Shown one piece after another: positions 1-64,000 of a stretch of 64,000 nucleotides of DNA; the stretch's first letter is position 1; each line of letters starts with the position of its first letter. The position numbers and the translations under genes are program-made. Source of the DNA: Metallosphaera sedula DSM 5348 (lineage in GTDB: Archaea > Thermoproteota > Thermoprotei_A > Sulfolobales > Sulfolobaceae); contig NC_009440.1 in NCBI RefSeq assembly GCF_000016605.1, positions 62,001-126,000 of the forward strand, in the 5' to 3' direction. The notes beneath the pieces were generated by a model, which had not been told where the DNA came from, did not search any database, and was given only the letters and a program-made list of their open reading frames with translations.

Positions 1-2
1 CG

Positions 3-146
3 ATCAAGAGGTCTAACGGAGATGAAGCAATGTATATTGCAACCAAGAGGTCACTACTGCGGGGCATTAGGGACGAGGAAGAGGGGAGAGCAGTGGTTAG
101 GTTCCTTAGAAAGGTCTACATGAGAATGATCCATAGCAATGAATGA
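3..146 (+). CDS. C-terminal end of an unrecognised protein (truncated by window edge)
   Basis: An open frame enters from the left edge and stops at TGA 144-146, giving 47 residues rich in Arg, Lys and Glu (contains ATKRSLLRGIRDEEEG). It ends 33 bases before eS1 on the same strand. I do not recognise the family from this tail. The gene upstream of eS1 in archaea is often part of an RNA-processing or tRNA-modification cluster, but nothing visible here proves that. Confidence 0.5.
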   Translation: MKRSNGDEAMYIATKRSLLRGIRDEEEGRAVVRFLRKVYMRMIHSNE

Positions 147-147
147 G

Positions 148-156
148 TTTTTATAC
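148..156 (+). promoter_or_regulatory. Predicted TATA box of the eS1 gene
   Basis: TTTTTATAC lies 24-32 bases before the ATG at 180. That is the usual spacing for a leaderless Sulfolobales promoter, where transcription starts at or next to the A of the start codon. There is no Shine-Dalgarno sequence in front of this ATG, which agrees with leaderless initiation. Confidence 0.6.
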
Positions 157-179
157 TCTTTACTAAAGATGTTTGTTCA

Positions 180-830
180 ATGTCAGCTAGATCAGGTGCC
201 AAGGGTAGTGCTGGTGCACTTAAAGATAAGTGGAAGATGAAGAAATGGTTCTCAATATATTCACCTAAGGTATTTGGAGAAGTATCCTTGGGTTCTACCC
301 CAGCCTTTGACGTATCACAGACCATGGGCAGGAAAGTGGAGACTACGCTTTACGACCTGACAGGAGACTTCAGCACGGTATACGTTCACCTTTACTTTAA
401 GGTTGTGAGGAATGAGGGAGAAAGGCTTTTCACTGAATTTGCTGGTCACGAACTCTCAAGGGATTATGTGAGGTCTTTGGTAAGGAGAAAGAGTTCCAAG
501 ATTAACAAGGTGGTAGACATAACCACTAAGGATGGCTTCACACTTAGGGTTAAGACTTTGGCCTTAACGGCCTACAGGGTTCACAGGGAACAGGCTACTA
601 CCATTAGGAAGATCATGGAGGATGTGGTTAAGAAGACGGCAGAGGGTAAGACCTTCGATGAATTCGTTCAGGAAATGATATTCGGGAATTTAGCAAATAA
701 TATATTCAATGAGGCAAAGAAAATAGCTCCTCTTAGGAAGGCCGAGATAGAGAAGTCCAAGGTTCTCTTTGCACCCCTTATTAAGGAGGGTAAGCAAACC
801 GTTGAAAGTAGTGCTCCTGGCAGCGGGTAA
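180..830 (+). CDS. rps3ae: 30S ribosomal protein eS1 (S3Ae)
   Basis: 216 residues, the normal length for archaeal eS1, a small-subunit protein near the mRNA exit site. The N-terminus is basic and typical (KDKWKMKKWFSIYSPKVFGE), followed by the family's GRKVETTL and LTGDFS blocks. The ATG at 180 sits 24-32 bases after a TATA box and is probably used without a leader. The 3' end overlaps the start of the sugar nucleotidyltransferase gene by about 29 bases, so the two are likely co-transcribed. Confidence 0.95.
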   Translation: MSARSGAKGSAGALKDKWKMKKWFSIYSPKVFGEVSLGSTPAFDVSQTMGRKVETTLYDLTGDFSTVYVHLYFKVVRNEGERLFTEFAGHELSRDYVRSLVRRKSSKINKVVDITTKDGFTLRVKTLALTAYRVHREQATTIRKIMEDVVKKTAEGKTFDEFVQEMIFGNLANNIFNEAKKIAPLRKAEIEKSKVLFAPLIKEGKQTVESSAPGSG

Positions 831-2016
831 AGGAGAAAGACTGGAACCCATTACCCATACCAGGCCTAAGCCCTTTGTTCCCGTTCTCGGCGAAACCCTT
901 ATTGAGAGGAATTTAAGGATTGTCAAGGATATTGTGAAAGATCCTGATATTTTTGTAGTAATCCCTGAGGAGTATCCTCGCGAGTATGAGAATTTCTTTT
1001 CGCGATTGCAGGGAGTAAGGCTCGTGAAACAGGGCGAAAGAAAGGGAACGGGAGGCGCTCTTCAGTATATTCCTAAATTCTCCGATGACGAGGTTGTCAT
1101 TTTTTACGGTGACGTATACACCACTAGGAACTCCGTGGAGAGGTTGATATCTGAGCCAGGTAATGCCATGCTTGGTATTGAAGTTCCCAATCCCAGCGAA
1201 TACGGATCTCTTCAAATTGATGGGGAAGGGAACCTTCGAGGAATCGTGGAGAAAAGTCCTAACCCACCCTCTAAGGTGATTAATGGAGGAATCTATAAGC
1301 TGTCATCGTCAATCTTAGATTTGGTGGACTCCCTGGAGATCTCTCCCAGGGGAGAGTATGAGTTTACTGACGCTCTTACGGCCTTCGCCAAGACACATAA
1401 GGTAAAGGTGGTTAAGAGCAATGATTTCTGGAGGGATGTGGGAAAGCCCTGGGATGTCATTGACATAAATAAGGCTGAACTGGACTCAATTCCAGGTAGA
1501 ATAGAAGGGGAATTGGAGGAAAATGTTAAGATAGTAGGAAAAGTGATCATTGAAGAGGGAGCTAAGGTCCTATCTGGTACAAGGATAGAGGGACCTGTAT
1601 TCATAGGTAAGAACTGTGTAGTGGGACCTAATGCCTATCTAAGGCCCTACACCCTTCTCACTGGTAACGTGAAGATAGGGTCATTCGTGGAGATTAAGGA
1701 ATCGGTAGTAATGGAGGGGACAAAGATTCCTCACCTGAGTTACGTTGGGGATAGCGTGATCTCAGAGGACGTTAATTTTGGGGCCGGTACATTAGTGGCG
1801 AACTTAAGGTTTGATGAGAAGGAGGTCTTCATGAATATTAAGGGAAAGAGACAGGGAACTGGCAGGAAAAAGATGGGAACTGTAGTGGGGGGACATGTAA
1901 GAACAGGGATAAACGTGTCCATTCTGCCTGGAATAAAGATCGGGGCTTACGCCATGATTTATCCAGGAGCAGTGGTAAACAGGGACGTGAACAGGGGAGA
2001 ATTCTATAAGGGGTAG
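802..2016 (+). CDS. Bifunctional sugar-1-phosphate nucleotidylyltransferase / amino-sugar-1-phosphate acetyltransferase (ST0452 type)
   Basis: 404 residues if started at TTG 802, which follows a GGAGGG ribosome binding site at 785-790. A longer frame from ATG 769 is open but adds 11 residues not expected in the family. The N-terminal Rossmann-like domain carries the nucleotidyltransferase signature LAAGKGERLEPITHTRPKP (residues 6-24). From about residue 235 onward lies a left-handed beta-helix acyltransferase domain with VIIEEGA, GPVFIGKN and IGAYAMIYPGAVV repeats. The closest remembered relative is the Sulfurisphaera tokodaii protein ST0452, which makes UDP-GlcNAc and related sugars from sugar phosphates, NTPs and acetyl-CoA. 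The exact sugar preference here is inferred. Confidence 0.88.
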   Translation: MKVVLLAAGKGERLEPITHTRPKPFVPVLGETLIERNLRIVKDIVKDPDIFVVIPEEYPREYENFFSRLQGVRLVKQGERKGTGGALQYIPKFSDDEVVIFYGDVYTTRNSVERLISEPGNAMLGIEVPNPSEYGSLQIDGEGNLRGIVEKSPNPPSKVINGGIYKLSSSILDLVDSLEISPRGEYEFTDALTAFAKTHKVKVVKSNDFWRDVGKPWDVIDINKAELDSIPGRIEGELEENVKIVGKVIIEEGAKVLSGTRIEGPVFIGKNCVVGPNAYLRPYTLLTGNVKIGSFVEIKESVVMEGTKIPHLSYVGDSVISEDVNFGAGTLVANLRFDEKEVFMNIKGKRQGTGRKKMGTVVGGHVRTGINVSILPGIKIGAYAMIYPGAVVNRDVNRGEFYKG

Positions 2017-2094
2017 GATACTACAAGAACTTTCTATAGTTACATGTACGTGATGGCAGGAATATAATGGACCCTGGGGAGTTAAGGGTTCCAG

Positions 2095-3297
2095 CTATGC
2101 CTTAGCCAATGTGGACACTATCTTTATCACATCTCCATCTCTGAGTTCGTAGTCCTCTCCTACCCTAACCCTTTTCTTAGCCTCTATGGCGTATAGGAAC
2201 CCCTTTCCCAAATCCGTGTGAATGAGAAAAGCCAGATCCCTCGGCGTTGAACCTTTCTCCACAAGGAACACGTCTGGTAGAACATCTCCATCCTTGTTAG
2301 TATATTTCCTTTCATCCTCTACAGGATAAACGTGGATCATGTTTAGTGCCCCAAAGACAGCCTCGTTTATGGCCTGTTGTACGCCAGTGCTCCCGTACAC
2401 ATCAAGAACGTTGGTCTTGATGTAGTTTAGAGCTTTCATCCTCTTTTCTTCAAGATTTCCTATTATCTTGAAATGTCCATCACCGGGAATATATTCAATA
2501 ATTCCAGCTTTGGCTGCCCTCCTGAGCGCAAGCTCGGACTCAGCGCTAACTGGAACTACGTGGGGATACTTCTCCTTAAGTTTGGAGATATTGTGCCTCG
2601 AGACCGGTATATCGGCTTTGTTAGCCGCAATAACAATGGGCTTTGATATTCTACGCAAGGTTGAGCTGAACTGCCTGAGTCCTTCATCTCCCCATTGGAT
2701 CAACTTAACGTTTTCTAAACCACTGGCCTTCAGTGCCATAACCACATGTTTCCTGTTCACGGATAACCCAGATACCTTACTGAGAAGGGACTCCACTACG
2801 TCCTTACTGCTGAGGTCTGTTGTCCTAGCGAATTTATCCCAATCCTTTTTTATAACCGAGAAGAACCATTCATCAATTTCGCTTTCCACGAATTTGATGT
2901 CCTCTTCAGGATCCCTAGATCCAGGGCTTACCATTACGCCCTCTTCGTTTGTGGAACCGCTTGCATCCACAACATGGATTAATACGTCAGCCTTTCTGAG
3001 ATCGTCAAGAAATTTATTCCCCAGTCCTCTCCCCTCATGAGCTCCTGGAATTAATCCAGCAACGTCCACTAGCTTGACCGGGATGAATCTGTAGTCTCCT
3101 ATACAGATGGAATTCTTTGGTTGACACTTGACTCCTAACTCGGTGTGGACGCATTTCTTCCTGACGTAAGCTACACCTACATTTGGCTCTATTGTTACGA
3201 ACGGTCTGTTAGCTATCTCCACTTCCAGCATTGTTGCGGCGGAAAAGAACGTGCTCTTGCCAACATTAGTTTTGCCAATGAGACCTATGGTTATCAT
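2095..3297 (-). CDS. YchF/OBG-type P-loop GTPase with TGS domain (archaeal YGR210-like)
   Basis: 400 residues. The G1 loop is GKTNVGKST (8-16), G3 is DVAGL (78-82), and the base-recognition motif is NKAD near residue 230. The last 80 or so residues form a TGS domain (YTNKDGDVLPDVFLV and onward). Bacterial YchF replaces the NKxD motif and prefers ATP; the intact NKAD here suggests GTP, but that is an inference. Three cysteines in residues 49-65 match the archaeal/eukaryal branch. The family is ribosome-associated and linked to translation quality control. It is divergent from the L15e operon. Confidence 0.9.
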   Translation of the reverse strand: MITIGLIGKTNVGKSTFFSAATMLEVEIANRPFVTIEPNVGVAYVRKKCVHTELGVKCQPKNSICIGDYRFIPVKLVDVAGLIPGAHEGRGLGNKFLDDLRKADVLIHVVDASGSTNEEGVMVSPGSRDPEEDIKFVESEIDEWFFSVIKKDWDKFARTTDLSSKDVVESLLSKVSGLSVNRKHVVMALKASGLENVKLIQWGDEGLRQFSSTLRRISKPIVIAANKADIPVSRHNISKLKEKYPHVVPVSAESELALRRAAKAGIIEYIPGDGHFKIIGNLEEKRMKALNYIKTNVLDVYGSTGVQQAINEAVFGALNMIHVYPVEDERKYTNKDGDVLPDVFLVEKGSTPRDLAFLIHTDLGKGFLYAIEAKKRVRVGEDYELRDGDVIKIVSTLAKA

Positions 3298-3325
3298 GTA
3301 TATTCTGTGATATAGGTACCGTTCA

Positions 3326-3335
3326 GTTTTTTAAG
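3326..3335 (+). promoter_or_regulatory. Predicted TATA box for the L15e / RNase P operon
   Basis: GTTTTTTAAG lies 33-42 bases before the ATG of L15e. A purine-rich AGGAG (3356-3360) precedes that ATG by 7 bases, so a short leader is possible. This is the only clear promoter-like element in the 70-base gap between two divergent genes. Confidence 0.45.
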
Positions 3336-3367
3336 TAGTTGATAGCTAGCACTATAGGAGAGATGAT

Positions 3368-4018
3368 ATGGTAGCGTCAGCGTATTCTTTCATGGCAAGT
3401 ACCTGGGCCAGTGAGGAATGGAAAAAAACAGTTATTAGGCAAAGGCTAGTAGAGTGGAGGAATCAGAACACTGTTACCAGAATTGAGAAACCAACCAGGC
3501 TGGACAGGGCTAGAGCACTGGGATACAAGGCCAAACAGGGGATTATTGTTGCGAGAGTTAAGGTGGAAAAGGGAGGAATGGATAAGCAGAGACCCAACAG
3601 TGGTAGGAGACCCAAAAGAATGGGTGTCTATGGTTTCTCCCCTGCCAAGAGTTTACAGTTCATTGCTGAGGAGAAAGCAGCGAGGAAGTTCCCTGGTCTA
3701 GAAGTTCTAGGAAGTTATTATGTAGCCGAGGACGGGAAGTACAAGTATTATGAGGTAATACTAGTAGATCCGCATAACCCAGTCATTATGTCAGATCCTC
3801 AATTTAACTGGCTGAAGAATCCGGCGAATAGGGGAAGGGTATTCAGGGGTCTAACCTCAGCTGGTAGGAGAACTCGCGGGCTTCTCAAGTCCCGTGGCCT
3901 AAAGGGAACAATCCACTACAAGATAGCTAGAAAGAAGAAGGAGAGAGAACAGAAGAAGAGGCATGAGGCAAGCAAGTACTATAGACTAGCTAAATACGAC
4001 AGGATACCAGGCAAGTAG
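3368..4018 (+). CDS. rpl15e: 50S ribosomal protein L15e
   Basis: 216 residues, very basic, the normal size for archaeal/eukaryal eL15. It has the family blocks [28 protein letters not shown] and [16 protein letters not shown]. The ATG follows AGGAG at a good spacing. Five bases separate it from the next gene, so it heads an operon for RNA-binding and RNase P proteins, an arrangement common in archaea. Confidence 0.96.
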
Positions 4019-4023
4019 GGGAC

Positions 4024-4467
4024 ATGCGAGTTAACAGAATAACCGCTTCTGTATTTTTATATTCTACTGAAGATGAAAATAAGGTTCTTAGCGCCTTGCT
4101 TTCCCTTCTTGATGATCAGAAGGGAACCTCCATTACCAGGTATGATGCCACCGGTCATTACGGCGACTCAATCGTAACCTTCAAGGTTGAGCTTGAGGGT
4201 AAGATTGCTGGGGAAGTTACCCAGAGGTTACTTTCTAAGCTAGATAAGGGTGACATCATATTCTTATTGTCGACGATACAGAGCAGATCCGAGGGTAACA
4301 GAATATACCTAAGAATAGATAAGCAGGCCCTGATATCTCAGGGAAGAGTTTTACTAAAAGATGGTGATGATGTAATAAAAATAGTCATAAGCTTAAAAGA
4401 TAACATAAAACAATTTATGGAGGAATTGAAGAGACTTGCTAGTGGAAACTTGTATACAAGATCCTAA
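4024..4467 (+). CDS. RNA-binding protein of the COG1325 family ('exosome-associated')
   Basis: 147 residues with no catalytic motif visible. Order and sequence (RVNRITASVFLYSTED at the start, LSKLDKGDIIFLLS in the middle) fit the archaeal COG1325 family, regularly encoded between L15e and RNase P p30. The family is described as an RNA-binding, exosome-linked protein from gene context; direct biochemical evidence is slight. Its 3' end overlaps the start of the Rpp30 gene by about 30 bases, suggesting translational coupling. Confidence 0.75.
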   Translation: MRVNRITASVFLYSTEDENKVLSALLSLLDDQKGTSITRYDATGHYGDSIVTFKVELEGKIAGEVTQRLLSKLDKGDIIFLLSTIQSRSEGNRIYLRIDKQALISQGRVLLKDGDDVIKIVISLKDNIKQFMEELKRLASGNLYTRS

Positions 4468-4981
4468 ACTAATTGAGATATCTAGTCGGCTGGGATTTCA
4501 GGGATACATTGTTGAGTCAAGAAAACTGGATGAGGCGAGGTGGCAAGGAGTTAAGAAGAGATTGACCTTGGTGGGCGACTCACAGGTGAGCCCTAACACA
4601 CCTATCGTGTTTTCCAAGCCCTTATCTAGGGCTCAATTGGTCAAAGTCCTGAATGACATCAAGATTCATGGGATAAGTTTAGACAACGATAATTTCTATT
4701 TACTGAAAAAGAATCTCTTAAATTTGGCAAAGAGTAAAGGAAAATACATTGAAATAAGGTTGAACAGCTCATCATCTAGTGTTATCCGCAGGGCTATAGA
4801 ATGGGGATATAAGGGCGCAAAAGTGATATTTTCGTCCTGCGCCTCTAGAAAATCGGAGTTATGGGCTCCCTTAAGCTTGGTAAACTACCTGGCATTTCAT
4901 GGGGCGGACATGAAGGATGTAATAACGTGGGTCTATACATATCCCTTGGAGTTGTTTAAACTTGTATCAGACAATTCTTGA
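4436..4981 (+). CDS. rnp3: RNase P protein component 3 (Rpp30)
   Basis: 181 residues from TTG 4436; GTG 4442 two codons later is an equally good start. The protein begins VETCIQDPKLIEISSRLGF and ends with the family's C-terminal YPLELF segment, as expected of the TIM-barrel protein Rpp30. Rpp30 pairs with Pop5 to support the catalytic domain of RNase P RNA during tRNA 5' maturation. Pop5 is encoded directly downstream with a 20-base overlap, which supports the call. Confidence 0.88.
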   Translation: MLVETCIQDPKLIEISSRLGFQGYIVESRKLDEARWQGVKKRLTLVGDSQVSPNTPIVFSKPLSRAQLVKVLNDIKIHGISLDNDNFYLLKKNLLNLAKSKGKYIEIRLNSSSSSVIRRAIEWGYKGAKVIFSSCASRKSELWAPLSLVNYLAFHGADMKDVITWVYTYPLELFKLVSDNS

Positions 4982-5387
4982 TGTAATATTTGTAATATGG
5001 CTATTGGTTATTACTATCCTGCTCCTGACAAGGAAAAACGTGATAATCGTCAAGAGTAAACGTAAGGTTGGTAGGAACAAGAGGAGATACATTGTTTTTA
5101 GAGTTGTGGGACAAGGCGAGCTATCTCCTAGGGCTCTGGAAACATCAGTTAGGGAGGCCGTTAAGGAACTTGTGGGAAGAATGTGGTTAGAAATCTCTGA
5201 TCCTCATGTAATTTTTTATAACCCATCAAATATGAGCGGTATAATATCCACAAATAGGCTAGGCTATAGGGCCGTTTTAGCATCAATGCCTCTTGTTAAG
5301 TCTGTTAGTGGAACGGAGGTTCTCCTAGTTCCCTTTAAAACAACCGGAAGTTTAAAAAAGGCCAAGAGTCTCATACGAAGTGGATGA
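4962..5387 (+). CDS. rnp2: RNase P protein component 2 (Pop5) with hydrophobic N-terminal segment
   Basis: 141 residues from TTG 4962. The conserved Pop5 part starts around residue 38 (NKRRYIVFRVVGQGELSPRAL) and runs to the end. It binds Rpp30 and RNase P RNA. Residues 6-23 (ILDVIFVIWLLVITILLL, then RKN) form a strong candidate membrane helix, which Pop5 in most organisms lacks. A GTG near 5040 would remove it and give a compact Pop5. I recall similar long forms annotated in other Sulfolobales, so the extension may be real. It overlaps the Rpp30 gene by 20 bases. Confidence 0.85.
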   Translation: MYQTILDVIFVIWLLVITILLLTRKNVIIVKSKRKVGRNKRRYIVFRVVGQGELSPRALETSVREAVKELVGRMWLEISDPHVIFYNPSNMSGIISTNRLGYRAVLASMPLVKSVSGTEVLLVPFKTTGSLKKAKSLIRSG

Positions 5388-5480
5388 TGACGCCGCTCCA
5401 GACTGTATGATGATGTTCCCTGCGACGATCTGATTATGACACTTTTATTAGCCTCTAGGCTTCGTATAAATTGATCATAT

Positions 5481-6203
5481 ATGGCTTTTGGACCAGCCGC
5501 AATGGGTTATGATAGGGCAATAACAATATTTTCGCCCGACGGCTCCTTATACCAAGTAGATTACGCCTTTGAGGCAGTGAAGAAAGGATGGACTACTTTG
5601 GGCGTTAAAACCAAGAACGCAGTGGTCATCCTAGGAGAGAAGAAGAAAGCTTCCCAGCTACTTGATGTGGACAGCATAGAGAAGGTCTTCCTATTGGATG
5701 ATCATGTTGGATGTAGTTTTGCAGGTCTAGCGTCAGATGGAAGGATACTTATCGACTACGCCAGGAATTCCTCTCTTCAACACAGGCTAGTTTACGACGA
5801 ACCCATCAGTATAGATTACCTTACCAAATTAATATCAGACGTGAAGCAGATGTATACTCAGCACGGTGGAGTTAGACCGTTCGGCGTTGCACTAATAGTG
5901 GGCGGAGTAGACAGGGGCGTTACTAAGTTATTTATGACTGAGCCCAGTGGGCAGTTCATGCCCTATCAGGCAGTGGCCATAGGACAGGGAGGGTATAATG
6001 CAACAGATTATCTGGAGAAGAACTACAAGGAAGATTTAAGCGTAGAGGAGACCATCCTGTTAGCACTGAATGCCTTGAAGGTAACTCTAAAGCCTGGAGA
6101 GAAACTGGGCCCTGGAAACGTCGAAATAGGATTCGCGACCAAGGAAGGACAGTTCAGGAAAATGACTCTCGAGGAAAGGGCGAACTATCTGCAGAAAATT
6201 TAA
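5481..6203 (+). CDS. psmA: 20S proteasome alpha subunit
   Basis: 240 residues. The N-terminus YDRAITIFSPDGSLYQVDYA is the alpha-type signature whose extra helix gates the outer ring of the 20S core. There is no N-terminal threonine and hence no catalytic role. It stands first in a row with SBDS and the exosome genes; this linkage of proteasome alpha to the exosome operon is well known in archaea. A TTTTATTA about 30-37 bases upstream may be the promoter. Confidence 0.97.
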   Translation: MAFGPAAMGYDRAITIFSPDGSLYQVDYAFEAVKKGWTTLGVKTKNAVVILGEKKKASQLLDVDSIEKVFLLDDHVGCSFAGLASDGRILIDYARNSSLQHRLVYDEPISIDYLTKLISDVKQMYTQHGGVRPFGVALIVGGVDRGVTKLFMTEPSGQFMPYQAVAIGQGGYNATDYLEKNYKEDLSVEETILLALNALKVTLKPGEKLGPGNVEIGFATKEGQFRKMTLEERANYLQKI

Positions 6204-6217
6204 GGTGATAAAAATAT

Positions 6218-6916
6218 ATGGGCCCGAAGGATTACGTCATAGTCAAATATGAGAGTCACGGAGAAAGGTTTGAAATTCTTGTCAAACCTAAGGAAGCTAT
6301 GGAAATAAGGGAGGGCAAGAGCGTATCTCTTTCGGACGCAGTAGTCTCGGATACTATTTACAAGGATGTTAAGAAGGGGTTAAAGGCCTCCCCATCTTCT
6401 CTAAAGAAGGTTTTTGGAACCACAGATTTTGAAACAATCTCAAGGGAAATAATACTCAAGGGAGAGATCCCAATTACGGCCGAGCAAAGAAAAGAGATGC
6501 TTGAGGCCAAGAGGAAGCAAATAATTGATTTTATTCATAGAAACGCTGTGGATCCTAAGACCAATCTTCCCATACCTCCAGCTAGGTTGGAAATGGCCTT
6601 GGAACAAGCTAGGGTACAGATAGATATAAATAAGGAGGTTGAGGCCCAGGCTCTACAAATCATCCATGAATTAACAAGGATAATACCCATCAAGATAGCC
6701 AGAGCTCTCCTAGAGGTTAAGGTTCCCCAAAGGTACTCTGGAAAAGCGAAGCAGCAGCTTAGCTCCCTGGGGAGCGTTAAGAAAACAGTGTGGCTTGATG
6801 ATGGTACTCTAGTGGCTGAGATAGAAATACCAGCTGGAGCTCAACAAGATGTAATAGATAAGTTAAATTCTATAACTAAAGGTGAAGTAGAAGTTAGAGT
6901 ACTTCAAGTGAAGTGA
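6218..6916 (+). CDS. sdo1: Ribosome maturation protein SBDS
   Basis: 232 residues, the usual archaeal length. It has the three expected parts: the N-terminal FYSH domain ([18 protein letters not shown], then [11 protein letters not shown]), the helical middle ([24 protein letters not shown]), and a C-terminal ferredoxin-like domain ([12 protein letters not shown] and onward). SBDS helps release the anti-association factor aIF6 from new large subunits. It lies 14 bases after psmA and 1 base before rrp4. Confidence 0.95.
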
Positions 6917-6917
6917 A

Positions 6918-7661
6918 ATGTCCACAGAAAACAAGATATATCTACAGGATAGGACCGTGGTAGTCCCTGGAGATCTAATAGCTGAGGGAAATTTTCAAAT
7001 ACCATGGTCTCCTTACGTAATTAAGCAGGGAAACAAGTACTACGCTTCGGTTATTGGAGTAGTTGAGGTTAAGGATTCTATCTTTGAAGTGATTCCTCTG
7101 GAAGGCTCCCACTATTATCCCAGAATAGGGGATACTGTGATAGCGTTGGTCGAGGATGTAGAACTGTATGGTTGGACTACTGACATCAAAGCTCCCTACT
7201 CTGCTTACCTACCAGCATCGTCTCTTTTAGGAAGGCCAGCCAATGTCGGTGAAGATCTAAGGCGTTATATAGATGTGGGGGATTACGTGATTGCGAAGGT
7301 TGAGAGCTTTGATAGAACTAGCGATCCTGTTCTATCAGTGAAGGGAAAGGGACTAGGGAGAGTTTCATCTGGTACGGTTATTGATATCCTTCCAGTCAAG
7401 GTTCCTAGGGTTGTGGGAAAGGGAAAGAGCATGTTGGAGACTTTGAGCACAGAGACCGGATGCGATATCCTTGTGGCTCAGAATGGGAGGGTACTAGCCA
7501 ACTGTCCATCAAAGGAAAAGGAAAATGTTCTAATAATGGCCATCAGGACCATTGAGCGTGAGTCCCACACCAAAGGATTGACTGATAGAATTAAAAAACT
7601 AATAAAAGAATCACTAGGTGATAACAGTGTTACAAGTTCAGAAGCCCAAACTAATACTTGA
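6918..7661 (+). CDS. rrp4: Exosome complex RNA-binding protein Rrp4
   Basis: 247 residues. An N-terminal beta domain ([12 protein letters not shown]) is followed by an S1 RNA-binding domain (about 65-145) and a KH domain (about 155-215, [12 protein letters not shown]). Rrp4 forms the RNA-entry cap of the archaeal exosome on the Rrp41/Rrp42 hexamer and helps select poly(A)-rich substrates. The gene overlaps the start of rrp41 by up to 44 bases. Confidence 0.95.
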
Positions 7662-8364
7662 TGATGGAAGAAGACTTGACGGAAGGAGACCAGATGAGCT
7701 AAGACCAATGAAAATGGAGATAGGAGTACTGAAGAATGCCGACGGCTCGTCTTTGGTGGAGGTAGGAAATACTAAAATTATTGCAGCCGTTTACGGTCCT
7801 AGGGAAATGCACCCAAGGCATTTGGCCCTTCCAAACAGGGCAACGCTGAGGGTGAGATATCATATGACCCCTTTTTCTACTGACGAGAGAAAAAGCCCCG
7901 TACCTAGCAGAAGAGAGATTGAGCTCTCTAAGGTAATAAGGGAAGCATTGGAATCTTCTATACTTGTGGAGCAGTTTCCAAGGTCGTCCATTGATGTATT
8001 CATGGAAGTTATTCAAGCAGATGCTGGAACTAGGTTAGCCTCTCTCATGGCTGCTTCACTGGCTGTGGTGGATGCAGGAATTCCAGTGAAGGACGTGATT
8101 GCAGCAGTGGCCGTGGGTAAGGCAGACGGTGTAGTTGTACTGGATCTTAACGAGCCCGAGGACATGTGGGGTGAGGCAGATATGCCTGTAGCTATGTTAC
8201 CGTCGTTAGGACAAATAACCCTTATTCAGCTCAATGGTAACATGACTCAGCAAGAGTTTAAGCAGGGATTGGAGTTGGCATACAAAGGTATTAGCACTAT
8301 TTATAACTTGGAAAAGGAGGTACTACGAAACAAATTCGCCGAAATTCACGAGGAGGGATCCTAA
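7618..8364 (+). CDS. rrp41: Exosome catalytic subunit Rrp41
   Basis: 248 residues from GTG 7618; a second GTG at 7627 is also possible. RNase PH fold with the family blocks [28 protein letters not shown] and GEADMPVAM. The aspartate in GEADMP is the known catalytic metal ligand, so this is the active 3'-5' phosphorolytic subunit rather than the inactive Rrp42. It forms a hexameric ring with the product of the next gene, one base downstream. Confidence 0.96.
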
Positions 8365-8365
8365 C

Positions 8366-9208
8366 ATGTCTATGACACCAACAAACGAGAATGTAATCCC
8401 ACTAATAAAGAAGGAAAGCATAATTGCTCTACTGGAAAGAGGTACTAGAAGTGACGGAAGGAAATTCACAGATTACAGGCCTTTATCTATTACTTTGGGA
8501 TATGCGAAGAAGGCTGATGGATCTGCCCTAGTGAAGCTGGGAGATACAACCGTTCTAGCAGGAGTCAAGGTAGAGGAAGACGAACCATATCCAGACACGC
8601 CCAATCAAGGAAACCTTGTGGTTAACGCTGAGCTACTTCCCTTAGCCTATGAAACCTTTGAGCCTGGCCCCCCTGATGAGAATGCTATAGAACTATCTAG
8701 GGTGGTAGATAGGAGCCTTAGGGATTCAAAGGCAGTTGATCTATCAGGGCTGGTCATAGAGCCCGGCAAGAAAGTGTGGACTGTATGGGTTGACATTTCA
8801 GTTTTGGATTACGGAGGAAACGTGTTGGACGCTTGCACCATTGCGGCCGTAGCTGCACTTTACGACGCTAAGTTACCCAAGGTAGTGAGAGAAAACGATA
8901 ACATAATCATACAAAAAGAGGAGAAGGTCACTCCACTCCCAATTAAGTACCCTGTTGTTACCGTTTCCGTGGCAAAGATAGGAAAGTTTCTCGTGGTGGA
9001 TCCAGACCTAGAAGAAGAGGGTATAATGGACGCTAAAATATCATTTTCCTACATACCCAGCGGCAATATCGTTGGTATACAGAAGTCAGGTGAAGGGAGT
9101 TTCAGCCAGCAAGAGGTGGAAGTGGCGGAGGGAATGGCATCTGCTACTAGTCAGAAGTTATTAGAAGAGCTTAAAAGTCTCATAGGAATTGGAAAAGGTG
9201 AGTCGTAA
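8366..9208 (+). CDS. rrp42: Exosome non-catalytic subunit Rrp42
   Basis: 280 residues. RNase PH fold with RGTRSDGRKFTDYRPL at the start and DPDLEEEGIMDAKISFSY near the end. It lacks the GEADMP catalytic motif of Rrp41 but contributes to the RNA-binding groove at the dimer interface. It may start at ATG 8366 or two codons later at 8372. Its stop codon shares bases with the ATG of L37Ae (TAATG). Confidence 0.95.
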   Translation: MSMTPTNENVIPLIKKESIIALLERGTRSDGRKFTDYRPLSITLGYAKKADGSALVKLGDTTVLAGVKVEEDEPYPDTPNQGNLVVNAELLPLAYETFEPGPPDENAIELSRVVDRSLRDSKAVDLSGLVIEPGKKVWTVWVDISVLDYGGNVLDACTIAAVAALYDAKLPKVVRENDNIIIQKEEKVTPLPIKYPVVTVSVAKIGKFLVVDPDLEEEGIMDAKISFSYIPSGNIVGIQKSGEGSFSQQEVEVAEGMASATSQKLLEELKSLIGIGKGES

Positions 9209-9426
9209 TGCCATCCAAGAAGAGCTCAAGGATAGCTGGTAGATTTGGTGCAAGATATGGTTCCTCTCTAAGGAAGAAGTGGAGCGAGATAATGGAGAAG
9301 AGGTACGCTGATCACACTTGTCCCGTCTGCAAGACCACAGGTAAGGTTTACAGGATTGCGTCTGGAGTTTGGAGTTGTAAGAAGTGTGGTAGCAAGTGGG
9401 CTGGTCAGGCCTATACACCGAGTTAG
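9208..9426 (+). CDS. rpl37ae: 50S ribosomal protein L37Ae
   Basis: 72 residues, basic, with one C4 zinc ribbon (CPVC at 38-41 and CKKC at 56-59). This matches archaeal/eukaryal eL43 in length and motif spacing. It is coupled to rrp42 through TAATG and ends 4 bases before the next gene. Ribosomal protein genes are regular members of the archaeal exosome operon. Confidence 0.93.
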   Translation: MPSKKSSRIAGRFGARYGSSLRKKWSEIMEKRYADHTCPVCKTTGKVYRIASGVWSCKKCGSKWAGQAYTPS

Positions 9427-9430
9427 AATC

Positions 9431-9910
9431 GTGATTACTAGCTCTAGGGATACATCCAGTAGAACAAGGAGTTTTTTAAATTATTTAGAGTACATTTTTC
9501 CTTATTCAGTGAAGGTAAATAGGGGAAAAAGGAGTATTGATGAGGTTTTTAAGATAGCGAGTCTATTGGGTGGAGAGTTACTCCTATTAGTTAATGTTTT
9601 AAAGGGCAATCCTAGTTCCCTGGAGGTTTATGATGTGATTACCAGAGAAAAATTGTACAATTTCTCGATAAAGGGCCTGAGGCTCAGAAGCGATTATGAG
9701 AAGTTTTCGTTATATAATTCCAGACGTAGATTATGCATTAAACATGCTGAGTTCGGGTGTAGCAAGGTGATTTCTCTCCTCATAGATCTCGGGGCCACAA
9801 GGGCATCAGACTGCACGGTCCACGCTGAGATAAAGTTTAACGAATACTGTACAGTAAGGTTTTCGAATTCTCAGGACAAGGAGATTCTCCTTCTGGGGTT
9901 AGCAGAATGA
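9431..9910 (+). CDS. Brix-domain rRNA-processing protein (archaeal Imp4-like)
   Basis: About 159 residues from GTG 9431, four bases after L37Ae. A longer frame runs back to 9356 but only overlaps L37Ae and is not expected. The start VIITSSRDTSSRTRSFLNYL-like segment (VITSSRDTSSRTRSFLNYL) is the Brix family N-terminal signature. Eukaryal relatives (Imp4, Rpf1, Brx1) act in ribosome assembly. Its position between exosome, ribosomal and Pcc1-like genes fits a role in rRNA maturation. It overlaps the following gene by 4 bases (ATGA). Confidence 0.8.
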   Translation: MITSSRDTSSRTRSFLNYLEYIFPYSVKVNRGKRSIDEVFKIASLLGGELLLLVNVLKGNPSSLEVYDVITREKLYNFSIKGLRLRSDYEKFSLYNSRRRLCIKHAEFGCSKVISLLIDLGATRASDCTVHAEIKFNEYCTVRFSNSQDKEILLLGLAE

Positions 9911-10149
9911 TAACGATTGATATTTCACTAAAGCCGTTTAATTCGGGGCTTAGAAATTTAATAAAGAATTCTCTTATCATTGAAGATATTGACAAGGAAT
10001 TCGTTTCCATCGTAGATGATTCCATTCTTATAAAATGTGATAGTGTTTCTAGGTGCAGAGCTATAATGAATTCTTATATATTCTGGATCTACAGTGTGTT
10101 GAGTACTCTAAATGAGGTAGAACAAGATGGCAGAAAGAATTCCTCCTGA
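9907..10149 (+). CDS. Pcc1-like subunit of the KEOPS complex
   Basis: 80 residues. Small size, order in the operon, and the C-terminal pattern [20 protein letters not shown] fit Pcc1 (CTAG/Pcc1 family), the dimerising subunit of the KEOPS complex that makes the t6A base in tRNAs. The gene overlaps the Brix gene by 4 bases and the prefoldin gene by 23. Sequence identity to the family is weak, so the call leans on context. Confidence 0.65.
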
Positions 10150-10513
10150 ACTCCAAACCCAGCTTCTAAAATTACAACAATTACAAAGCCAGTTAGAGAG
10201 GCTGACCTATGAGAAGAGTGTTATTGAGGGCGAGTTAAGAGAGGTCAATGAGGTTTTGAAGGAACTAGCTAATATACCGCAGGACTCGCCTGTCTACAAG
10301 ATTGTGGGCAACCTCCTAATTAAACAGGACAGAAATAACGTTCAAAACGAGCTTAACGAAAGGAAAGAATTACTTGAACTTAAGAGCAGGACATATCAAA
10401 AACAAGAAGGACTTCTCAGGAAACAGTTTGAGGATCTACAGAAAAAGGTCAATGAGTTAATTCAGAAGTACTATCCGCAGGGCGCACCAGGAGCTTCTCC
10501 TCCAAAGGCTTAA
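10127..10513 (+). CDS. pfdB: Prefoldin beta subunit
   Basis: 128 residues made of two long coiled-coil helices separated by a short beta hairpin region ([17 protein letters not shown]), ending in a flexible Pro/Gly/Ala tail. This is the normal plan of archaeal prefoldin beta, which forms a hexamer with alpha and passes unfolded proteins to the thermosome. It starts inside the Pcc1-like gene. Confidence 0.92.
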
Positions 10514-10546
10514 TATTTTTAGTTTAGCAACCAGAAGAATATTGTT

Positions 10547-11239
10547 ATGCTGAGAATTTACGCCGATACTAGGGAGAAGCAATCTGGAATTCCTGACCTT
10601 TTACGCGATCTGGGTGCTTTAGTCTTCTTACAGCAGTTATCTGTTGGGGACTATATAGTAGCTGACGGGGTTGCAGTGGAAAGGAAAAATGTTTTTGACT
10701 TGATGAATTCTGTTTTTGACAAGAGATTTTTCGACCAACTGGAAAGGCTCAGGGAAGTCTACTCAAAGGTATTCATTCTTGTGGAGGGGAATTTGGAGGG
10801 AGCCAAGACAATTACAACTAAGTGGAAGATTTTCAACTCTGCCCTCATTACTGCCACTGTGGATTATGATGTTGGCGTCCTTTATTCTCTAGATAAGAGG
10901 GAATCTGCAGAAGTGTTGGTTACCCTGGCAAGAAGGTACCAGGAGAGGGGTGTAGAGAGAAAGCCTATTTCCCTTCATGACAAACCTAAGTTTGAAAGTT
11001 TAGATGAGATGCAGCTCTACCTCGTTCAATCTCTGCCCAACGTGGGAGGAAAGATAGCCCTAAGGTTGTTAACAGAATTTTCCACAGTAAGAAATATATG
11101 TAATTCTAGTATAGCAGACCTTGAGAGAGTAATGAAGAGCAGGAAAAAAGCGGAACTTCTGTATAAGATATTCAATACGAAGTTCTCTAGTAATTCAGAT
11201 AAGAAGTCTGCGTCGCTGACAGATTTTGTAGAGGAATAA
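10547..11239 (+). CDS. xpf: XPF/Mus81-family structure-specific nuclease (short crenarchaeal form)
   Basis: 230 residues. The nuclease domain shows D7, GDY (34-36) and the catalytic VERK (44-47) followed by D51. A tandem helix-hairpin-helix domain follows (about 150-205, SLPNVGGKIALRLL). There is no helicase part, as in other crenarchaea. The extreme C-terminus (SLTDFVEE) looks like a PCNA-interacting peptide, and crenarchaeal XPF is known to need PCNA. It cuts 3' flaps and branched DNA in repair. It has its own gap of 33 bases after prefoldin. Confidence 0.94.
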   Translation: MLRIYADTREKQSGIPDLLRDLGALVFLQQLSVGDYIVADGVAVERKNVFDLMNSVFDKRFFDQLERLREVYSKVFILVEGNLEGAKTITTKWKIFNSALITATVDYDVGVLYSLDKRESAEVLVTLARRYQERGVERKPISLHDKPKFESLDEMQLYLVQSLPNVGGKIALRLLTEFSTVRNICNSSIADLERVMKSRKKAELLYKIFNTKFSSNSDKKSASLTDFVEE

Positions 11240-11351
11240 AGATTTTTGACTGTTTAATCAAGAATCTTCGTAACCCGGTAAATGGATCGTATTAAGGACC
11301 AGGCAGGAACTAGTCTGCTAAAAGCCGATGATAACTTTCCTATAATCACAC

Positions 11352-11359
11352 TTTAATAC
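11352..11359 (+). promoter_or_regulatory. Possible TATA box upstream of EF-2
   Basis: The 164-base gap before EF-2 contains TTTAATAC (11352-11359) and a second candidate CTTATAGT (11365-11372), either of which could position initiation a short way before the TTG at 11404. GGTGAG (11393-11398) is a plausible ribosome binding site, so the message probably has a short leader. Nothing else is seen in the gap. Confidence 0.4.
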
Positions 11360-11403
11360 CTCTGCTTATAGTACTACATGTTTACGATACTAGGTGAGAT
11401 ATC

Positions 11404-13614
11404 TTGCCCAAATATAAGACATCAGAACAAGTTTTGAGCCTAATGAAGGATAGGACAAGGGTAAGGAATATTGGTATCATTGCACACGTTGATCACGGTA
11501 AGACAACCACCAGCGACCAACTATTGGCTGCCTCAGGTATAATTTCACCTAAGGTAGCTGGAGAGGCATTAGCCCTGGACTATCTATCCGTAGAACAACA
11601 AAGGGGTATAACTGTTAAGGCAGCTAACGTAAGCTTGTACCACGAAGTTGAGGGTAAAGGTTACGTCATTAACCTGATTGATACTCCTGGACACGTTGAT
11701 TTCAGCGGAAGGGTAACTAGAAGCCTCAGGGTGTTAGACGGATCCATCGTAGTGGTAGATTCTGTGGAAGGAGTAATGACACAAACTGAGACTGTGTTGA
11801 GGCAAAGCCTAGAGGAAAGGGTAAGGCCAATTCTGTTCGTTAATAAGGTGGACAGGCTGGTTAAGGAGTTGAAGTTAGGTCCTCAAGAAATGATGCAGAA
11901 GTTAATGGATATCATTAAGGAAGTAAACAATCTCATTAACATATATGCTGAGCCTGAACTAAAGGAGAAATGGGCCATTAATCCAACCTTGGGCAATGTG
12001 GTGTTTGGTTCGGCAAAGGACAGGTGGGGCTTTAGTATACCAATGGCTCAGAAAAAGGGCATCAACATGAAACATGTGATTGATGCCTATTCAACTACCG
12101 ACAAGACAAAGATTAATGAATTAGCGTCTCAAGTACCCATAAACGAGGCACTTCTGGACGCAGTGATTAAGTTTGTACCAAATCCTGTGGACGCTCAGAA
12201 GTATAGAATTCCCAAGATATGGAAAGGCGACCTGGATAATGAGCTGGCAAAGTCCATGCTTAACGCGGATCCAAATGGTCCCGTCGTGATGATGATCACA
12301 GACATGAAGGTTGATCCACATGCAGGTCTGGTGGCGACAGGTAGGGTATTTTCCGGTACCATTAGGCCCGGTAGTGAGGTTTGGTTAGTCAATGCCAAGG
12401 CACCTCAGAAGGTCCTACAGGTCAGCATTTACATGGGTCAGTTTAGGGAGCTAGCAGATGAAATACCAGCAGGAAATATTGCTGCAGTGCTGGGCTTGGA
12501 AAGGGCCAGATCCGGTGAGACTCTCATAGACATTAGATATAAAGATCTTCAGGGAAGCTTTGAGAAGCTTCATTACGTCTCAGAGCCCGTGGTAACCATA
12601 GCAGTGGAGCCCAAGAATCCAAAGGACTTAACAAAAATGATTGATGCGCTAAGGAAGCTAAGTATTGAGGATCCTAACCTAGTGGTCAAGATTAATGAGG
12701 AGACCGGAGAGTATCTCCTCTCTGGAATGGGATTCCTACACGTTGAGGTCTCGTTACAGTTGCTAAAGGATAATTATGGCGTTGATGTAGTTACTACTCC
12801 ACCAATCGTGGTGTATAGGGAGAGTGTAAGGAATAAGAGTCAGGTGTTTGAGGGTAAATCTCCCAACAAGCATAACAAGTTCTACATCAGTGTTGAACCG
12901 CTTAATGATAAGACGATTGAACTGATCTCTAACGGTACCATCAAGGAGGACATGGATTCTAAGGAGATGGCCAAGATTCTCAGGGATCAAGCAGACTGGG
13001 ATTACGACGAGGCTAAGAAAATAATCGCTATTGATGAAAACGTTAATGTACTCATAGATGCCACGAGCGGTGTCCAGCATTTAAGGGAGATAATGGATAC
13101 AATGCTCCAAGGTTATAGGTTGGCAATGAGAGAAGGGCCTTTAGCTCATGAACCTATCAGGGGAGTAAAGGTTATACTTCACGACGCTACCATACATGAA
13201 GATCCTGCACATAGGGGACCTGCCCAAATCTATCCGGCAGTGAGGAATGCCATATTTGCTGCAATGCTCATGTCTAAGCCAACACTCCTAGAGCCACTTC
13301 AGAAGCTTGATATAAGGGTTCCGATGGAATTTGTGGGTAACGTAACAGCGGTTCTAAGCAGAAAGAGGGGCAAAGTGCTTAATATGACTCAATCTGGAAG
13401 CGTCGCTAGGATACTTGCAGAGATCCCTGTGTCAGAGTCCTACGAGCTAGCCAGTGATCTAAGAGGCTCCACCGGCGGTAGAGCGTTCTGGGGAACCGAG
13501 TTCAGTAAATGGGCTCCAGTTCCAGATAGCATCCTTACTGATGTGATTCTGAAGATTAGAGAAAGAAAGGGTCTCCCCAAGGAACTGCCCAAGGTTGAGG
13601 ACTTCCTGTCGTGA
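11404..13614 (+). CDS. fusA: Translation elongation factor EF-2
   Basis: 736 residues from TTG 11404, the family's usual length. G1 is AHVDHGKT (27-34), G3 is DTPGH (93-97), G4 is NKVD (147-150). H603 in the segment DPAHRGPAQ is the site of diphthamide modification in archaeal/eukaryal EF-2. The protein drives ribosome translocation with GTP. It is followed 6 bases later by a HAD-type hydrolase gene. The TTG start is supported by GGTGAG just upstream and by the expected N-terminal sequence. Confidence 0.98.
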
Positions 13615-13620
13615 ATCGAA

Positions 13621-14346
13621 ATGGAAGAATTCAACCTTTTTGCTGGCTCCAAGGCAATCCTATTTGATTACGATAATACGCTAGTTAACTCTAAACCTGT
13701 TTTCAGGAAGGCTATTCAAGCCGTTTCCTCGGATATTTACAATTTTCTAAAGGATAATGCACAAACACTTGTCTCTCCTGAGCTATTGGAGCAGAAGCTT
13801 CTCTACATCTCTGAGAAGCTCGACTCAGAGGGAGTTTATGATAGGAACGCCTGGTGGGTAGAGGTTCTGAAAGAGATTGGGATAAATGAGGTTGAGAAGG
13901 ATCAGCTATTCGAATGGACTAGCCTCTACTGGTCAATCGCAGGAGAGACTCTTCCCTTCGAAGATGCGATGGATATTCTAACCTATCTCAAGCAGAAGGG
14001 GTATAAACTAGGCCTTGTTACCAATAGTGATGGTGAGGGTGGAGATAAGAAGTCTAGAATATCAAAGTTTCCCTATATTGATAAATTTGATATAATGATA
14101 ATAGGTGGTGAAAATAATGTTAAGCCTAAACCCAGTATCCAGCCCTTCATTCTTGCCTGTGAGGAGCTAAAGGCTAAGGGAAACGAGTGCGTAATGGTTG
14201 GAGATGATCCAGTTAAAGATTGCTTAGCTGCCAAGAAGGCCGGACTTAAGAGCATACTTGTAGATCGGGATAGGTCCGTAAAATATCCTGAATTGTATGC
14301 TGATTTTGTAGTGTCAAGTTTAAAGGAGTTAGAGGAGTTCCTGTAA
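13621..14346 (+). CDS. HAD-superfamily hydrolase
   Basis: 241 residues. Motif I is FDYDNT with nucleophile and acid/base aspartates D16 and D18, motif II is VTNS, motif III is KPKPS, and motif IV is GDDPVKD. A helical cap occupies about residues 25-110. The pattern is that of a small-molecule phosphatase or phosphoglycolate-phosphatase-like enzyme; the substrate cannot be told. It directly follows EF-2 and converges with the next gene, overlapping it by 18 bases. Confidence 0.85.
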   Translation: MEEFNLFAGSKAILFDYDNTLVNSKPVFRKAIQAVSSDIYNFLKDNAQTLVSPELLEQKLLYISEKLDSEGVYDRNAWWVEVLKEIGINEVEKDQLFEWTSLYWSIAGETLPFEDAMDILTYLKQKGYKLGLVTNSDGEGGDKKSRISKFPYIDKFDIMIIGGENNVKPKPSIQPFILACEELKAKGNECVMVGDDPVKDCLAAKKAGLKSILVDRDRSVKYPELYADFVVSSLKELEEFL

Positions 14347-15633
14347 ATCTTCGTGTAACCTGTAAATGTAAGAGTTTGTGATTTCCCTATCTAATCCTGA
14401 TCTATAGCTTGCGAGAAACCCATTTCTCGTTACCTCTATTCCTAGCGCTGGATTGTCCTCTGCGAACATGAACCTGTGTTTGAAGGATTTCCTTACAGCC
14501 ACCAACTTATGAAAAAGTGCATATTCAATCCTTCCCGGCAACCCCATGTACCTTCCTAGGTATCTGACAAGGTATTTAGCCTCTCTTGGTTTTCCGCTGA
14601 GGTTGGTGAGTAGGGATTTCACCTCAGGGGGTAACAGGGAATACTCGTCAAGGAGATCATTTATTAGATCCTCTAGAGAGAATTTGAAATTAGAAGAGAG
14701 AGCCTTCAGAGTCTTTATTACATCAGTTTGATCTGTGGAAGTATCTCCTATTCCCAGGGTCACAGATGGTATCCCATTCCTCAATAACTCGAAAGACGCT
14801 GACATTGGGGAAATCAGATCACCCTTCATGTCTTGATATCTCATTCCAGGTGACAGCTCTAAAGCTAGGTTATCTCTAACCTCTATTGCCAGATCCCTGT
14901 CTGTAAATTTCTTACTAAGTTGCCTAGCCATGTATCCCCAATAAAGTGATGAAAATCCAGGTGCTCCAGACTCCATTCCAGATATACAAAGGTATTCCCA
15001 TTGGTTACTAGGGTCATTTAGCTCTCGGAAAATTTTCGCTGACACTACCCAGCTTTTACTTTTGCTAAGCCATGTATCGTGATTGGAGACCAGAAGGAGT
15101 TTTTTGGACCTTTCTCTTCCATTTTTTATCGCATGGATAGCGTAAGCGTCTACGATCCTTGCCTTGGTTTCGAGATTTATCTCCACCAGATTCCCTTTCT
15201 TAGGATTTGCACCTTTTATCGATATCAGACCCAGTGGGGGTTCCGAGGCTCCAGACTGTAGGTAAGGAGGCGAAATCGAGACAGTCTCGACTTGTGTTAA
15301 TAGTAAGGCTTCACAACCAAACCTCTTGGCCAGAATAATGTCGTAATAAACATCGAACCTCGAGTTACCCCTATTTACAAGTACTGTGTCTTTCCTACAG
15401 TCTTCAGGATTCTCCACTACGTGTCCTCTGATATACGAGGTAGGCGAGTATGGTAGTGCCTGATGTTCTACCCTTTCACCGTTTATGGTTACCAGAGAAT
15501 GGTTAACCTCCCACGTTAATATCCTCTCCCTGTAGACCTTAATTTCATCGCTGACGTCTTCTAAGATTTCTCTTAGTCTCCCTATCCTTCTTCCCTCGTT
15601 TATATCGCCTGCTAACCCATGATCAATGCTCAT
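14329..15633 (-). CDS. M28-peptidase-like protein with diverged active site
   Basis: 434 residues. A PA-domain-like stretch (about 65-165) is followed by a segment resembling M28 aminopeptidases (LLLVSNHDTW near 190-200, then ISGMESGAPGFSSLYWG). The canonical His-x-Asp and Asp-Asn zinc ligands are not clearly kept, so it may be inactive or have other chemistry. No signal peptide is visible, suggesting a cytoplasmic protein. It stands alone on the minus strand. The family assignment is tentative. Confidence 0.6.
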   Translation of the reverse strand: MSIDHGLAGDINEGRRIGRLREILEDVSDEIKVYRERILTWEVNHSLVTINGERVEHQALPYSPTSYIRGHVVENPEDCRKDTVLVNRGNSRFDVYYDIILAKRFGCEALLLTQVETVSISPPYLQSGASEPPLGLISIKGANPKKGNLVEINLETKARIVDAYAIHAIKNGRERSKKLLLVSNHDTWLSKSKSWVVSAKIFRELNDPSNQWEYLCISGMESGAPGFSSLYWGYMARQLSKKFTDRDLAIEVRDNLALELSPGMRYQDMKGDLISPMSASFELLRNGIPSVTLGIGDTSTDQTDVIKTLKALSSNFKFSLEDLINDLLDEYSLLPPEVKSLLTNLSGKPREAKYLVRYLGRYMGLPGRIEYALFHKLVAVRKSFKHRFMFAEDNPALGIEVTRNGFLASYRSGLDREITNSYIYRLHEDLQELL

Positions 15634-15667
15634 TATTCTAACCTTGTTAACTTAATCGATAGTCTAC

Positions 15668-16240
15668 ATGTACAAAATAAATCAAGTTTTTCCGCACCCC
15701 GGAATTTATGAGGTACTATTGGGTACCACTGGAGTCTCTGACAACATCTCCCCTGTGGGCTTGAGATACTTCAAGGAGTATAGGTTGAGGCTATACGAGG
15801 GATCTATTACCTCTAGAAATATCTCCGTGCATCCTTATTGCTCCATCCTCATAACTCAGGACCCAACTCTCTTTTATCAAGGACTAAAGGGCGGTTTAAG
15901 GCCTACCTCCTTTATGTACGGTTTACCCGTGATAGACGTCTCATGCGTATTCATTGCAAAGTGCAATCTCGAGACTCTGGGAAACCCCAGCGAGTACACG
16001 TTAAATTTTCTAGAATTTAAGGGAGAGTGCAGGGAAAAATCCTTTTCTAGAGGAGATGGGTTATTCGTGGATCTCCTTGTCCATTTGACAAGGTTGGATA
16101 TCCTACCCCAAGAGAGGGAAAAGTTGCTTGAAATAATGAGCTATGAGATAGGCGTGATTAAAAGAACTAGTCCGTACCTGGAGGGATACCTCCGAGAGAT
16201 CTTGGAGACGCTGAGGTCAAAAGGATATAAGCTTGATTAG
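15668..16240 (+). CDS. DUF447-family protein (flavin-reductase-like fold)
   Basis: 190 residues. The N-terminal half (GIYEVLLGTTGVSDNISPVGL) has the pattern of DUF447 proteins, which resemble FMN-binding split-barrel enzymes, followed by a helical half. No function is established. It starts 34 bases from the divergent M28-like gene and is followed 12 bases later by the dehydrogenase gene, so the two may be co-transcribed. Confidence 0.65.
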   Translation: MYKINQVFPHPGIYEVLLGTTGVSDNISPVGLRYFKEYRLRLYEGSITSRNISVHPYCSILITQDPTLFYQGLKGGLRPTSFMYGLPVIDVSCVFIAKCNLETLGNPSEYTLNFLEFKGECREKSFSRGDGLFVDLLVHLTRLDILPQEREKLLEIMSYEIGVIKRTSPYLEGYLREILETLRSKGYKLD

Positions 16241-16252
16241 GTATGCCAACCC

Positions 16253-17263
16253 ATGTTTAGGGTTTCGGTAATTCCGGGCGATGGAGTAGGACCAGAAATA
16301 TTTTTTGCAAGTAAGAAAATCTTAGCGAAACTTGTGGAAACGTACTCTCTCGGAATAGAGTTTATTGAGGTGGAGGCTGGGGATTCGGCTCAAGCCAAGT
16401 ACGGGGAGGCATTGCCAAAGAATACTCTCAAGGTAATAGAATCGTCTGACATGATACTTAAGGGCCCAGTAGGCGAGTCAGCCATGGACGTAGTGGTAAA
16501 GTTAAGGCAGATGTATGATATGTACGCCAATCTGAGGCCTGCTAAATCACTTCCAGGAGTTCCCAACAAATACGGAAACGTGGATATCCTAATAGTTAGG
16601 GAGAACACTGAGGATCTCTATAAGGGGTTCGAGCATGAAATCTCAGAAGGAGTCGCTGTTGGACTTAAGGTGATATCAGCTATGGCTTCCACCAGGATAG
16701 CCAACGTTGCGCTGGATTATGCAAAGAGGAGAAGAAACAAGGTTACCTGCGTTCACAAGGCTAACGTGATGAGGATAACAGATGGGTTGTTTGCAAGGTC
16801 CTGTCGTTCCGTGCTAAAGGGGAAAGTAGAATATAACGAGATGTACGTAGATGCGGCAGCGGCTAATCTAGTGAAGGACCCAAACATGTTTGACGTCATT
16901 ATCACCACGAACATGTACGGAGATATACTGAGCGACGAGGCTTCACAAATAGCTGGAAGCTTAGGCTTAGCTCCCTCGGCAAACATTGGGGAAAGGAAGT
17001 CGCTATTTGAACCCGTTCATGGAGCTGCCTTCGACATAGCTGGGAAGGGAATTGTGAACCCAACAGCTTTTCTGCTCTCCGTGAGTATGATGCTGGAACG
17101 CATGTATCAACTAAGTAAGGATCAGAGATATTTACAGGCCTCACAATCACTTACTAACTCGATTTACAAGGTTTATAGCGAGGGTAAAAATCTCACGCCC
17201 GATGTGGGTGGAAGCTCCAAGTTAAGTGACATAATTGACGCGATATATTCGAAGCTAACATAG
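16253..17263 (+). CDS. leuB: 3-isopropylmalate dehydrogenase (beta-decarboxylating dehydrogenase family)
   Basis: 336 residues, matching Sulfolobales LeuB in length. Family marks include [10 protein letters not shown] (8-17), the NAD-binding/substrate block [10 protein letters not shown], the K in [13 protein letters not shown], and the metal-binding Asp residues in [23 protein letters not shown] contacts the nucleotide. It oxidises 3-isopropylmalate in leucine synthesis. Paralogues acting on homoisocitrate or isocitrate are similar, so substrate is inferred from closeness to the remembered S. tokodaii enzyme. No other leucine gene is nearby. Confidence 0.85.
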
Positions 17264-17295
17264 TGTTTTTAAATTCATACAATGAAAACCCTTTC

Positions 17296-20200
17296 GTGTC
17301 AGACTTATCTCCAGTGAGGCCCCTTCAATCGAAATTTGAACCATTGAAGATAGAAAAAGAGGTTTCAGATTTTTGGGTTGAGAAAAAAGTTTACAAGGCC
17401 TTAAAGGAATACAACGGGAAATTTACAAAGAAATTCCTTTTCATAGATGGACCACCTTATCCATCCGCACCCATACCCCATATAGGCACCATTTGGAATA
17501 AGGTAATCAAGGATTCCATCTTAAGATACAAGAGGCTTGAAGGTTATAGGGTCCACGACCAGCCAGGTTATGACACCCATGGATTACCCATTGAGGTGGC
17601 CGTTGAGAGGAAGTTAAATATTTCTCAAAAAAGGGATATATATGATAAGATAGGTGTAGAGAAGTTTGTCCAGCTCTGTAGAGATTTTGCACTAACTAAT
17701 CTGAATTCCATGTCCGAGAATTTCAAGAATGTCGGCGTATTCATGGATTGGGAGAATCCCTATCTTACCTTGGATTCAACGTTTATCAGCAACTCATGGG
17801 CTGTAATAAAGAAGGCACATGAGAAGGGGTTACTGGCAAGGGATGTTCAAGTTTTGCACTGGTGTCCAAGGTGCGAAACGACGTTATCCGATTACGAGGT
17901 GTCCGAGTACAAGGATATTGAGGATCCTTCCATATACGTCAAGTTTAAGGTAGTGGGATCCCAGAACAAGTTCCTGGTTATATGGACCACAACCCCATGG
18001 ACCTTGCCCTCTAACGTCTTTGTGATGATAAACAAGGACTACAAGTATGCTGAAGTTGAGGCTAATGGTGAGGTCTATATCATTGCAGAGCAAAGAGTGG
18101 AGGCGGTAATGAAGGAAGCTAAGATACAGAAGTTCAAGGTCCTTAGAACGTTCAAGGGAGAGGAGATCCTTGGACTTCGCTATGAACACCCATTACGGGA
18201 CATAGTACCTGCACAGCATAACATTGACCAATATCACGTTGTGGTAGACGCGGGAGATAGGGTAACCCTGGAGGACGGTACTGGTCTTGTGCACTCTGCA
18301 CCAGGGCACGGTGATGTGGATTTTGAGGTAGGCAAGTCCAACGGAATGCCTGTGGTGATGCTAGTAAATGACAGAGGTCAGTTCACTGAAATGGCAGGAA
18401 AGTATGCTAACATGAATGTCAGAGACTCGGCTAATGTGATAATTCAGGACCTGAAAGAGAGAGGCGCCCTTCTTCATGCTGGTAAGATAGTTCACCGTTA
18501 TCCCATTTGCTGGAGATGTAAATCTCCACTAATATTGAGGGCAATAGACCAGTGGTTTATTAGGGTCACCAAGTTAAAGAATAAACTACAATCAGAGATA
18601 GACAGAGTTAACTGGATACCTTCTTGGGGGAGGACGAGAATAGGGAATATGGTTGCCGAACTCAGGGACTGGGTGATAAGTAGGCAGAGGTTTTGGGGAA
18701 ATCCGCTTCCCATATGGGTATGTGAAAATGGGCATGTGAACGTAGTTGGGAGCGTGGAGGAACTAAAGAAGGTAGCCTTGAATGAGGTTCCCGAAGATCT
18801 TCATAAGCCTTGGATAGATAACGTTGTTATTCGATGTGAGAAATGCGGGGCCAAAGCTAAGAGAGTTCCTGATGTAGCGGATGTCTGGTTTGACAGTGGC
18901 GTAGCCTTCTTTTCCAGCCTAGGAAAAGACTGGATGAGCAAGTGGAAGGAGTTAGGCCCAGTGGACTTAGTTTTAGAAGGCCATGATCAATTAAGGGGTT
19001 GGTTCTTCAGCCTCCTTAGATCGGGAGTTATCTTAGATGATAGGGCTCCCTATGAGGCAGTATTGGTTCATGGTTTCATGCTTGACGAGCAGGGAAGGGA
19101 GATGCACAAGAGCCTAGGTAATTACGTTGAACCTTCTGTTGTAATCGAGAAATATGGAAGAGATGTACTAAGGCTAATGCTATTGAGAAATACCACATGG
19201 GAGGACGTCAAGTTTTCTGAGAAAAACCTCGAACTATCACAAAGAGACCTGCAAATTATATGGAACGTATTCCTCTTTACCTCAATGTACATGAACCTAG
19301 ACAACTTTAGTCCCACGAAGATGAGCCTCGAGGAGGCGTTGAAATATGCTAGGGTGGAGGATAGATGGATAGTGTCGAGATTTTACAATATGCGGTCTAG
19401 GGTTAGCGAGGCGATGAGGGATTACAAGGTTCATGAGTTAGCCAATGAATTGGTAAGATTCATGATAGAGGACATAAGCAGATTCTACTTGAGGCTTGTG
19501 AGGAAGAGGGCCTGGGAGGAAGGATTAAGCCAAGATAAGCTGGTCCTCTACACTATCTTGTATTATATAATGCGTGAATGGTTGATAATGGCCTCAGCCG
19601 TCGTTCCATATTTCGCCGAGAAAGTATATCAGACCTTTGTGGTTAACGACAAGAAACTATCTGTCTCCATGGAGATCTTAGGAAATGTAAGGAAAGACTT
19701 GATTGACAATGAGCTCGAAGCCACGGTAGAATTAATGAAAGCTATCTCTGAGGCTAGCTTGAACGCTAGGGCAAAGGCCAACATTAAACTTAGATGGCCA
19801 GTATCAGTTGCCCACGTTTTCTTAAAGGACTCTGGCTTAATAGCTAAGCTCGATGAGAACAAGGAGCTATTAAAGACCCTCCTCAACTCCAAGGAAGTTA
19901 GATTCTACGATATGGCGAAGTTTTACGAGTTCAGTCAGTTGAAGATAGAGCCAGATAAGGGAGCCATAGGGAAGGAGTACAAAAGGTTGTCCCCTAGGAT
20001 CGTACAATACGTGGAGAGCAATAAGGAGGTCATAGCTAAGGATATCCTTGAAAAGGGGTTCCACACGGTGTTTATAGATGACACGGAGGTAAAACTATCC
20101 ACAACACATCTAAGAATTACAGAGGAAGTGAAGCCAGAATATACCAGCGGATCCTTTGAGAGCGGGGTTGTACTCATACCTAGGGAGATTAGCGGTAAGG

Positions 20201-20463
20201 AAGAGGAGGAAGGAATAGTCAGAGATGTGATAAGGAGAATACAATATATGAGAAAATTAATGAACTTAAATGTAACCGATTACATAATTGTCAGTATAGT
20301 CCCTCCACAGGATAGAGCTGAGGTTCTGGAAAAATTCAGGGACTACATCTCTGCGGAGACCAGGTCTAAGGAAGTTATCATAGGACAACAGGAGGGAGAC
20401 CAGATTACCACCTGGGACATTGATGGAGAAGAATATACAATAGGTATAAGAAAGGTTCAGTAG
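17296..20463 (+). CDS. ileS: Isoleucyl-tRNA synthetase
   Basis: About 1055 residues from GTG 17296. A frame opens earlier at GTG 17263, but TTTTTAAAT at 17266-17274 looks like a TATA box placed correctly for initiation near 17296, so the later start is preferred. Class I synthetase with the HIGH motif PIPHIGT, the KMSKS variant MHKSLGN, an editing domain between them (TTPWTLPSN), zinc-binding cysteine pairs (CPRC, CWRC, CEKC), and a long C-terminal anticodon domain. It charges tRNA-Ile. The next gene begins directly after its stop codon. Confidence 0.95.
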
Positions 20464-21192
20464 ATGTTTCCCTTTCCCAGGGCTCACCCCCTTAATGTAG
20501 CTATCTATCCTGATATGTTTACCTTGAAAAACAACCTTACGGTTTTTACCCTGGAGGTTTCTGACGTAATTAGGGCTTTGGTTGAGTTCAGGGTCACAAG
20601 GCTCTACCTAGTGGATCGGGGCGAACGTTCGCACTTGTCTAGGATAAGGAAGCTCATGACATATGCTATGACCCCTCCTTACCTTAAAAGGAATATAGGG
20701 ATAGACCCGGACCTCAGCAAGGCAGGTTTACTTCAGCCTATTAATACTCCCTATCATGCTGTATCTAATGTTCCTGTAGAGGGGGAGATAAGACTGGTCC
20801 AGCGGGGGAATAGTGGTCTGAAGGGTTGTGAAGGGAAGAACGGTTTCATGCTAGTGGTTAACTCTGAGAAATGCAAAGCATTGAGGTACACTTCACCCTT
20901 CTATGAAGGACCATCAATTGAGACCATCTCTGAACTAGATTTAGGCAAGATTAACAACGTCGTAATAGCTAGCAGATCTGGTCTTGATCCTTTGGAGAGT
21001 ATCGGTACCCTAAGATCTATGTATCAAAGTCATGGCATCACGCTTTTAATAGGACCTCCAAGCGGAGGTATAAAGTCATTGTTCAAGGCCTATCCATCCT
21101 TTAACTTCATACGTAAACAAGGGGTATCCGACGTTAGGTCTAAGGAGGCCTTAATTGCAAGTCTCACTGTACTAAATTTTATCTTAATGTGA
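20464..21192 (+). CDS. SPOUT-class RNA methyltransferase (COG2106 / DUF171)
   Basis: 242 residues. The N-terminal segment FPFPRAHPLNVAIYPDMF and the C-terminal LLIGPPSGGIKSLFKAYPSF fit the archaeal COG2106 family of knotted SPOUT methylases, with an OB-like insertion (LLQPINTPYHA and onward). Eukaryal relatives act on 28S rRNA uridine; the target here is unknown. The ATG directly abuts the IleRS stop codon, and the ribosomal operon follows, both consistent with a translation-linked role. Confidence 0.75.
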   Translation: MFPFPRAHPLNVAIYPDMFTLKNNLTVFTLEVSDVIRALVEFRVTRLYLVDRGERSHLSRIRKLMTYAMTPPYLKRNIGIDPDLSKAGLLQPINTPYHAVSNVPVEGEIRLVQRGNSGLKGCEGKNGFMLVVNSEKCKALRYTSPFYEGPSIETISELDLGKINNVVIASRSGLDPLESIGTLRSMYQSHGITLLIGPPSGGIKSLFKAYPSFNFIRKQGVSDVRSKEALIASLTVLNFILM

Positions 21193-21296
21193 GACAATTG
21201 TCTACTCAGTTATCTCATATCCAGCTAAATCGTACTTTAAGGGTGTTCGATTTCAGGGGGTTGGGGATCTAATATTATGTCCTCATAGTTGGGCAT

Positions 21297-21307
21297 CAAA
21301 TTTATTA
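21297..21307 (+). promoter_or_regulatory. Predicted promoter of the L3-L15 ribosomal operon
   Basis: CAAATTTATTA, a TATA-like element, lies 40-50 bases before the ATG of L3. AGGAGAAGG (21330-21338) between them could serve as a ribosome binding site in a short leader. The 154-base gap after the methylase gene is the only sizeable gap before a nearly unbroken run of more than twenty ribosomal genes, so the main operon promoter should be here. Confidence 0.5.
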
Positions 21308-21346
21308 TTGGTCATCGATCTGATGTGATAGGAGAAGGGGTATAGG

Positions 21347-22372
21347 ATGGGACATAGAAAGTTATCCTCGCCAAGGAGAGGATCAGCCGGATTAAGACCC
21401 AGAAAAAGATCAGAGGAGCTTTTACCATCTCCAAGATCTTATCCTGAAGTGAACTTACCCAATCCCGTAACTCTTGGGTTTGTGGGATATAAGGTGGGCA
21501 TGACCCACATCTTTATGATAGACGAAGATAGATCCTCGTCTATGTTTGGGAAGGAGATTTATGTCCCCGTTACTGTTCTGGAGACTCCACCCATTTACGT
21601 TCTTGCGTTAAGAGCTTATGGGTTAAACAATAGGGGAGAACATTCAGTAATGGGCGAAGTGTGGGGGGATCTGGGAGACTTTGGCAAGTTCATCACTAGA
21701 AGAATAAGGGGATTAAAGATTGATAAAGAGAAGAAGGAACATCAGTTAAAGGACATTGAGTCTAACCTTGAGAGCGTTAGCTACTTTAGGCTTCTCGTTT
21801 CAACCCAACCGCATCTTATTCCAGCCCTTGGTAAGAAAACTCCGGATATTGTAGAGGTTCAGATAGGTGGTGGAAACACAAAAAACCAACTCGAGTATGG
21901 TTTAAAGCTTCTCGGCAATACTCTTTCAGTAAGGGACGTCTTCAAAGAAGGTCAGCTTATGGATATAATAGGTGTGACCAAGGGACATGGTTTTCAAGGT
22001 GTGATCAAGAGGTACGGAGTACAGGAGTTACCTAGATGGCATAAACATAGGAAAGGTAGCAGGAAGGTTGGTACAAAAGGTCCATCTTTGGGAACTCCAA
22101 GTTATGTTCCTCAGCCAGGCCAGATGGGATTCCACAGGAGAACCGAGTACAACAAGAGGATCCTGAAGATATCAGACGATACCAAGTTGATAAACCCCAA
22201 GGGTGGTTTCGTGAGATATGGACTAGTCAAGAATACCTACCTTCTAGTTCAAGGCTCCACGATAGGATCCATAAAGAGACCTCTCTTCCTGAGGTACCCC
22301 ATCAGACCTTATTCCGCACAACTTCCGGTTCCGAAGGTTACCTATGTGGATGTGAACAGTAAGCAGGGGTGA
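21347..22372 (+). CDS. rpl3: 50S ribosomal protein L3
   Basis: 341 residues, the archaeal/eukaryal long form of uL3. It starts MGHRKLSSPRRGSAGLRPRKR and contains VGYKVGMTH and the HGFQGVIKRYGV / RWHKHRKGSRKVG blocks that reach into the peptidyl-transferase region. It is the first gene of the S10-type block; L4 follows after 5 bases. Confidence 0.97.
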   Translation: MGHRKLSSPRRGSAGLRPRKRSEELLPSPRSYPEVNLPNPVTLGFVGYKVGMTHIFMIDEDRSSSMFGKEIYVPVTVLETPPIYVLALRAYGLNNRGEHSVMGEVWGDLGDFGKFITRRIRGLKIDKEKKEHQLKDIESNLESVSYFRLLVSTQPHLIPALGKKTPDIVEVQIGGGNTKNQLEYGLKLLGNTLSVRDVFKEGQLMDIIGVTKGHGFQGVIKRYGVQELPRWHKHRKGSRKVGTKGPSLGTPSYVPQPGQMGFHRRTEYNKRILKISDDTKLINPKGGFVRYGLVKNTYLLVQGSTIGSIKRPLFLRYPIRPYSAQLPVPKVTYVDVNSKQG

Positions 22373-22377
22373 AATGA

Positions 22378-23169
22378 GTGTATACAACTCTTTTAGAAAA
22401 AAGTACAAAAGTATTGGATCTATCAGGAAACAAGGTAAAGGACGTTCAGCTACCTTTAATCTTTAGTTATCCTGTAAGGAAGGACCTAATAAGGAGGGCA
22501 TTTCATTCGTCATTTACGCAAGGTCTACAGCCTAAAGGAAGGGATCCAATGGCTGGCAAGAGAACCACAGCTAAAAGTTTTGGTATAAACCTAGGTTTGG
22601 CGAGGGTTCCACGTATAAGGGGAGCAGGTGAGGGTGCACTAGCCCCTAATACAGCGGGAGGAAGATTGGCTTTTCCCCCGTCTCCTAGGGAAAGAGTAAA
22701 GGAAGACATAAACGAGAAGGAAAAGAGGTTAGCCGTGATAAGCGCGTTGGCCTCTACTACTATAAAGGAGATTGTAACAAATAGAGGACACAGGTTTACG
22801 GGTGATCTACCGCTAGTTGTGGTCGATGATCTTGGAGGTATCAAGAAGACAGCAGAGCTAGAGGAGATCTTGATTAAGCTAGGACTGGAACAGGAATTAA
22901 AAAGGGCCTCTTACAAGAGAATAAGAGCAGGTAAGGGGAAGATGAGAGGGAGAAAGTATAAGCGTACGGTCGGACCATTGCTTGTTGTTCATGATCCCAA
23001 ACTGCCTATTGTGGAGGCAGCTCTAAACTTGCCAGGCGTAGATGTAGTATCAGCTAAAGATGTGAGTGTAATTCATCTGGCACCAGGAGGACATGCGGGT
23101 AGATTAGTAATTTATACCGAATCTGCCCTTAAGGTTCTCCAGGATAGATTTAAGGGGCTGATAAAATGA
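22378..23169 (+). CDS. rpl4: 50S ribosomal protein L4
   Basis: 263 residues from GTG 22378. Archaeal/eukaryal uL4 marks include the loop [39 protein letters not shown], and [19 protein letters not shown]. An ATG at 22374 is out of frame, so GTG is the usable start. It overlaps L23 by 4 bases (ATGA). Confidence 0.96.
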
Positions 23170-23411
23170 TCAAAGAAAGTATTTCCACGGAGAAGTCGGT
23201 TAGATTGTTAGAATCAAATAATACGCTAGTTCTCGTAGTAGATAGGGAGGACAATAAGGCAACTATAAAGAGTGAAGTGGAGAAGGCGTTTGGAGTGAAG
23301 GTAGAGAAAGTTAACGTGGTGATAACACCTAGAGGTGAGAAGAAGGCGTATGTCAAGCTGGCGCCTGAATACAAGGCGTCAGAAATAGCCCAGAAGCTTG
23401 GAATTCTTTAG
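23166..23411 (+). CDS. rpl23: 50S ribosomal protein L23
   Basis: 81 residues, the normal archaeal uL23 size, with the family core [10 protein letters not shown] and [20 protein letters not shown]. uL23 lies at the exit of the peptide tunnel and docks SRP. It is coupled to L4 by a 4-base overlap. Confidence 0.95.
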
Positions 23412-23420
23412 GTGATTTAA

Positions 23421-24137
23421 ATGGGTAAGAAACTTTTACAACAAAGAGCAGGAAGAGGAAACATAAATTTCCGAAACCCAGGTTGGTTAAGGGTAGGAAA
23501 GGTCAGATATCCAACTATAACCGGGCATCATATCGCTAAGGTTGTTGATATTTTGCATAATCCTGGAATGACAGAACCAGTGGCAAAGGTTAAGTTAGAT
23601 ACTGGTATTCAGTTCTTCATTCCTGCCGTTCAGGGATTAATATCAGGTCAAAAAATAGAGGTTGGAGAGGGCTCCCCAGCATCCTTGGGTAACATAGTTC
23701 CAGCGAAAGATCTACCTGAGGGTGTGTATGTATCTAACGTGGAACTTCATAGAGGAGATGGTGGAAGATACGCAAGAACGGCTGGATCATACGCAATTGT
23801 AGTGGGGAAATCTGAGGGAAAAGTTATTCTAAGGTTACCCTCTGGAAAGATAAAGGAGATAGATGAGAACGCTTTGGTCACTGTGGGAACTGTGGCAGGT
23901 GGAGGGGTCTTAGAGAAACCTCTTCTAAAGGCTGGAAATAATTACTGGAAGTATAAGGTCAAAGCAACAAAGTGGCCTGATGTTAGAGGTGTTGCGATGA
24001 ACGTTGTGTCTCATCCACACGGAGGAGGTCTTCATCAGAGCGTTAGCAGGTCTAGCACTGTAGCTAGGAATACCCCGCCAGGCAGAAAGGTTGGACATAT
24101 TGCAGCACGTAGAACGGGTAGGAGGGATAGGAAGTGA
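23421..24137 (+). CDS. rpl2: 50S ribosomal protein L2
   Basis: 238 residues, the archaeal size. It begins [18 protein letters not shown] and ends with the conserved [20 protein letters not shown]-like region and RRTGRRDRK. The histidine-rich C-terminal loop lies near the peptidyl-transferase centre. GGTGAT at 23411-23416 precedes the ATG. Confidence 0.97.
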
Positions 24138-24169
24138 ACTTAAATAATACTAGGGGGGATGATCTGTAG

Positions 24170-24592
24170 ATGTCAGTGGAGATTCCTGCCGAGTGGAAGA
24201 AGTTTAGGTATAGGGGCAAATCATTAGAAGAATTGTTGAACATGCCAATGGACGATTTTATCAAGTTGTTACCCGCCAGACAGAGAAGATCTTTGAGGAA
24301 GGGTTTTACTCCTTCAGAAAGGACTTTAATTGAAAAGATCAGGAAAATCAGAAGAGATTCAAAGGCAGACAAGCCGATTAAGACCCATGTGAGAAGTCTG
24401 GTAATTTTACCGGAGATGGTAGGTTTGAAATTTGCAGTATATAATGGCAAGCAATTCGTTGAGTTTCAAGTGGTGCCTGAGATGATAGGGCATTATCTAG
24501 GTGAGTTCTCTATACCGATCCAGAAGGTAGAACATGGAGAACCTGGCCTTAAGGCTACAAGATCCAGCCTCTTCATGGCCATGAAAGGGTGA
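24170..24592 (+). CDS. rps19: 30S ribosomal protein S19
   Basis: 140 residues, the archaeal/eukaryal long form of uS19. The C-terminal half carries [20 protein letters not shown], then [12 protein letters not shown] 32-base gap precedes it, with GGGGATGAT (24151-24163 region) in front. Its stop overlaps the first possible start of L22. Confidence 0.96.
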
Positions 24593-24597
24593 AGAAA

Positions 24598-25068
24598 ATG
24601 GCAGCATGGAATTATCCTATTCTATCCCTTGATGATAGTAGAGTTGGTAAAGCAGTGATTAGAAATGCTCCTGTTTCGATAAAGGATCTCTATAATGTGT
24701 GCAAGGCAATTAGAGGAATGAATGTTAAGGAAGCCCAGGCTTTCCTCCAGAGAGTTATGGAGGAGAAGGAGGCCTTGCCATACTGGAGATATGACCACGG
24801 TGCTTCTCACAAGTCAAATATCTCAAGAAAATGGAAAGTCAAAAGTGGCAGATATCCTAAAAAGGCTATAAAGTATGTAAACAAGGCCCTAGAGAACGCA
24901 TTGGCTAATGCGCAAGGAAAGGGATTGGATGAGGATAAACTCAAGGTTGTCCATATAGCAGCGCATAAGGGCATTATTATAAAGAGATTTATGCCTAGGG
25001 CGTTTGGTAGGGCCACTAAGAAATACAACAGGACTTCTCACATAGAGGTTATAGTTGGTGAGGTGTAG
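24598..25068 (+). CDS. rpl22: 50S ribosomal protein L22
   Basis: 156 residues from ATG 24598; an in-frame GTG at 24589 overlaps the end of S19 but the family begins near [13 protein letters not shown]. Archaeal uL22 features include [28 protein letters not shown] and the tunnel-lining hairpin [19 protein letters not shown]. It lines the peptide tunnel. Confidence 0.95.
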
Positions 25069-25071
25069 AGC

Positions 25072-25794
25072 TTGGTTGATATAAAGAAATACTTCCTTCA
25101 AAAGTCCATGACAAGAGTAATGGTAGATGAGTTCTTAGCAAAGGAATATTATAACGCTGAATATGCTGGTTCTGAGATCAGCAAGACTCCCATGGGTACT
25201 AGAGTTACAATCTATGCGGGTAGACCAGCGATCATTATAGGTAAAGATGGAAAGACAATAAAGAGGTTGGCCCAAATATTGGAGAAGTACTTTAACCTAG
25301 AGAATCCTCAGATCACTGTAACTCAGCCGGAGAAACCAGAGCTGAACGCTAGGGTAATGGCGTTCAGGCTAGCGGTGACCCTTGAGAAGGGATATCACTT
25401 CCGAAGAGCTGCCTTCATGACAATCAGGAGGATAATGAACGCTGGAGCCCTTGGAGCAGAGGTGATAGTTAGCGGAAAGATTACTTCAGAGAGAGCTAAG
25501 TTCGAGAAGCTTAAGGAGGGAATAGTCTACAAGACCGGCAATAACCTAGATGTAATGGTGGACAGGGCCATAGCCATAGCCACACTCAAGATGGGAATAT
25601 ATGGCGTTGAGGTGGTTATAACGAAGCCCCTGAGGACCATAGATAAAATTTCGCTTAAACAAACTGCAGGCACTAGTACTGGGGGCGAATCTGGAGAAGT
25701 TAGGGTAACAAACGTGAGGATAATTGATGAGACCCAAAACGTTAAACTTGAGGAACAATTAGGAGGCGCAGAAAATGACCAAAAGAGTCAGTGA
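25072..25794 (+). CDS. rps3: 30S ribosomal protein S3
   Basis: 240 residues from TTG 25072, preceded by GAGGTG. It contains the KH domain ([20 protein letters not shown]) and the C-terminal domain ([19 protein letters not shown]). uS3 lines the mRNA entry channel. A variable acidic tail ends the protein, and L29 starts inside its last 20 bases. Confidence 0.96.
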
Positions 25795-25981
25795 ACTCAG
25801 GAAATTAAGCGAAGAGGACCTAAAGAAACGCCTGGAAGAGCTCAAGGCTGATCTTCTCAAGAGAAAGGCCGAGGCGAGGATGGGAACGATCAAGAATACT
25901 TCCTCGATAAGGAATATAAGGAAAGATATAGCCCGTATATACACTATACTTTCAGAAAAAAAGAGAAATGAGAAAAAATAG
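25775..25981 (+). CDS. rpl29: 50S ribosomal protein L29
   Basis: 68 residues forming two predicted helices, with the uL29 core [22 protein letters not shown] and [15 protein letters not shown]. It overlaps S3 by 20 bases and the RNase P gene by 14. uL29 neighbours L23 at the tunnel exit. Confidence 0.94.
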
Positions 25982-26222
25982 ATTTTTAGAGTATGATCTA
26001 ATAGGGAAAAGAGTAAGGATTTTAACTCATTCTGATCCCTCCTTGGTTGGGAGGGAAGGAATAATAATTCTGGAAACCGAGAAAACCTTTCTCGTTAAGG
26101 CAGGGGACAACGCATTTTCCGTATATAAACCCAATGGAATTTATGAGATAGATTTTAAAAGACGTCGATTAACTATATGTGGCGACGCCTTGATAGGCAA
26201 GCCGATAAAAAGGTTGAGGTGA
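25968..26222 (+). CDS. rnp1: RNase P protein component 1 (Rpp29/Pop4)
   Basis: 84 residues, an Sm-like beta barrel: LIGKRVRILTHSDPSLVGREG, then KTFLVKAGDN and FKRRRLTICGDALIGKPIKRL. Rpp29 pairs with Rpp21 to help RNase P RNA recognise pre-tRNA. Its place between L29 and S17 is the standard archaeal one. With Rpp30 and Pop5 above, three RNase P proteins lie in this window. Confidence 0.93.
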   Translation: MRKNRFLEYDLIGKRVRILTHSDPSLVGREGIIILETEKTFLVKAGDNAFSVYKPNGIYEIDFKRRRLTICGDALIGKPIKRLR

Positions 26223-26226
26223 TTTC

Positions 26227-26562
26227 ATGTCTCAAGTAAAAACAAAAAACGTGGGCATTCCTGGGATCACTCCTCCTAGTAGGGAGTGTGAGGACGAGGA
26301 TTGCCCATTCCATGGGAGTTTAAAGGTTAGAGGTACTCTAATTGAGGGTACCTTGGTTAAGAATAGGGCACCCAAGATGGGTGTGATCGAAAGAACTTAC
26401 CTGTTCTACGATCATAAATACAAGAGATATGAAAGGAGAACGAGCAGAATTCATGCGAGAGTTCCCAGTTGTCTGGACGTCAAGGAAGGAGACAGAGTTA
26501 TAATAGGGGAAACTAGACCCCTATCTAAATCGGTTTCCTTCGTAGTTCTAGGCAAGAGGTGA
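26227..26562 (+). CDS. rps17: 30S ribosomal protein S17
   Basis: 111 residues. OB-fold protein with the archaeal N-terminal extension (GIPGITPPSRECEDEDCPFHG, which holds CEDEDC) and the uS17 core YERRTSRIHARVPSC and GDRVIIGETRPLSKSVSFVV. GGTGATTTC precedes the ATG. Confidence 0.96.
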   Translation: MSQVKTKNVGIPGITPPSRECEDEDCPFHGSLKVRGTLIEGTLVKNRAPKMGVIERTYLFYDHKYKRYERRTSRIHARVPSCLDVKEGDRVIIGETRPLSKSVSFVVLGKR

Positions 26563-26568
26563 AAATGA

Positions 26569-26985
26569 ATGCCAGAAAAAATGCAGGTATTAGGATCGAG
26601 GAAGGGCCTAACTCCCGCAGTTCAAAACTATACTATGGTAAATGTGTCTGACAACAGTGGCGCTAAGGAGGCCATGATCATTAGTGTCTTCGGCTATAGA
26701 GGTGCTCTAAGGAGAGTACCTTACGCAAACGTAGGCGATCTTGTGATGGTATCTGTTAGGAAAGGAGCTCCTGACGTCAGAAAGCAGAAGTTTAAGGCGG
26801 TGGTAATAAGGCAGAGAATGCCCTTCAGAAGGCCAGATGGTACTTGGATCTCGTTCGATGATAATGCAGTAGTTATTGTAAACCCAGATGGTACAGCAAA
26901 GGGAACAGAGATAAGAGGTCCAGTAGCAAGGGAAGCTGCAGAAAGATGGCCAAAGGTAGCTAGCCTGGCTACCTTAATAGTTTAG
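26569..26985 (+). CDS. rpl14: 50S ribosomal protein L14
   Basis: 138 residues from ATG 26569, with a second ATG four codons later. uL14 signature [16 protein letters not shown], then [13 protein letters not shown] and the C-terminal [18 protein letters not shown]. uL14 forms a bridge to the small subunit and is the binding site of aIF6, the factor released with help of SBDS encoded above. Confidence 0.96.
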
Positions 26986-26994
26986 GTGATTTCG

Positions 26995-27330
26995 ATGGTA
27001 TCGTCTAAACTGATTGCCCCTCTTTCCGATGAGCTAGCGAAGGAATATGGAATGAAAAGAATCGGTATAAGGAAGGATGATACTGTGAGAGTAATGAGGG
27101 GAGATAATTACGGCTTTGAGGGAAAGGTGACTCAGGTGTTCCCTGAGTCTGGTAGAATAGCTATTGAAGGTCTGACTAGGAAGAAGGCAGACGGCACTCC
27201 AGTCTACATTAAGATTCACGCTTCTAAGGTAGAAATTACTAAGTTGAATACAAATGATCCAAGGAGGAAAGACATTATAAATAGGAAAGCTTCAAGGCAG
27301 AAAGAGGAGCAAGGAGGTAAGGCTCAATGA
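26995..27330 (+). CDS. rpl24: 50S ribosomal protein L24
   Basis: 111 residues from ATG 26995; an in-frame GTG at 26986 is part of the GGTGAT ribosome binding site rather than the start. KOW-motif protein: RKDDTVRVMRGDNYGFEGKV, followed by VYIKIHASKVEI. It ends with a basic tail and overlaps S4e by 4 bases. Confidence 0.95.
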   Translation: MVSSKLIAPLSDELAKEYGMKRIGIRKDDTVRVMRGDNYGFEGKVTQVFPESGRIAIEGLTRKKADGTPVYIKIHASKVEITKLNTNDPRRKDIINRKASRQKEEQGGKAQ

Positions 27331-28052
27331 CTCATATTACTAGATTAGAGGCTCCCTGGTTCTTAAGAGCGAGTAAAAAGGAGTATAAATGGACCGTTAG
27401 AGCCTCGCCTGGTCCCCATCCGTTAGGCAAGAGTATCCCACTAGGTTTACTTCTGAGGGATTATCTCGCGTTTACTTCTTCGCTTAAGGAATCTAAGAAG
27501 ATAATTTCAGACGGTAAGGTGCTAGTGGATGGAAGAGTAAGACGTGATTACAAATATCCTGTAGGTTTGATGGATGTGATTGCTATTCCTCATGCTGACC
27601 TATATTTGAGAATAGTTCCAGATCGTGCTAGGCTTCTTAAACCTGTAAAGATCTCGGAAGAGGAAAGTAAATTCAAACTCGTGAGGTTGCTGAACAAAAC
27701 GCTCGTGAAGGGGGGTTTACTTCAATTTAATCTCGAAGATGGGAGGAACCTTTTGATAAGCAAGGAGTCCACTGAAATGTTCAAGCTTCCTACCCTGACA
27801 ACCTTAAAGATATCAATTCCAAACCAGGAGATATTAGGTGTGTATGGGTTTAAGGAAAATGTATATGTTATGGCTGTAGGTGGAAAGAACGCAGGAATCA
27901 TAGGTCAATTAAAGAGAATTCAGACCTCTCCTTACAAGACCAGGCGTTACTCCATTGTTGTAATTAGAAGCCCAGACGGTTCTGAATACGAGACTAACCT
28001 TGAAAATGCAATGGTTATAGGAGAGGAAAAACCTGAGGTGAAGGTGGAGTAA
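27327..28052 (+). CDS. rps4e: 30S ribosomal protein S4e
   Basis: 241 residues. It begins with the eS4 segment [20 protein letters not shown] and carries an S4 RNA-binding domain ([20 protein letters not shown]) plus a KOW-like C-terminal part. eS4 is absent from bacteria. It is coupled to L24 by ATGA and to L5 by a one-base gap. Confidence 0.96.
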
Positions 28053-28053
28053 A

Positions 28054-28578
28054 ATGGAGCAGGTAACTAAACAAAATCCAATGAGAAATGTGAGGATCGC
28101 CAAGGTAACGGTAAACATTGGACTTGGTGAATCGGGAGAGAGGTTGCAAAAAGCTTACCAATTAGTGGAAGAGCTAACAGGAGCTAAGCCAGTTTACACA
28201 AAGGCTAAGAAATCCATTAAGGAGTTTGATGTGAGAAAGGGAGCTCCGATCGGTGTAATGGTGACTTTACGTGATGAAAAGGCTGAGGAATTCCTAAAAA
28301 GAGTGCTGGCTGCCGTTAATTATAAGATTAAAGCCAGTAGCTTTGATAAGCACGGAAATGTAAGTTTCGGTATTGCAGAACATGTGGTGATTCCAGGCAC
28401 ACGTTATGATCCTGAGGTGGGTATATTCGGACTTGATGTGGCCATAACATTTGAGCGCCCAGGTTTCAGAGTAAGCAGGAGAAAAAGACAGAAATCAAGG
28501 ATTCCAGATTCCGTGAGGGTAAGGAAGGAAGAAGCAATGAAGTTCCTCACGGAAAACTTTGGGGTTACTATTGTTTAA
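28054..28578 (+). CDS. rpl5: 50S ribosomal protein L5
   Basis: 174 residues. Archaeal uL5 marks are [19 protein letters not shown], then [20 protein letters not shown] and the C-terminal [18 protein letters not shown]. It binds 5S rRNA in the central protuberance together with L18, also encoded here. Confidence 0.96.
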
Positions 28579-28588
28579 GGTGATATGA

Positions 28589-28753
28589 ATGGGTAAGTAT
28601 AAACCACCGGCTGAAAGGAAACATGGAAAGGGAGTCCAATATTGTAGAAGATGTGGAAGCACAGACTCTGTAATACAGAAATACGGGATATATTTATGCA
28701 GGCAATGTTTCAGAGAAGTTGCATATCCATTAGGGTTCAAGAGGTTGAGGTGA
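28589..28753 (+). CDS. rps14: 30S ribosomal protein S14 (zinc-binding form)
   Basis: 54 residues from ATG 28589 to TGA 28751-28753. The sequence starts MGKYKPPAERKHGKG and holds a zinc-binding set of cysteines (CRRC and CRQC, residues 19-22 and 37-40), ending PLGFKRLR. This is the small archaeal uS14 and fills the gap between L5 and S8 exactly as in other archaeal spc operons. GGTGAT precedes the start. Confidence 0.94.
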   Translation: MGKYKPPAERKHGKGVQYCRRCGSTDSVIQKYGIYLCRQCFREVAYPLGFKRLR

Positions 28754-28758
28754 GATAG

Positions 28759-29160
28759 ATGACGGTAATCAACACTTTGTCAAACGCTTTAAGCTCCCTG
28801 TATAATAACGAGATGAGAAGAAACAAGCAAGCAATTATAATGCCCTCGTCTAAATTGATAGTAAATGTTCTGCGTGTAATGCAAAAAGAGGGATATGTAG
28901 GAGAATTTGAGTACATTGACGATGGTAGATGGGGCAAGATTCTAGTACAATTAATGGGCAGAATCAATAAGTGCGGTGCTATAACTCCTCGTTACTCCTT
29001 GACTTACAGGGAAATGATCAGTCTTCCAGATTACATCAGGAGATATCTGCCATCGAAGGAGATTGGCGTAATAATAGTTTCAACGCCAAAGGGAGTTATG
29101 ACCCATAAGGAGGCAGCAAGGCAAAGAACGGGAGGAATTGTCCTGGGTTATGTATATTGA
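28759..29160 (+). CDS. rps8: 30S ribosomal protein S8
   Basis: 133 residues, archaeal uS8. N-terminal [20 protein letters not shown] and C-terminal [20 protein letters not shown] are the conserved ends; the C-terminal block contacts 16S helix 21. GGTGA precedes the start. Confidence 0.95.
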
Positions 29161-29169
29161 GGTGAAAGT

Positions 29170-29715
29170 ATGCAGATGGTATCCTTCAGAGAGGAAATAC
29201 AAATACCTTCTGGGATAACAGTTAACATTGATGGTAAGACGGTGAAGGTAAAGGGGAAGAAGGGTGAACTATCAAGAGACTTCTCCTTTGCCAAATTCCT
29301 TACCATTTCCCTTGAGGATGGCAAAATAATACTAGAGGGATCCTTCCTGGGGAGAAGGGAGAAGGCCACAGCATATAGTATTGTAAAGCATATCAAGAAC
29401 ATGTTCACCGGGGTTCAAAATGGATACAGATATTATCTGAAGATAATATTTACTCATTTCCCAATAACTGTAAAGGTTGTTAACGATGAGGTTCAGATCA
29501 CTAACCTAATTGGAGAGAAGAATGTTAGAGTGGCCAAGATAATGCCAGGCGTTAAGGTGACGGTTAAAGGAGAGGATATAGTGGTTGAAGGGATTGATCT
29601 AGAAAAGGTGTCGCAGACCGCTGCTAATATTGAGACAGTAACTAAAATCAGAGATTTCGATAGGAGGATATTCTCAGATGGGATTTATATTTACAAGAAA
29701 GAGGTGATCTCGTAA
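29170..29715 (+). CDS. rpl6: 50S ribosomal protein L6
   Basis: 181 residues. uL6 with two similar alpha/beta domains; marks include [39 protein letters not shown] and [20 protein letters not shown]. Its start follows GAGGTGAAAGT. Its TAATG stop shares bases with L32e. Confidence 0.95.
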
Positions 29716-30119
29716 TGAACGGTAAAACTAGTTTAAGTAGGAAAAAGATATATAAAATGAAATTGAAACATAAGGCTCTGTTGCCTAAATTCCTTAGGTA
29801 TGATTGGGATAAGTACTTTAGACTGGAGAGGCAAGAAAGGTGGAGAAGGACAAGAGGTCAAGATAATAAAACCAGGCTAAGGATAAAGGGATTTCCGAAA
29901 CCTGTCATGGTAGGCTTTAGGAGCCCTAAGCTCATTAGATATCTTCATCCTACAGGTTTGAGGGAAGTTATAGTGAATAACGTCTATGAAGTGGAAGAAC
30001 TCAAGGAATCAAAGGACAGAGTTATTCTAAGGATTTCTGGAAAAGTCGGTCTTAAGAAAAGGTTAGAAATAATAAGTAAGGCCAAGGAATTGGGATTTCG
30101 TGTAGCTAATGGTGAGTAA
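29715..30119 (+). CDS. rpl32e: 50S ribosomal protein L32e
   Basis: 134 residues, basic. Core family sequence includes PKFLRYDWDKYFRLERQ, WRRTRGQDNKTRLRIKG and VGFRSPKLIRYLHPTGL, as in eL32. Present only in archaea and eukaryotes. Coupled to L6 and, 2 bases on, to L19e. Confidence 0.95.
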   Translation: MNGKTSLSRKKIYKMKLKHKALLPKFLRYDWDKYFRLERQERWRRTRGQDNKTRLRIKGFPKPVMVGFRSPKLIRYLHPTGLREVIVNNVYEVEELKESKDRVILRISGKVGLKKRLEIISKAKELGFRVANGE

Positions 30120-30121
30120 AC

Positions 30122-30577
30122 ATGGCAGAGCTTGAACTTCAGAAAAGGCTCGCAGCTGATATAAAGAATGCTGGAGTTAGTAGGGTAAGGATACCACCAG
30201 AGCATGTGGATGAGGTAGCAGGTGCATTAACTAGGGAAGAAATAAAGAGGCTCATAAAGGATGGTAAGATTGTAATTCTTTCTACGCGTGGGAATAGTAG
30301 AGGAAGAGTAAAGGAGAGGAGACGCAGTAGGAAAAGAAAGGGTGAAGGCAGAAGAACAGGAAGTAAAAAGGGTAGAAAGGGGGCTAGAACTGGTAAAAAG
30401 GAGGAATGGATTGTCAAGATTAGAAAGATAAGAAGATACTTGCAATGGTTAAGAGATCATGAAATTATAGATACAAGGACCTATAGAACCTTATACATTA
30501 AGGCCAAGGGAGGCACATTTAAGAACCTCAATGACGTAAAGACTTTGCTCAAACAGATGGGCAAGATAAAGGAGTGA
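30122..30577 (+). CDS. rpl19e: 50S ribosomal protein L19e
   Basis: 151 residues. eL19 starts ELQKRLAADIKNAGVSRVRI and has a long basic linker (GRVKERRRSRKRKGEGRRTG) and a helical C-terminal part (YLQWLRDHEIIDTRTYRTLY). It forms an intersubunit bridge. Confidence 0.95.
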   Translation: MAELELQKRLAADIKNAGVSRVRIPPEHVDEVAGALTREEIKRLIKDGKIVILSTRGNSRGRVKERRRSRKRKGEGRRTGSKKGRKGARTGKKEEWIVKIRKIRRYLQWLRDHEIIDTRTYRTLYIKAKGGTFKNLNDVKTLLKQMGKIKE

Positions 30578-30583
30578 TGATAG

Positions 30584-31171
30584 ATGGCACATGGTCCAAA
30601 TTACAAGGTTAAGTATAGAAGGAGAAGAGAAGGCAAAACCAACTATTACAGAAGGTACACTTACGTATTAAATAGATCGGATAGGGTAGTAGTTAGGTTG
30701 ACAAATAAGTATGTAATTGTTCAGTTCGTTAAATTTGACCCTAAGGGTGACATAACAGTGGCTGCAGCTCATTCGAGAGAACTTATGAAGTTTGGTTGGA
30801 AGGGGGATGAGAACAACTCGACTGCCTGTTATCTAACAGGTTATCTGGCAGGCCTTAGGGCTAAGAAGGCAGGAATGACCAGCGCTAGCGCAGATCTGGG
30901 ATTGTTCACTCCAACTAAGGGGGCCAGGATATTCTATGTGTTGAAAGGAGTCATTGACAGTGGCGTCAAGGTCCCCATGGGCGATGTTGGGGTTAATAAT
31001 GATAGGTTAGCAGGAAAGCATATTGCTGAATACGCTAAGAAGCTTGAGCAAGAGGATCCGGATAAATATAGAGGGTTATTCTCAAGGTATCTGGCTAGGG
31101 GTCTTGACCCTAAGGATCTACCCGCCCATTTCAAGGAGGTTCTAAATTCTATTAAATCAGGTGAGAAGTGA
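30584..31171 (+). CDS. rpl18: 50S ribosomal protein L18
   Basis: 195 residues, the archaeal form of uL18. Conserved parts are YKVKYRRRREGKTNYYRR, AAHSRELMKFGWKGDENNST, and AYLTGYLAG-like CYLTGYLAGLRAKKAGM. It binds 5S rRNA with L5. Its TGA overlaps the ATG of S5. Confidence 0.96.
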   Translation: MAHGPNYKVKYRRRREGKTNYYRRYTYVLNRSDRVVVRLTNKYVIVQFVKFDPKGDITVAAAHSRELMKFGWKGDENNSTACYLTGYLAGLRAKKAGMTSASADLGLFTPTKGARIFYVLKGVIDSGVKVPMGDVGVNNDRLAGKHIAEYAKKLEQEDPDKYRGLFSRYLARGLDPKDLPAHFKEVLNSIKSGEK

Positions 31172-31815
31172 TGGCTGAGGAAGTACCTGTTTCAAATGTA
31201 GAGGAGTGGAAACCCAGGACCAAAATTGGTCAGTTGGTTAAAGAGGGCAAGATAACTTCAATTAAGGAGCTCTACGCAAGGAACATGAGTATAGCAGAAC
31301 CTGAAATTATTGATGTTCTATTGCCTAACATGAAGTATGAGGTAATTGATATAGGAATGGTACAGAAGCAAACAGATGCTGGTGAACTATCCAGGTATAA
31401 GGTTCTCGTAGTAATGGGGAATTACGATGGTTATGTGAGCATAGGCGTGGGTAAGTCTAAACAGTTGAGGGTGGCCATTCAAAAGGCAATTAGAGACGCA
31501 AAAATGCATGTTATACCTGTTAGAAGAGGATGTGGAAGCTGGGAGTGTACTTGTGGTGAATCACATAGCTTACCTTTCCTTGTCTCAGGTAAGTCAGGTA
31601 GCGCAGAGGTTGTGTTGAGGCCTGCACCTAAGGGAACAGGTTTAGTAGCTGGAGGAGTATTAAAGACCTTGCTGACCTATGCCGGAATAAAGGATGTCTG
31701 GTCATTTAGTAGGGGAGAGACAAGAACAACGGACAATTTCATCATGGCAGGCTATAGAGCTCTCTATAATACGTATAAATTCGTAACCCCAGTTGATTGG
31801 GCAAGGAGAAGGTGA
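31171..31815 (+). CDS. rps5: 30S ribosomal protein S5
   Basis: 214 residues from ATG 31171; the GTG three bases earlier is less likely. uS5 features: dsRBD-like N-terminal domain (LSRYKVLVVMGNYDGYVSIG, then GKSKQLRVAIQKAIRDAK) and C-terminal KPAPKGTGLVAG-like RPAPKGTGLVAGGVLKTLL. It contains the archaeal insert with three cysteines (GCGSWECTCGESHSLPF). Confidence 0.96.
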   Translation: MAEEVPVSNVEEWKPRTKIGQLVKEGKITSIKELYARNMSIAEPEIIDVLLPNMKYEVIDIGMVQKQTDAGELSRYKVLVVMGNYDGYVSIGVGKSKQLRVAIQKAIRDAKMHVIPVRRGCGSWECTCGESHSLPFLVSGKSGSAEVVLRPAPKGTGLVAGGVLKTLLTYAGIKDVWSFSRGETRTTDNFIMAGYRALYNTYKFVTPVDWARRR

Positions 31816-31822
31816 AGGTTTT

Positions 31823-32284
31823 ATGTCGTCTATCCTTATTGTAAGGATAAGGGGAAGTGCCTCAACCCCCTGGGATCTTCAGGAGGTTCTGGAGATGCTT
31901 AGGTTAAGTAAACAGTATAGCGCAATGGTGTATCCAAAGCAGGATGATATTGTAGGAATGGTGAGGAAGGTTCAGTCTTACGTTACCTGGGGAGAGCTTA
32001 ACATGGACGGAGCAAAGGCGTTAATGGCAAGAATAGAGACCGTTAAAGGCGCACTAGATCAATCCTTTATTGAAAAGGAGCTGGGGCTATCAACGGAAGA
32101 CTTCATTAAGAAATTAGTAGACGGAGAACTAAAATTAAACTCTATTCCCTCTATAAAACTTCCCATAAGACTTCATCCACCTAGGAAGGGATTCAAAGGG
32201 AAGATAAACTCCTTTATTGGATCGGGAGGAGAGCTAGGTTACAGAGGAGAAAAGATTAATGAACTTGTAAGGAGGATGGTGTAA
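31823..32284 (+). CDS. rpl30: 50S ribosomal protein L30
   Basis: 153 residues from ATG 31823. A frame is open back to 31793 but overlaps S5, and the family begins at SSILIVRIRGSASTP. Archaeal uL30 has the ferredoxin-like N-terminal core and an added C-terminal region ending LHPPRKGFKGKINSFIGSGG, then a basic helix. L15 starts one base after the stop. Confidence 0.94.
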   Translation: MSSILIVRIRGSASTPWDLQEVLEMLRLSKQYSAMVYPKQDDIVGMVRKVQSYVTWGELNMDGAKALMARIETVKGALDQSFIEKELGLSTEDFIKKLVDGELKLNSIPSIKLPIRLHPPRKGFKGKINSFIGSGGELGYRGEKINELVRRMV

Positions 32285-32285
32285 G

Positions 32286-32720
32286 ATGGTAGTTAGGCGT
32301 GCAAAGAAATCGAGGAAAATGAGAGCCCATAGAACAATGGGCTGGGGAACAAAGGGACAGCACAGGGACAGGGGAGCCGAGGGCGGAAGACATGTAGGAA
32401 TGCATAAGGAAAAATGGTCCTGGATAGTAAAGTATGGTAAGGATTGGTACGGGAAGCATGGGTTCGTTAATCCCACATCCAAGAAGTTGAATGCGATATC
32501 ATTGAGAAAGCTTGGAGAGCTTATAGAGTCTGGTAAGATTCAGGTTACCAACAAAGATGGGAAGCTCGAGGTAGATCTTGAGAAACTAGGATATGACAAA
32601 TTACTAGGAGGAGGTCAGGTTAAGGCTCCCTTAATAGTTAAAGTGGCCGTTGCAACCAATAAAGCAAAAGAGAAAATAGAAAAATCTGGTGGGCAAGTTA
32701 TTTTAACCCCCCAGAGCTAA
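32286..32720 (+). CDS. rpl15: 50S ribosomal protein L15
   Basis: 144 residues. The glycine-rich basic N-terminus (KMRAHRTMGWGTKGQHRDRG, then GRHVGMHKEKWSW) and the C-terminal LGYDKLLGGGQVKAPLIVKV are typical of uL15. It is the last r-protein gene of the block before secY, as in most archaea and bacteria. Confidence 0.96.
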   Translation: MVVRRAKKSRKMRAHRTMGWGTKGQHRDRGAEGGRHVGMHKEKWSWIVKYGKDWYGKHGFVNPTSKKLNAISLRKLGELIESGKIQVTNKDGKLEVDLEKLGYDKLLGGGQVKAPLIVKVAVATNKAKEKIEKSGGQVILTPQS

Positions 32721-32736
32721 CTGTTTTGATTAGTTC

Positions 32737-34128
32737 ATGTCACTTACTGACGCGCTAGCCAAGTTGGGTCAGGTTCTCCCAGCAGTTACTAAGCCAGAGG
32801 AAAAACCAACGTTAAACAAGAAACTGCTATGGTCCATAGTGGGAGTAGTAGTCTATCTATTAATGTCATCTGTTCCCCTTTATGGGATCCAGAGTACTGC
32901 CCTAAGTAACTTCCTCTTGGAACAAGTAATATTTGCGTCTACCGCTGGCACGTTAGCCCAGCTTGGAATTGGACCCATAATCACTGCCGGACTAATAATG
33001 CAAATACTTGTTGGATCTAAACTGCTCAATCTTAACTTAAACGATGAAGAAGATAAGGCAAAGTTCACAGAAGCACAGAAGGGGTTAGCCTTTCTTTTCA
33101 TCTTGTTGGAGTCATTTCTATTTGCATTTGCATTGACTAGGTCAAGTGGATTGTCCAATATCAATATTCCGTTAATTGTCGCTGGGCAATTGATTGTTGC
33201 AACTTACCTTATACTATTACTGGATGAATTAATTCAGAAAGGTTGGGGACTAGGCTCTGGAGTAAGCTTGTTCATCCTCGCTGGAACAATGAAAATAATA
33301 TTCTGGTATATGTTCGGAATTGTGAACGTTCAATCTCAAAATCTCCCTGTCGGATTCTTCCCGTCGCTCGTCACAACCATAATCGATCACGGCAACTTAC
33401 TTAATCTGGTGGTCAACACGACGAAATCTTTTCAGCCTGACCTAGTGGGGCTAATTACTACAATAGGTCTAATATTTCTAATAATATATCTGACTTCCAT
33501 AAATGTTCAAATACCTATTACCTCTCAGAAACTAAGGGGAATAAGAAGAACGATTCCGCTCAACTTCCTTTATGTCAGTAGCATACCCGTTATATTTGTA
33601 AGTGTTCTTGGTGCAGATATTGAACTTTTCTCTTCCTTAACCTCTTATATATCATCCTCTGCTAGCAGTGTTCTAAACGCAATCCAATCCGCATTTATAT
33701 TTCCACCACCTAGCACCACAATACCTCACAGTGTCTACGCTGTGGTACTAGACCCAGTAGGCGCAGTGATTTATTCTGTAGTTTTCATCGTGTTAGGTAT
33801 ACTCTTTGGAATAGTATGGGTAGAGGTATCTGGTCTTGATCCTGCCACTCAAGCTCAAAACCTTGTTGATGCTGGGATAGAGATCCCTGGCATGAGGAAC
33901 AATCCAAAGATGATAGAGGCTGTATTGGCCAAGTATATCTATCCTCTAGCCTTCTTTAGTTCCCTAATAGTCAGTGTGATAGCGGTAGGGGCTACGCTTT
34001 TAGGAGTATACGGAACTGGTGTTGGAATACTCTTGGCGGTGTCCATAGCGATGCAGTATTACAGTCTATTAGCATACGAAAGATCTATAGAGATGTACCC
34101 CTTGTTAAAGAGATTGATAGGTGAATAG
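32737..34128 (+). CDS. secY: Preprotein translocase subunit SecY
   Basis: 463 residues with about ten strongly hydrophobic segments, the length expected for archaeal Sec61alpha/SecY. The plug region follows the first membrane helix ([16 protein letters not shown]), and [16 protein letters not shown] marks helix 2. A large hydrophobic/serine-rich loop ([13 protein letters not shown]) is on the outer side. It forms the protein-conducting channel. It follows L15 by 16 bases and precedes adenylate kinase by 2, the standard order. Confidence 0.97.
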
Positions 34129-34130
34129 TC

Positions 34131-34715
34131 GTGAAACTGGGCATCGTAACTGGGATCCCAGGAGTTGGTAAGACAACTATCCTTAATACTATAAAGGAGA
34201 TTTTATCAAAGGAAAATTCTAAGTTTCTAATAATGAATTATGGAGACTATATGTTGAAAACTGCTATGGAGATGAAATACGTTAGTAATAGGGATGAAAT
34301 GAGGAAATTACCCCTTAACGTACAAAGACAACTCCAGTTGGAGGCCGCTAAGAACATATACAAGGATGCCTCTTCATTGGGAGATGGTTTATCCTTTTTA
34401 GATACGCATGCTGTAGTACGTACGCCAGGAGGGTACTTACCCGGTTTACCTAAGCATATAGTAGAGATTCTTCAACCCCAGGTGATATTTCTTATAGAGA
34501 GCGATCCAGAGCTTATTCTGAAGAGACAAGAGAACGATAAGACTAGGGCCAGGACCGATTATTCGGATCCAGCGGTAATCAAAGAGACCATGGATTTCGC
34601 AAGGTATTCGGCTATGGCATCGGCAGTTCTGGTAGGTGCTTCAGTAAAGGTCGTGAAAAATGTAGAGGGAGATCCATCCATAGCAGCGCATCAAATAATT
34701 AAATCGCTGGTCTAG
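34131..34715 (+). CDS. adkA: Archaeal adenylate kinase
   Basis: 194 residues from GTG 34131. The P-loop is GIPGVGKTT (8-16), followed by the archaeal-type segment [15 protein letters not shown] and a lid region around [15 protein letters not shown]. This is the trimeric Sulfolobus-type enzyme (AMP + ATP to 2 ADP), a family separate from bacterial Adk. Location directly after secY is conserved. Confidence 0.95.
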
Positions 34716-34716
34716 G

Positions 34717-35160
34717 ATGATTATTCAAATACTTGAAATTCTGTTTTTTTCGTTTCTTCTGAATTTTGTTCTGTATCTTGTCTACAGATATTATATTTCT
34801 AGGAAAATTTCCCAATACTTGTTAGTTTTGGAAGATCTTAACTCTAGAATTAATAAGGTTACCTCAAAGAGGAGGGAAAGGGTATATAGGAAGCTCTCCA
34901 AGGATATAAGAAAATATAATAGTGGACTCTACTTTTATTCAATGTTACAATCCTTCGCTCTCCTTGGCTTATATATCTTAGGTTTATTTCTTATTTTTAC
35001 CATGAGATTTACAGTATATATACCATTCTACATACCAGTTTTAACACAGTCTGTTTCTTCAAGGCACGTAATTCTGGAGGGCCCCATTTTGGTCTATATC
35101 CTGTCGTTTTTACTTTTTACTCCACTATCCTTACGAAGGCCCAAAGCAAATATAAACTAA
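34717..35160 (+). CDS. EMC3/TMCO1 (DUF106) integral membrane protein, Oxa1/YidC superfamily
   Basis: 147 residues. One membrane helix at 5-25, a basic coiled-coil stretch (about 28-68, RINKVTSKRRERVYRKLSKD), then two helices (75-98 and 122-142). This is the plan of the archaeal DUF106 proteins, distant relatives of YidC and EMC3 that help insert membrane proteins. Its place right after secY-adkA supports a role in membrane insertion. Confidence 0.8.
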   Translation: MIIQILEILFFSFLLNFVLYLVYRYYISRKISQYLLVLEDLNSRINKVTSKRRERVYRKLSKDIRKYNSGLYFYSMLQSFALLGLYILGLFLIFTMRFTVYIPFYIPVLTQSVSSRHVILEGPILVYILSFLLFTPLSLRRPKANIN

Positions 35161-35188
35161 ACATCTAATGATCTACAAGGGTGATCTC

Positions 35189-35416
35189 ATGAAGCCTTAT
35201 CAGAGGACATCTTCGTTGAAAAAGGTGTATAGAAGACTACCTTCCTCTAGAACTGGTGTATTGCTGAGGAAAAAGAGACCCAGTGTGGCCAAATGTGCAA
35301 TATGCAAGAAACCTCTGAGGGGTAGCGTGGGATCAAAGCAGAGGATGTATGGAGGCTTCGTCTGTCATAAATGCCTTCAGAGCCTCATTAAACTGTCAAT
35401 GAGAGGAATTTCATGA
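35189..35416 (+). CDS. rpl34e: 50S ribosomal protein L34e
   Basis: 75 residues from ATG 35189, preceded by GGTGATCTC; an upstream in-frame start at 35168 is not expected. Marks are KPYQRTSSLKKVYRRLPSSR and a zinc ribbon with CAIC (34-37 region) and CHKC near the end, as in eL34. It overlaps the cytidylate kinase gene by 4 bases. Confidence 0.92.
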   Translation: MKPYQRTSSLKKVYRRLPSSRTGVLLRKKRPSVAKCAICKKPLRGSVGSKQRMYGGFVCHKCLQSLIKLSMRGIS

Positions 35417-35955
35417 TACTTGTGGTTAGTGGGCCTTCGGGTAGCGGGAAAACGACTGTAGCTAAGTCTCTCTCAGTTAAGTATGGACTTAGGTTTGTTT
35501 CAGGAGGTCAAATCTTTAGGGAAAAGGCATCCTCGATGGGGATGGATCTGCTTTCATTGAATAAGGAGGCTGAGAAAGACTTTGACATAGACAAGGTTAT
35601 TGATAAAGAGATATTGAACCAAGCTAAAATGTCCAATGTTGTAATAGAATCGCACATAGCTGGCTGGATATTAGCGGGAGAATCTACAGTAAGTATTTAT
35701 CTTTGGGCGCCGTTGGACGAAAGAGCTAGGAGGATATCTAAGAGAGATGGAATCTCTTATGAGAATGCACTATTAAGTATTCTAGAGAGAGAACAAAGCC
35801 ATTATTACAGGTTCTGGAAATATTATGGTATAGACATTCAAGATCTTTCCCTTTACGATCTAGTGATTAACACCTCTAAGCTTTCTCCCGAAAAGGTGTT
35901 GGGCCTTATAGAATACTTTTTAGATTCATACATTCAGTTAAGTCCCCGTAAATGA
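35413..35955 (+). CDS. cmk: Cytidylate kinase (archaeal type)
   Basis: 180 residues. P-loop GPSGSGKTT (6-14), then SGGQIFREKASSMGMDLL and the lid region RISKRDGISYENAL, typical of archaeal Cmk_2. It phosphorylates CMP/dCMP. In related genomes the pseudouridine synthase Cbf5 often follows; here a cluster of membrane-protein genes does. Confidence 0.9.
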   Translation: MILVVSGPSGSGKTTVAKSLSVKYGLRFVSGGQIFREKASSMGMDLLSLNKEAEKDFDIDKVIDKEILNQAKMSNVVIESHIAGWILAGESTVSIYLWAPLDERARRISKRDGISYENALLSILEREQSHYYRFWKYYGIDIQDLSLYDLVINTSKLSPEKVLGLIEYFLDSYIQLSPRK

Positions 35956-35973
35956 TTAGGATTGTAACTTTTG

Positions 35974-36210
35974 ATGGCGGGAGTAGAGTCATTTATACAA
36001 CAATTGACGACTCAGGTTACGGAAATATCGTGGAGTGTTTTTATACTAGCTTGGGCCATTGGTTGGGCTCTAAGAGGATCACCCATACCTATCTTTAAGG
36101 TAAAGAGAACTGGACAGGACTTCATTGAGGATGCGATAATGGCCGCTTTTTGGTTAGCCCTTGGGACCACCGTGTTTGCCCTTATCTCATATATTGCAGG
36201 ACAATTTTAG
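35974..36210 (+). CDS. cedA1: CedA1-like small membrane protein of the DNA exchange (Ced) system
   Basis: 78 residues from ATG 35974. Two hydrophobic helices (about 18-34 and 52-74) flank a short basic loop (RGSPIPIFKVKRTG). Size, topology and order match CedA1 of Sulfolobus acidocaldarius, encoded beside cedA and downstream of the same ribosomal genes. Ced imports DNA from partner cells after UV-induced aggregation. CedA1 of other crenarchaea has been reported to form a conjugation-type pilus. Identification rests on remembered synteny and topology, not a search. Confidence 0.72.
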   Translation: MAGVESFIQQLTTQVTEISWSVFILAWAIGWALRGSPIPIFKVKRTGQDFIEDAIMAAFWLALGTTVFALISYIAGQF

Positions 36211-36219
36211 GTGACAACA

Positions 36220-36990
36220 ATGAATGTTTTTGAGATTTTGGCAATTTCACAGGATCTTGCTGGCCTAACTTACTTTCTGGGAACCCTCTTAATGGCTGTC
36301 CCAATTCCGGTATACGGGGTAAAGAAATGGGGGCCTAGATTAGTAATAGATGGTATATATTCATCGGTACTAGTTAATTTGTACGAGACCTTAATTGCGA
36401 TTATAGCGCAGTTAGGCAGCTACCTAGGAATAAACTGGAGTTACTATATGAACTGGCTTTATCAGCTTCTTACCGGAGAGCTTCAAGTCTACACTCTACT
36501 ACGGACCCTTTACACAACCATAACCTCATTTCCTTACGGTGGTATAAATCCCATAGTTGGCCCCCTTAGCCTTTTCCTCTCCATGATATCTGGGTTCATG
36601 AGTATTACTGGCACACTGATAGTTATCTCTCAGCTAGTGTATAATTACGTGGGACTAATATTAGCCTTGGGAATTTTACTCATCTCAATTCCCTTTAGAG
36701 TCGGTAGGTCGATTGGTGGTTCCTTCATAGGGTTTTCCATTGTATTTTACATCGGTTTACCGCTACTTCCCTCATTTCTAAGCGCATTTAATGTGAATGT
36801 GCTTCAAAATACTGTGAATTCCGCTGACAACCTTACCGTACTGGCAACTCAGGTGATCCCGGCTTATATAGAAGGCACTATTTTAATGCCATTGGTGTAT
36901 ATTGGCATACTAACTTCGTTATCAATTGGTATTGGATCAGCGATATCGGGGTCCTACTCAAGACTACCTATACCTGTTGACTTCCTATGA
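36220..36990 (+). CDS. cedA: CedA-like polytopic membrane protein (DNA import channel candidate)
   Basis: 256 residues from ATG 36220, preceded by GGTGAC. At least six hydrophobic helices are visible, with a motif related to the loop of the preceding protein (AVPIPVYGVKKWGPRLVIDG versus SPIPIFKVKRTGQDFIED). Length and neighbourhood agree with CedA, the membrane component of the crenarchaeal DNA import system; its partner ATPase CedB is not in this window. The shared PIP-[IV]-[YF]-x-VK motif between the two proteins is seen directly and suggests common ancestry. Confidence 0.75.
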   Translation: MNVFEILAISQDLAGLTYFLGTLLMAVPIPVYGVKKWGPRLVIDGIYSSVLVNLYETLIAIIAQLGSYLGINWSYYMNWLYQLLTGELQVYTLLRTLYTTITSFPYGGINPIVGPLSLFLSMISGFMSITGTLIVISQLVYNYVGLILALGILLISIPFRVGRSIGGSFIGFSIVFYIGLPLLPSFLSAFNVNVLQNTVNSADNLTVLATQVIPAYIEGTILMPLVYIGILTSLSIGIGSAISGSYSRLPIPVDFL

Positions 36991-37000
36991 GCGTGGAATC

Positions 37001-37153
37001 ATGAAATCAAGAACAATAATGGTATTTCTTTTAATTTATACCTCTATAATCTCTTTTGTTGAGACAAAAAATCCAGGTTTATCTATCATAACCTTGATAA
37101 TAGCTATAGCTATATTTATCCTTCCAAAAATTACTTCTGCGTCTGCTGATTAG
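37001..37153 (+). CDS. cedA2: CedA2-like small two-helix membrane protein
   Basis: 50 residues from ATG 37001 to TAG 37151-37153. Two hydrophobic helices (about 5-20 and 27-45) with a short linker. It starts 10 bases after cedA. Its size and place agree with CedA2 of the Ced system. An open frame extends back into cedA but the internal ATG is the sensible start. So small a protein gives little sequence evidence, hence modest confidence. Confidence 0.62.
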   Translation: MKSRTIMVFLLIYTSIISFVETKNPGLSIITLIIAIAIFILPKITSASAD

Positions 37154-37259
37154 GTTGCTTCTTTTCCTTTTTCACTTCCTTGTTCATGAATATGGTAGTT
37201 TTCTGTCTTCCTCCCATTTTGATCTATAACGTTAAAGTTCTTCGGGTTATAAATCTGTT

Positions 37260-37667
37260 ATGGGTTTCCAATTCTTCGATCATACGGCTGACGTGGGAAT
37301 CAAGGCTTGGGGAAAGACCTTGGAAGAGGCATTTGAGAACTCGGCGTTGGCAGTATTCGAAATAATGACCGATACGTCAAAGATTGAGCCCAAGGTCTCA
37401 GTTGACATTGAGGTGGACGGCTATGATCTAGAGAACCTTTTATACAGGTGGATTGAGTCACTTCTATTTTACTATGACACGGAGTTACTGATATTCGGTA
37501 GATTTCAGGTGAAAATAGACGGGCTGAAATTGAAGGCAAAGGCTTTTGGTGAAAGATTTGATGAGACGAAGCATGAAAGGAGAACAGTGGTCAAGGCTAT
37601 GACATATCACGAAATGTCCATTAAGACGAACGGAAATGTAGAGATAACGTTTGTAGTCGATATTTAA
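37260..37667 (+). CDS. Archease (cofactor of the RtcB RNA ligase)
   Basis: 135 residues, normal length. Family marks are FFDHTADVGIKAWGKTLEEA at the start with the conserved Asp, and EITFVVDI with a terminal acidic residue at the end. Archease speeds guanylation of RtcB, which joins tRNA exons after intron removal. Its neighbour here is an intron-containing tRNA-Phe gene. Confidence 0.93.
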   Translation: MGFQFFDHTADVGIKAWGKTLEEAFENSALAVFEIMTDTSKIEPKVSVDIEVDGYDLENLLYRWIESLLFYYDTELLIFGRFQVKIDGLKLKAKAFGERFDETKHERRTVVKAMTYHEMSIKTNGNVEITFVVDI

Positions 37668-37678
37668 AATTCAAGAAA

Positions 37679-37766
37679 TGCCGCCGCGGGGACTTGAACC
37701 CCGGACAACCCGGTCTCTATACCGAAGTCTTCAGCCGGGTGCTCTCCCGGGCTGAGCTACGGCGGC
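37679..37766 (-). tRNA. tRNA-Phe (GAA) with intron
   Basis: Full cloverleaf: acceptor stem GCCGCCG/CGGCGGC with discriminator A, D-arm GCTC/GAGC, anticodon stem CCCGG/CCGGG, T-arm CGGGG-TTCAAGT-CCCCG. The anticodon loop is CTGAAG plus A split by a 14-base intron placed after position 37. No CCA is encoded. TTTTAAG on the minus strand (37792-37799 region) lies about 26-33 bases upstream and may be the promoter. Confidence 0.95.
37715..37728 (-). other. Intron of tRNA-Phe
   Basis: Fourteen bases between positions 37 and 38 of the tRNA, the canonical archaeal site cut by the splicing endonuclease at a bulge-helix-bulge. The boundaries are set by restoring a 7-base anticodon loop; they could shift by a base. 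Confidence 0.75.
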
Positions 37767-37813
37767 ACGAAACTACTTCTACTAGCCTAAACTTAAAACT
37801 TTTGTCCCGCATG

Positions 37814-37897
37814 GTTCAATGGGGCCCGGCGACACCCGAGGAGTACCCTTATTAGGGTGTCTGTGAATTAGGGTCTCCAGGGGCCCCGACATTGAAC
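37814..37897 (+). ncRNA. Highly structured RNA element with possible pseudoknot, upstream of and reaching into the start of the next gene
   Basis: Outer stem GTTCAAT (37814-37820) pairs with ATTGAAC (37891-37897); GGGGCCC (37821-37827) pairs with GGGCCCC (37881-37887), leaving GAC as a 3-base bulge. Inside, GACACCC (37831-37837) can pair with GGGTGTC (37855-37861), and GGAGtACCC (37840-37848) with GGGTCTCC (37871-37878); these two cross, as in an H-type pseudoknot. ACCC-TTATTA-GGGT (37845-37858) is a competing hairpin. The outer stem covers the TTG start at 37892. ACTTAAAA at 37791-37798 could drive transcription from about the 5' base of the stem. It matches no tRNA, SRP or RNase P RNA known to me. 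Either a free RNA or a riboswitch-like leader. Confidence 0.55.
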
Positions 37898-38293
37898 GTC
37901 TTGTTGGTAAGTGCCAATAGGATTGACAGGATGTTTCTGGATGCATTCAGGGAAAGTTTAGAAAAAAACGGAATTAAATCCTACACTATGATTGAAATAA
38001 TTCATGTTAGCCTTACGGCCTATGACTGGGACAAGGGTATATTTGACGGAACCAAGGTAATTGAAAAGATAAAATCTAAGATACCGAGGATGCCGAGTAC
38101 GCTGGTTATTAGTATATTCTCACCTGAAGTGGAATATAATGGCACTTACCCCGAGTGTATGGTTAGGGAAAACCTAGTGTTATTCTCCATTGGAAATCTA
38201 ATGAGAAGGGGCACGATAAAGGATCCAGTTAGTTACATCAGGGATAACATAAGTAGATTTATTCGAGCCGAGAATTGTATAACCTTAAACTAG
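37892..38293 (+). CDS. Uncharacterised protein, start codon embedded in an RNA stem
   Basis: 133 residues from TTG 37892. Mixed alpha/beta character, no cysteine cluster or P-loop, no signal peptide. Segments such as LLVSANRIDRMFLDAF and PSTLVISIFSPEVEYNG are not known to me. A start at ATG 37931 is possible and would put the stem wholly in the leader. The strong structure immediately upstream suggests regulated expression. No neighbour gives a functional hint. Confidence 0.6.
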   Translation: MNVLLVSANRIDRMFLDAFRESLEKNGIKSYTMIEIIHVSLTAYDWDKGIFDGTKVIEKIKSKIPRMPSTLVISIFSPEVEYNGTYPECMVRENLVLFSIGNLMRRGTIKDPVSYIRDNISRFIRAENCITLN

Positions 38294-38401
38294 ATATAAG
38301 GCATGAATCGAATCTAGACCCTAAATCAAGCAAGTGTAGCCTCGATTGTAAGAAGACTAGGCACAGTTATTCTCATCTAATCTTGATAAAAAAGAATTTA
38401 G

Positions 38402-38476
38402 TGCGACCGCCGGGATTTGAACCCGGGATCTCTGGCTTGGGAGGCCAGCGTCCTAACCAGGCTGGACTACGGCCGC
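38402..38476 (-). tRNA. tRNA-Gly (CCC)
   Basis: Acceptor stem GCGGCCG/CGGTCGC (one G-T pair) with discriminator A, D-arm GTCC/GGAC, anticodon stem CTGGC/GCCAG with loop CTCCCAA (anticodon CCC), T-arm CCGGG-TTCAAAT-CCCGG. No intron, no encoded CCA. TTATTAACGG on the minus strand (38501-38510) is a likely TATA box. The rest of the 312-base gap between flanking genes (38294-38605) shows nothing else. Confidence 0.95.
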
Positions 38477-38605
38477 ACTCTAAATATTTTTGGAGTGAGC
38501 CCGTTAATAAAGCTACAGCAGTTGATGATTTGGATTGTTCCCCCAAAGGACCAGATTTGTCATTATCACATGCCCAACAAAGAAAAGGAAGTTGCTTAAT
38601 CTCAC

Positions 38606-39142
38606 TTAATAAATTTTCAGCCCTAAAACTCCCTTATCGTGAATGACCTCACCCTGAATTGATGAACTCTCGAGCAGTCCCTCGAGAAGGTCTTTCAGGT
38701 TGTTTATTACATTTTCCGATAGCAGGTTCGGCGACATTATCTTTACCGTGTTACCGCTCTCCTGAATTGATCCATATACCTGTAAGATGGATTTGCACAT
38801 TCTAATCACCCCTTCTTTGCTGTTCTGAAAGCTCTCTCTAGCAATGATTCCAAGCCTCTTTCCAAGATCTCTCCATTCACCGCTGGTCTCTGTCATGGAG
38901 AAGGGGGCTATTGTTATTGTACCCTTGTAGCTCTGAGAGATTTTTCCCAAGACTATGATGAGTTCCTTGACGCTTTCCAGGCTGACTCCACTAGACTCTA
39001 TTTCAAGTGCGCTACTTAACAAATAGTTGGTATAATCATACAGGCTCATCTTCTTGGAAGATGCCAGTTCACTTAATCTAGAATGTAAATCCTTATCCAT
39101 GAAACATGGGTGCCTGCTGGACTTATTCTTCTTCTCTGACAT
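38606..39142 (-). CDS. Ribbon-helix-helix-like regulator with extra C-terminal domain
   Basis: 178 residues. The N-terminal 50 (HPCFMDKDLHSRLSELASSK, then SLYDYTNYLLSSALEI) have the beta-helix-helix pattern of CopG/Arc DNA-binding proteins. The remaining 125 residues form an unknown domain. TTTTATAC on the minus strand about 22-29 bases before the ATG suggests leaderless transcription. The promoter contains the inverted repeat TATAC-AATC-GTATA (39155-39168), a good candidate for self-regulation. Confidence 0.65.
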   Translation of the reverse strand: MSEKKNKSSRHPCFMDKDLHSRLSELASSKKMSLYDYTNYLLSSALEIESSGVSLESVKELIIVLGKISQSYKGTITIAPFSMTETSGEWRDLGKRLGIIARESFQNSKEGVIRMCKSILQVYGSIQESGNTVKIMSPNLLSENVINNLKDLLEGLLESSSIQGEVIHDKGVLGLKIY

Positions 39143-39154
39143 AGTTAAAAGCAG

Positions 39155-39181
39155 TATACAATCGTATAAAAATTTACAATC
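39155..39181 (-). promoter_or_regulatory. Promoter with inverted repeat before the RHH gene
   Basis: TATACAATCGTATA is a 5-bp inverted repeat overlapping the TATA box of the minus-strand gene starting at 39142. The heptamer TACAATC recurs at 39175-39181, 18 bases from its first copy at 39157. This is the expected layout of an operator bound by a ribbon-helix-helix protein. Confidence 0.5.
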
Positions 39182-39266
39182 TTAATCAGTGGCTGCCCGC
39201 TCCTTTCATCGTTCAAGGAAAAATTTTCATCATAAAACTTGTAATCTGTAGGTAATTAATCACTTT

Positions 39267-40160
39267 ATGATTTTCGCAGGCGTCGATCCTGGGACTTCCA
39301 CGTATGCTGTGGCCATGGTAAATGAGTTAGGCAAGGTGATAAGTTACGCCGAGTTTCCAACTGACCAGGTTGAAAAGGACATAATGTCCATCTTGGCCTA
39401 CATTCTTAGGTATAGGCCCTCACTTATCGCTTTACCCTCTGGTCATGGTCTTCCCTTCGTTCGAGCAAGGGATTTGGACGAGGATAGTATTTTCCTCATG
39501 ACCCTATCTGCATCAGGCAAGGGTCCTCTTCACTCGTTTTTGAGAGCATCCAGGCATTTACCAGGGGTAACTATTCCCTCTGTTATAGAGCTATCCAGTG
39601 TTCCAAGGCACAGAAAGGTTAACATGATTGATTTGGGAACAGCAGATAAGCTGGCCTCTGCGTTTTTCTACAGGACCATGTTCAGGGATTTCGTGCTGGT
39701 GGAGGCGGGATCCAGGTTCCTCTCAGCGTTAGTGGTACTAGACGGGGTGATAGTTGACGGGCTGGGGAGCTCAATCCTGCCCGGTTCAGCTGGCTTCATG
39801 GACGGTGAGCTCGCCTATCTAATGTCGCAGAGAAGACCCTTGACGAAGAGCCAGATTTACTCAACAGGGACGTTCGAGAGAGCCGTCGAAGTGGCCAGAA
39901 TGTTTGCAGATTACTATTCTAAGCACTATCACATTCCAGTGATAGTATCAGGTAAGAGAAAGGATGCAGTTCCATTCGGTCTAAAGTTTGATTTCAGGTT
40001 CAAGGAATCCGCAGTGGGATCAGCCTATATAGCCTCGGCGGTCTCAGGATACAGGTTCAGGGAACATATTGACATGCTTAATAGTGCCGGCACACCCATT
40101 GATTACGTGGAACTGGAGGGATGGGAAGAGAGCATTTCCTGGATAAGGATGCGATCATAG
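39267..40160 (+). CDS. DUF1464 protein, predicted ASKHA-fold (butyrate-kinase-like) enzyme
   Basis: 297 residues. The phosphate-binding loop GVDPGTSTYAVAMVN (4-18), the second loop MIDLGTADKLASAFFYR, and GSRFLSALVVLDG in the middle are marks of the actin/sugar-kinase fold in its DUF1464 branch. Substrate unknown. It heads four genes overlapping by about 40-60 bases each (then nucleotidyltransferase, CitG-like, phosphoesterase), so it probably works with them. Confidence 0.75.
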   Translation: MIFAGVDPGTSTYAVAMVNELGKVISYAEFPTDQVEKDIMSILAYILRYRPSLIALPSGHGLPFVRARDLDEDSIFLMTLSASGKGPLHSFLRASRHLPGVTIPSVIELSSVPRHRKVNMIDLGTADKLASAFFYRTMFRDFVLVEAGSRFLSALVVLDGVIVDGLGSSILPGSAGFMDGELAYLMSQRRPLTKSQIYSTGTFERAVEVARMFADYYSKHYHIPVIVSGKRKDAVPFGLKFDFRFKESAVGSAYIASAVSGYRFREHIDMLNSAGTPIDYVELEGWEESISWIRMRS

Positions 40161-41011
40161 ATAGGCAGGGAAATATAGGATTCGTGTTTACAAATCAGAA
40201 TCCACCGGGCTACGTGTTCGGCTACACTAAATACATTTACACTGGAAGGGGACTTTGGAGAGGATATGAGAGGGTTCTAAAGTATTATGGGGTTCACAAC
40301 CTTATTGATTCCCCGCAGAAATTTTCAGTGGAGCCCTGTTATGGTGTGGAATTTCCAGTTATTTCACTCTCTCAGGTAAGGAAGCGCCTGTACCCAGAGG
40401 AAGGATTTAGGAAGATACTGTCAAATGAAAGGAAGGTAGACCTAGCCCCTCTCTTCTCCCTCCTAGATAAAATACCCAATATCCGCCTAGGTATTACCGG
40501 TTCATATCTAGTTGGGATTGAACATGCAAATTCCGACGTTGATATGGTGATTTACGGATGTAAGGATGCATATGACTTCCTGAGTACGTTTCAAGGAGGT
40601 AGCCCTGACAAGGAATGGGTTGCAGAGACTGTGAGAAACTATTCCCTTGAGATAGAGGAAGTGAAATCCCTGTATGACGTCAGAACGAGGGGGATTTACA
40701 GGGGCATGAAATACTCCTTCCTCTTCGTTGACGATAAACCCCATCCTTACTGCAGAGATGTATGTTTCCCTGTTAGGGAGGTTACAATTCAAGGTGAAAT
40801 TCAAGGGGATTGCAGGTCCCTTTTCTACCCCGCAGTGGCAGAACTATATTCCCGCGATTATTATGAAATAGTATCATGGGAAGGAATATATTCCATGGCC
40901 CTATTTAAGGGAGGGCTAGCTAGGGTAAGAGGGCTCGAAATGAACTGTTCAGGGAGGAGAGTGATACTTGTTGGCGACAGAAGGGTTAAGGGATCTATTA
41001 GAATTTTGTGA
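40121..41011 (+). CDS. Nucleotidyltransferase (DNA polymerase beta-like fold)
   Basis: 296 residues from ATG 40121, overlapping the DUF1464 gene by 40 bases. The motif GITGSYLVGIEHANSDVDMV at about 128-147 is the G-S-x(n)-D-x-D core of the polymerase-beta nucleotidyltransferases. The N-terminal 120 residues and C-terminal 110 are of unknown type. Possible activities include transfer of a nucleotide to a small molecule, protein or tRNA; none can be chosen from sequence. Overlaps the next gene by 44 bases. Confidence 0.75.
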   Translation: MGREHFLDKDAIIDRQGNIGFVFTNQNPPGYVFGYTKYIYTGRGLWRGYERVLKYYGVHNLIDSPQKFSVEPCYGVEFPVISLSQVRKRLYPEEGFRKILSNERKVDLAPLFSLLDKIPNIRLGITGSYLVGIEHANSDVDMVIYGCKDAYDFLSTFQGGSPDKEWVAETVRNYSLEIEEVKSLYDVRTRGIYRGMKYSFLFVDDKPHPYCRDVCFPVREVTIQGEIQGDCRSLFYPAVAELYSRDYYEIVSWEGIYSMALFKGGLARVRGLEMNCSGRRVILVGDRRVKGSIRIL

Positions 41012-41855
41012 GAAGGTAGGTAGAGCACTGACTCTGTCATCGTTCGTAGAGGCGAGTATTCCAAAACCAGGTAATGCGGGACCTATGCAGGACATTCCTT
41101 CAGTGAAGTATAGGAGCCTTCTGGAATCTGCAATGAAATTGGAGGCATCATATCGTGATGCATGTCTGAGAGGTTATCGAAGGAAACTTCCCTTGATGGA
41201 TCTGTTATATAGGGTATCAAGCAAGGATTTCGTCCTGCTGGGAACTGGAATATTATTATTGCCTCTGGCATATTCCGCTCCGTCCCTAAGTCTTGAGGGA
41301 GTAATTGCAGGAGCGTCTCAGGTAGTTCGTTCCATGGGATACGAGGATTGGAAGTGGTTTAGTCAAACGTTATCCATTATCCAACCTAGTTATTTGGGAA
41401 AGGTAGAAACCATGGACTATAGATCTGGGGATCTAGAATTTTGGAGAGTTTTGCAATGGTCTGCCATGTTTGATACGGTCTCCAGGGAACTGGTGGAGGG
41501 ATATAGAAGGTCCCTCAAGGTCTTCCAGATGCTAAGGAGAAGGACTTGTGGCTCTTTCGTTCGAACAATACAACACGCTTTCATAAGGTTACTATCTGAT
41601 GAGCCTGATGGATTGATTTTAAGAAAGTGGGGGAACAAAGCTGCCCTTAATGTCTCCTTGATGGCATCGAGAATACCAGATTGTCCGTCTGACGAGGAGC
41701 TAGCGAATTTCAATGAATTCTTAACTTCCCATGGGTTCAATCCAGGATCCACAGCTGATTTAATAGCCTCAGGGATTGCTCTATATGAACTGAATGAGCT
41801 CTTTAATAATGGTGTCAGGCCTTTCCTGCAGAGAGGATGTGATAGAGTCACTTAA
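40968..41855 (+). CDS. CitG/MdcB-like triphosphoribosyl-dephospho-CoA synthase family protein
   Basis: 295 residues from TTG 40968. The segment SFVEASIPKPGNAGPMQD (about 26-43) is the family signature, in which bacterial CitG reads ...TPKPGLVD..N...H.D. CitG joins ATP and dephospho-CoA to make the prosthetic group of citrate lyase. No citrate or malonate lyase gene is nearby, so the archaeal protein probably makes a different product. It sits in an overlapping cassette with a nucleotidyltransferase and a predicted kinase. Confidence 0.75.
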   Translation: MLATEGLRDLLEFCEKVGRALTLSSFVEASIPKPGNAGPMQDIPSVKYRSLLESAMKLEASYRDACLRGYRRKLPLMDLLYRVSSKDFVLLGTGILLLPLAYSAPSLSLEGVIAGASQVVRSMGYEDWKWFSQTLSIIQPSYLGKVETMDYRSGDLEFWRVLQWSAMFDTVSRELVEGYRRSLKVFQMLRRRTCGSFVRTIQHAFIRLLSDEPDGLILRKWGNKAALNVSLMASRIPDCPSDEELANFNEFLTSHGFNPGSTADLIASGIALYELNELFNNGVRPFLQRGCDRVT

Positions 41856-42273
41856 TAGACTGGGCACTAGGGTGATAGGCCTAGGGGATATTGAGTGTCC
41901 TCAGAGGATAAGGAACTTTAAGGGAATTCTAGGGGAAATGGATAGTATAACAGCAATGAAGTACATGGAGAGGAATAACCTCATGATCAGTAGGGAGGAC
42001 GACTTATCGGTCGATTTCTCAACTCCCTATGTAATAGTTCACGAACCTCCCTTTGGAGTAGGTACTGGTTACATTAATGGAGTGAGCGTGGGCTCCCTCA
42101 GTTTAAGGGCAAAGATCCTAACTTACAGGCCTAGTGTGGTTTTTCATGGCCATTCGGAGGTACAGAAGGAGGTCGACTTTCAGGGTACTAGGGTAGTATC
42201 AATCGGTTTAGGTTCGTTGAGACAGTTCGTGGAATATTTTGGAAACGGACGTTATAAATTTATTACACTTTAA
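41809..42273 (+). CDS. Calcineurin-like phosphoesterase-related small protein
   Basis: About 154 residues; ATG 41809 or GTG 41812 are plausible, and the frame is open to 41794. The pattern MVSGL, GLGDIECP (Asp), YVIVHEPPFG (His) and FHGHSEVQ (Gly-His) resembles a reduced metallophosphoesterase of the YfcE/MJ0936 kind. It is the last gene of the four-gene overlapping cassette and could remove a phosphate from an intermediate. Metal-binding completeness cannot be judged. Confidence 0.6.
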   Translation: MVSGLSCREDVIESLNRLGTRVIGLGDIECPQRIRNFKGILGEMDSITAMKYMERNNLMISREDDLSVDFSTPYVIVHEPPFGVGTGYINGVSVGSLSLRAKILTYRPSVVFHGHSEVQKEVDFQGTRVVSIGLGSLRQFVEYFGNGRYKFITL

Positions 42274-42309
42274 TAAACATGAGCTCAATCAAATATCTTT
42301 TTATCAGGT

Positions 42310-43032
42310 ATGGATTTAGACAATCACTTTCTCCTTTACGAGTCCTTATTAGCTAAAATGGTAGTATTATGTATGGTCTCCAGTCTTCTAGATCAGAGAG
42401 TTAGAAATCCGTTTGAATTTTATGCAGCATATTATCCACCAATAAATGCGGGTAGGAAGGCCTACACCATTGAGGAGCTTATGGACAGTATACGAAAAGT
42501 GGATGGATATTCGATTTTTTATCACGTATTCCATCCCATTTTTTCAAGCCATGTGGTACCCTACGACTTACATAACGACTTTGCGTTCTGGATTAGGGAC
42601 GAGCTTCATGACGAGTCTCTGGCCTACAAGGTTTCAGATGTAGAAGGAACAGAGCCTAGAACTGTTGAGCAGGTAAGAGATGAAATCCTCAAGATCCTAG
42701 AGTCCTCTCAAAATAGGACTAGAGCCAATAAGCCGTTTCATTTTATTTCTTGTAGACCAGTGATATATGACACAGGAAAGAGGGCGTGGAGCATTGGCGA
42801 ATTCATTGATGTGGTGTCAAGTATAACTATGCGATCCGTGGTGTATCACTTTGTCTTCAGGCGAGTTATGGGATACTCGAGCAGGAATGACTTCTCTACC
42901 TGGCTGGAACAGGAGTTCCAGGCCTCAGCGATAGCTGACAGGCTTTCGAAAATAGATCCACAAACATATGTTAATGAGGAGGTTCTCAGAGAGGACATAC
43001 TTTCTTTGATAGAGAGGGTGATTTACTCATGA
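42310..43032 (+). CDS. DUF5752-like protein with internal duplication
   Basis: 240 residues. Two halves repeat the same pattern: PFEFYAAYYPPINAGRKAYT ... HVFHPIFSSHVVPYDLHNDF ... REILKILE-like end, and PFHFISCRPVIYDTGKRAWS ... HFVFRRVMGYSSRNDFSTWL ... DILSLIE. Each repeat pairs a beta strand region with helices. It overlaps the trehalose synthase gene by 4 bases. The family is commonly found beside TreT-type synthases, so a regulatory or partner role in trehalose synthesis is inferred. Confidence 0.65.
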   Translation: MDLDNHFLLYESLLAKMVVLCMVSSLLDQRVRNPFEFYAAYYPPINAGRKAYTIEELMDSIRKVDGYSIFYHVFHPIFSSHVVPYDLHNDFAFWIRDELHDESLAYKVSDVEGTEPRTVEQVRDEILKILESSQNRTRANKPFHFISCRPVIYDTGKRAWSIGEFIDVVSSITMRSVVYHFVFRRVMGYSSRNDFSTWLEQEFQASAIADRLSKIDPQTYVNEEVLREDILSLIERVIYS

Positions 43033-44222
43033 TAGAAAAATACGCTGAAATAATAGGAGAAAACGAGCTAGATGCAATCTACAGAATAGCTGAGAAGTTG
43101 AAGGGATTGTCAGTTCTTCATGTTAATTCAACACCTAAGGGCGGTGGAGTAGCTGAAATCTTGAGCAAACTTGTCCCTATGATGAACGAACTGGGGATAA
43201 ACACTCAATGGAAGGTCATAAGGGGGGACAATGAGTTCTTTAACGTAACAAAGTCATTTCATAACTCCCTACAGAACGGTTCGGGAAATGTAAATGATGA
43301 GACTTTCGCAGTTTACGAGAAATGGCAAGATATTAATGCATCGGAAATTCCGCTGGACTACGATGTGGTCTTCATACACGATCCTCAGCCTGCAGGATTA
43401 ATCAAGGTAAGAAAGAAGGGAAAGTGGATATGGAGATGTCATATTGATATTTCCAATCCATATCCAAAGGTTTGGGAATTCCTTCGTAAGTATGTTCAGC
43501 AGTATGACGCCATGATAATATCGTCATCGGTATTTGGAAGAGAGGACCTTACCATCCCACAGTACGTGATTCCGCCGTCGATAGATCCCCTAAGCGTTAA
43601 GAACAGAGAGATATCACGATTTACTGTCGAGAGGATCCTAAGGAAGTTTGAGGTTGATCCTGATAGGCCACTGGTGACTCAGATTAGCAGATTTGACCGG
43701 GCAAAGGATCCAATAGGAGTAATATCTGCCTTTAAGGGGCTAAAGAAGCACATAGATGCTCAATTGGTCTACTTGGGAAGCCCCGCATCTGACGACCCCG
43801 AAGGGGATCAGGTATATCAGGAGACGGTAAAGGCAGCTGAAGGAGTGAAAGATGTTCATCTCTTAATGCTACCCCCCGACAGTGATCTGGAGGTTAATGC
43901 GTTCCAAAGGGGAGCAGACGTCGTAATGCAGAAATCGATTAAGGAAGGCTTCGGTTTAACCGTAAGCGAGGCCATGTGGAAAAGGAGAGCAGTAATTGGT
44001 GGTAATACGGGAGGAATTCCCTTACAGATAATCCATGGTTATACGGGATTCCTAGTGAATACGCCCGAGGAGGCCACACATTATCTCATTTACTTACTGC
44101 GAAATAGACAAATAAGGGAGAAGATAGGTCAGGACGCTAGGGAGCATGTTAGAAATAACTTCCTGATGACTAGGGAACTTCGGGATTACCTAATGGTAAT
44201 GTTATTGTCAATTCAAGGCTGA
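43029..44222 (+). CDS. treT: Trehalose glycosyltransferring synthase (TreT), GT4 family
   Basis: 397 residues. GT-B fold with the N-terminal block VLHVNSTPKGGGVAEILSKL and the C-terminal donor-site region VNAFQRGADVVMQKSIKEGFG, then SEAMWKRRAVIGGNTGGIP, containing the E(x7)E-type motif. TreT joins NDP-glucose and glucose to trehalose, a compatible solute and thermoprotectant. It is coupled to the DUF5752-like gene. It ends 80 bases before the left attachment site of the mobile element. Confidence 0.9.
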   Translation: MIEKYAEIIGENELDAIYRIAEKLKGLSVLHVNSTPKGGGVAEILSKLVPMMNELGINTQWKVIRGDNEFFNVTKSFHNSLQNGSGNVNDETFAVYEKWQDINASEIPLDYDVVFIHDPQPAGLIKVRKKGKWIWRCHIDISNPYPKVWEFLRKYVQQYDAMIISSSVFGREDLTIPQYVIPPSIDPLSVKNREISRFTVERILRKFEVDPDRPLVTQISRFDRAKDPIGVISAFKGLKKHIDAQLVYLGSPASDDPEGDQVYQETVKAAEGVKDVHLLMLPPDSDLEVNAFQRGADVVMQKSIKEGFGLTVSEAMWKRRAVIGGNTGGIPLQIIHGYTGFLVNTPEEATHYLIYLLRNRQIREKIGQDAREHVRNNFLMTRELRDYLMVMLLSIQG

Positions 44223-44302
44223 GAGCTTACGCCTGATCTGATTGGCTCCAATCTTTTTCGTAATATCAAAACGGCGGATCACAATTCTGAGCCTAATAGG
44301 GC

Positions 44303-44346
<44 letters not shown>

Positions 44347-44710
44347 TACTCATTTTTCTTTCAAGGAACGTTAAGAACTGTAATATGAGACTATGGCAAA
44401 GAAATGGTTTCATGAAACATGAATAGATAATGTTTAACGTCGTTTAACCAATCTCCTTACCAGCCTGGGTTTTATTGGGGAGTAAACTCTGGAGGGGCCG
44501 AGGGCCAAGCGCTGCTCCAGGATGTAGGCCTTCCCAAAGAGGGGATGGTCCAGGTCTAGGTCGCCCGTGGGCCGTGGGACTCCAGCTGCCGAGGTCCTAG
44601 GCCTTTACCGGGTCCGCTGCCGAGGAGGCCGAGGAAGTCCTCTTTACCGGGGAGTAAAACATGCGCTGCCCGGCCTCCAGGAAGGCCTAGGAGGTCCTAG
44701 CTGGGCTTAA
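44347..44710. other. Gene-free left end of the element with GC-rich repeats
   Basis: No convincing gene. From about 44490 the sequence turns GC-rich, unlike the AT-rich rest. It has direct repeats starting GCTGCCGAGG (44586-44595 and 44617-44626) and each ending TTTACCGGG, an 11-bp inverted repeat TCCTAGGCCTT / AAGGCCTAGGA (44595-44605 and 44682-44692), and two copies of GGGGAGTAAA (44477 and 44650). It could be a structured RNA, replication-related region or remnant of another insertion. Confidence 0.55.
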
Positions 44711-44953
44711 TCATTCTAGTTTAAGCTCTTCTTTGTATTTCGATTTCAGAGAGTACTTTCTGAAGGTCTTCCCTCCAAAGTGACCCCACCCGCGATATAC
44801 TAGTCCTTCTTTCGCAAGCCGTGTTAAGTGAACTAAAAGAACATTCCTTTTTATCCTTGTATATTTCTCCAATTCTTCCAAAGAGCAAGAACCTTTTTCA
44901 GCGAGAACTAGGAGAATTTTTTCCTTAGCTGTAAGATGACCTTTGTAAGTCAT
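44711..44953 (-). CDS. Small winged-helix DNA-binding protein
   Basis: 80 residues. Helix-turn-helix pattern KEKILLVLAEKGSCSLEELE, then KRNVLLVHLTRLAKEGLVY, followed by a beta wing (GWGHFGGKTFRKYSL). This resembles ArsR/MarR-like archaeal plasmid regulators. GAGG lies 8 bases before the ATG and TTTAAAAAG (44979-44987, minus strand) is a likely TATA box. The repeats just upstream (GCAGGATTAAGAAATC) may be its operators. Confidence 0.7.
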   Translation of the reverse strand: MTYKGHLTAKEKILLVLAEKGSCSLEELEKYTRIKRNVLLVHLTRLAKEGLVYRGWGHFGGKTFRKYSLKSKYKEELKLE

Positions 44954-45345
44954 ATTTCCTCACTCTATATCATCGTATCTTTTTAAACCCCTCAAGCAGG
45001 ATTAAGAAATCCTTAATGCTCATAGGACGTCTCAGAAATTGAGCTAGTGCTAGAGGGGGAGCAGGATTAAGAAATCTTTAATCTTGTTTCCATAAATGCG
45101 GGAGCAAGCTCTTTCTACGAAAAAATCGGGGATCCGGGCAGGATTAAAGTTATTAGTTATAAAGTACAAAGAAGTATAAGGCGGGGTCAGCTCGTAACAG
45201 GCTCATCATGCGTCAGTCCACCGTCGCTCATCACCATTTGACCCCGCCATGTACCATATTGTACTTTCAGATATTTAAATTTTGTGGTACATTATGGTAC
45301 AATAAAGTTTTTATATTAAAGTACAATAAAGTATATTAAGGTAAA
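44954..45345. promoter_or_regulatory. Repeat-rich regulatory or origin-like region
   Basis: No gene. It holds three copies of GCAGGATTAA (44996, 45061, 45138), two of them extended to GCAGGATTAAGAAATC and able to form ATTAAG/CTTAAT-type hairpins; a 10-bp inverted repeat GGCGGGGTCA / TGACCCCGCC (45180-45189 and 45239-45248) with a 49-base loop; and six GTAC tetramers between 45164 and 45324, including two copies of GTACAATAAAGT (45297 and 45321). Divergent promoters for genes at 44953 and 45346 lie at its edges. Iterons plus a large hairpin are what one expects at a plasmid origin, but this is inference. Confidence 0.6.
45180..45248. repeat. 10-bp GC-rich inverted repeat enclosing a 49-base loop
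   Basis: GGCGGGGTCA at 45180-45189 is the exact reverse complement of TGACCCCGCC at 45239-45248. The loop itself has a near-repeat (GCTCATCATGCGTC and CGCTCATCACC). In an AT-rich surrounding this stem stands out and may be a structured RNA or origin hairpin. Confidence 0.6.
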
Positions 45346-45573
45346 ATGCCTAGACCCGGTTATAAGTCGGTTTACTTCCCTGATGACGAGTTATGGAAGA
45401 AGATAGTAGATGAAGCTGAGAAGAGGAAAGTAAGCGTTTATGAAGTGTTAAAAGACGCTTTTGAGTGCTACATGAAGGAAAAGGAAGGAAATAAAATGAG
45501 TCTAGAAGAAGTGGTTAAAGAACTTCAACAGTTAAAGAAAAGAGTTGAGGAGTTAGAAAAGAAAGTTAAATAG
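45346..45573 (+). CDS. Ribbon-helix-helix regulator with coiled-coil tail
   Basis: 75 residues. The beta-helix-helix core SVYFPDDELWKKIVDEAEKR and VSVYEVLKDAFECYM is that of CopG/MetJ-like proteins; residues 50-75 form a heptad coiled coil (LEEVVKELQQLKKRVEELEK). GTTTTTATATT (45307-45317) is a likely promoter, overlapped by GTACAATAAAGT repeats that may be its operators. Such proteins control copy number in crenarchaeal plasmids. Confidence 0.75.
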   Translation: MPRPGYKSVYFPDDELWKKIVDEAEKRKVSVYEVLKDAFECYMKEKEGNKMSLEEVVKELQQLKKRVEELEKKVK

Positions 45574-45632
45574 AATTTTTCAGTAAACTGGGGAGTTTGA
45601 TGTAGAGAGCTTTTTAAATAAATTAATTAAAT

Positions 45633-45899
45633 ATGAACAAGAAAAATCTTCTTATATCATTCATTATTTTGAGTGTTGTCATAACTATAGCTGTAATATT
45701 AACGCATTCTTTCGTTGTAAGAGTTTGTTTAGATCTAGGAATGTTTGATTCAATTCAAAGACATATAGTAATATATATTTATCAGTGCATTACGTATGTA
45801 TGTTGTATTATCTCACTTCTTACTTGTATTTATTGTACATTATCAGCTAATATTGAGGAATTCTATAAAATAAAAGAAGAGGGAATTTTTATAAAGTAA
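45633..45899 (+). CDS. Small membrane protein of unknown function
   Basis: 88 residues with two hydrophobic helices (about 6-27 and 45-70) and a short charged tail. Five cysteines lie in or near the second helix. The family is not recognised. CTTTTTAAAT is 14-23 bases before the ATG, closer than normal for TATA, so an internal start is possible. It sits between two copies of the AAACTGGGGAGTTT motif (45588 and 45959). Confidence 0.5.
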   Translation: MNKKNLLISFIILSVVITIAVILTHSFVVRVCLDLGMFDSIQRHIVIYIYQCITYVCCIISLLTCIYCTLSANIEEFYKIKEEGIFIK

Positions 45900-46093
45900 A
45901 CTTTATTTTTAAAATTTTTCTAGCATAAAGAGAAGGAATATAAAGTTTTTCTCAATAAACTGGGGAGTTTACTGAATTTTTATCACGCAAAAAAACGACG
46001 ACTAGTGCTTATCCTACTATCAATACAATTTTTCAAAATTCAATGAGAAGAAACCAGCATATCCTTTTTAATGCTAGTAACAAACATATAATT

Positions 46094-46249
46094 ATGAGAA
46101 TTGTTGAGGATAAGGATGGAGAAAGGTTCTTAGTTATTGAGAACGATGAGGACTTCGAGAGGTTTAAGGAAGACTTACTGAGACTTGCAAGAGAGAAGGC
46201 TAAGGGTCATGCCCGTAAACCTTCTTATGAGACCCAATCTCCCAAATGA
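46094..46249 (+). CDS. Small protein paralogous to two minus-strand genes (antitoxin-like?)
   Basis: 51 residues from ATG 46094; the frame is open to 46043, but TTTTTA (46065-46070) is a TATA box correctly placed for a leaderless start at 46094. The sequence MRIVEDKDGERFLVIENDED resembles the 48-residue product at 46616-46762 (MRVVEFKGRKFAVLESPED). The 3' end overlaps the RelE-like gene tail to tail by 50 bases. Confidence 0.55.
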   Translation: MRIVEDKDGERFLVIENDEDFERFKEDLLRLAREKAKGHARKPSYETQSPK

Positions 46250-46511
46250 AAACTATACAGTTTTTTGGATCCACGCTGTAAAGTATCCTTATATCACCCG
46301 TAACTTCTATTGAGAACATGGGATTTCCGTATTTATCTCTTCCAAGCTTCTCTCTGGAATATTTTAGTGGGTCTTTTCTTAGTAAATCTAATTTTTCAAG
46401 TATTAACATTACTGTTTTATCAACGAAATTATCTACTGCATACTCCATAAACTCATGATAGTTCTTTGCTTTCCTCATTGAAAACCTCAATTCCCACTTT
46501 TCACAAACCAC
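46200..46511 (-). CDS. RelE/ParE-superfamily toxin-like protein
   Basis: 103 residues from GTG 46511. The C-terminal half fits the RelE fold: KLGRDKYGNPMFSIEVTGDI, RILYSVD and IGSHKKVYGHDP. RelE toxins cut mRNA on the ribosome. A 48-residue gene 105 bases upstream on the same strand is the natural candidate antitoxin. The active-site residues are not certain, so function is inferred. Confidence 0.65.
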   Translation of the reverse strand: MVCEKWELRFSMRKAKNYHEFMEYAVDNFVDKTVMLILEKLDLLRKDPLKYSREKLGRDKYGNPMFSIEVTGDIRILYSVDPKNCIVFIWEIGSHKKVYGHDP

Positions 46512-46615
46512 AATAAGATAAAAAGAAAAACATATTTAAAAATCTTTCTCTTTTCGTATATTATCTCATTAGGAATAATAACTAAATAAATAGTAAAATC
46601 GCTTATCCAAAAAGC

Positions 46616-46762
46616 TTAATCTCTTTCCCGCTTTCTCATCTCTTCTTCTAATACCTTCTCAAACTCTTCCTCATCGGCATTTAATAATCTGACAAAGTGA
46701 TCAATGTCCTCAGGGCTTTCCAAAACCGCAAACTTCCTACCCTTAAACTCTACTACTCTCAT
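46616..46762 (-). CDS. 48-residue small protein, candidate antitoxin
   Basis: Reads MRVVEFKGRKFAVLESPEDI and continues as an acidic/basic helix (EEEFEKVLEEEMRKRERD). It overlaps the preceding 38-residue gene by 20 bases and precedes the RelE-like gene by 105. Its likeness to the plus-strand product at 46094 points to a small paralogous family within this element. Confidence 0.5.
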   Translation of the reverse strand: MRVVEFKGRKFAVLESPEDIDHFVRLLNADEEEFEKVLEEEMRKRERD

Positions 46763-46859
46763 CTTCAGCCTCCCTCTTTAACTCCTCGAATAGATTTCTC
46801 AACTCCTCACTATTGTTAATTATTAAAACCTCATCGGTCTCGGGCTTAATAACCTTCAT
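46743..46859 (-). CDS. 38-residue small protein, related to neighbouring small proteins
   Basis: Reads MKVIKPETDEVLIINNSEEL and ends as a charged helix (RNLFEELKREAEDESS). The pattern of a short strand, a V-L-I strand and a D/E-rich helix resembles the two other small proteins nearby. It starts 12 bases after the helicase stop codon. So short a gene could be spurious, but overlap with the next gene and shared pattern support it. Confidence 0.42.
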   Translation of the reverse strand: MKVIKPETDEVLIINNSEELRNLFEELKREAEDESSRV

Positions 46860-46870
46860 AAAATATAATT

Positions 46871-48484
46871 CTAAGCAAAAAGCTTAATCTCTTTTTCGGA
46901 AATACCCAAGTCAGAAAAGTACTCCCTGTATCTTGAATCACAAAGGTAAATCTTGACATAATCGTTAGGGTCACGAAAAGCCCTGCCAATAGTCTGCTTT
47001 ATAGTAATCAAAGTTAGTTCCTTTGCCACTTCCTCCTCAGTCTTCTTAGTAACCTTAGATAGTTTCTCAATTCTTCTCTTAATTAAAGCATCACTGACAT
47101 CTGGATAAGGCAAACCAGCAAGCACCATATCACTAAATAAGTTCCTATTACCCTCATCTCTAAACTCCACTCCCTCACTTTCCTTTGCCCTCATAACCAA
47201 AAGTACCGCATATTTCCCCTCCTTCATAAGCTCCAGTATTTCCTCATGAGTTATCCTCTTACTCTCCTCCAACATGGGTAAACCGTTAAGGTACTTCTTC
47301 ACCTCACTCTTAAAATCATAGCTTGGAAAGAAGACTAAGATATTTGAGGAAGCCCCATCATAGACCTTTTTTATGATTTCTGCATATTTTTCAGCGTTAG
47401 CCCTCCTGTACCTAACTCTGGAATTAACAGAACTGCAGTAATAGTATTCCGCTTTCCCCAATCTAACTTCAACGTTTATCCTATATCCTTCTAAACCTAA
47501 ATCCGGCAAAGTACCGCTCATTAATACCCTTTTATCTGCAAAATTGAATGACTCTTTTATCATCTCTATAGTATCTGAAGGGATTACCATGAGCTTTCCG
47601 TTGCAGTTAAACGTATCACCTTCAGTATTAAAGAAATCGTATACTGACCTCAAATAAGACCTCTTAATAGGTCCTTTTATCATATTAAGGTAAGATAATG
47701 AGGCTTTATGGATTTGCAGTAAGACTTCAGCTGAAGGTTTAGGATACAAAGGCAATTCCCTACACCCTCCATCATCCACTATATTTTCCAAAAACTTACC
47801 CAGTTCTACGAGAAATGCCCTAACATCACCCAAATCGTTATTCGTATTGCTCTCTACCTCATCCAACTCCTTCAATGCATTGTTTACAGTCTTTTTGCCT
47901 ATCTTCTTAGAAAACCACTCATCCCCATTGATCAAATTGTGAGCTTCATCTACAATTACTAAGAGCTCGTCCGGTTTAATACAGTCTTGTGACCCGCATA
48001 CTATCTTCCTCCTCAGAAAGGGGTTGAAGAAGTACATGTAGGAAGCTACGATAACGTCTACCTTAGTTATTAAAGCCCTAAGAGAATGGTAAGGGCAGAA
48101 ATCAGAAGCGTCCTTACTCAATTGAAGTATTTGAAATGGCTTTAATCCACTTAAGTCCTTAATTTTATCCCTCAATGAACATTCCCTGCACTCTATGTCC
48201 TCAGGCTTAACGTCATCGGTTGCGAATGGACAGACAGAGTTCTTGCCAAAGAGGTAGGCTACTTTAAGCCCTAATCTTTCTGCTTCCCGCCTCACTGCCT
48301 CAAACTCACTGTGCGTTCTTGTAAGGAATAGGATCTTCTTATGCAGTGCTTTACCTAACAGTAGTGTAAATAGTGTTTTTCCAGCTCCAGTAGTTACATT
48401 GAGGAGAAGCGTATTTTTAGTCTTTAAAGCGTTCAAAGCTTCATCGAATTTCTGTTTCTGCCATTCCCTCAAAGTTATTTCCAT
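46871..48484 (-). CDS. Rad3/XPD-family superfamily 2 helicase with iron-sulfur cysteines
   Basis: 537 residues, near the size of archaeal XPD. Walker A is TTGAGKT (31-37). Four cysteines at 85, 99, 102 and 130 fit the XPD/DinG iron-sulfur domain. Walker B is DEAH (179-182), and motif VI is QTIGRAFR near residue 495. It should unwind DNA 5'-3' with ATP. A chromosomal XPD is expected elsewhere; this one is carried by the mobile element and overlaps the ParB-like gene by 10 bases, suggesting a role in replication or maintenance of the element. Confidence 0.88.
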   Translation of the reverse strand: MEITLREWQKQKFDEALNALKTKNTLLLNVTTGAGKTLFTLLLGKALHKKILFLTRTHSEFEAVRREAERLGLKVAYLFGKNSVCPFATDDVKPEDIECRECSLRDKIKDLSGLKPFQILQLSKDASDFCPYHSLRALITKVDVIVASYMYFFNPFLRRKIVCGSQDCIKPDELLVIVDEAHNLINGDEWFSKKIGKKTVNNALKELDEVESNTNNDLGDVRAFLVELGKFLENIVDDGGCRELPLYPKPSAEVLLQIHKASLSYLNMIKGPIKRSYLRSVYDFFNTEGDTFNCNGKLMVIPSDTIEMIKESFNFADKRVLMSGTLPDLGLEGYRINVEVRLGKAEYYYCSSVNSRVRYRRANAEKYAEIIKKVYDGASSNILVFFPSYDFKSEVKKYLNGLPMLEESKRITHEEILELMKEGKYAVLLVMRAKESEGVEFRDEGNRNLFSDMVLAGLPYPDVSDALIKRRIEKLSKVTKKTEEEVAKELTLITIKQTIGRAFRDPNDYVKIYLCDSRYREYFSDLGISEKEIKLFA

Positions 48485-49779
48485 TCGTTACACCTTCCTA
48501 ACAGTTTCCACGGGATAACGTAGAGTCCTTCAACCTCATCCGGGATTATAATGCTGTACTTATTTAGGAAGGCTTCAAGACCCTTCCACTTCTCTGGAAG
48601 TCCCTGTTCTAAATCACGCAGAGCTCCTACGTTTATTGCATAACATTTCCCTTCAATCTTAATTAGTGCTATTTCAAAGGGTAGTTCTGCAAACCCCTTA
48701 GTCTTTAAGTCGTTTAGGAAATCGTTCTGGGTTTTACTTTCAGTTACCTCTTGTTTTACTAAGAGTTGCCCGTTTAACTGGGGAGTTAACTGTTGTTTAG
48801 CCTCTTGTTTTTCCTCCTCTTCCTTAGCTTTTTGCCATTCACCCACAAAGTCATATTCTTCGTTATCATTTTCATCTAACTCTCTCTGTCTGCCTTTACT
48901 TTCATCCTCCTCTCCCTCCTCTTCTTCAGTTTCGTCTAAGTCCTCTTCCTCTTTTGCCCTGGACTTCTTAGACTTAGCTAACTTCTCTTCGGTCTTCAGT
49001 TTGTTTATTGCTTGAGAAACAGCCATCTTATGGTCTAAAATCAGCTGTAGTAGATCGTCTCTTTCTGAGATGATTTTGCGACCTTCTCTGGTAGTGAGTA
49101 ATAATTTCAGCTCACTCTTTGGAATTCTTCTGTCCAGGTCCAGTAAGTTCTTCCTTTTTAATGCTAGATAGATATCATAAGCAGTCCTTATACCAATCTT
49201 ACCGTTTTTGGGATCACCGATATAGTTGGTCAGCCATGGAGCTTCCTTCTTTATTTGAACATAACGTCTGATGGTATCGTTATCAATTACATTATCTGGC
49301 GGTAATTTCGCTTCTAATTCTTTTCGTATCTCATCAGCCTCTTCTCTAGCAGAAGGTTGGGGATGCATCCCCAGATTTTTATCATTTGTACTAGATTTTT
49401 CCAATTCCTCTACTTTTTTCATTAACTCCTTCTTCTTTTCTAATATTTTATCAATAAGTAATATTATTTCGCTTTTTGTTAAATGCCTCCTTTTTAGATT
49501 AAAGCTTGCAATAATGTCCAGCTCTTCTTCCCTTCCAGAAGTCTGATAAACCTCAACGGGAATTTCCTTAATTCCTAACTCCTTTGCAATCCTATACCTC
49601 GTATAACCGTCTAAAATCTCATAATTTGTATTGACAGTTATTGGGTCTAGGAAGCCTAATTGTTGTATTGAGTTCTTTAACTCCTCATAGCTGTTGTTCT
49701 CTGGTATTAACTCCTTATATTCTTGTACTTCTTTGAGTTTATCAATACTGACCTTAGTTATTGTAATGAACTTAGCCAT
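48475..49779 (-). CDS. ParB/Srx-domain protein with acidic linker
   Basis: 434 residues. The N-terminal ParB-like domain (about 28-80) contains YEELKNSIQQLGFLDPITV and LDGYTRYRIAKELGIKEIPV, followed by a helical, possibly DNA-binding section (HLTKSEIILLIDKILE). Residues 280-330 are a highly acidic low-complexity linker, and a C-terminal domain of unknown type follows. ParB proteins bind centromere-like sites and switch on CTP; no ParA gene is seen. It lies between a winged-helix gene (TAATG junction) and the helicase. Confidence 0.78.
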   Translation of the reverse strand: MAKFITITKVSIDKLKEVQEYKELIPENNSYEELKNSIQQLGFLDPITVNTNYEILDGYTRYRIAKELGIKEIPVEVYQTSGREEELDIIASFNLKRRHLTKSEIILLIDKILEKKKELMKKVEELEKSSTNDKNLGMHPQPSAREEADEIRKELEAKLPPDNVIDNDTIRRYVQIKKEAPWLTNYIGDPKNGKIGIRTAYDIYLALKRKNLLDLDRRIPKSELKLLLTTREGRKIISERDDLLQLILDHKMAVSQAINKLKTEEKLAKSKKSRAKEEEDLDETEEEEGEEDESKGRQRELDENDNEEYDFVGEWQKAKEEEEKQEAKQQLTPQLNGQLLVKQEVTESKTQNDFLNDLKTKGFAELPFEIALIKIEGKCYAINVGALRDLEQGLPEKWKGLEAFLNKYSIIIPDEVEGLYVIPWKLLGRCNEWK

Positions 49780-50075
49780 TATGCAGTCACCAGCTCCTTT
49801 ATTTTGTTCTCTATGAATTCTTTACCTTTCTCGGAAAGTTTTACATAAGTTATTGTTTTCGTTAATTTTCCTCTTTTCTCCTCTCTTTGCTCAACTTCTA
49901 TTAATTGATATATCTGTAACTGCGGTATCTTCTGAGATATAGTACTTCTTGGGATTCTGGTAATTTCGGATATCTCATCTATATTATGAAAACCTAGGTT
50001 TTTATATAAAAAAATCAGTATTTCTCCCTCTGGACTAAATAAGAGGTATCTCTTTTGTTTGAGCATATTTATCAT
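49779..50075 (-). CDS. Winged-helix (MarR/TrmB-like) transcriptional regulator
   Basis: 98 residues. HTH at about 15-55 (YKNLGFHNIDEISEITRIPR, then STISQKIPQLQIYQLIEV) and a beta wing (KRGKLTKTITYVKLSEKGKE). It heads the minus-strand ParB-helicase operon. The 98-base gap to the divergent regulator contains inverted repeats TGTTAT-N7-ATAACA and TTATGT-A-ACATAA, likely operators for this or the neighbouring regulator. Confidence 0.75.
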   Translation of the reverse strand: MINMLKQKRYLLFSPEGEILIFLYKNLGFHNIDEISEITRIPRSTISQKIPQLQIYQLIEVEQREEKRGKLTKTITYVKLSEKGKEFIENKIKELVTA

Positions 50076-50076
50076 G

Positions 50077-50095
50077 TGTTATGTTCCAAATAACA
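50077..50095. promoter_or_regulatory. Inverted repeat operator candidate, copy 1
   Basis: TGTTAT, seven bases, ATAACA. It lies immediately before the minus-strand regulator gene starting at 50075, where binding would block its transcription or translation. Confidence 0.5.
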
Positions 50096-50120
50096 AATAT
50101 ATAAATTTATTTGATAAATG

Positions 50121-50133
50121 TTATGTAACATAA
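50121..50133. promoter_or_regulatory. Inverted repeat operator candidate, copy 2
   Basis: TTATGT-A-ACATAA, a perfect 13-bp palindrome in the middle of the gap between two divergent winged-helix genes. Further half-sites TTATGTTAC (50146) and ACATAACATG (50167, containing the ATG at 50174) follow. Confidence 0.55.
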
Positions 50134-50173
50134 TAAAAGTCCTTATTATGTTACTGGTTAGATTACACATAAC

Positions 50174-50467
50174 ATGGAAGATATAGTAAGGCTTAACGAA
50201 ATCGATCAAGATGTCTTGTTAGCTTTATTAAATAAGGATAAGCTGGGGATAAGGGAGTTAGAGGAGGAAATAAAAAAAGTTTCGAAACAGAGGTCTCCTA
50301 ATGCTATAACTAAGAGCGTAGATAAGCTCCTTAAGATGGGGTTAGTAAAGGAGGAGAAGGAGGAAAAACCGCCCAGAGGTAAGAGACTAATTTACCTAAC
50401 TGATAAGGGTAAGGAGGTGGCACAACACTTAAAATCGATTTATGAACTTATCGGGAAGAGTGGGTAA
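50174..50467 (+). CDS. Winged-helix DNA-binding regulator
   Basis: 97 residues. HTH pattern LNEIDQDVLLALLNKDKLGI, then ITKSVDKLLKMGLVKEE and a wing with PPRGKRLIYLTDKGKEV. It is divergent from the other winged-helix gene, and both share a promoter region full of GTTATGT/ACATAAC palindromes. The start ATG is part of such a half-site, fitting self-repression. Confidence 0.75.
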   Translation: MEDIVRLNEIDQDVLLALLNKDKLGIRELEEEIKKVSKQRSPNAITKSVDKLLKMGLVKEEKEEKPPRGKRLIYLTDKGKEVAQHLKSIYELIGKSG

Positions 50468-50510
50468 ACATTATGTTCATGGTTTTTATAAACTGAGCAA
50501 TTTAAGGTTT

Positions 50511-50531
50511 TTGTTATGTGTCACATAACAA
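50511..50531. promoter_or_regulatory. 21-bp perfect palindromic operator, copy 3
   Basis: TTGTTATGTG-T-CACATAACAA, arms of 10 bp around one central base. It lies just upstream of the TATA box of the SWIM-protein gene, over the region contacted by TFB. Confidence 0.65.
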
Positions 50532-50538
50532 GCAAAAA

Positions 50539-50546
50539 GTTTAAAT
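50539..50546 (+). promoter_or_regulatory. TATA box of the SWIM-protein operon
   Basis: GTTTAAAT lies between two perfect palindromes and 33-40 bases before the ATG at 50579. Initiation would fall inside the second palindrome, so repressor bound to either site should block it. Confidence 0.6.
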
Positions 50547-50549
50547 ATT

Positions 50550-50568
50550 TGTTATGTAGTACATAACA
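50550..50568. promoter_or_regulatory. 19-bp perfect palindromic operator, copy 4
   Basis: TGTTATGTA-G-TACATAACA, arms of 9 bp. It covers the expected transcription start of the gene at 50579. Its centre is 38 bp from the centre of the preceding palindrome. Confidence 0.65.
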
Positions 50569-50578
50569 TGAAACAAAC

Positions 50579-50902
50579 ATGATTTCCGCACAAATCCCCA
50601 AAAACCCAATCAAAAGGTTAGATGTTTTTTACACTCTGGGTGAAGGTGTAATCGTAAGTGCAGATATAGAAAGTAAGTCAAGGAAAGATGTAGTTCACTA
50701 CACTAGGATTGTTTTAGATCCGTTATCACTAAAGGTAATAAAGACTTCTTGTGATTGTGAGGGATATACATTTAGAAGACACTGCTGGCACATCGAAACA
50801 CTAAAGCAGTTATTAAATGATACTAAGGTCAAGGAGGAAGTAGAGAAGGCAAAGGAGAAGGCAAGGAGGATACAACAAATCTTAGAAAAAATTGGAAGGT
50901 GA
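50579..50902 (+). CDS. SWIM zinc-finger protein
   Basis: 107 residues. The SWIM motif CxCx(n)CxH is complete: C58, C60, C69, H71 (TSCDCEGYTFRRHCWHIETL). The N-terminal half is a beta-rich segment, the C-terminal end a charged helix (VKEEVEKAKEKARRIQQILE). SWIM domains bind DNA or protein and occur in several crenarchaeal mobile elements. It is the first gene of the plus-strand row, controlled by two palindromic operators. Confidence 0.78.
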   Translation: MISAQIPKNPIKRLDVFYTLGEGVIVSADIESKSRKDVVHYTRIVLDPLSLKVIKTSCDCEGYTFRRHCWHIETLKQLLNDTKVKEEVEKAKEKARRIQQILEKIGR

Positions 50903-51204
50903 AAGGCTTGGCAATTAAGCTGCAGGAGGAGGAATTACAATTCAAAGATATTAGGAATCTATGGAGGAAAGCGCAGAGCCTAGGGGCCAAGATGGTTAGC
51001 AGGTATTTCAATTTCGAGATTAATCCGGACACGGATATATTGATAGAAAGCATGTTGATTCAACAAGGATACGCACTAATTACTGCAGCGTACAGCAAGA
51101 TCCCGCTGCGCTTCAGACTTACCGTGACTCAGAAGAAGGCAAAGTTGCAATTAATCACGAGCGAAGTGACCTTCGAGGAAGATATAGACGGTGAAGGGGA
51201 ATGA
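50899..51204 (+). CDS. Uncharacterised element protein
   Basis: 101 residues from GTG 50899, overlapping the SWIM gene by 4 bases. Predicted mixed helix/strand with no recognised motif; segments include [20 protein letters not shown] and [18 protein letters not shown]. It overlaps the following RHH gene by 4 bases, so it is part of the same transcript. Confidence 0.6.
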
Positions 51205-51374
51205 GGGTCATCACGTTCAAAGCTGAGGAAGATCTCGTGATGATGCTAGAACTGTACGCGATAAGGAATGGCCTCAATAGGAGTGAGGCCATCAGGAAGG
51301 CCATAGAGGCAATGGTAAAGGAAGAGCGGGGCAAGAAGGGTAAGAAGGGGAGAGTGGAGGTAGTTAAGTTATGA
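51201..51374 (+). CDS. CopG-like ribbon-helix-helix protein
   Basis: 57 residues from ATG 51201 to TGA 51372-51374. The strand [10 protein letters not shown] is followed by two helices ([20 protein letters not shown], then [11 protein letters not shown]) and a basic tail. This is the standard CopG fold in Sulfolobales plasmids, where it represses replication genes. It overlaps genes on both sides by 4 bases. Confidence 0.75.
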
Positions 51375-51601
51375 TAAACGCAATAAGGAGGAGGCTCAGA
51401 ATACTCTGGTGGCTCCCTACCCCAAAGGGTCTAGGAAAGATGCTGGTACAGGTGCTGCCTATGATGGACCGGGTGGAGTATGCCGATGCCGAGGGAGCGG
51501 TATTCGTGACGCTGCCAATCACGGATGACCAGGTTGAGTGGATACAGGAGCTAGCAAGGGACCTTAAGATAGAGGTCTACTTCGAGGACACTGGGGAGTA
51601 A
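51371..51601 (+). CDS. Uncharacterised small element protein
   Basis: 76 residues. The N-terminus is basic ([20 protein letters not shown]) and the rest mixed, with [20 protein letters not shown]. Not recognised. The ATG sits inside the stop of the preceding gene (ATGA). Its stop codon lies within a copy of the CTGGGGAGTAAAC motif. Confidence 0.5.
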
Positions 51602-51603
51602 AC

Positions 51604-51789
51604 ATGACCAGAAGGCAGCTAAGGAGAGAAATTAAGGAGCTTAAGGAAAGAGTAGCCCAGCTTGAAAACAAGTATTTAGATCTGTATGGCCAAGTCATTC
51701 TGTTGAAAAGCGAGTTTGAGGAAGCTATTATGGAAGGAGCGAATTACACAATAGCAGAAAGGAAGTTGAGGAGGTTGACGAGATCATGA
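51604..51789 (+). CDS. Small coiled-coil protein
   Basis: 61 residues, almost wholly helical with heptads (RREIKELKERVAQLENKYLD, LLKSEFEEAI). The ATG is preceded by CTGGGGAGTAAAC. No function can be assigned; similar short coiled-coil proteins are common in archaeal plasmids. Overlaps the next gene by 4 bases. Confidence 0.5.
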   Translation: MTRRQLRREIKELKERVAQLENKYLDLYGQVILLKSEFEEAIMEGANYTIAERKLRRLTRS

Positions 51790-52091
51790 AGGAGATGCAA
51801 AATATCATTCCACTGAATTCAATTGTCGTACCCAGGCTTAAGGTGTCGAAGATAAGGGATGACTATTATGCTGTCCTTATTCCAGCAGCCTTTAATGAGT
51901 ACGTCGTAGACAAGAGTTTCATCATCTATCTGAAGACAAAGAGTGGGATAATTCCCTTAGGCCCTAAGAAAGTGAGCAGGCTTAACAATAAGAATCATTG
52001 TATATTTCTACCAAAGAACTTCAACGAAACTTGGCAGACGTTACACGGGAAAAAGGAAAGTGTCGACGTTATCTTAACTACTGTAGGGTAG
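51786..52091 (+). CDS. Uncharacterised element protein
   Basis: 101 residues, rich in beta strands (SIVVPRLKVSKIRDDYYAVL, FIIYLKTKSGIIPL). Not recognised. The last gene of the plus-strand row, it overlaps the integrase gene tail to tail by 14 bases. Confidence 0.55.
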   Translation: MKEMQNIIPLNSIVVPRLKVSKIRDDYYAVLIPAAFNEYVVDKSFIIYLKTKSGIIPLGPKKVSRLNNKNHCIFLPKNFNETWQTLHGKKESVDVILTTVG

Positions 52092-53364
52092 GAGCTTTCT
52101 CTTCATACACCTTTTGTAATTCCTCCATGGAAATTACGAAGTAGTGTTCTTGAAGGATCTTAAACTGCTGCGGCGGCGCTCTTCCCTGAAGAATGTTTAT
52201 GATAAGGGGGCTTACTCCCTGCTTTGCTAAATGTGAAGCAAAGAAACTTCTCACGTCATATAGCCTGAATTCCACCCCAACTCTCCCCATGGCCTGTCTT
52301 ATACTCTCCCTTATCATATCCTCACTGAATGGGAAGAATTTGCTTTTCCATTTCTCTTCATCAATATCCTGGAGTTCCTTGTTAGCTTCTTTTAATTTCT
52401 TTAATGACATAATGTATTTATTCACAAAGTCTTCCCTATACGTCAAATACCAGTTCCTTATCCATTGAGCAGTTTTTTCGTGAATAAAGCTGATGTATGC
52501 CCTCTTTGTCTGGTTATCCTTCATAAGGTAAATTATTCTTCTATCTAGATCCACCTGTTCCAAAGTCAGGCCAAAGAGTTCTCCAGTTCTCAGGCCAGTC
52601 TCCGCTAGGATCCTGAAGTAGGCCTTTGCCCCAGGCTCCTCTATTTCGCTGTATACTTTCTTTAACAATTCAAGGCTTAACGCGGGAGGCTTGTATCTCG
52701 TCTTTCCCTTAGGCGTTTTAAATGAGGTATAGAGGAGGAAGGCTAACTGTGGATCCCTGGGCCTAATAATTTCCTTTATGAAGACCTTGAGCGGATATGA
52801 CGTATGCCTGGCAACGTTCACATTTTCGCTCTGGAGCTCTAGCATGTACTCCTTCAGTTTCTCAGGTGTGAGTTCATAACCCAGGTCTGCCAGAGCTCTC
52901 CTCAGGTAAGCTATATGTTCCTTAGATGTTACTTTCGACCTGGTCTGTGATATTAATTTCTCGTAATGTTCCACATCGTCTTTGGTCACCACATACTTGA
53001 AGGAGGTCCCTCTCAGGTAGTCCCCCAGTATTTTACTTGCCAGAGCCAGGAAGAGGTTACGAAATTCCGGGTCCCTGGCCGCCTTACTCAGTATTCCAAT
53101 TATATCGTTTGGTGTGTAATTCTTGGTGTTAAACCCTTCCAGTACCTCATATACCTCATCAATGGGGAGCATGCTCATTACTTTCCCCACTACTTCGTCA
53201 GGGATGTGCGTTCTAATTCCTCTCTCATCGTGACCTCTGAGATACACGTAGACTGTTCTTCTACTCTTTCCTATCATTTCGCACACCCTGCTAGTCCCCA
53301 GTTTCTCCACCGCCCTTTTCAGTAGTTTTTGTCTCTGTTCATCCGTAAGTTTTTCTACATCCAC
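52078..53364 (-). CDS. int: Tyrosine recombinase (archaeal pNOB8-type integrase)
   Basis: 428 residues. Residues 1-120 include an HTH (SRVCEMIGKSRRTVYVYLRG). The catalytic domain begins near 225, with ETGLRTGELFG (R259), a lysine strand around K287, YDVRSFFASHLAKQGV (R372), LQGRAPP, and the nucleophile candidate Y408 in LQEHYFV. The gene is complete and 110 bases from the tRNA-His it integrated into, so excision could still be possible. Its composition is closer to the host than the AT-rich left part of the element. Confidence 0.93.
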   Translation of the reverse strand: MDVEKLTDEQRQKLLKRAVEKLGTSRVCEMIGKSRRTVYVYLRGHDERGIRTHIPDEVVGKVMSMLPIDEVYEVLEGFNTKNYTPNDIIGILSKAARDPEFRNLFLALASKILGDYLRGTSFKYVVTKDDVEHYEKLISQTRSKVTSKEHIAYLRRALADLGYELTPEKLKEYMLELQSENVNVARHTSYPLKVFIKEIIRPRDPQLAFLLYTSFKTPKGKTRYKPPALSLELLKKVYSEIEEPGAKAYFRILAETGLRTGELFGLTLEQVDLDRRIIYLMKDNQTKRAYISFIHEKTAQWIRNWYLTYREDFVNKYIMSLKKLKEANKELQDIDEEKWKSKFFPFSEDMIRESIRQAMGRVGVEFRLYDVRSFFASHLAKQGVSPLIINILQGRAPPQQFKILQEHYFVISMEELQKVYEEKAPTLQ

Positions 53365-53473
53365 TCTAATCCCCCCATGTTATTATGGTATAATCTATTG
53401 TTATGCATTTTGTCCTCCAGCGTTATGCAATGGGAATAAAACCGTCCCAGTTCAATGAAAATAAACGTAAACA

Positions 53474-53551
<78 letters not shown>

Positions 53552-53569
53552 ACGATAGACCCGTGAGAT

Positions 53570-54799
53570 CTATATCAAATCCCTGTTTTTAAGCTCTTCC
53601 TTAACTACGTCAAGTATATTTCTAGCCACGATACTCTTGGAGTCCTTATTTATCTTTTTAATGAAATTATTTCCTACAATTATTACCTCATTGTACTCTG
53701 AAGCGAATCCGATGTCCTTTCTCGCAACGTTATTGGCTATAATGATGTCGAATCCATGCTTCTCCTTCTTGGCCTTGGCCTTCTCTATCAACTCTTCGTC
53801 ATTGTCCGCCGTCTCAGCGGAGAACCCTACCAGAAAAGCCTTTCCCTTTAGTTCCTGGGAAATCTTTGGAGTCTTCTCCAGCTCAACCTTGGGAACTTCG
53901 CTGTGACTATCTATCTTCTTCTCCCTGGTCTGCTTAAACCTAAAGTCGGCAGGAGCAGCTGCCATTATCACTATCCTGTATCCCCTTTCCACCAGCGATA
54001 CAACAGCATCTCTCATTTCAGCCGTCGTTTCAACGCTTACAGAATTTTGTACAAAACTTTTCACTCTGGAGCTCAAGGGTCCGTGAACAAGATAGACGTC
54101 TGCCCCCCTGAAGTATGCCTCATTGGCAATTGATACTCCCATGGTCCCGCTACTGGGATTACTGATATATCTTACAGGATCCATGTACTCCCTCGTGGGA
54201 CCTGCAGTAATCACCATTTTTGCTCCCTTAAGGTCTTCTCCTCTCAACAACTGAACAATGAAGCTCCACGTTATGAGTTCCACGTCTGGGTAATGTGCTA
54301 GGTCGTTAACTATTTCAGGCTCGATTACCTTCACCGACATCTCCCTGAGCATTCCCAGTGCCCTCTTCACTTGTGGAGATTGATACATGGGTAAATGCAT
54401 TGCAGGAACGATGCACACTGGCTTACCGGAGCCCATGAAATTTAGGGCAGTAGATACCAGTGGAGAGTCAGCTACTCCCTCAGCGAGCTTCACAACTGTA
54501 TTAGCCGTGGCCGGGGCAATCAAAAATCCATCATTCTCCTCTGCCAATTCCACGTGTTCCAGATCCCCGGTTAACTGTGAGATTACGTTGTTGCCTGTAG
54601 CCCATTTAAACATCTCAGGCGATATTAGCTTAACCGCCTCCTGGCTCATTATAACCTTGACGTCGCCACCTCTCCTCATCAGTGCCCTTGCCAGATCTAG
54701 TGACCTGTATAGAGAAATGCTCCCCGTGACTCCAAGAAGGATAGACTTTCCAAGAAGCTCTTTACTGACAGTTCCTACAATTTTCTTAGAAGGGTGCAT
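53570..54799 (-). CDS. coaBC: CoaBC: phosphopantothenoylcysteine decarboxylase / phosphopantothenate-cysteine ligase
   Basis: 409 residues. The N-terminal flavoprotein domain (about 15-185) has GVTGSISLYRSLDLARAL, the active-site histidine in LEHVELA, and PAMHLPMYQSP where most homologues have PAMNxxM. The CoaB domain (about 195-400) has ITAGPTREYMDPVRYISNPS and GFSAET. It converts phosphopantothenate to phosphopantetheine in CoA synthesis. Divergent from the acetyltransferase gene. Confidence 0.92.
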   Translation of the reverse strand: MHPSKKIVGTVSKELLGKSILLGVTGSISLYRSLDLARALMRRGGDVKVIMSQEAVKLISPEMFKWATGNNVISQLTGDLEHVELAEENDGFLIAPATANTVVKLAEGVADSPLVSTALNFMGSGKPVCIVPAMHLPMYQSPQVKRALGMLREMSVKVIEPEIVNDLAHYPDVELITWSFIVQLLRGEDLKGAKMVITAGPTREYMDPVRYISNPSSGTMGVSIANEAYFRGADVYLVHGPLSSRVKSFVQNSVSVETTAEMRDAVVSLVERGYRIVIMAAAPADFRFKQTREKKIDSHSEVPKVELEKTPKISQELKGKAFLVGFSAETADNDEELIEKAKAKKEKHGFDIIIANNVARKDIGFASEYNEVIIVGNNFIKKINKDSKSIVARNILDVVKEELKNRDLI

Positions 54800-54817
54800 C
54801 AGTTATCTTCACGCATG

Positions 54818-54825
54818 TATATATT
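54818..54825 (+). promoter_or_regulatory. TATA box of the Ard1-type acetyltransferase gene
   Basis: TATATATT lies 24-31 bases before ATG 54849, the spacing of a leaderless promoter, in the 49-base gap between divergent genes. Confidence 0.5.
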
Positions 54826-54848
54826 CTACCGTTATAAAGCATTATAGC

Positions 54849-55349
54849 ATGGTCGAATCGGTAGAAGAGAAGAGAGGGTACACCATTAGGACTGTGCGGG
54901 CAGATGATATAGATGCTATTATAAAGATTAACAGACTCACGCTACCTGAGAATTATCCCTACTATTTCTTCGTTGAACATGTGAGGGATTGGGGAGAGGC
55001 TTTCTTTGTGGCAACAGTAGATGGGGAGGTTGTAGGTTACATCATGCCCAGGATAGAGACGGGATTTAGCAACCTGAAGTCCTTCATTCCCCTGGTGAGG
55101 AAGGGACATGTAGTCTCGATTGCCGTGCTCGAGGGTTACAGAAGGAAGGGAATAGGTAAGCAGTTGCTTACCTCCTCCATGGAGAAGATGAAACAGGTCT
55201 ATGGGGCCGAGGAAGTATATCTAGAGGTTAGGGTAAGTAATTACCCTGCAATATCATTATATGAGAAACTTGGATACAAGAAAGTCAAGCTATTAAAGCA
55301 TTATTACGCTGATGGAGAGGATGCCTACTTAATGGCAGCTCCTCTCTAA
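54849..55349 (+). CDS. N-terminal protein acetyltransferase (archaeal Ard1 / NatA-like)
   Basis: 166 residues from ATG 54849; the longer open frame running back to 54387 is antisense to coaBC and not real. GNAT fold with the substrate loop RLTLPENYPYYFFVEH, the acetyl-CoA motif RRKGIGKQLL, and LEVRVSNYPAISLYEKLGY. It closely matches the remembered Saccharolobus enzyme SsArd1, which acetylates many protein N-termini including that of Alba. Confidence 0.94.
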   Translation: MVESVEEKRGYTIRTVRADDIDAIIKINRLTLPENYPYYFFVEHVRDWGEAFFVATVDGEVVGYIMPRIETGFSNLKSFIPLVRKGHVVSIAVLEGYRRKGIGKQLLTSSMEKMKQVYGAEEVYLEVRVSNYPAISLYEKLGYKKVKLLKHYYADGEDAYLMAAPL

Positions 55350-55456
55350 ATTCAGTTAAGTTTTCTTTTTAGTTATCAAGCTATTCCTTCATAGTCTTGA
55401 TTACGCAGTTATCAATTCCCCTAGCAACCTAATCTCAGAAATGGAGGTAGGGGAAG

Positions 55457-55554
<98 letters not shown>

Positions 55555-55588
55555 GTTTTACCCTACCGAGACTAATAACAACTGTGGC

Positions 55589-55598
55589 TCATTTAAAT
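55589..55598 (-). promoter_or_regulatory. TATA box of the initiator tRNA-Met gene
   Basis: GATTTAAATG on the minus strand is 35-44 bases before the mature 5' end, the usual position for archaeal tRNA promoters. Confidence 0.55.
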
Positions 55599-55794
55599 CT
55601 TTCCTGGGGATGTCAGGATCCAAAAACACCCATACTACCGATATAGCAAAGCCCCGGCATATTTTATAGCTGGTTTCCTCACAATGCATAATCAGTGATG
55701 AGAAGAGGGTCGTATGATTAGTGATTAGCGCTGGAAATTCTGAAACCTTTTCTCCCATAACAGCTTTTAGTGAGGGGTTTAATGTTATCTTCAC

Positions 55795-56073
55795 ATGATT
55801 ATTTCTGCTAGATCGGCACAGAAGGTAATCTTCTCGACTTGTAGGAGGCTTAAAATTGGAGATGGTGTAAGGGTAGAAAGCTATAAGAGGGACAGGTTTA
55901 TAGAAATTTATCTAGTAAGTAACGATAAATATAAGATAATAGAAAACGGTTATATCAGGAGGGAACTAACTATATCGGGACAGGAATTAAAGGACTTTCT
56001 AAAGGGGATACTTTCGATCGAGTTTCCCAGGAGTAACGTGCTTTACCTGAGCGAAGTACATAGTATAATATAA
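55795..56073 (+). CDS. Small uncharacterised protein upstream of accC
   Basis: 92 residues, beta-rich start (IISARSAQKVIFSTCRRLKI) and hydrophobic C-terminal part. Not recognised. It ends 67 bases before accC, which has its own TATA box, so it may not be in the same transcript. Confidence 0.55.
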   Translation: MIISARSAQKVIFSTCRRLKIGDGVRVESYKRDRFIEIYLVSNDKYKIIENGYIRRELTISGQELKDFLKGILSIEFPRSNVLYLSEVHSII

Positions 56074-56103
56074 AACTTCATAAGAAAAACTGATAGATAA
56101 AAA

Positions 56104-56113
56104 CTTTTTAAAC
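56104..56113 (+). promoter_or_regulatory. TATA box of the accC-accB operon
   Basis: CTTTTTAAAC is 28-37 bases before ATG 56141, a strong match to the Sulfolobales consensus, placing initiation very near the start codon. Confidence 0.65.
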
Positions 56114-56140
56114 TATTCGAGTTATATTTATGTGATTCTT

Positions 56141-57673
56141 ATGCCACCCTTTAGTAGAGTTTTGGTTGCAAACAGGGGAGAAATTGCAGTAAGGGTAATG
56201 AAGGCAATAAAGGAAATGGGAATGACAGCAATAGCTGTTTACTCTGAGGCTGACAAGTACGCAGTCCACGTTAAGTATGCCGATGAAGCTTATTATATTG
56301 GACCCTCGCCGGCCTTGGAAAGTTACCTCAACATACCCCACATCATTGACGCAGCGGAGAAGGCTCACGCTGACGCTGTTCATCCTGGATATGGATTCTT
56401 GTCGGAGAATGCTGACTTCGTGGAGGCAGTTGAAAAGGCAGGAATGACTTACATAGGTCCCTCTGCTGAGGTCATGAGAAAGATAAAGGATAAGCTGGAT
56501 GGGAAAAGGATAGCCCAGTTATCTGGTGTCCCCATTGCCCCTGGCTCGGATGGCCCCGTAGAATCCATTGACGAGGCTCTTAAGTTGGCTGAGAAGATAG
56601 GATACCCCATCATGGTTAAGGCCGCTAGCGGGGGTGGTGGAGTAGGTATAACAAAGATAGATACACCTGACCAGCTCATTGACGCATGGGAAAGAAACAA
56701 GAGGTTAGCTACACAAGCCTTCGGACGATCTGATCTATACATAGAAAAAGCCGCCGTAAACCCTAGGCACATTGAGTTTCAGTTAATTGGCGATAAGTAC
56801 GGCAACTATGTCGTTGCTTGGGAGAGGGAATGTACTATTCAGAGAAGAAACCAGAAGTTGATAGAGGAGGCACCATCTCCAGCAATCACAATGGAAGAAA
56901 GGTCACGAATGTTCGAGCCTATATACAAATATGGGAAGTTAATTAATTACTTTACCCTGGGTACTTTCGAGACAGTTTTCTCTGATGCCACAAGGGAGTT
57001 CTACTTCCTTGAGCTGAACAAAAGGCTTCAGGTAGAACACCCAGTTACTGAGTTAATATTCAGAATTGATCTGGTAAAGCTACAGATAAGGCTAGCTGCA
57101 GGAGAACATTTGCCATTCACGCAGGAGGAACTCAACAAGAGGGCGAGAGGTGCAGCAATAGAGTTCAGGATAAATGCCGAGGATCCAATAAATAATTTCA
57201 GCGGAAGCTCAGGTTTCATTACGTACTACAGGGAGCCCACGGGTCCTGGAGTGAGAATGGATAGCGGTGTAACGGAGGGAAGCTGGGTACCTCCTTTCTA
57301 CGACTCTCTAGTATCGAAGTTGATTGTGTATGGAGAAGACAGGCAATACGCAATACAAACTGCCATGAGGGCACTAGACGATTACAAGATTGGCGGAGTC
57401 AAAACGACTATACCGCTATACAAGCTCATCATGAGGGATCCCGACTTTCAGGAAGGAAGGTTCAGTACTGCCTATATTTCCCAGAAGATTGACTCAATGG
57501 TTAAGAAACTGAAGGCCGAAGAGGAGATGATGGCTTCAGTGGCCGCAGTTCTTCAGAGCAGGGGACTCCTTAGAAAGAAGGCTTCAGCTCCTCAGGAGCA
57601 GGCGAAACCAGGCTCAGGATGGAAGAGTTACGGTATCATGATGCAGAGCACTCCTAGGGTGATGTGGGGATGA
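56141..57673 (+). CDS. accC: Biotin carboxylase subunit of acetyl-CoA/propionyl-CoA carboxylase
   Basis: 510 residues from ATG 56141; a GTG three codons earlier is less likely given the TATA spacing. Domains: N-terminal FSRVLVANRGEIAVRVMKA, ATP-grasp with the glycine loop ASGGGGVGI near 163-171, the ERECTIQRRNQKLIEEAPSP block, EHPVTE, and the C-terminal carboxylase domain. It carboxylates biotin on AccB. In Metallosphaera this is part of the enzyme that fixes bicarbonate in the 3-hydroxypropionate/4-hydroxybutyrate cycle. The carboxyltransferase subunit gene is not in this window. Confidence 0.95.
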   Translation: MPPFSRVLVANRGEIAVRVMKAIKEMGMTAIAVYSEADKYAVHVKYADEAYYIGPSPALESYLNIPHIIDAAEKAHADAVHPGYGFLSENADFVEAVEKAGMTYIGPSAEVMRKIKDKLDGKRIAQLSGVPIAPGSDGPVESIDEALKLAEKIGYPIMVKAASGGGGVGITKIDTPDQLIDAWERNKRLATQAFGRSDLYIEKAAVNPRHIEFQLIGDKYGNYVVAWERECTIQRRNQKLIEEAPSPAITMEERSRMFEPIYKYGKLINYFTLGTFETVFSDATREFYFLELNKRLQVEHPVTELIFRIDLVKLQIRLAAGEHLPFTQEELNKRARGAAIEFRINAEDPINNFSGSSGFITYYREPTGPGVRMDSGVTEGSWVPPFYDSLVSKLIVYGEDRQYAIQTAMRALDDYKIGGVKTTIPLYKLIMRDPDFQEGRFSTAYISQKIDSMVKKLKAEEEMMASVAAVLQSRGLLRKKASAPQEQAKPGSGWKSYGIMMQSTPRVMWG

Positions 57674-58173
57674 AACTGTATAGGGTTCATGCGGATACAG
57701 GAGATACCTTCATTGTGGCCCACGATCAAAAGGAAAACAAGGACAGACTAAAGACGGAAAATAACGAGTTTGAGATAGAGTATGTCGGTCAGGGTACAAG
57801 GGAAGGAGAAATAATCCTGAAGATTAACGGTGAGATGCACAGGGTCTTCATAGACAACGGATGGATAATTCTTGACAATGCAAGGATATTCAGGGCAGAG
57901 AGAGTTACAGAGCTTCCCACTCAGGAAGGACAGACACTGGACGAGATGATCAAAGGTAAGGAGGGAGAAGTGCTATCACCGCTTCAGGGCAGAGTAGTTC
58001 AGGTCAGGGTTAAGGAAGGCGATGCGGTGAATAAGGGACAGCCCTTGCTATCGATTGAGGCCATGAAATCTGAGACCATAGTGTCGGCACCAATAAGCGG
58101 GCTAGTGGAGAAGGTATTAGTTAAGGCAGGTCAAGGAGTAAAGAAGGGAGATATCCTAGTGGTGATAAAGTAA
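57670..58173 (+). CDS. accB: Biotin carboxyl carrier protein subunit of the acyl-CoA carboxylase
   Basis: 167 residues from ATG 57670, overlapping accC by 4 bases (ATGA). The C-terminal 70 residues form a biotinyl domain with the biotinylation motif EAMKS, K133 being the attachment site. The N-terminal 90 residues are likely the link to AccC and the carboxyltransferase. It carries CO2 between the two active sites. Confidence 0.95.
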   Translation: MKLYRVHADTGDTFIVAHDQKENKDRLKTENNEFEIEYVGQGTREGEIILKINGEMHRVFIDNGWIILDNARIFRAERVTELPTQEGQTLDEMIKGKEGEVLSPLQGRVVQVRVKEGDAVNKGQPLLSIEAMKSETIVSAPISGLVEKVLVKAGQGVKKGDILVVIK

Positions 58174-58178
58174 GCTGG

Positions 58179-59162
58179 TTATTCTGGGAGGCTTATGGAA
58201 TTTCTTTTAAGAATATTTCTTATATGTTTTGAAAGTTCTTTTGAGTAACCCCTTCTTCCACCCTCCGCAATTATTAGTTTTGCCTTGGAGTTGTCCACGT
58301 AATATATTAAATCCTCAAAATCTGCATGATCACTAAATGCTATACTGGTGGATACCTTGTCTATCCTCTTAACGGGAACCTCAAATTCCCATCCGGAAAG
58401 TAGAAAGTTTGCATGAAGAGAGTCCCTTTGCTTGAATTGATTAAAGTGGAGAAACTCTATGTACCATCGGTCCTTCAATATGCCCTGGGCCTCGGCTTCC
58501 TCCTTGGAGAAGACGTCCTCGATTTGTATCCCGTTGGAGATGGCGATCCGCGTTATATCCCGTACCTTTCCGTCAACTATAAATGGGGCAATGACACCGT
58601 TCTTCCTAAGCACCCTCATTACCTCCTGTAACTTTCCGTGATAGCCGTATATTCTTACGGGCATTTTCACTACCGCGTCATTTATGAAATCCGACATCAG
58701 CTGTTCAACCTCTCCCTTAAACTTTCTCGTAAATTCCGGTTTGCCGTAAGTGGACTCTATAATTAGTATGTCAGGGTTAAGTATGGGGGTCCCCTTTTCC
58801 GGATTTTTGAAATCCCCTGTATAGGCTATGGTTTCCTCGTTGGTGATAATTTCTACTTGCGCCGATCCAAACACGTGATCGGAGGGGTGAAGAGTTAGTC
58901 TCTCTTCATCCACGTTGATCGTAACCCCGTAATTCAAATCTAGTCTCTTATTTCGGGCTATCTTATATCCGAGGACCTCAAGAACCTGCATAGTGGGTGG
59001 AGTAGCTATGACCCCTAAGCACTCCTTGACACTGCTGGAAAGCTGTAATGTGTGATCTGAGTGGAAATGTGTAACTATCCTGAAGTTCCTTTTCCAATGA
59101 CCGTCAACTGTAAAGTTCTCGCCAATTAGTATTGCGCCGTTCCTCTCTATCCTGACGTTCAT
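58179..59162 (-). CDS. Metallo-beta-lactamase / beta-CASP-like nuclease
   Basis: 327 residues. Metal ligands HFHSDH (32-37), then HPSDHVFGS and YTGDF, and a late IAFSDHADFEDL histidine. This is the pattern of archaeal relatives of SNM1 and CPSF73 nucleases. It is encoded directly before DNA ligase on the same strand (22-base gap between them), and such ligase-linked MBL exonucleases are known in bacteria too. A role in DNA end or RNA processing is inferred. Confidence 0.82.
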   Translation of the reverse strand: MNVRIERNGAILIGENFTVDGHWKRNFRIVTHFHSDHTLQLSSSVKECLGVIATPPTMQVLEVLGYKIARNKRLDLNYGVTINVDEERLTLHPSDHVFGSAQVEIITNEETIAYTGDFKNPEKGTPILNPDILIIESTYGKPEFTRKFKGEVEQLMSDFINDAVVKMPVRIYGYHGKLQEVMRVLRKNGVIAPFIVDGKVRDITRIAISNGIQIEDVFSKEEAEAQGILKDRWYIEFLHFNQFKQRDSLHANFLLSGWEFEVPVKRIDKVSTSIAFSDHADFEDLIYYVDNSKAKLIIAEGGRRGYSKELSKHIRNILKRNSISLPE

Positions 59163-59184
59163 TCATAGGTAATAGGTCTTTACT

Positions 59185-60981
59185 CTAGATATTTTCATCT
59201 ACAGGTTTTTCCTCTATTTTCTTGAGCTGTTTCGAGTACATCTCCATTATCTCCTGGTTAGTGGTAGCATCCTCTGGACTTTTGTCATCCCTCCATCTGA
59301 TAAATCTTGGGAAACGTATGGATAGTCCTCCTTTTTCGCCTCTGCAACAGGTATGCAAGGGAGAAATCGTGATTTCGGCACCTATCACCTCAGCTACTAG
59401 GGTTGGCGATACCCAGACATCAGGGATCATGTCGGATACAACCCTTGGATGCTTCTGCTCCCTCTTGAGTTCGTTTATCTTCTTCTGCATCTCATCTAGT
59501 TCCTGGTCACTGAAACCAGAGGCAACCTTACAAACCGTCTCAAACACATCCTTCTCTGGGTTGTAAGCTGCCATAAGCAAGGAGCTAAACTTACCTCCCC
59601 TTTTACCCTTACCGTAAAAGGCACCAACTACCACTAGATCTACCGTATCAGCCATTTCGCTCTGGTAATCCCTCTTTAACTTTATCCATAGCCACCCTCT
59701 GGACCCTGCCTGGTATATGGAGTCTGGTCCAATCGACTTAACCATAACTCCCTCTGCACCCTCAGATATTGCTTGATAGAAGTACTCCCTTAGCTTATCC
59801 ACTCTATCAGCAATTATATGTGACGCGATATGAACCTTGTCGTTACTTGCAAGAATCTCCTCAAGTTTGGCCCTCCTCTCTGGGAGAGGCTTCGTGGTGT
59901 AATCCTCTCCCTCAAAGAACATTAGATCAAAGAGGAATAGGTTGACCGGATATTCCTTTATGGCTTCCGCTATGTTATTTTTCCTTCTCCTATGCATAAG
60001 CTCTTGGAAGGGTCTCATTTCACCGCTCTCTGGATCAACAGGTACAATCTCACCCTCCACAATGAAGTTGTCACCCTTAACGAATTGTTTCACGTACTCT
60101 GTTACATCAATGTACTGGTCAGTTATATTTTCCATTCGTCTAGAGAAAATGGTGACCTTATCTCCCTTTCTATGAATCTGAGCCCTCTCACCATCATATT
60201 TGTAGTCCACTAGCGCCTTTCCGTTCATTTTCTCCATTATCTCCTCTGGATCGGGCAACCTTTCAGCCAACATTGGTCTGATTGGAATCCCAGGGGTTGG
60301 GGAAATATTCTTCAGTTTCTCTATTCCCTCAGTAGCTATTACTCTGGCTATATCGCCAAGGTCAGCCCTTAAGTTGTATGCCCTTTCGACTATTGGCCTA
60401 TAGTCTGCAGATCCACCAAAGGTTATGGCCAACGCATCCAGTACCGTCGCATCTCCTATCCCTAGCCTTAGCCTCCCCTCAACAAATCTGACGAGATACT
60501 TGGCCTCTATGGGGGTTGCCTTCTTTATCAGACCAGCGAAAATCCTTATCTTAATGTCCCTGCTTCCCTCCCCAGTGCTAGTGGCTATCTTTACTAGCTC
60601 GTTATATACCTCCATCACGTCAAGTTCTCCGGCCTCCTGATTTCCTCCGACGAATGAGAGAATGCTCACGCCCTTTACCTTACTCCTCAAGGAATAGGCA
60701 ACTTCACCTAGATCACCTATATTCTTGTATAGTTTTTCAACTTCCTCTTCCTTATTTCCATAGGCCATTGCTATTGCCTTAATCAGAAATTTCTCTCCCA
60801 TTCCTATCTCAGGCATTCCTGTAAAGTCTGGCCAGAGCCTTCCCTGGATAAGGTACACTACCTTATCTATCACTTCCCTTTCAGTGTTCTTAAAGAGGTC
60901 CGAAAGAAGAGATGTTAGCTGTATTCTAGAGGATATTTTCTCAAGTCTGTCGAAATACTCTGCGATAAGCTTAAACTTCAT
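59185..60981 (-). CDS. lig: ATP-dependent DNA ligase
   Basis: 598 residues, the Sulfolobales size. N-terminal DNA-binding domain (1-230), adenylation domain with the nucleophile K261 in YKYDGER (259-266) and [18 protein letters not shown] and WIKLKRDY motifs, then an OB domain ending near 580. It seals Okazaki fragments and repair nicks, and binds PCNA in related species. The MBL nuclease gene follows in the same direction. Confidence 0.96.
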
Positions 60982-61117
60982 ATATGATTATTTGTAGGTT
61001 GTAACTTAAATAGGATTGGTGATGATCACTTAGAGCTGAACGATGAAGTATCAGAGTTACTCTGATAAGAGTTGAGCCCTCTATCTTATGAATGTAACGT
61101 GAGAATACTAAAGGTAA

Positions 61118-61636
61118 ATGATTCTAGGGGATAGGGATCTCAAATACTACTTGGAAAAGAAGTGGATACTTGTGGACCCATTAACGGAAGATAGCGTTAG
61201 GGAGAACGGTATAGACATGAGAGTTGGTGGTGAGATTGCTAGGTTTAAGAATGTGGATAGGCCTTTCGAAGAAGGAATGAACCCTGACGACTTCTTCGTT
61301 AGGGAAAGGGGGAATGAGTTCGTGATTTGGCCCAATGAACATGTGTTAATGGTAACGGAGGAATATCTTAGACTCCCGCAGGATATAATGGCTTTCGTCA
61401 ACATGAGGTCCAGTTTTGCCAGGTTAGGCCTTCTAGTTCCCCCTACGATCGTGGATGCCGGATTTGAGGGCCAACTCACGATAGAGGTCATGGGGTCAGG
61501 ATTTCCTGTCAAAATTAGAAGGGGTACCAGATTCCTTCATCTGATCTTCGCGAAGACTCTTACGCCCGTAGAGAACCCATATAAGGGAAAATATCAAGGA
61601 CAAAGGGGAGTTACTATACCAAAGTTCACGAAGTGA
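61118..61636 (+). CDS. dcd: dCTP deaminase (dUTPase superfamily)
   Basis: 172 residues. Family motifs: [34 protein letters not shown] with the catalytic Glu, and the C-terminal [12 protein letters not shown]. It turns dCTP to dUTP for thymidylate synthesis. Archaeal homologues may also hydrolyse dUTP; that cannot be judged here. The 136-base gap before it shows only AT-rich sequence. It converges with the next gene, overlapping by 11 bases. Confidence 0.93.
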
Positions 61637-62282
61637 GCTTCCAATATTTATCTTGGTTATCAAAGTATATACTTCCAGTCTTCCTGAGCTTTTGGAATAA
61701 CTCATGTTCCTGTTTAGAAAGATATTTTTGAGCCTCTGTCTCGTCCGGTGTATGAATTTGAGTTAGTTTTGTGATAAAATTCTGAAAGAATGTGGGGTCT
61801 ACTGCTATCCTTTCTTCGGCAGTCCAAATTATCTTGGCTCCCTGAGACTCGAGCCTATCAAAAAACGCGTCGAGGTTCTTGATGTTAGATAACTTACTCT
61901 CGTACATGACTCCCTGTTCCCTCAGATAGTCCATGGCACTTCTTTTCTCCTGTTGAGGCATCTTTTTCCCCTCCCTAGTCTCATCTCTCCTCTCTTTCTT
62001 GACCTCCTGGGGTTGAGTTCCAGGTTTGGTGGAAAGGGTTGTCTCAATTGTTTCAACTCTCTCAGCCAACTCCCCAAGCTTCTTCTTCACGTTTAGCAAT
62101 TCCACTGTAAGTGGGTTCACTACGTCATCCATGACCTTAGAATCCTGAGGTCTTGTAGCCGGTGGGCTACCAAGAAGCTTGTATTTTACGTACTCTGAAA
62201 GTAGCACGAATCCGTTGTTCCTGGCCTCATCCTCCAGTCTCTTGTACTCCTCGTCTGATAATTTTATAATTAGACTTCTCAT
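61626..62282 (-). CDS. RHH-like DNA-binding protein with coiled coil and C-terminal domain
   Basis: 218 residues. Residues 1-40 have the ribbon-helix-helix pattern ([20 protein letters not shown], then [12 protein letters not shown]). A linker and coiled coil follow ([20 protein letters not shown]), then a charged low-complexity stretch and a C-terminal domain with [20 protein letters not shown]. Function unknown; possibly a chromosomal or cell-cycle DNA-binding protein. TTTTTATG on the minus strand before the ATG is a likely promoter. Confidence 0.6.
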
Positions 62283-62335
62283 CCAAGAAATATCTCGCTT
62301 ATCGATACATAAAAATTTGATTGTAAAAAGTAATA

Positions 62336-63037
62336 CTACATTTGCTTTTCTAGGAGAGTATTCAAGAAGTTTTCCTCTTGCGGAACTCCTATGAATTCCA
62401 CGGATTCATTCACGGCAACCGTCGGAACTGACATAACCTGATACTTCTCTGCTATGTCGGGATTCTCGTAGGACTCAACCACATCAGATATTACGTTGCA
62501 CTTTTCTGCCTTGCAAGCTTCGTATGCTACCATGTGAGCTAGAAGGGCGGCATATGGGCAGTATGGACAAGAGGGAGTAACCATTACCTCAACCTTTACC
62601 TTTCCGTTTAGTTTCTCCCTTATTGCGTTCACAGTCTCAGGACTTAAACCGCTTTCGCCTTGAGATAATCTGACTATTGTCTCCACTAGTGCCCTTATTT
62701 CCTCCCCAAGTGGCGCACCTGTCCACCTTATCTTGCCCTCGAGGAAGGCGACTGTGGGAACCCTAGATACCTCATATTTTTTAAATGACTCCTTATCCTT
62801 CGCTAGATCGTGTACCTTTACCTTAAGCAAGTAATCTCCGTCTTGACCTTTTGGTGAGGCTTGTCTCACGAATTCCATAAACTTCTCCGTAACACCACAA
62901 TACTGGCAATTGGGATTACTCGAGTCTATAAATACATGAGCCTCAACTTCCCCCTTCATGTCCCTTAAAGCGTCCACAAGGGCATTCTTCACTTCCTCTG
63001 TGAATAACTCAGCATATTCTTCCTCCATCTTTATCAC
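62336..63037 (-). CDS. pdo: Protein disulfide oxidoreductase PDO (two thioredoxin folds)
   Basis: 233 residues (230 if started three codons later at the second ATG). Two thioredoxin-like units, the first with C44-QY-C47 and the second with C157-PY-C160 in TPSCPYCPYA. PDO keeps disulfide bonds in proteins of hyperthermophiles, in a redox chain with a thioredoxin reductase. Both active sites are intact. Confidence 0.93.
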   Translation of the reverse strand: MIKMEEEYAELFTEEVKNALVDALRDMKGEVEAHVFIDSSNPNCQYCGVTEKFMEFVRQASPKGQDGDYLLKVKVHDLAKDKESFKKYEVSRVPTVAFLEGKIRWTGAPLGEEIRALVETIVRLSQGESGLSPETVNAIREKLNGKVKVEVMVTPSCPYCPYAALLAHMVAYEACKAEKCNVISDVVESYENPDIAEKYQVMSVPTVAVNESVEFIGVPQEENFLNTLLEKQM

Positions 63038-63132
63038 TCTTTATACCTAGATTCTGGGGAAATAAAAGTTTATCATAAAGGTTAGAAATTGAGGAGTACT
63101 AGTATAGATTAAAGTAAATTTCGGAAGGAAAG

Positions 63133-63798
63133 TTACTCATTGAGAGTTAAGGGTAGTTTACATTTAATGTCTGATGGCTTCATTATTGTAACATTTCCGT
63201 TTGGTGATTCCTCTCTAATAATAATACCTTGAAATTTTTTAATTTTAACTGAGTTCTCCAGCCAACAATCTGGTAGAAGTCCAGCCTTTATGCAGGTCTC
63301 CGCGAGAAATGTTTCAGCGTCCCAGCAGTATTCCACAGGAACCTGCGGAAGGAGTAAACCTGAGTACATGATACCTTTCTCGACAATTAGGCCATCCTTA
63401 CCCACCTCTATCATGGAAGGTAATTTTCTCCTATCATCGACCTCGATATTTTCAGGTTTGGTCAGTATGGTCACTTCTATTACCAGTTGATCTAGTTCTT
63501 CGGGCCTAACTGGTGGGAATCTAGGATCAGAAAATGCCGCTGCTAGCGCTGCTTTAGAGACGATCTCCTTGATGGGAGCCACAGCCTCTATGTAACCAAT
63601 GCAACCCCTAAGTTCATATTTTCCCCCTAGATCAGACTCGAGTGTAACAAATGCCATCCCGTATTTATCTAGAACCGGGTCTTCAAACTTGGGACTTTCA
63701 CCCTTACCTCTCAATCTTCTCTCAATCGAGGATCTAGCTATTTTCACCAGATTCTTCCCTACTTGCAGGTCTATGTCCTCTATGCTTAGTAGATTCAT
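63133..63798 (-). CDS. AMMECR1-domain protein
   Basis: 221 residues, the normal archaeal length. The invariant motif LRGCIGY (about 63-69) is present, as are SDPRFPPVRPEEL and VEYCWDAETFLAETC. The family is conserved in archaea and eukaryotes and may act in radical-based chemistry with its partner MEMO, but its role is not settled. Its start overlaps the 3' end of the upstream gene by 65 bases. Confidence 0.9.
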   Translation of the reverse strand: MNLLSIEDIDLQVGKNLVKIARSSIERRLRGKGESPKFEDPVLDKYGMAFVTLESDLGGKYELRGCIGYIEAVAPIKEIVSKAALAAAFSDPRFPPVRPEELDQLVIEVTILTKPENIEVDDRRKLPSMIEVGKDGLIVEKGIMYSGLLLPQVPVEYCWDAETFLAETCIKAGLLPDCWLENSVKIKKFQGIIIREESPNGNVTIMKPSDIKCKLPLTLNE

Positions 63799-64000
63799 AT
63801 GAATCCTTCAGTGATCTCGCCTTAATAAGAATCTCAGTGATCGTGTCCCAATGTCTACCTTTCCAGTACTCCTTTTTGCATTTCGTACAAACCCAAAGGT
63901 TTTTATCCTTTTTTTCCAGTATTCCGTTACATTCTGAACATCTTGATGCATCCGGATTGATGTCCAGTAATAGCCCGAACTTATGTGATAGAAGAGCTAA
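63734..64000 (-). CDS. C-terminal part of a Mut7-C (DUF82) family protein (truncated by window edge)
   Basis: 88 residues run from the right edge to a TAG at 63734-63736. A zinc ribbon with SRCSECNG and VCTKCKKEYWKGRHW is the characteristic C-terminal part of Mut7-C proteins, related to PIN-type RNases. The start is outside the window. It overlaps AMMECR1 by 65 bases. Confidence 0.75.
   Translation of the reverse strand, partial: LALLSHKFGLLLDINPDASRCSECNGILEKKDKNLWVCTKCKKEYWKGRHWDTITEILIKARSLKDSYESTKHRGHRPASREESGENS

Follow-up and report, generated by a model that had tools for sequence, protein, structure and literature searches.

The window, a stretch of 64,000 nucleotides from Metallosphaera sedula DSM 5348, very probably contains on its forward strand (37820–37891) the gene of a single-hairpin, stand-alone box H/ACA guide sRNA, whose expression and RNP assembly are predicted. 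H/ACA guide RNAs direct an enzyme to a uridine in another RNA, which is thereby turned into pseudouridine. The element is no start-codon-trapping switch, such as the initial annotation of this region had proposed. H/ACA guides as a kind are well known; the Sulfolobaceae member is not in Rfam. It is assigned to this class because of its pocket strands, its kink-turn, its ACA box, and the 10 layers and 14-nt spacing that occur in all 30 family sequences.

Structure and class of the RNA

The region 37814–37897 folds at −41.0 kcal/mol (z = −3.07), and 1 of 200 shuffled sequences was equally good. Covariation was tested on a 30-sequence alignment (A2). The lower stem (8 pairs) and the upper stem (5 pairs) were jointly paired in 93.2% of the cells, with two-sided changes at 7 pairs. 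Their covariation score was 0.333 versus 0.184 after shuffling, none of 500 shuffles was as high, and the covariation was lost once the partners were slid by one column. RNAalifold found the same two stems unaided, together with an apical helix. Fold and stem covariation thus bear out the initial proposal of a genuine structured RNA. The inner 7-bp helix of that proposal is its best supported part, and was extended to 8 bp, of which 5 pairs have changed on both sides. In L077/L078, the upper stem reads ACUCUGU:ACAGAGU.

All the pairings proposed initially are present letter for letter in the window, but only part of them survives in the 30 relatives. The outer helix (GTTCAAT at 37814–37820 with ATTGAAC at 37891–37897) stacks on GGGGCCC/GGGCCCC with a GAC bulge between them, and was thought to bury a TTG start. 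Its 7 pairs are complete only in M. sedula (0–5 of 7 in the other 29 sequences), and the TTG at 37892, directly behind the ACA box, lies in no conserved helix. Of the two crossing helices, GACACCC:GGGTGTC scored 0.092 for covariation in the 30 relatives versus a shuffled mean of 0.083; it is broken in many species, with the third pair failing in 17 of 26 distinct rows. The other, GGAGtACCC:GGGTCTCC, was paired in 79.8% of the cells versus 79.9% after shuffling, with no covariation. Neither exceeds its shuffles, and the pseudoknot is not conserved. Compensatory changes, whose absence from relatives had been named beforehand as evidence against the proposal, are missing from the crossing helices and present in the inner stem. 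The conserved unit is shorter than first described: it begins at the base of the inner helix and ends with the ACA at 37889–37891.

This unit is 72 nt long in M. sedula and matches the covariance model of the family (R1) with an E value of 1.6e-18. A structural classification from 2015 gives as rules for productive folds of archaeal H/ACA RNAs a GA stem of 10 layers and 14–15 nt from the GA stem to the ACA (PMC4652768). Counted on the 3' strand, GA plus 8 nt makes 10 layers in 30/30 sequences of A2; some 5' strands are 1 nt shorter, thus not all the layers are Watson-Crick pairs. The spacing from GA stem to ACA is 14 nt in 30/30, within the published rule. Consistently, the 8-pair lower stem closes below the pseudouridylation pocket, and the kink-turn sits atop the GA stem, with GA facing UGA in nearly all 30 sequences, both being features of H/ACA membership. 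The box below the lower stem is ACA in 29/30 and UCA in one, and the pocket strands GGCGAC and CUCCAG are invariant throughout the 30 Sulfolobaceae sequences (Table 1).

Table 1. Parts of the H/ACA locus, by window position.
Feature	Position	Strand	Evidence
TATA-like promoter element CTTAAAA	37792–37798	+	similar A/T-rich box in relatives
Predicted core of the H/ACA guide sRNA, from lower stem through ACA box	37820–37891	+	R1 covariance model, one match per genome
Lower stem, 5' strand TGGGGCCC	37820–37827	+	two-sided changes at 5/8 pairs; pairing in 91.8% of cells
5' guide strand of pocket, GGCGAC	37828–37833	+	invariant in 30/30; core GCGAC also in four weak homologues (other families)
Upper (GA) stem, 5' strand	37834–37838	+	compensatory C-G to U-A, U-A to C-G and A-U
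Kink-turn GA, non-bulged strand (probable)	37841–37842	+	GAG kept in nearly all sequences
Apical hairpin and 3' bulge bases, variable in length and sequence	37844–37863	+	alignment A2; RNAalifold helix
Kink-turn UGA, bulged strand	37864–37866	+	29/30 (UGG in L072)
Upper (GA) stem, 3' strand, 8 nt (10 layers when GA is counted)	37867–37874	+	8 nt from GA to pocket in 30/30
3' guide strand of pocket, CUCCAG	37875–37880	+	invariant in 30/30; complementary to 16S UUGGAG
Lower stem, 3' strand GGGCCCCG	37881–37888	+	covaries with 37820–37827
ACA box	37889–37891	+	ACA 29/30, UCA 1; 14 nt below GA stem
Neighbouring gene outside the RNA, short, archaemetzincin-like, without HEXXH zinc site	37892–38293	+	synteny with Peptidase_M54 genes

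For the RNA, a search of Rfam 15 gave no family at gathering score and nothing above chance level at E up to 10, which agrees with the initial remark that no matching family was known. Two matches at the relaxed threshold, LOOT and CRISPR-DR16, were rejected as chance level. The H/ACA families of Rfam are per-sequence, and the missing match bears on novelty, not on class membership. In a study of S. acidocaldarius, two H/ACA sRNAs are counted in the small-RNA set and one among the L7Ae-enriched RNAs (PMC5539422); the RNA described here may be one of the two.

Distribution, promoter and neighbouring genes

In the initial DNA search of 60 relatives, the element was found in 24 genomes, all belonging to one family. 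The R1 model was built from 22 sequences and run on 31 Sulfolobaceae genomes. One copy per genome was present in 30 of the 31, including 28/28 near-complete genomes and 11/11 genera; the sole genome with no match is 71% complete. The most divergent family member, L079 (G011) 1501–1569 (−), has UCA in place of ACA and an entirely rewritten upper stem (CCCACU:AGUGGG), and both its guide strands are unchanged. Four weaker R1 matches (E 5e-4 to 0.0096) came from two further families of this order: L080 1495–1558 (−), L081 1380–1443 (+), L082 1402–1466 (+) and L083 1244–1313 (−). They retain GCGAC, the kink-turn UGA and CUC(C/U); their lower stem is shortened or different, and the standard ACA is missing. 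They are probably distant homologues of the guide RNA, and are reminiscent of H/ACA-like RNAs.

The TATA-like box noted initially upstream of the element has an A/T-rich counterpart in almost every relative examined, at a distance of about 22–33 nt from the stem. At the usual archaeal spacing from TATA box to start, the transcript would begin roughly with the first nucleotide of the stem. As the RNA would then start where the inner stem begins, most of the outer-helix 5' strand is probably untranscribed. Beyond the promoter, on the other side, lies a divergent tRNA-Phe gene. In the window, ARAGORN reads 37678–37767 (−) as tRNA-Leu(AAG), where the syntenic gene of the relatives is tRNA-Phe(GAA); it is probably an intron-containing tRNA-Phe that the program misread. 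At 55457–55554 (−), an Rfam tRNA match missed by ARAGORN is probably another intron-containing tRNA. The known C/D box sRNA sR20 (RF01140) lies at 55691–55745 (+), so that the window holds both classes of guide RNA.

The gene downstream of the RNA encodes an archaemetzincin (Peptidase_M54, E 5.5e-50 in L053) or, in M. sedula, a degenerate relative that lacks the zinc site, and a Pfam search with the product of 37892–38293 gave no match. The HEXXH zinc site is kept in several genera (e.g. L053, L073, L075) and lost in the genus of the window and in others (g2, g3, g5, g9), the metalloprotease apparently decaying with its N-terminal half retained. In genera g4, g10 and g7, the archaemetzincin-like gene is not beside the RNA, and the RNA persists there. 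The absence of the adjoining gene from several genera indicates that the RNA is autonomous.

In many genomes, the first possible start codon of the archaemetzincin-like gene lies 0–4 nt 3' of the ACA box, and a ribosome-binding sequence of the GGTGA type sometimes separates the two. A riboswitch or RNA thermometer, in which alternative crossing helices in the leader of the 37892 gene hide the TTG start, would fit this abutment, and would also fit the unusually stable fold and the fact that every pairing is possible in the M. sedula sequence. However, the alignment contradicts it, since the crossing helices do not covary, the outer helix is intact only in M. sedula, and no conserved alternative pairings that hide a start codon were found there. 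The absence of the gene beside the RNA in g4, g10 and g7 also leaves no conserved link to a controlled downstream gene, and an RNA starting at the inner-stem foot would mostly lack the outer 5' strand. The switch proposed initially is thus improbable in the extreme.

L7Ae regulates its own mRNA in S. acidocaldarius (PMC5539422), and a kink-turn leader bound by this protein might likewise regulate the archaemetzincin-like gene, without the RNA being a modification guide. The conserved kink-turn sequence, the adjacency of the gene in most genomes and the occasional GGTGA-type sequence after the ACA box are consistent with such a leader. It leaves the invariance of the pocket strands, the ACA box and the 14-nt spacing unexplained, however, and the RNA persists in genera with the gene elsewhere, which makes a regulatory leader of this type very unlikely. 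Given how close the start codon lies to the ACA box, the hairpin might also serve both as a free guide sRNA and as the 5' leader of the archaemetzincin-like mRNA, which we regard as rather improbable. If this dual use were true, formation of the pseudouridylation RNP would shut off translation or repress it, coupling ribosome modification to a protease-like gene.

Candidate targets in ribosomal RNA

To place the target of the H/ACA guide, the 16S and 23S rRNAs of relatives were scanned for uridines with a complement of CUCCAG upstream and of GGCGAC downstream. The uridine of helix 31 in 16S rRNA, UUGGAG-U-C-AACGCC (E. coli position 966), ranked first among all the uridines of the 16S–23S region in G007 and G012. 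In S. solfataricus, the uridine at the tip of this helix is m1acp3Psi930 (PMC11698992). It is the most likely target found; we put it forward tentatively, because the 5' duplex fits the published rules and the 3' duplex does so only in part.

The 5' duplex consists of five Watson-Crick pairs and one terminal G-U pair (6/6) with −6.3 kcal/mol. Published requirements are no mismatch and a cut-off of −6.0 kcal/mol (PMC4652768); our value, calculated with a different program, barely passes it. The 3' duplex is formed by GGCG:CGCC only, four G-C pairs that follow two mismatches adjoining the PsiN pair. A mismatch beside this pair counts as an anomaly, and the strength of the 3' duplex is not decisive (PMC4652768). 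In G013 and G015, the 3' side of the site reads CACC with the guide unchanged, and the pairing is weaker. Among shuffled guides, 4.2% scored equally well somewhere in the rRNA. The best site being a known pseudouridine adds weight that is not strictly quantifiable, since the site had been noticed before the scan. From helix 31 to the dimethyl-A of helix 45 there are 542–543 nt here versus 545 in the S. solfataricus numbering, which is taken as species indels because only one U occurs in the helix-31 loop. In the searchable part of the M. sedula genome, no perfect bipartite target CUGGAGUNGUCGCC was found, and near matches did not exceed the reversed-pattern control.

The same RNA could instead have its main target in 23S rRNA, at UAACAGGG-U-C-GUCGCG, which we take to be the position of E. 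coli Psi2457. Here GCGAC:GUCGC forms a perfect 5-bp 3' duplex right after PsiN (−7.9 kcal/mol), and GUCGC is present in 5/5 operons read. In G047, from another family, the pairing of the guide CGCGAC extends over 6 bp, with three Watson-Crick pairs (CUC:GAG) on the 5' side. However, the 5' duplex at the site consists of C-G, U-G and C-G followed by mismatches, at −2.2 kcal/mol, and fails the published rule, which allows no mismatch and asks for −6 kcal/mol (PMC4652768); a 5-nt match is moreover expected about once by chance among rRNA uridines, by our estimate. The 23S site is thus unlikely to be the main target. Another candidate, 16S GGAG-UACG-GUCGC (around E. coli 891), was rejected because GUCGC is changed to GCCGC in G007, G013, G015 and G047, and because four unpaired target bases would be required.

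Transcription from the TATA-like box would begin near the foot of the hairpin; L7Ae would bind the kink-turn and Cbf5-Nop10-Gar1 both pocket and ACA box, as expected from the class. GGCGAC and CUCCAG would act as a bipartite guide that places the target uridine in the active site of Cbf5. With helix 31 as the target, the guide would make the pseudouridine that Nep1 then methylates and Tsr3 aminocarboxypropylates.

Relation to known guides and significance

The comparison class is that of the archaeal single-hairpin H/ACA RNAs, the Pyrococcus Pab series (RF00058, RF00060, RF00064 and RF00065; '10/5/9' and '10/6/9' folds, PMC4652768). The Sulfolobaceae RNA shares with them the lower stem, the bipartite pocket, the 10-layer GA stem, the kink-turn and the ACA 14 nt below. 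Unlike the Pab series, it has no Rfam sequence match, consists of one hairpin, carries Sulfolobaceae-specific guides, and its pocket reads 6/8 instead of 5/9. The crenarchaeal H/ACA-like guides sR201–sR210 of Pyrobaculum have shortened lower stems similar to those of the weak homologues in other families, whereas in the Sulfolobaceae RNA the lower stem is complete and the ACA box standard.

Sso1 is of the same class and from the same order of hosts. As summarised in PMC4652768, Muller et al. (2009) describe it as the Sulfolobus H/ACA sRNA for Psi35 of pre-tRNA-Tyr, predicted in Metallosphaera sedula too. CUCCAG would put a U opposite the universal tRNA U33 next to that site; on this reasoning, Psi35 was rejected as a target, and the present RNA is not the Psi35 guide as described.

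In eukaryotes, the P-site nucleotide of 18S rRNA that would be equivalent to the target proposed here, m1acp3Psi of helix 31, is served by the H/ACA guides snR35 (yeast) and SNORA13 (human). Both are two-hairpin RNAs of unrelated sequence.

To our knowledge, few H/ACA guides have been assigned in the Sulfolobales. A single-copy, family-wide guide with invariant strands probably serves an important site. The RNA is a new family for Rfam, and its identity explains the puzzling structured region upstream of the archaemetzincin gene. The later steps of m1acp3Psi930 formation, by Nep1 and Tsr3, are known. If the helix-31 assignment holds, the guide would supply the missing first step for this P-site nucleotide, in parallel to the snR35/SNORA13 pathway of eukaryotes.
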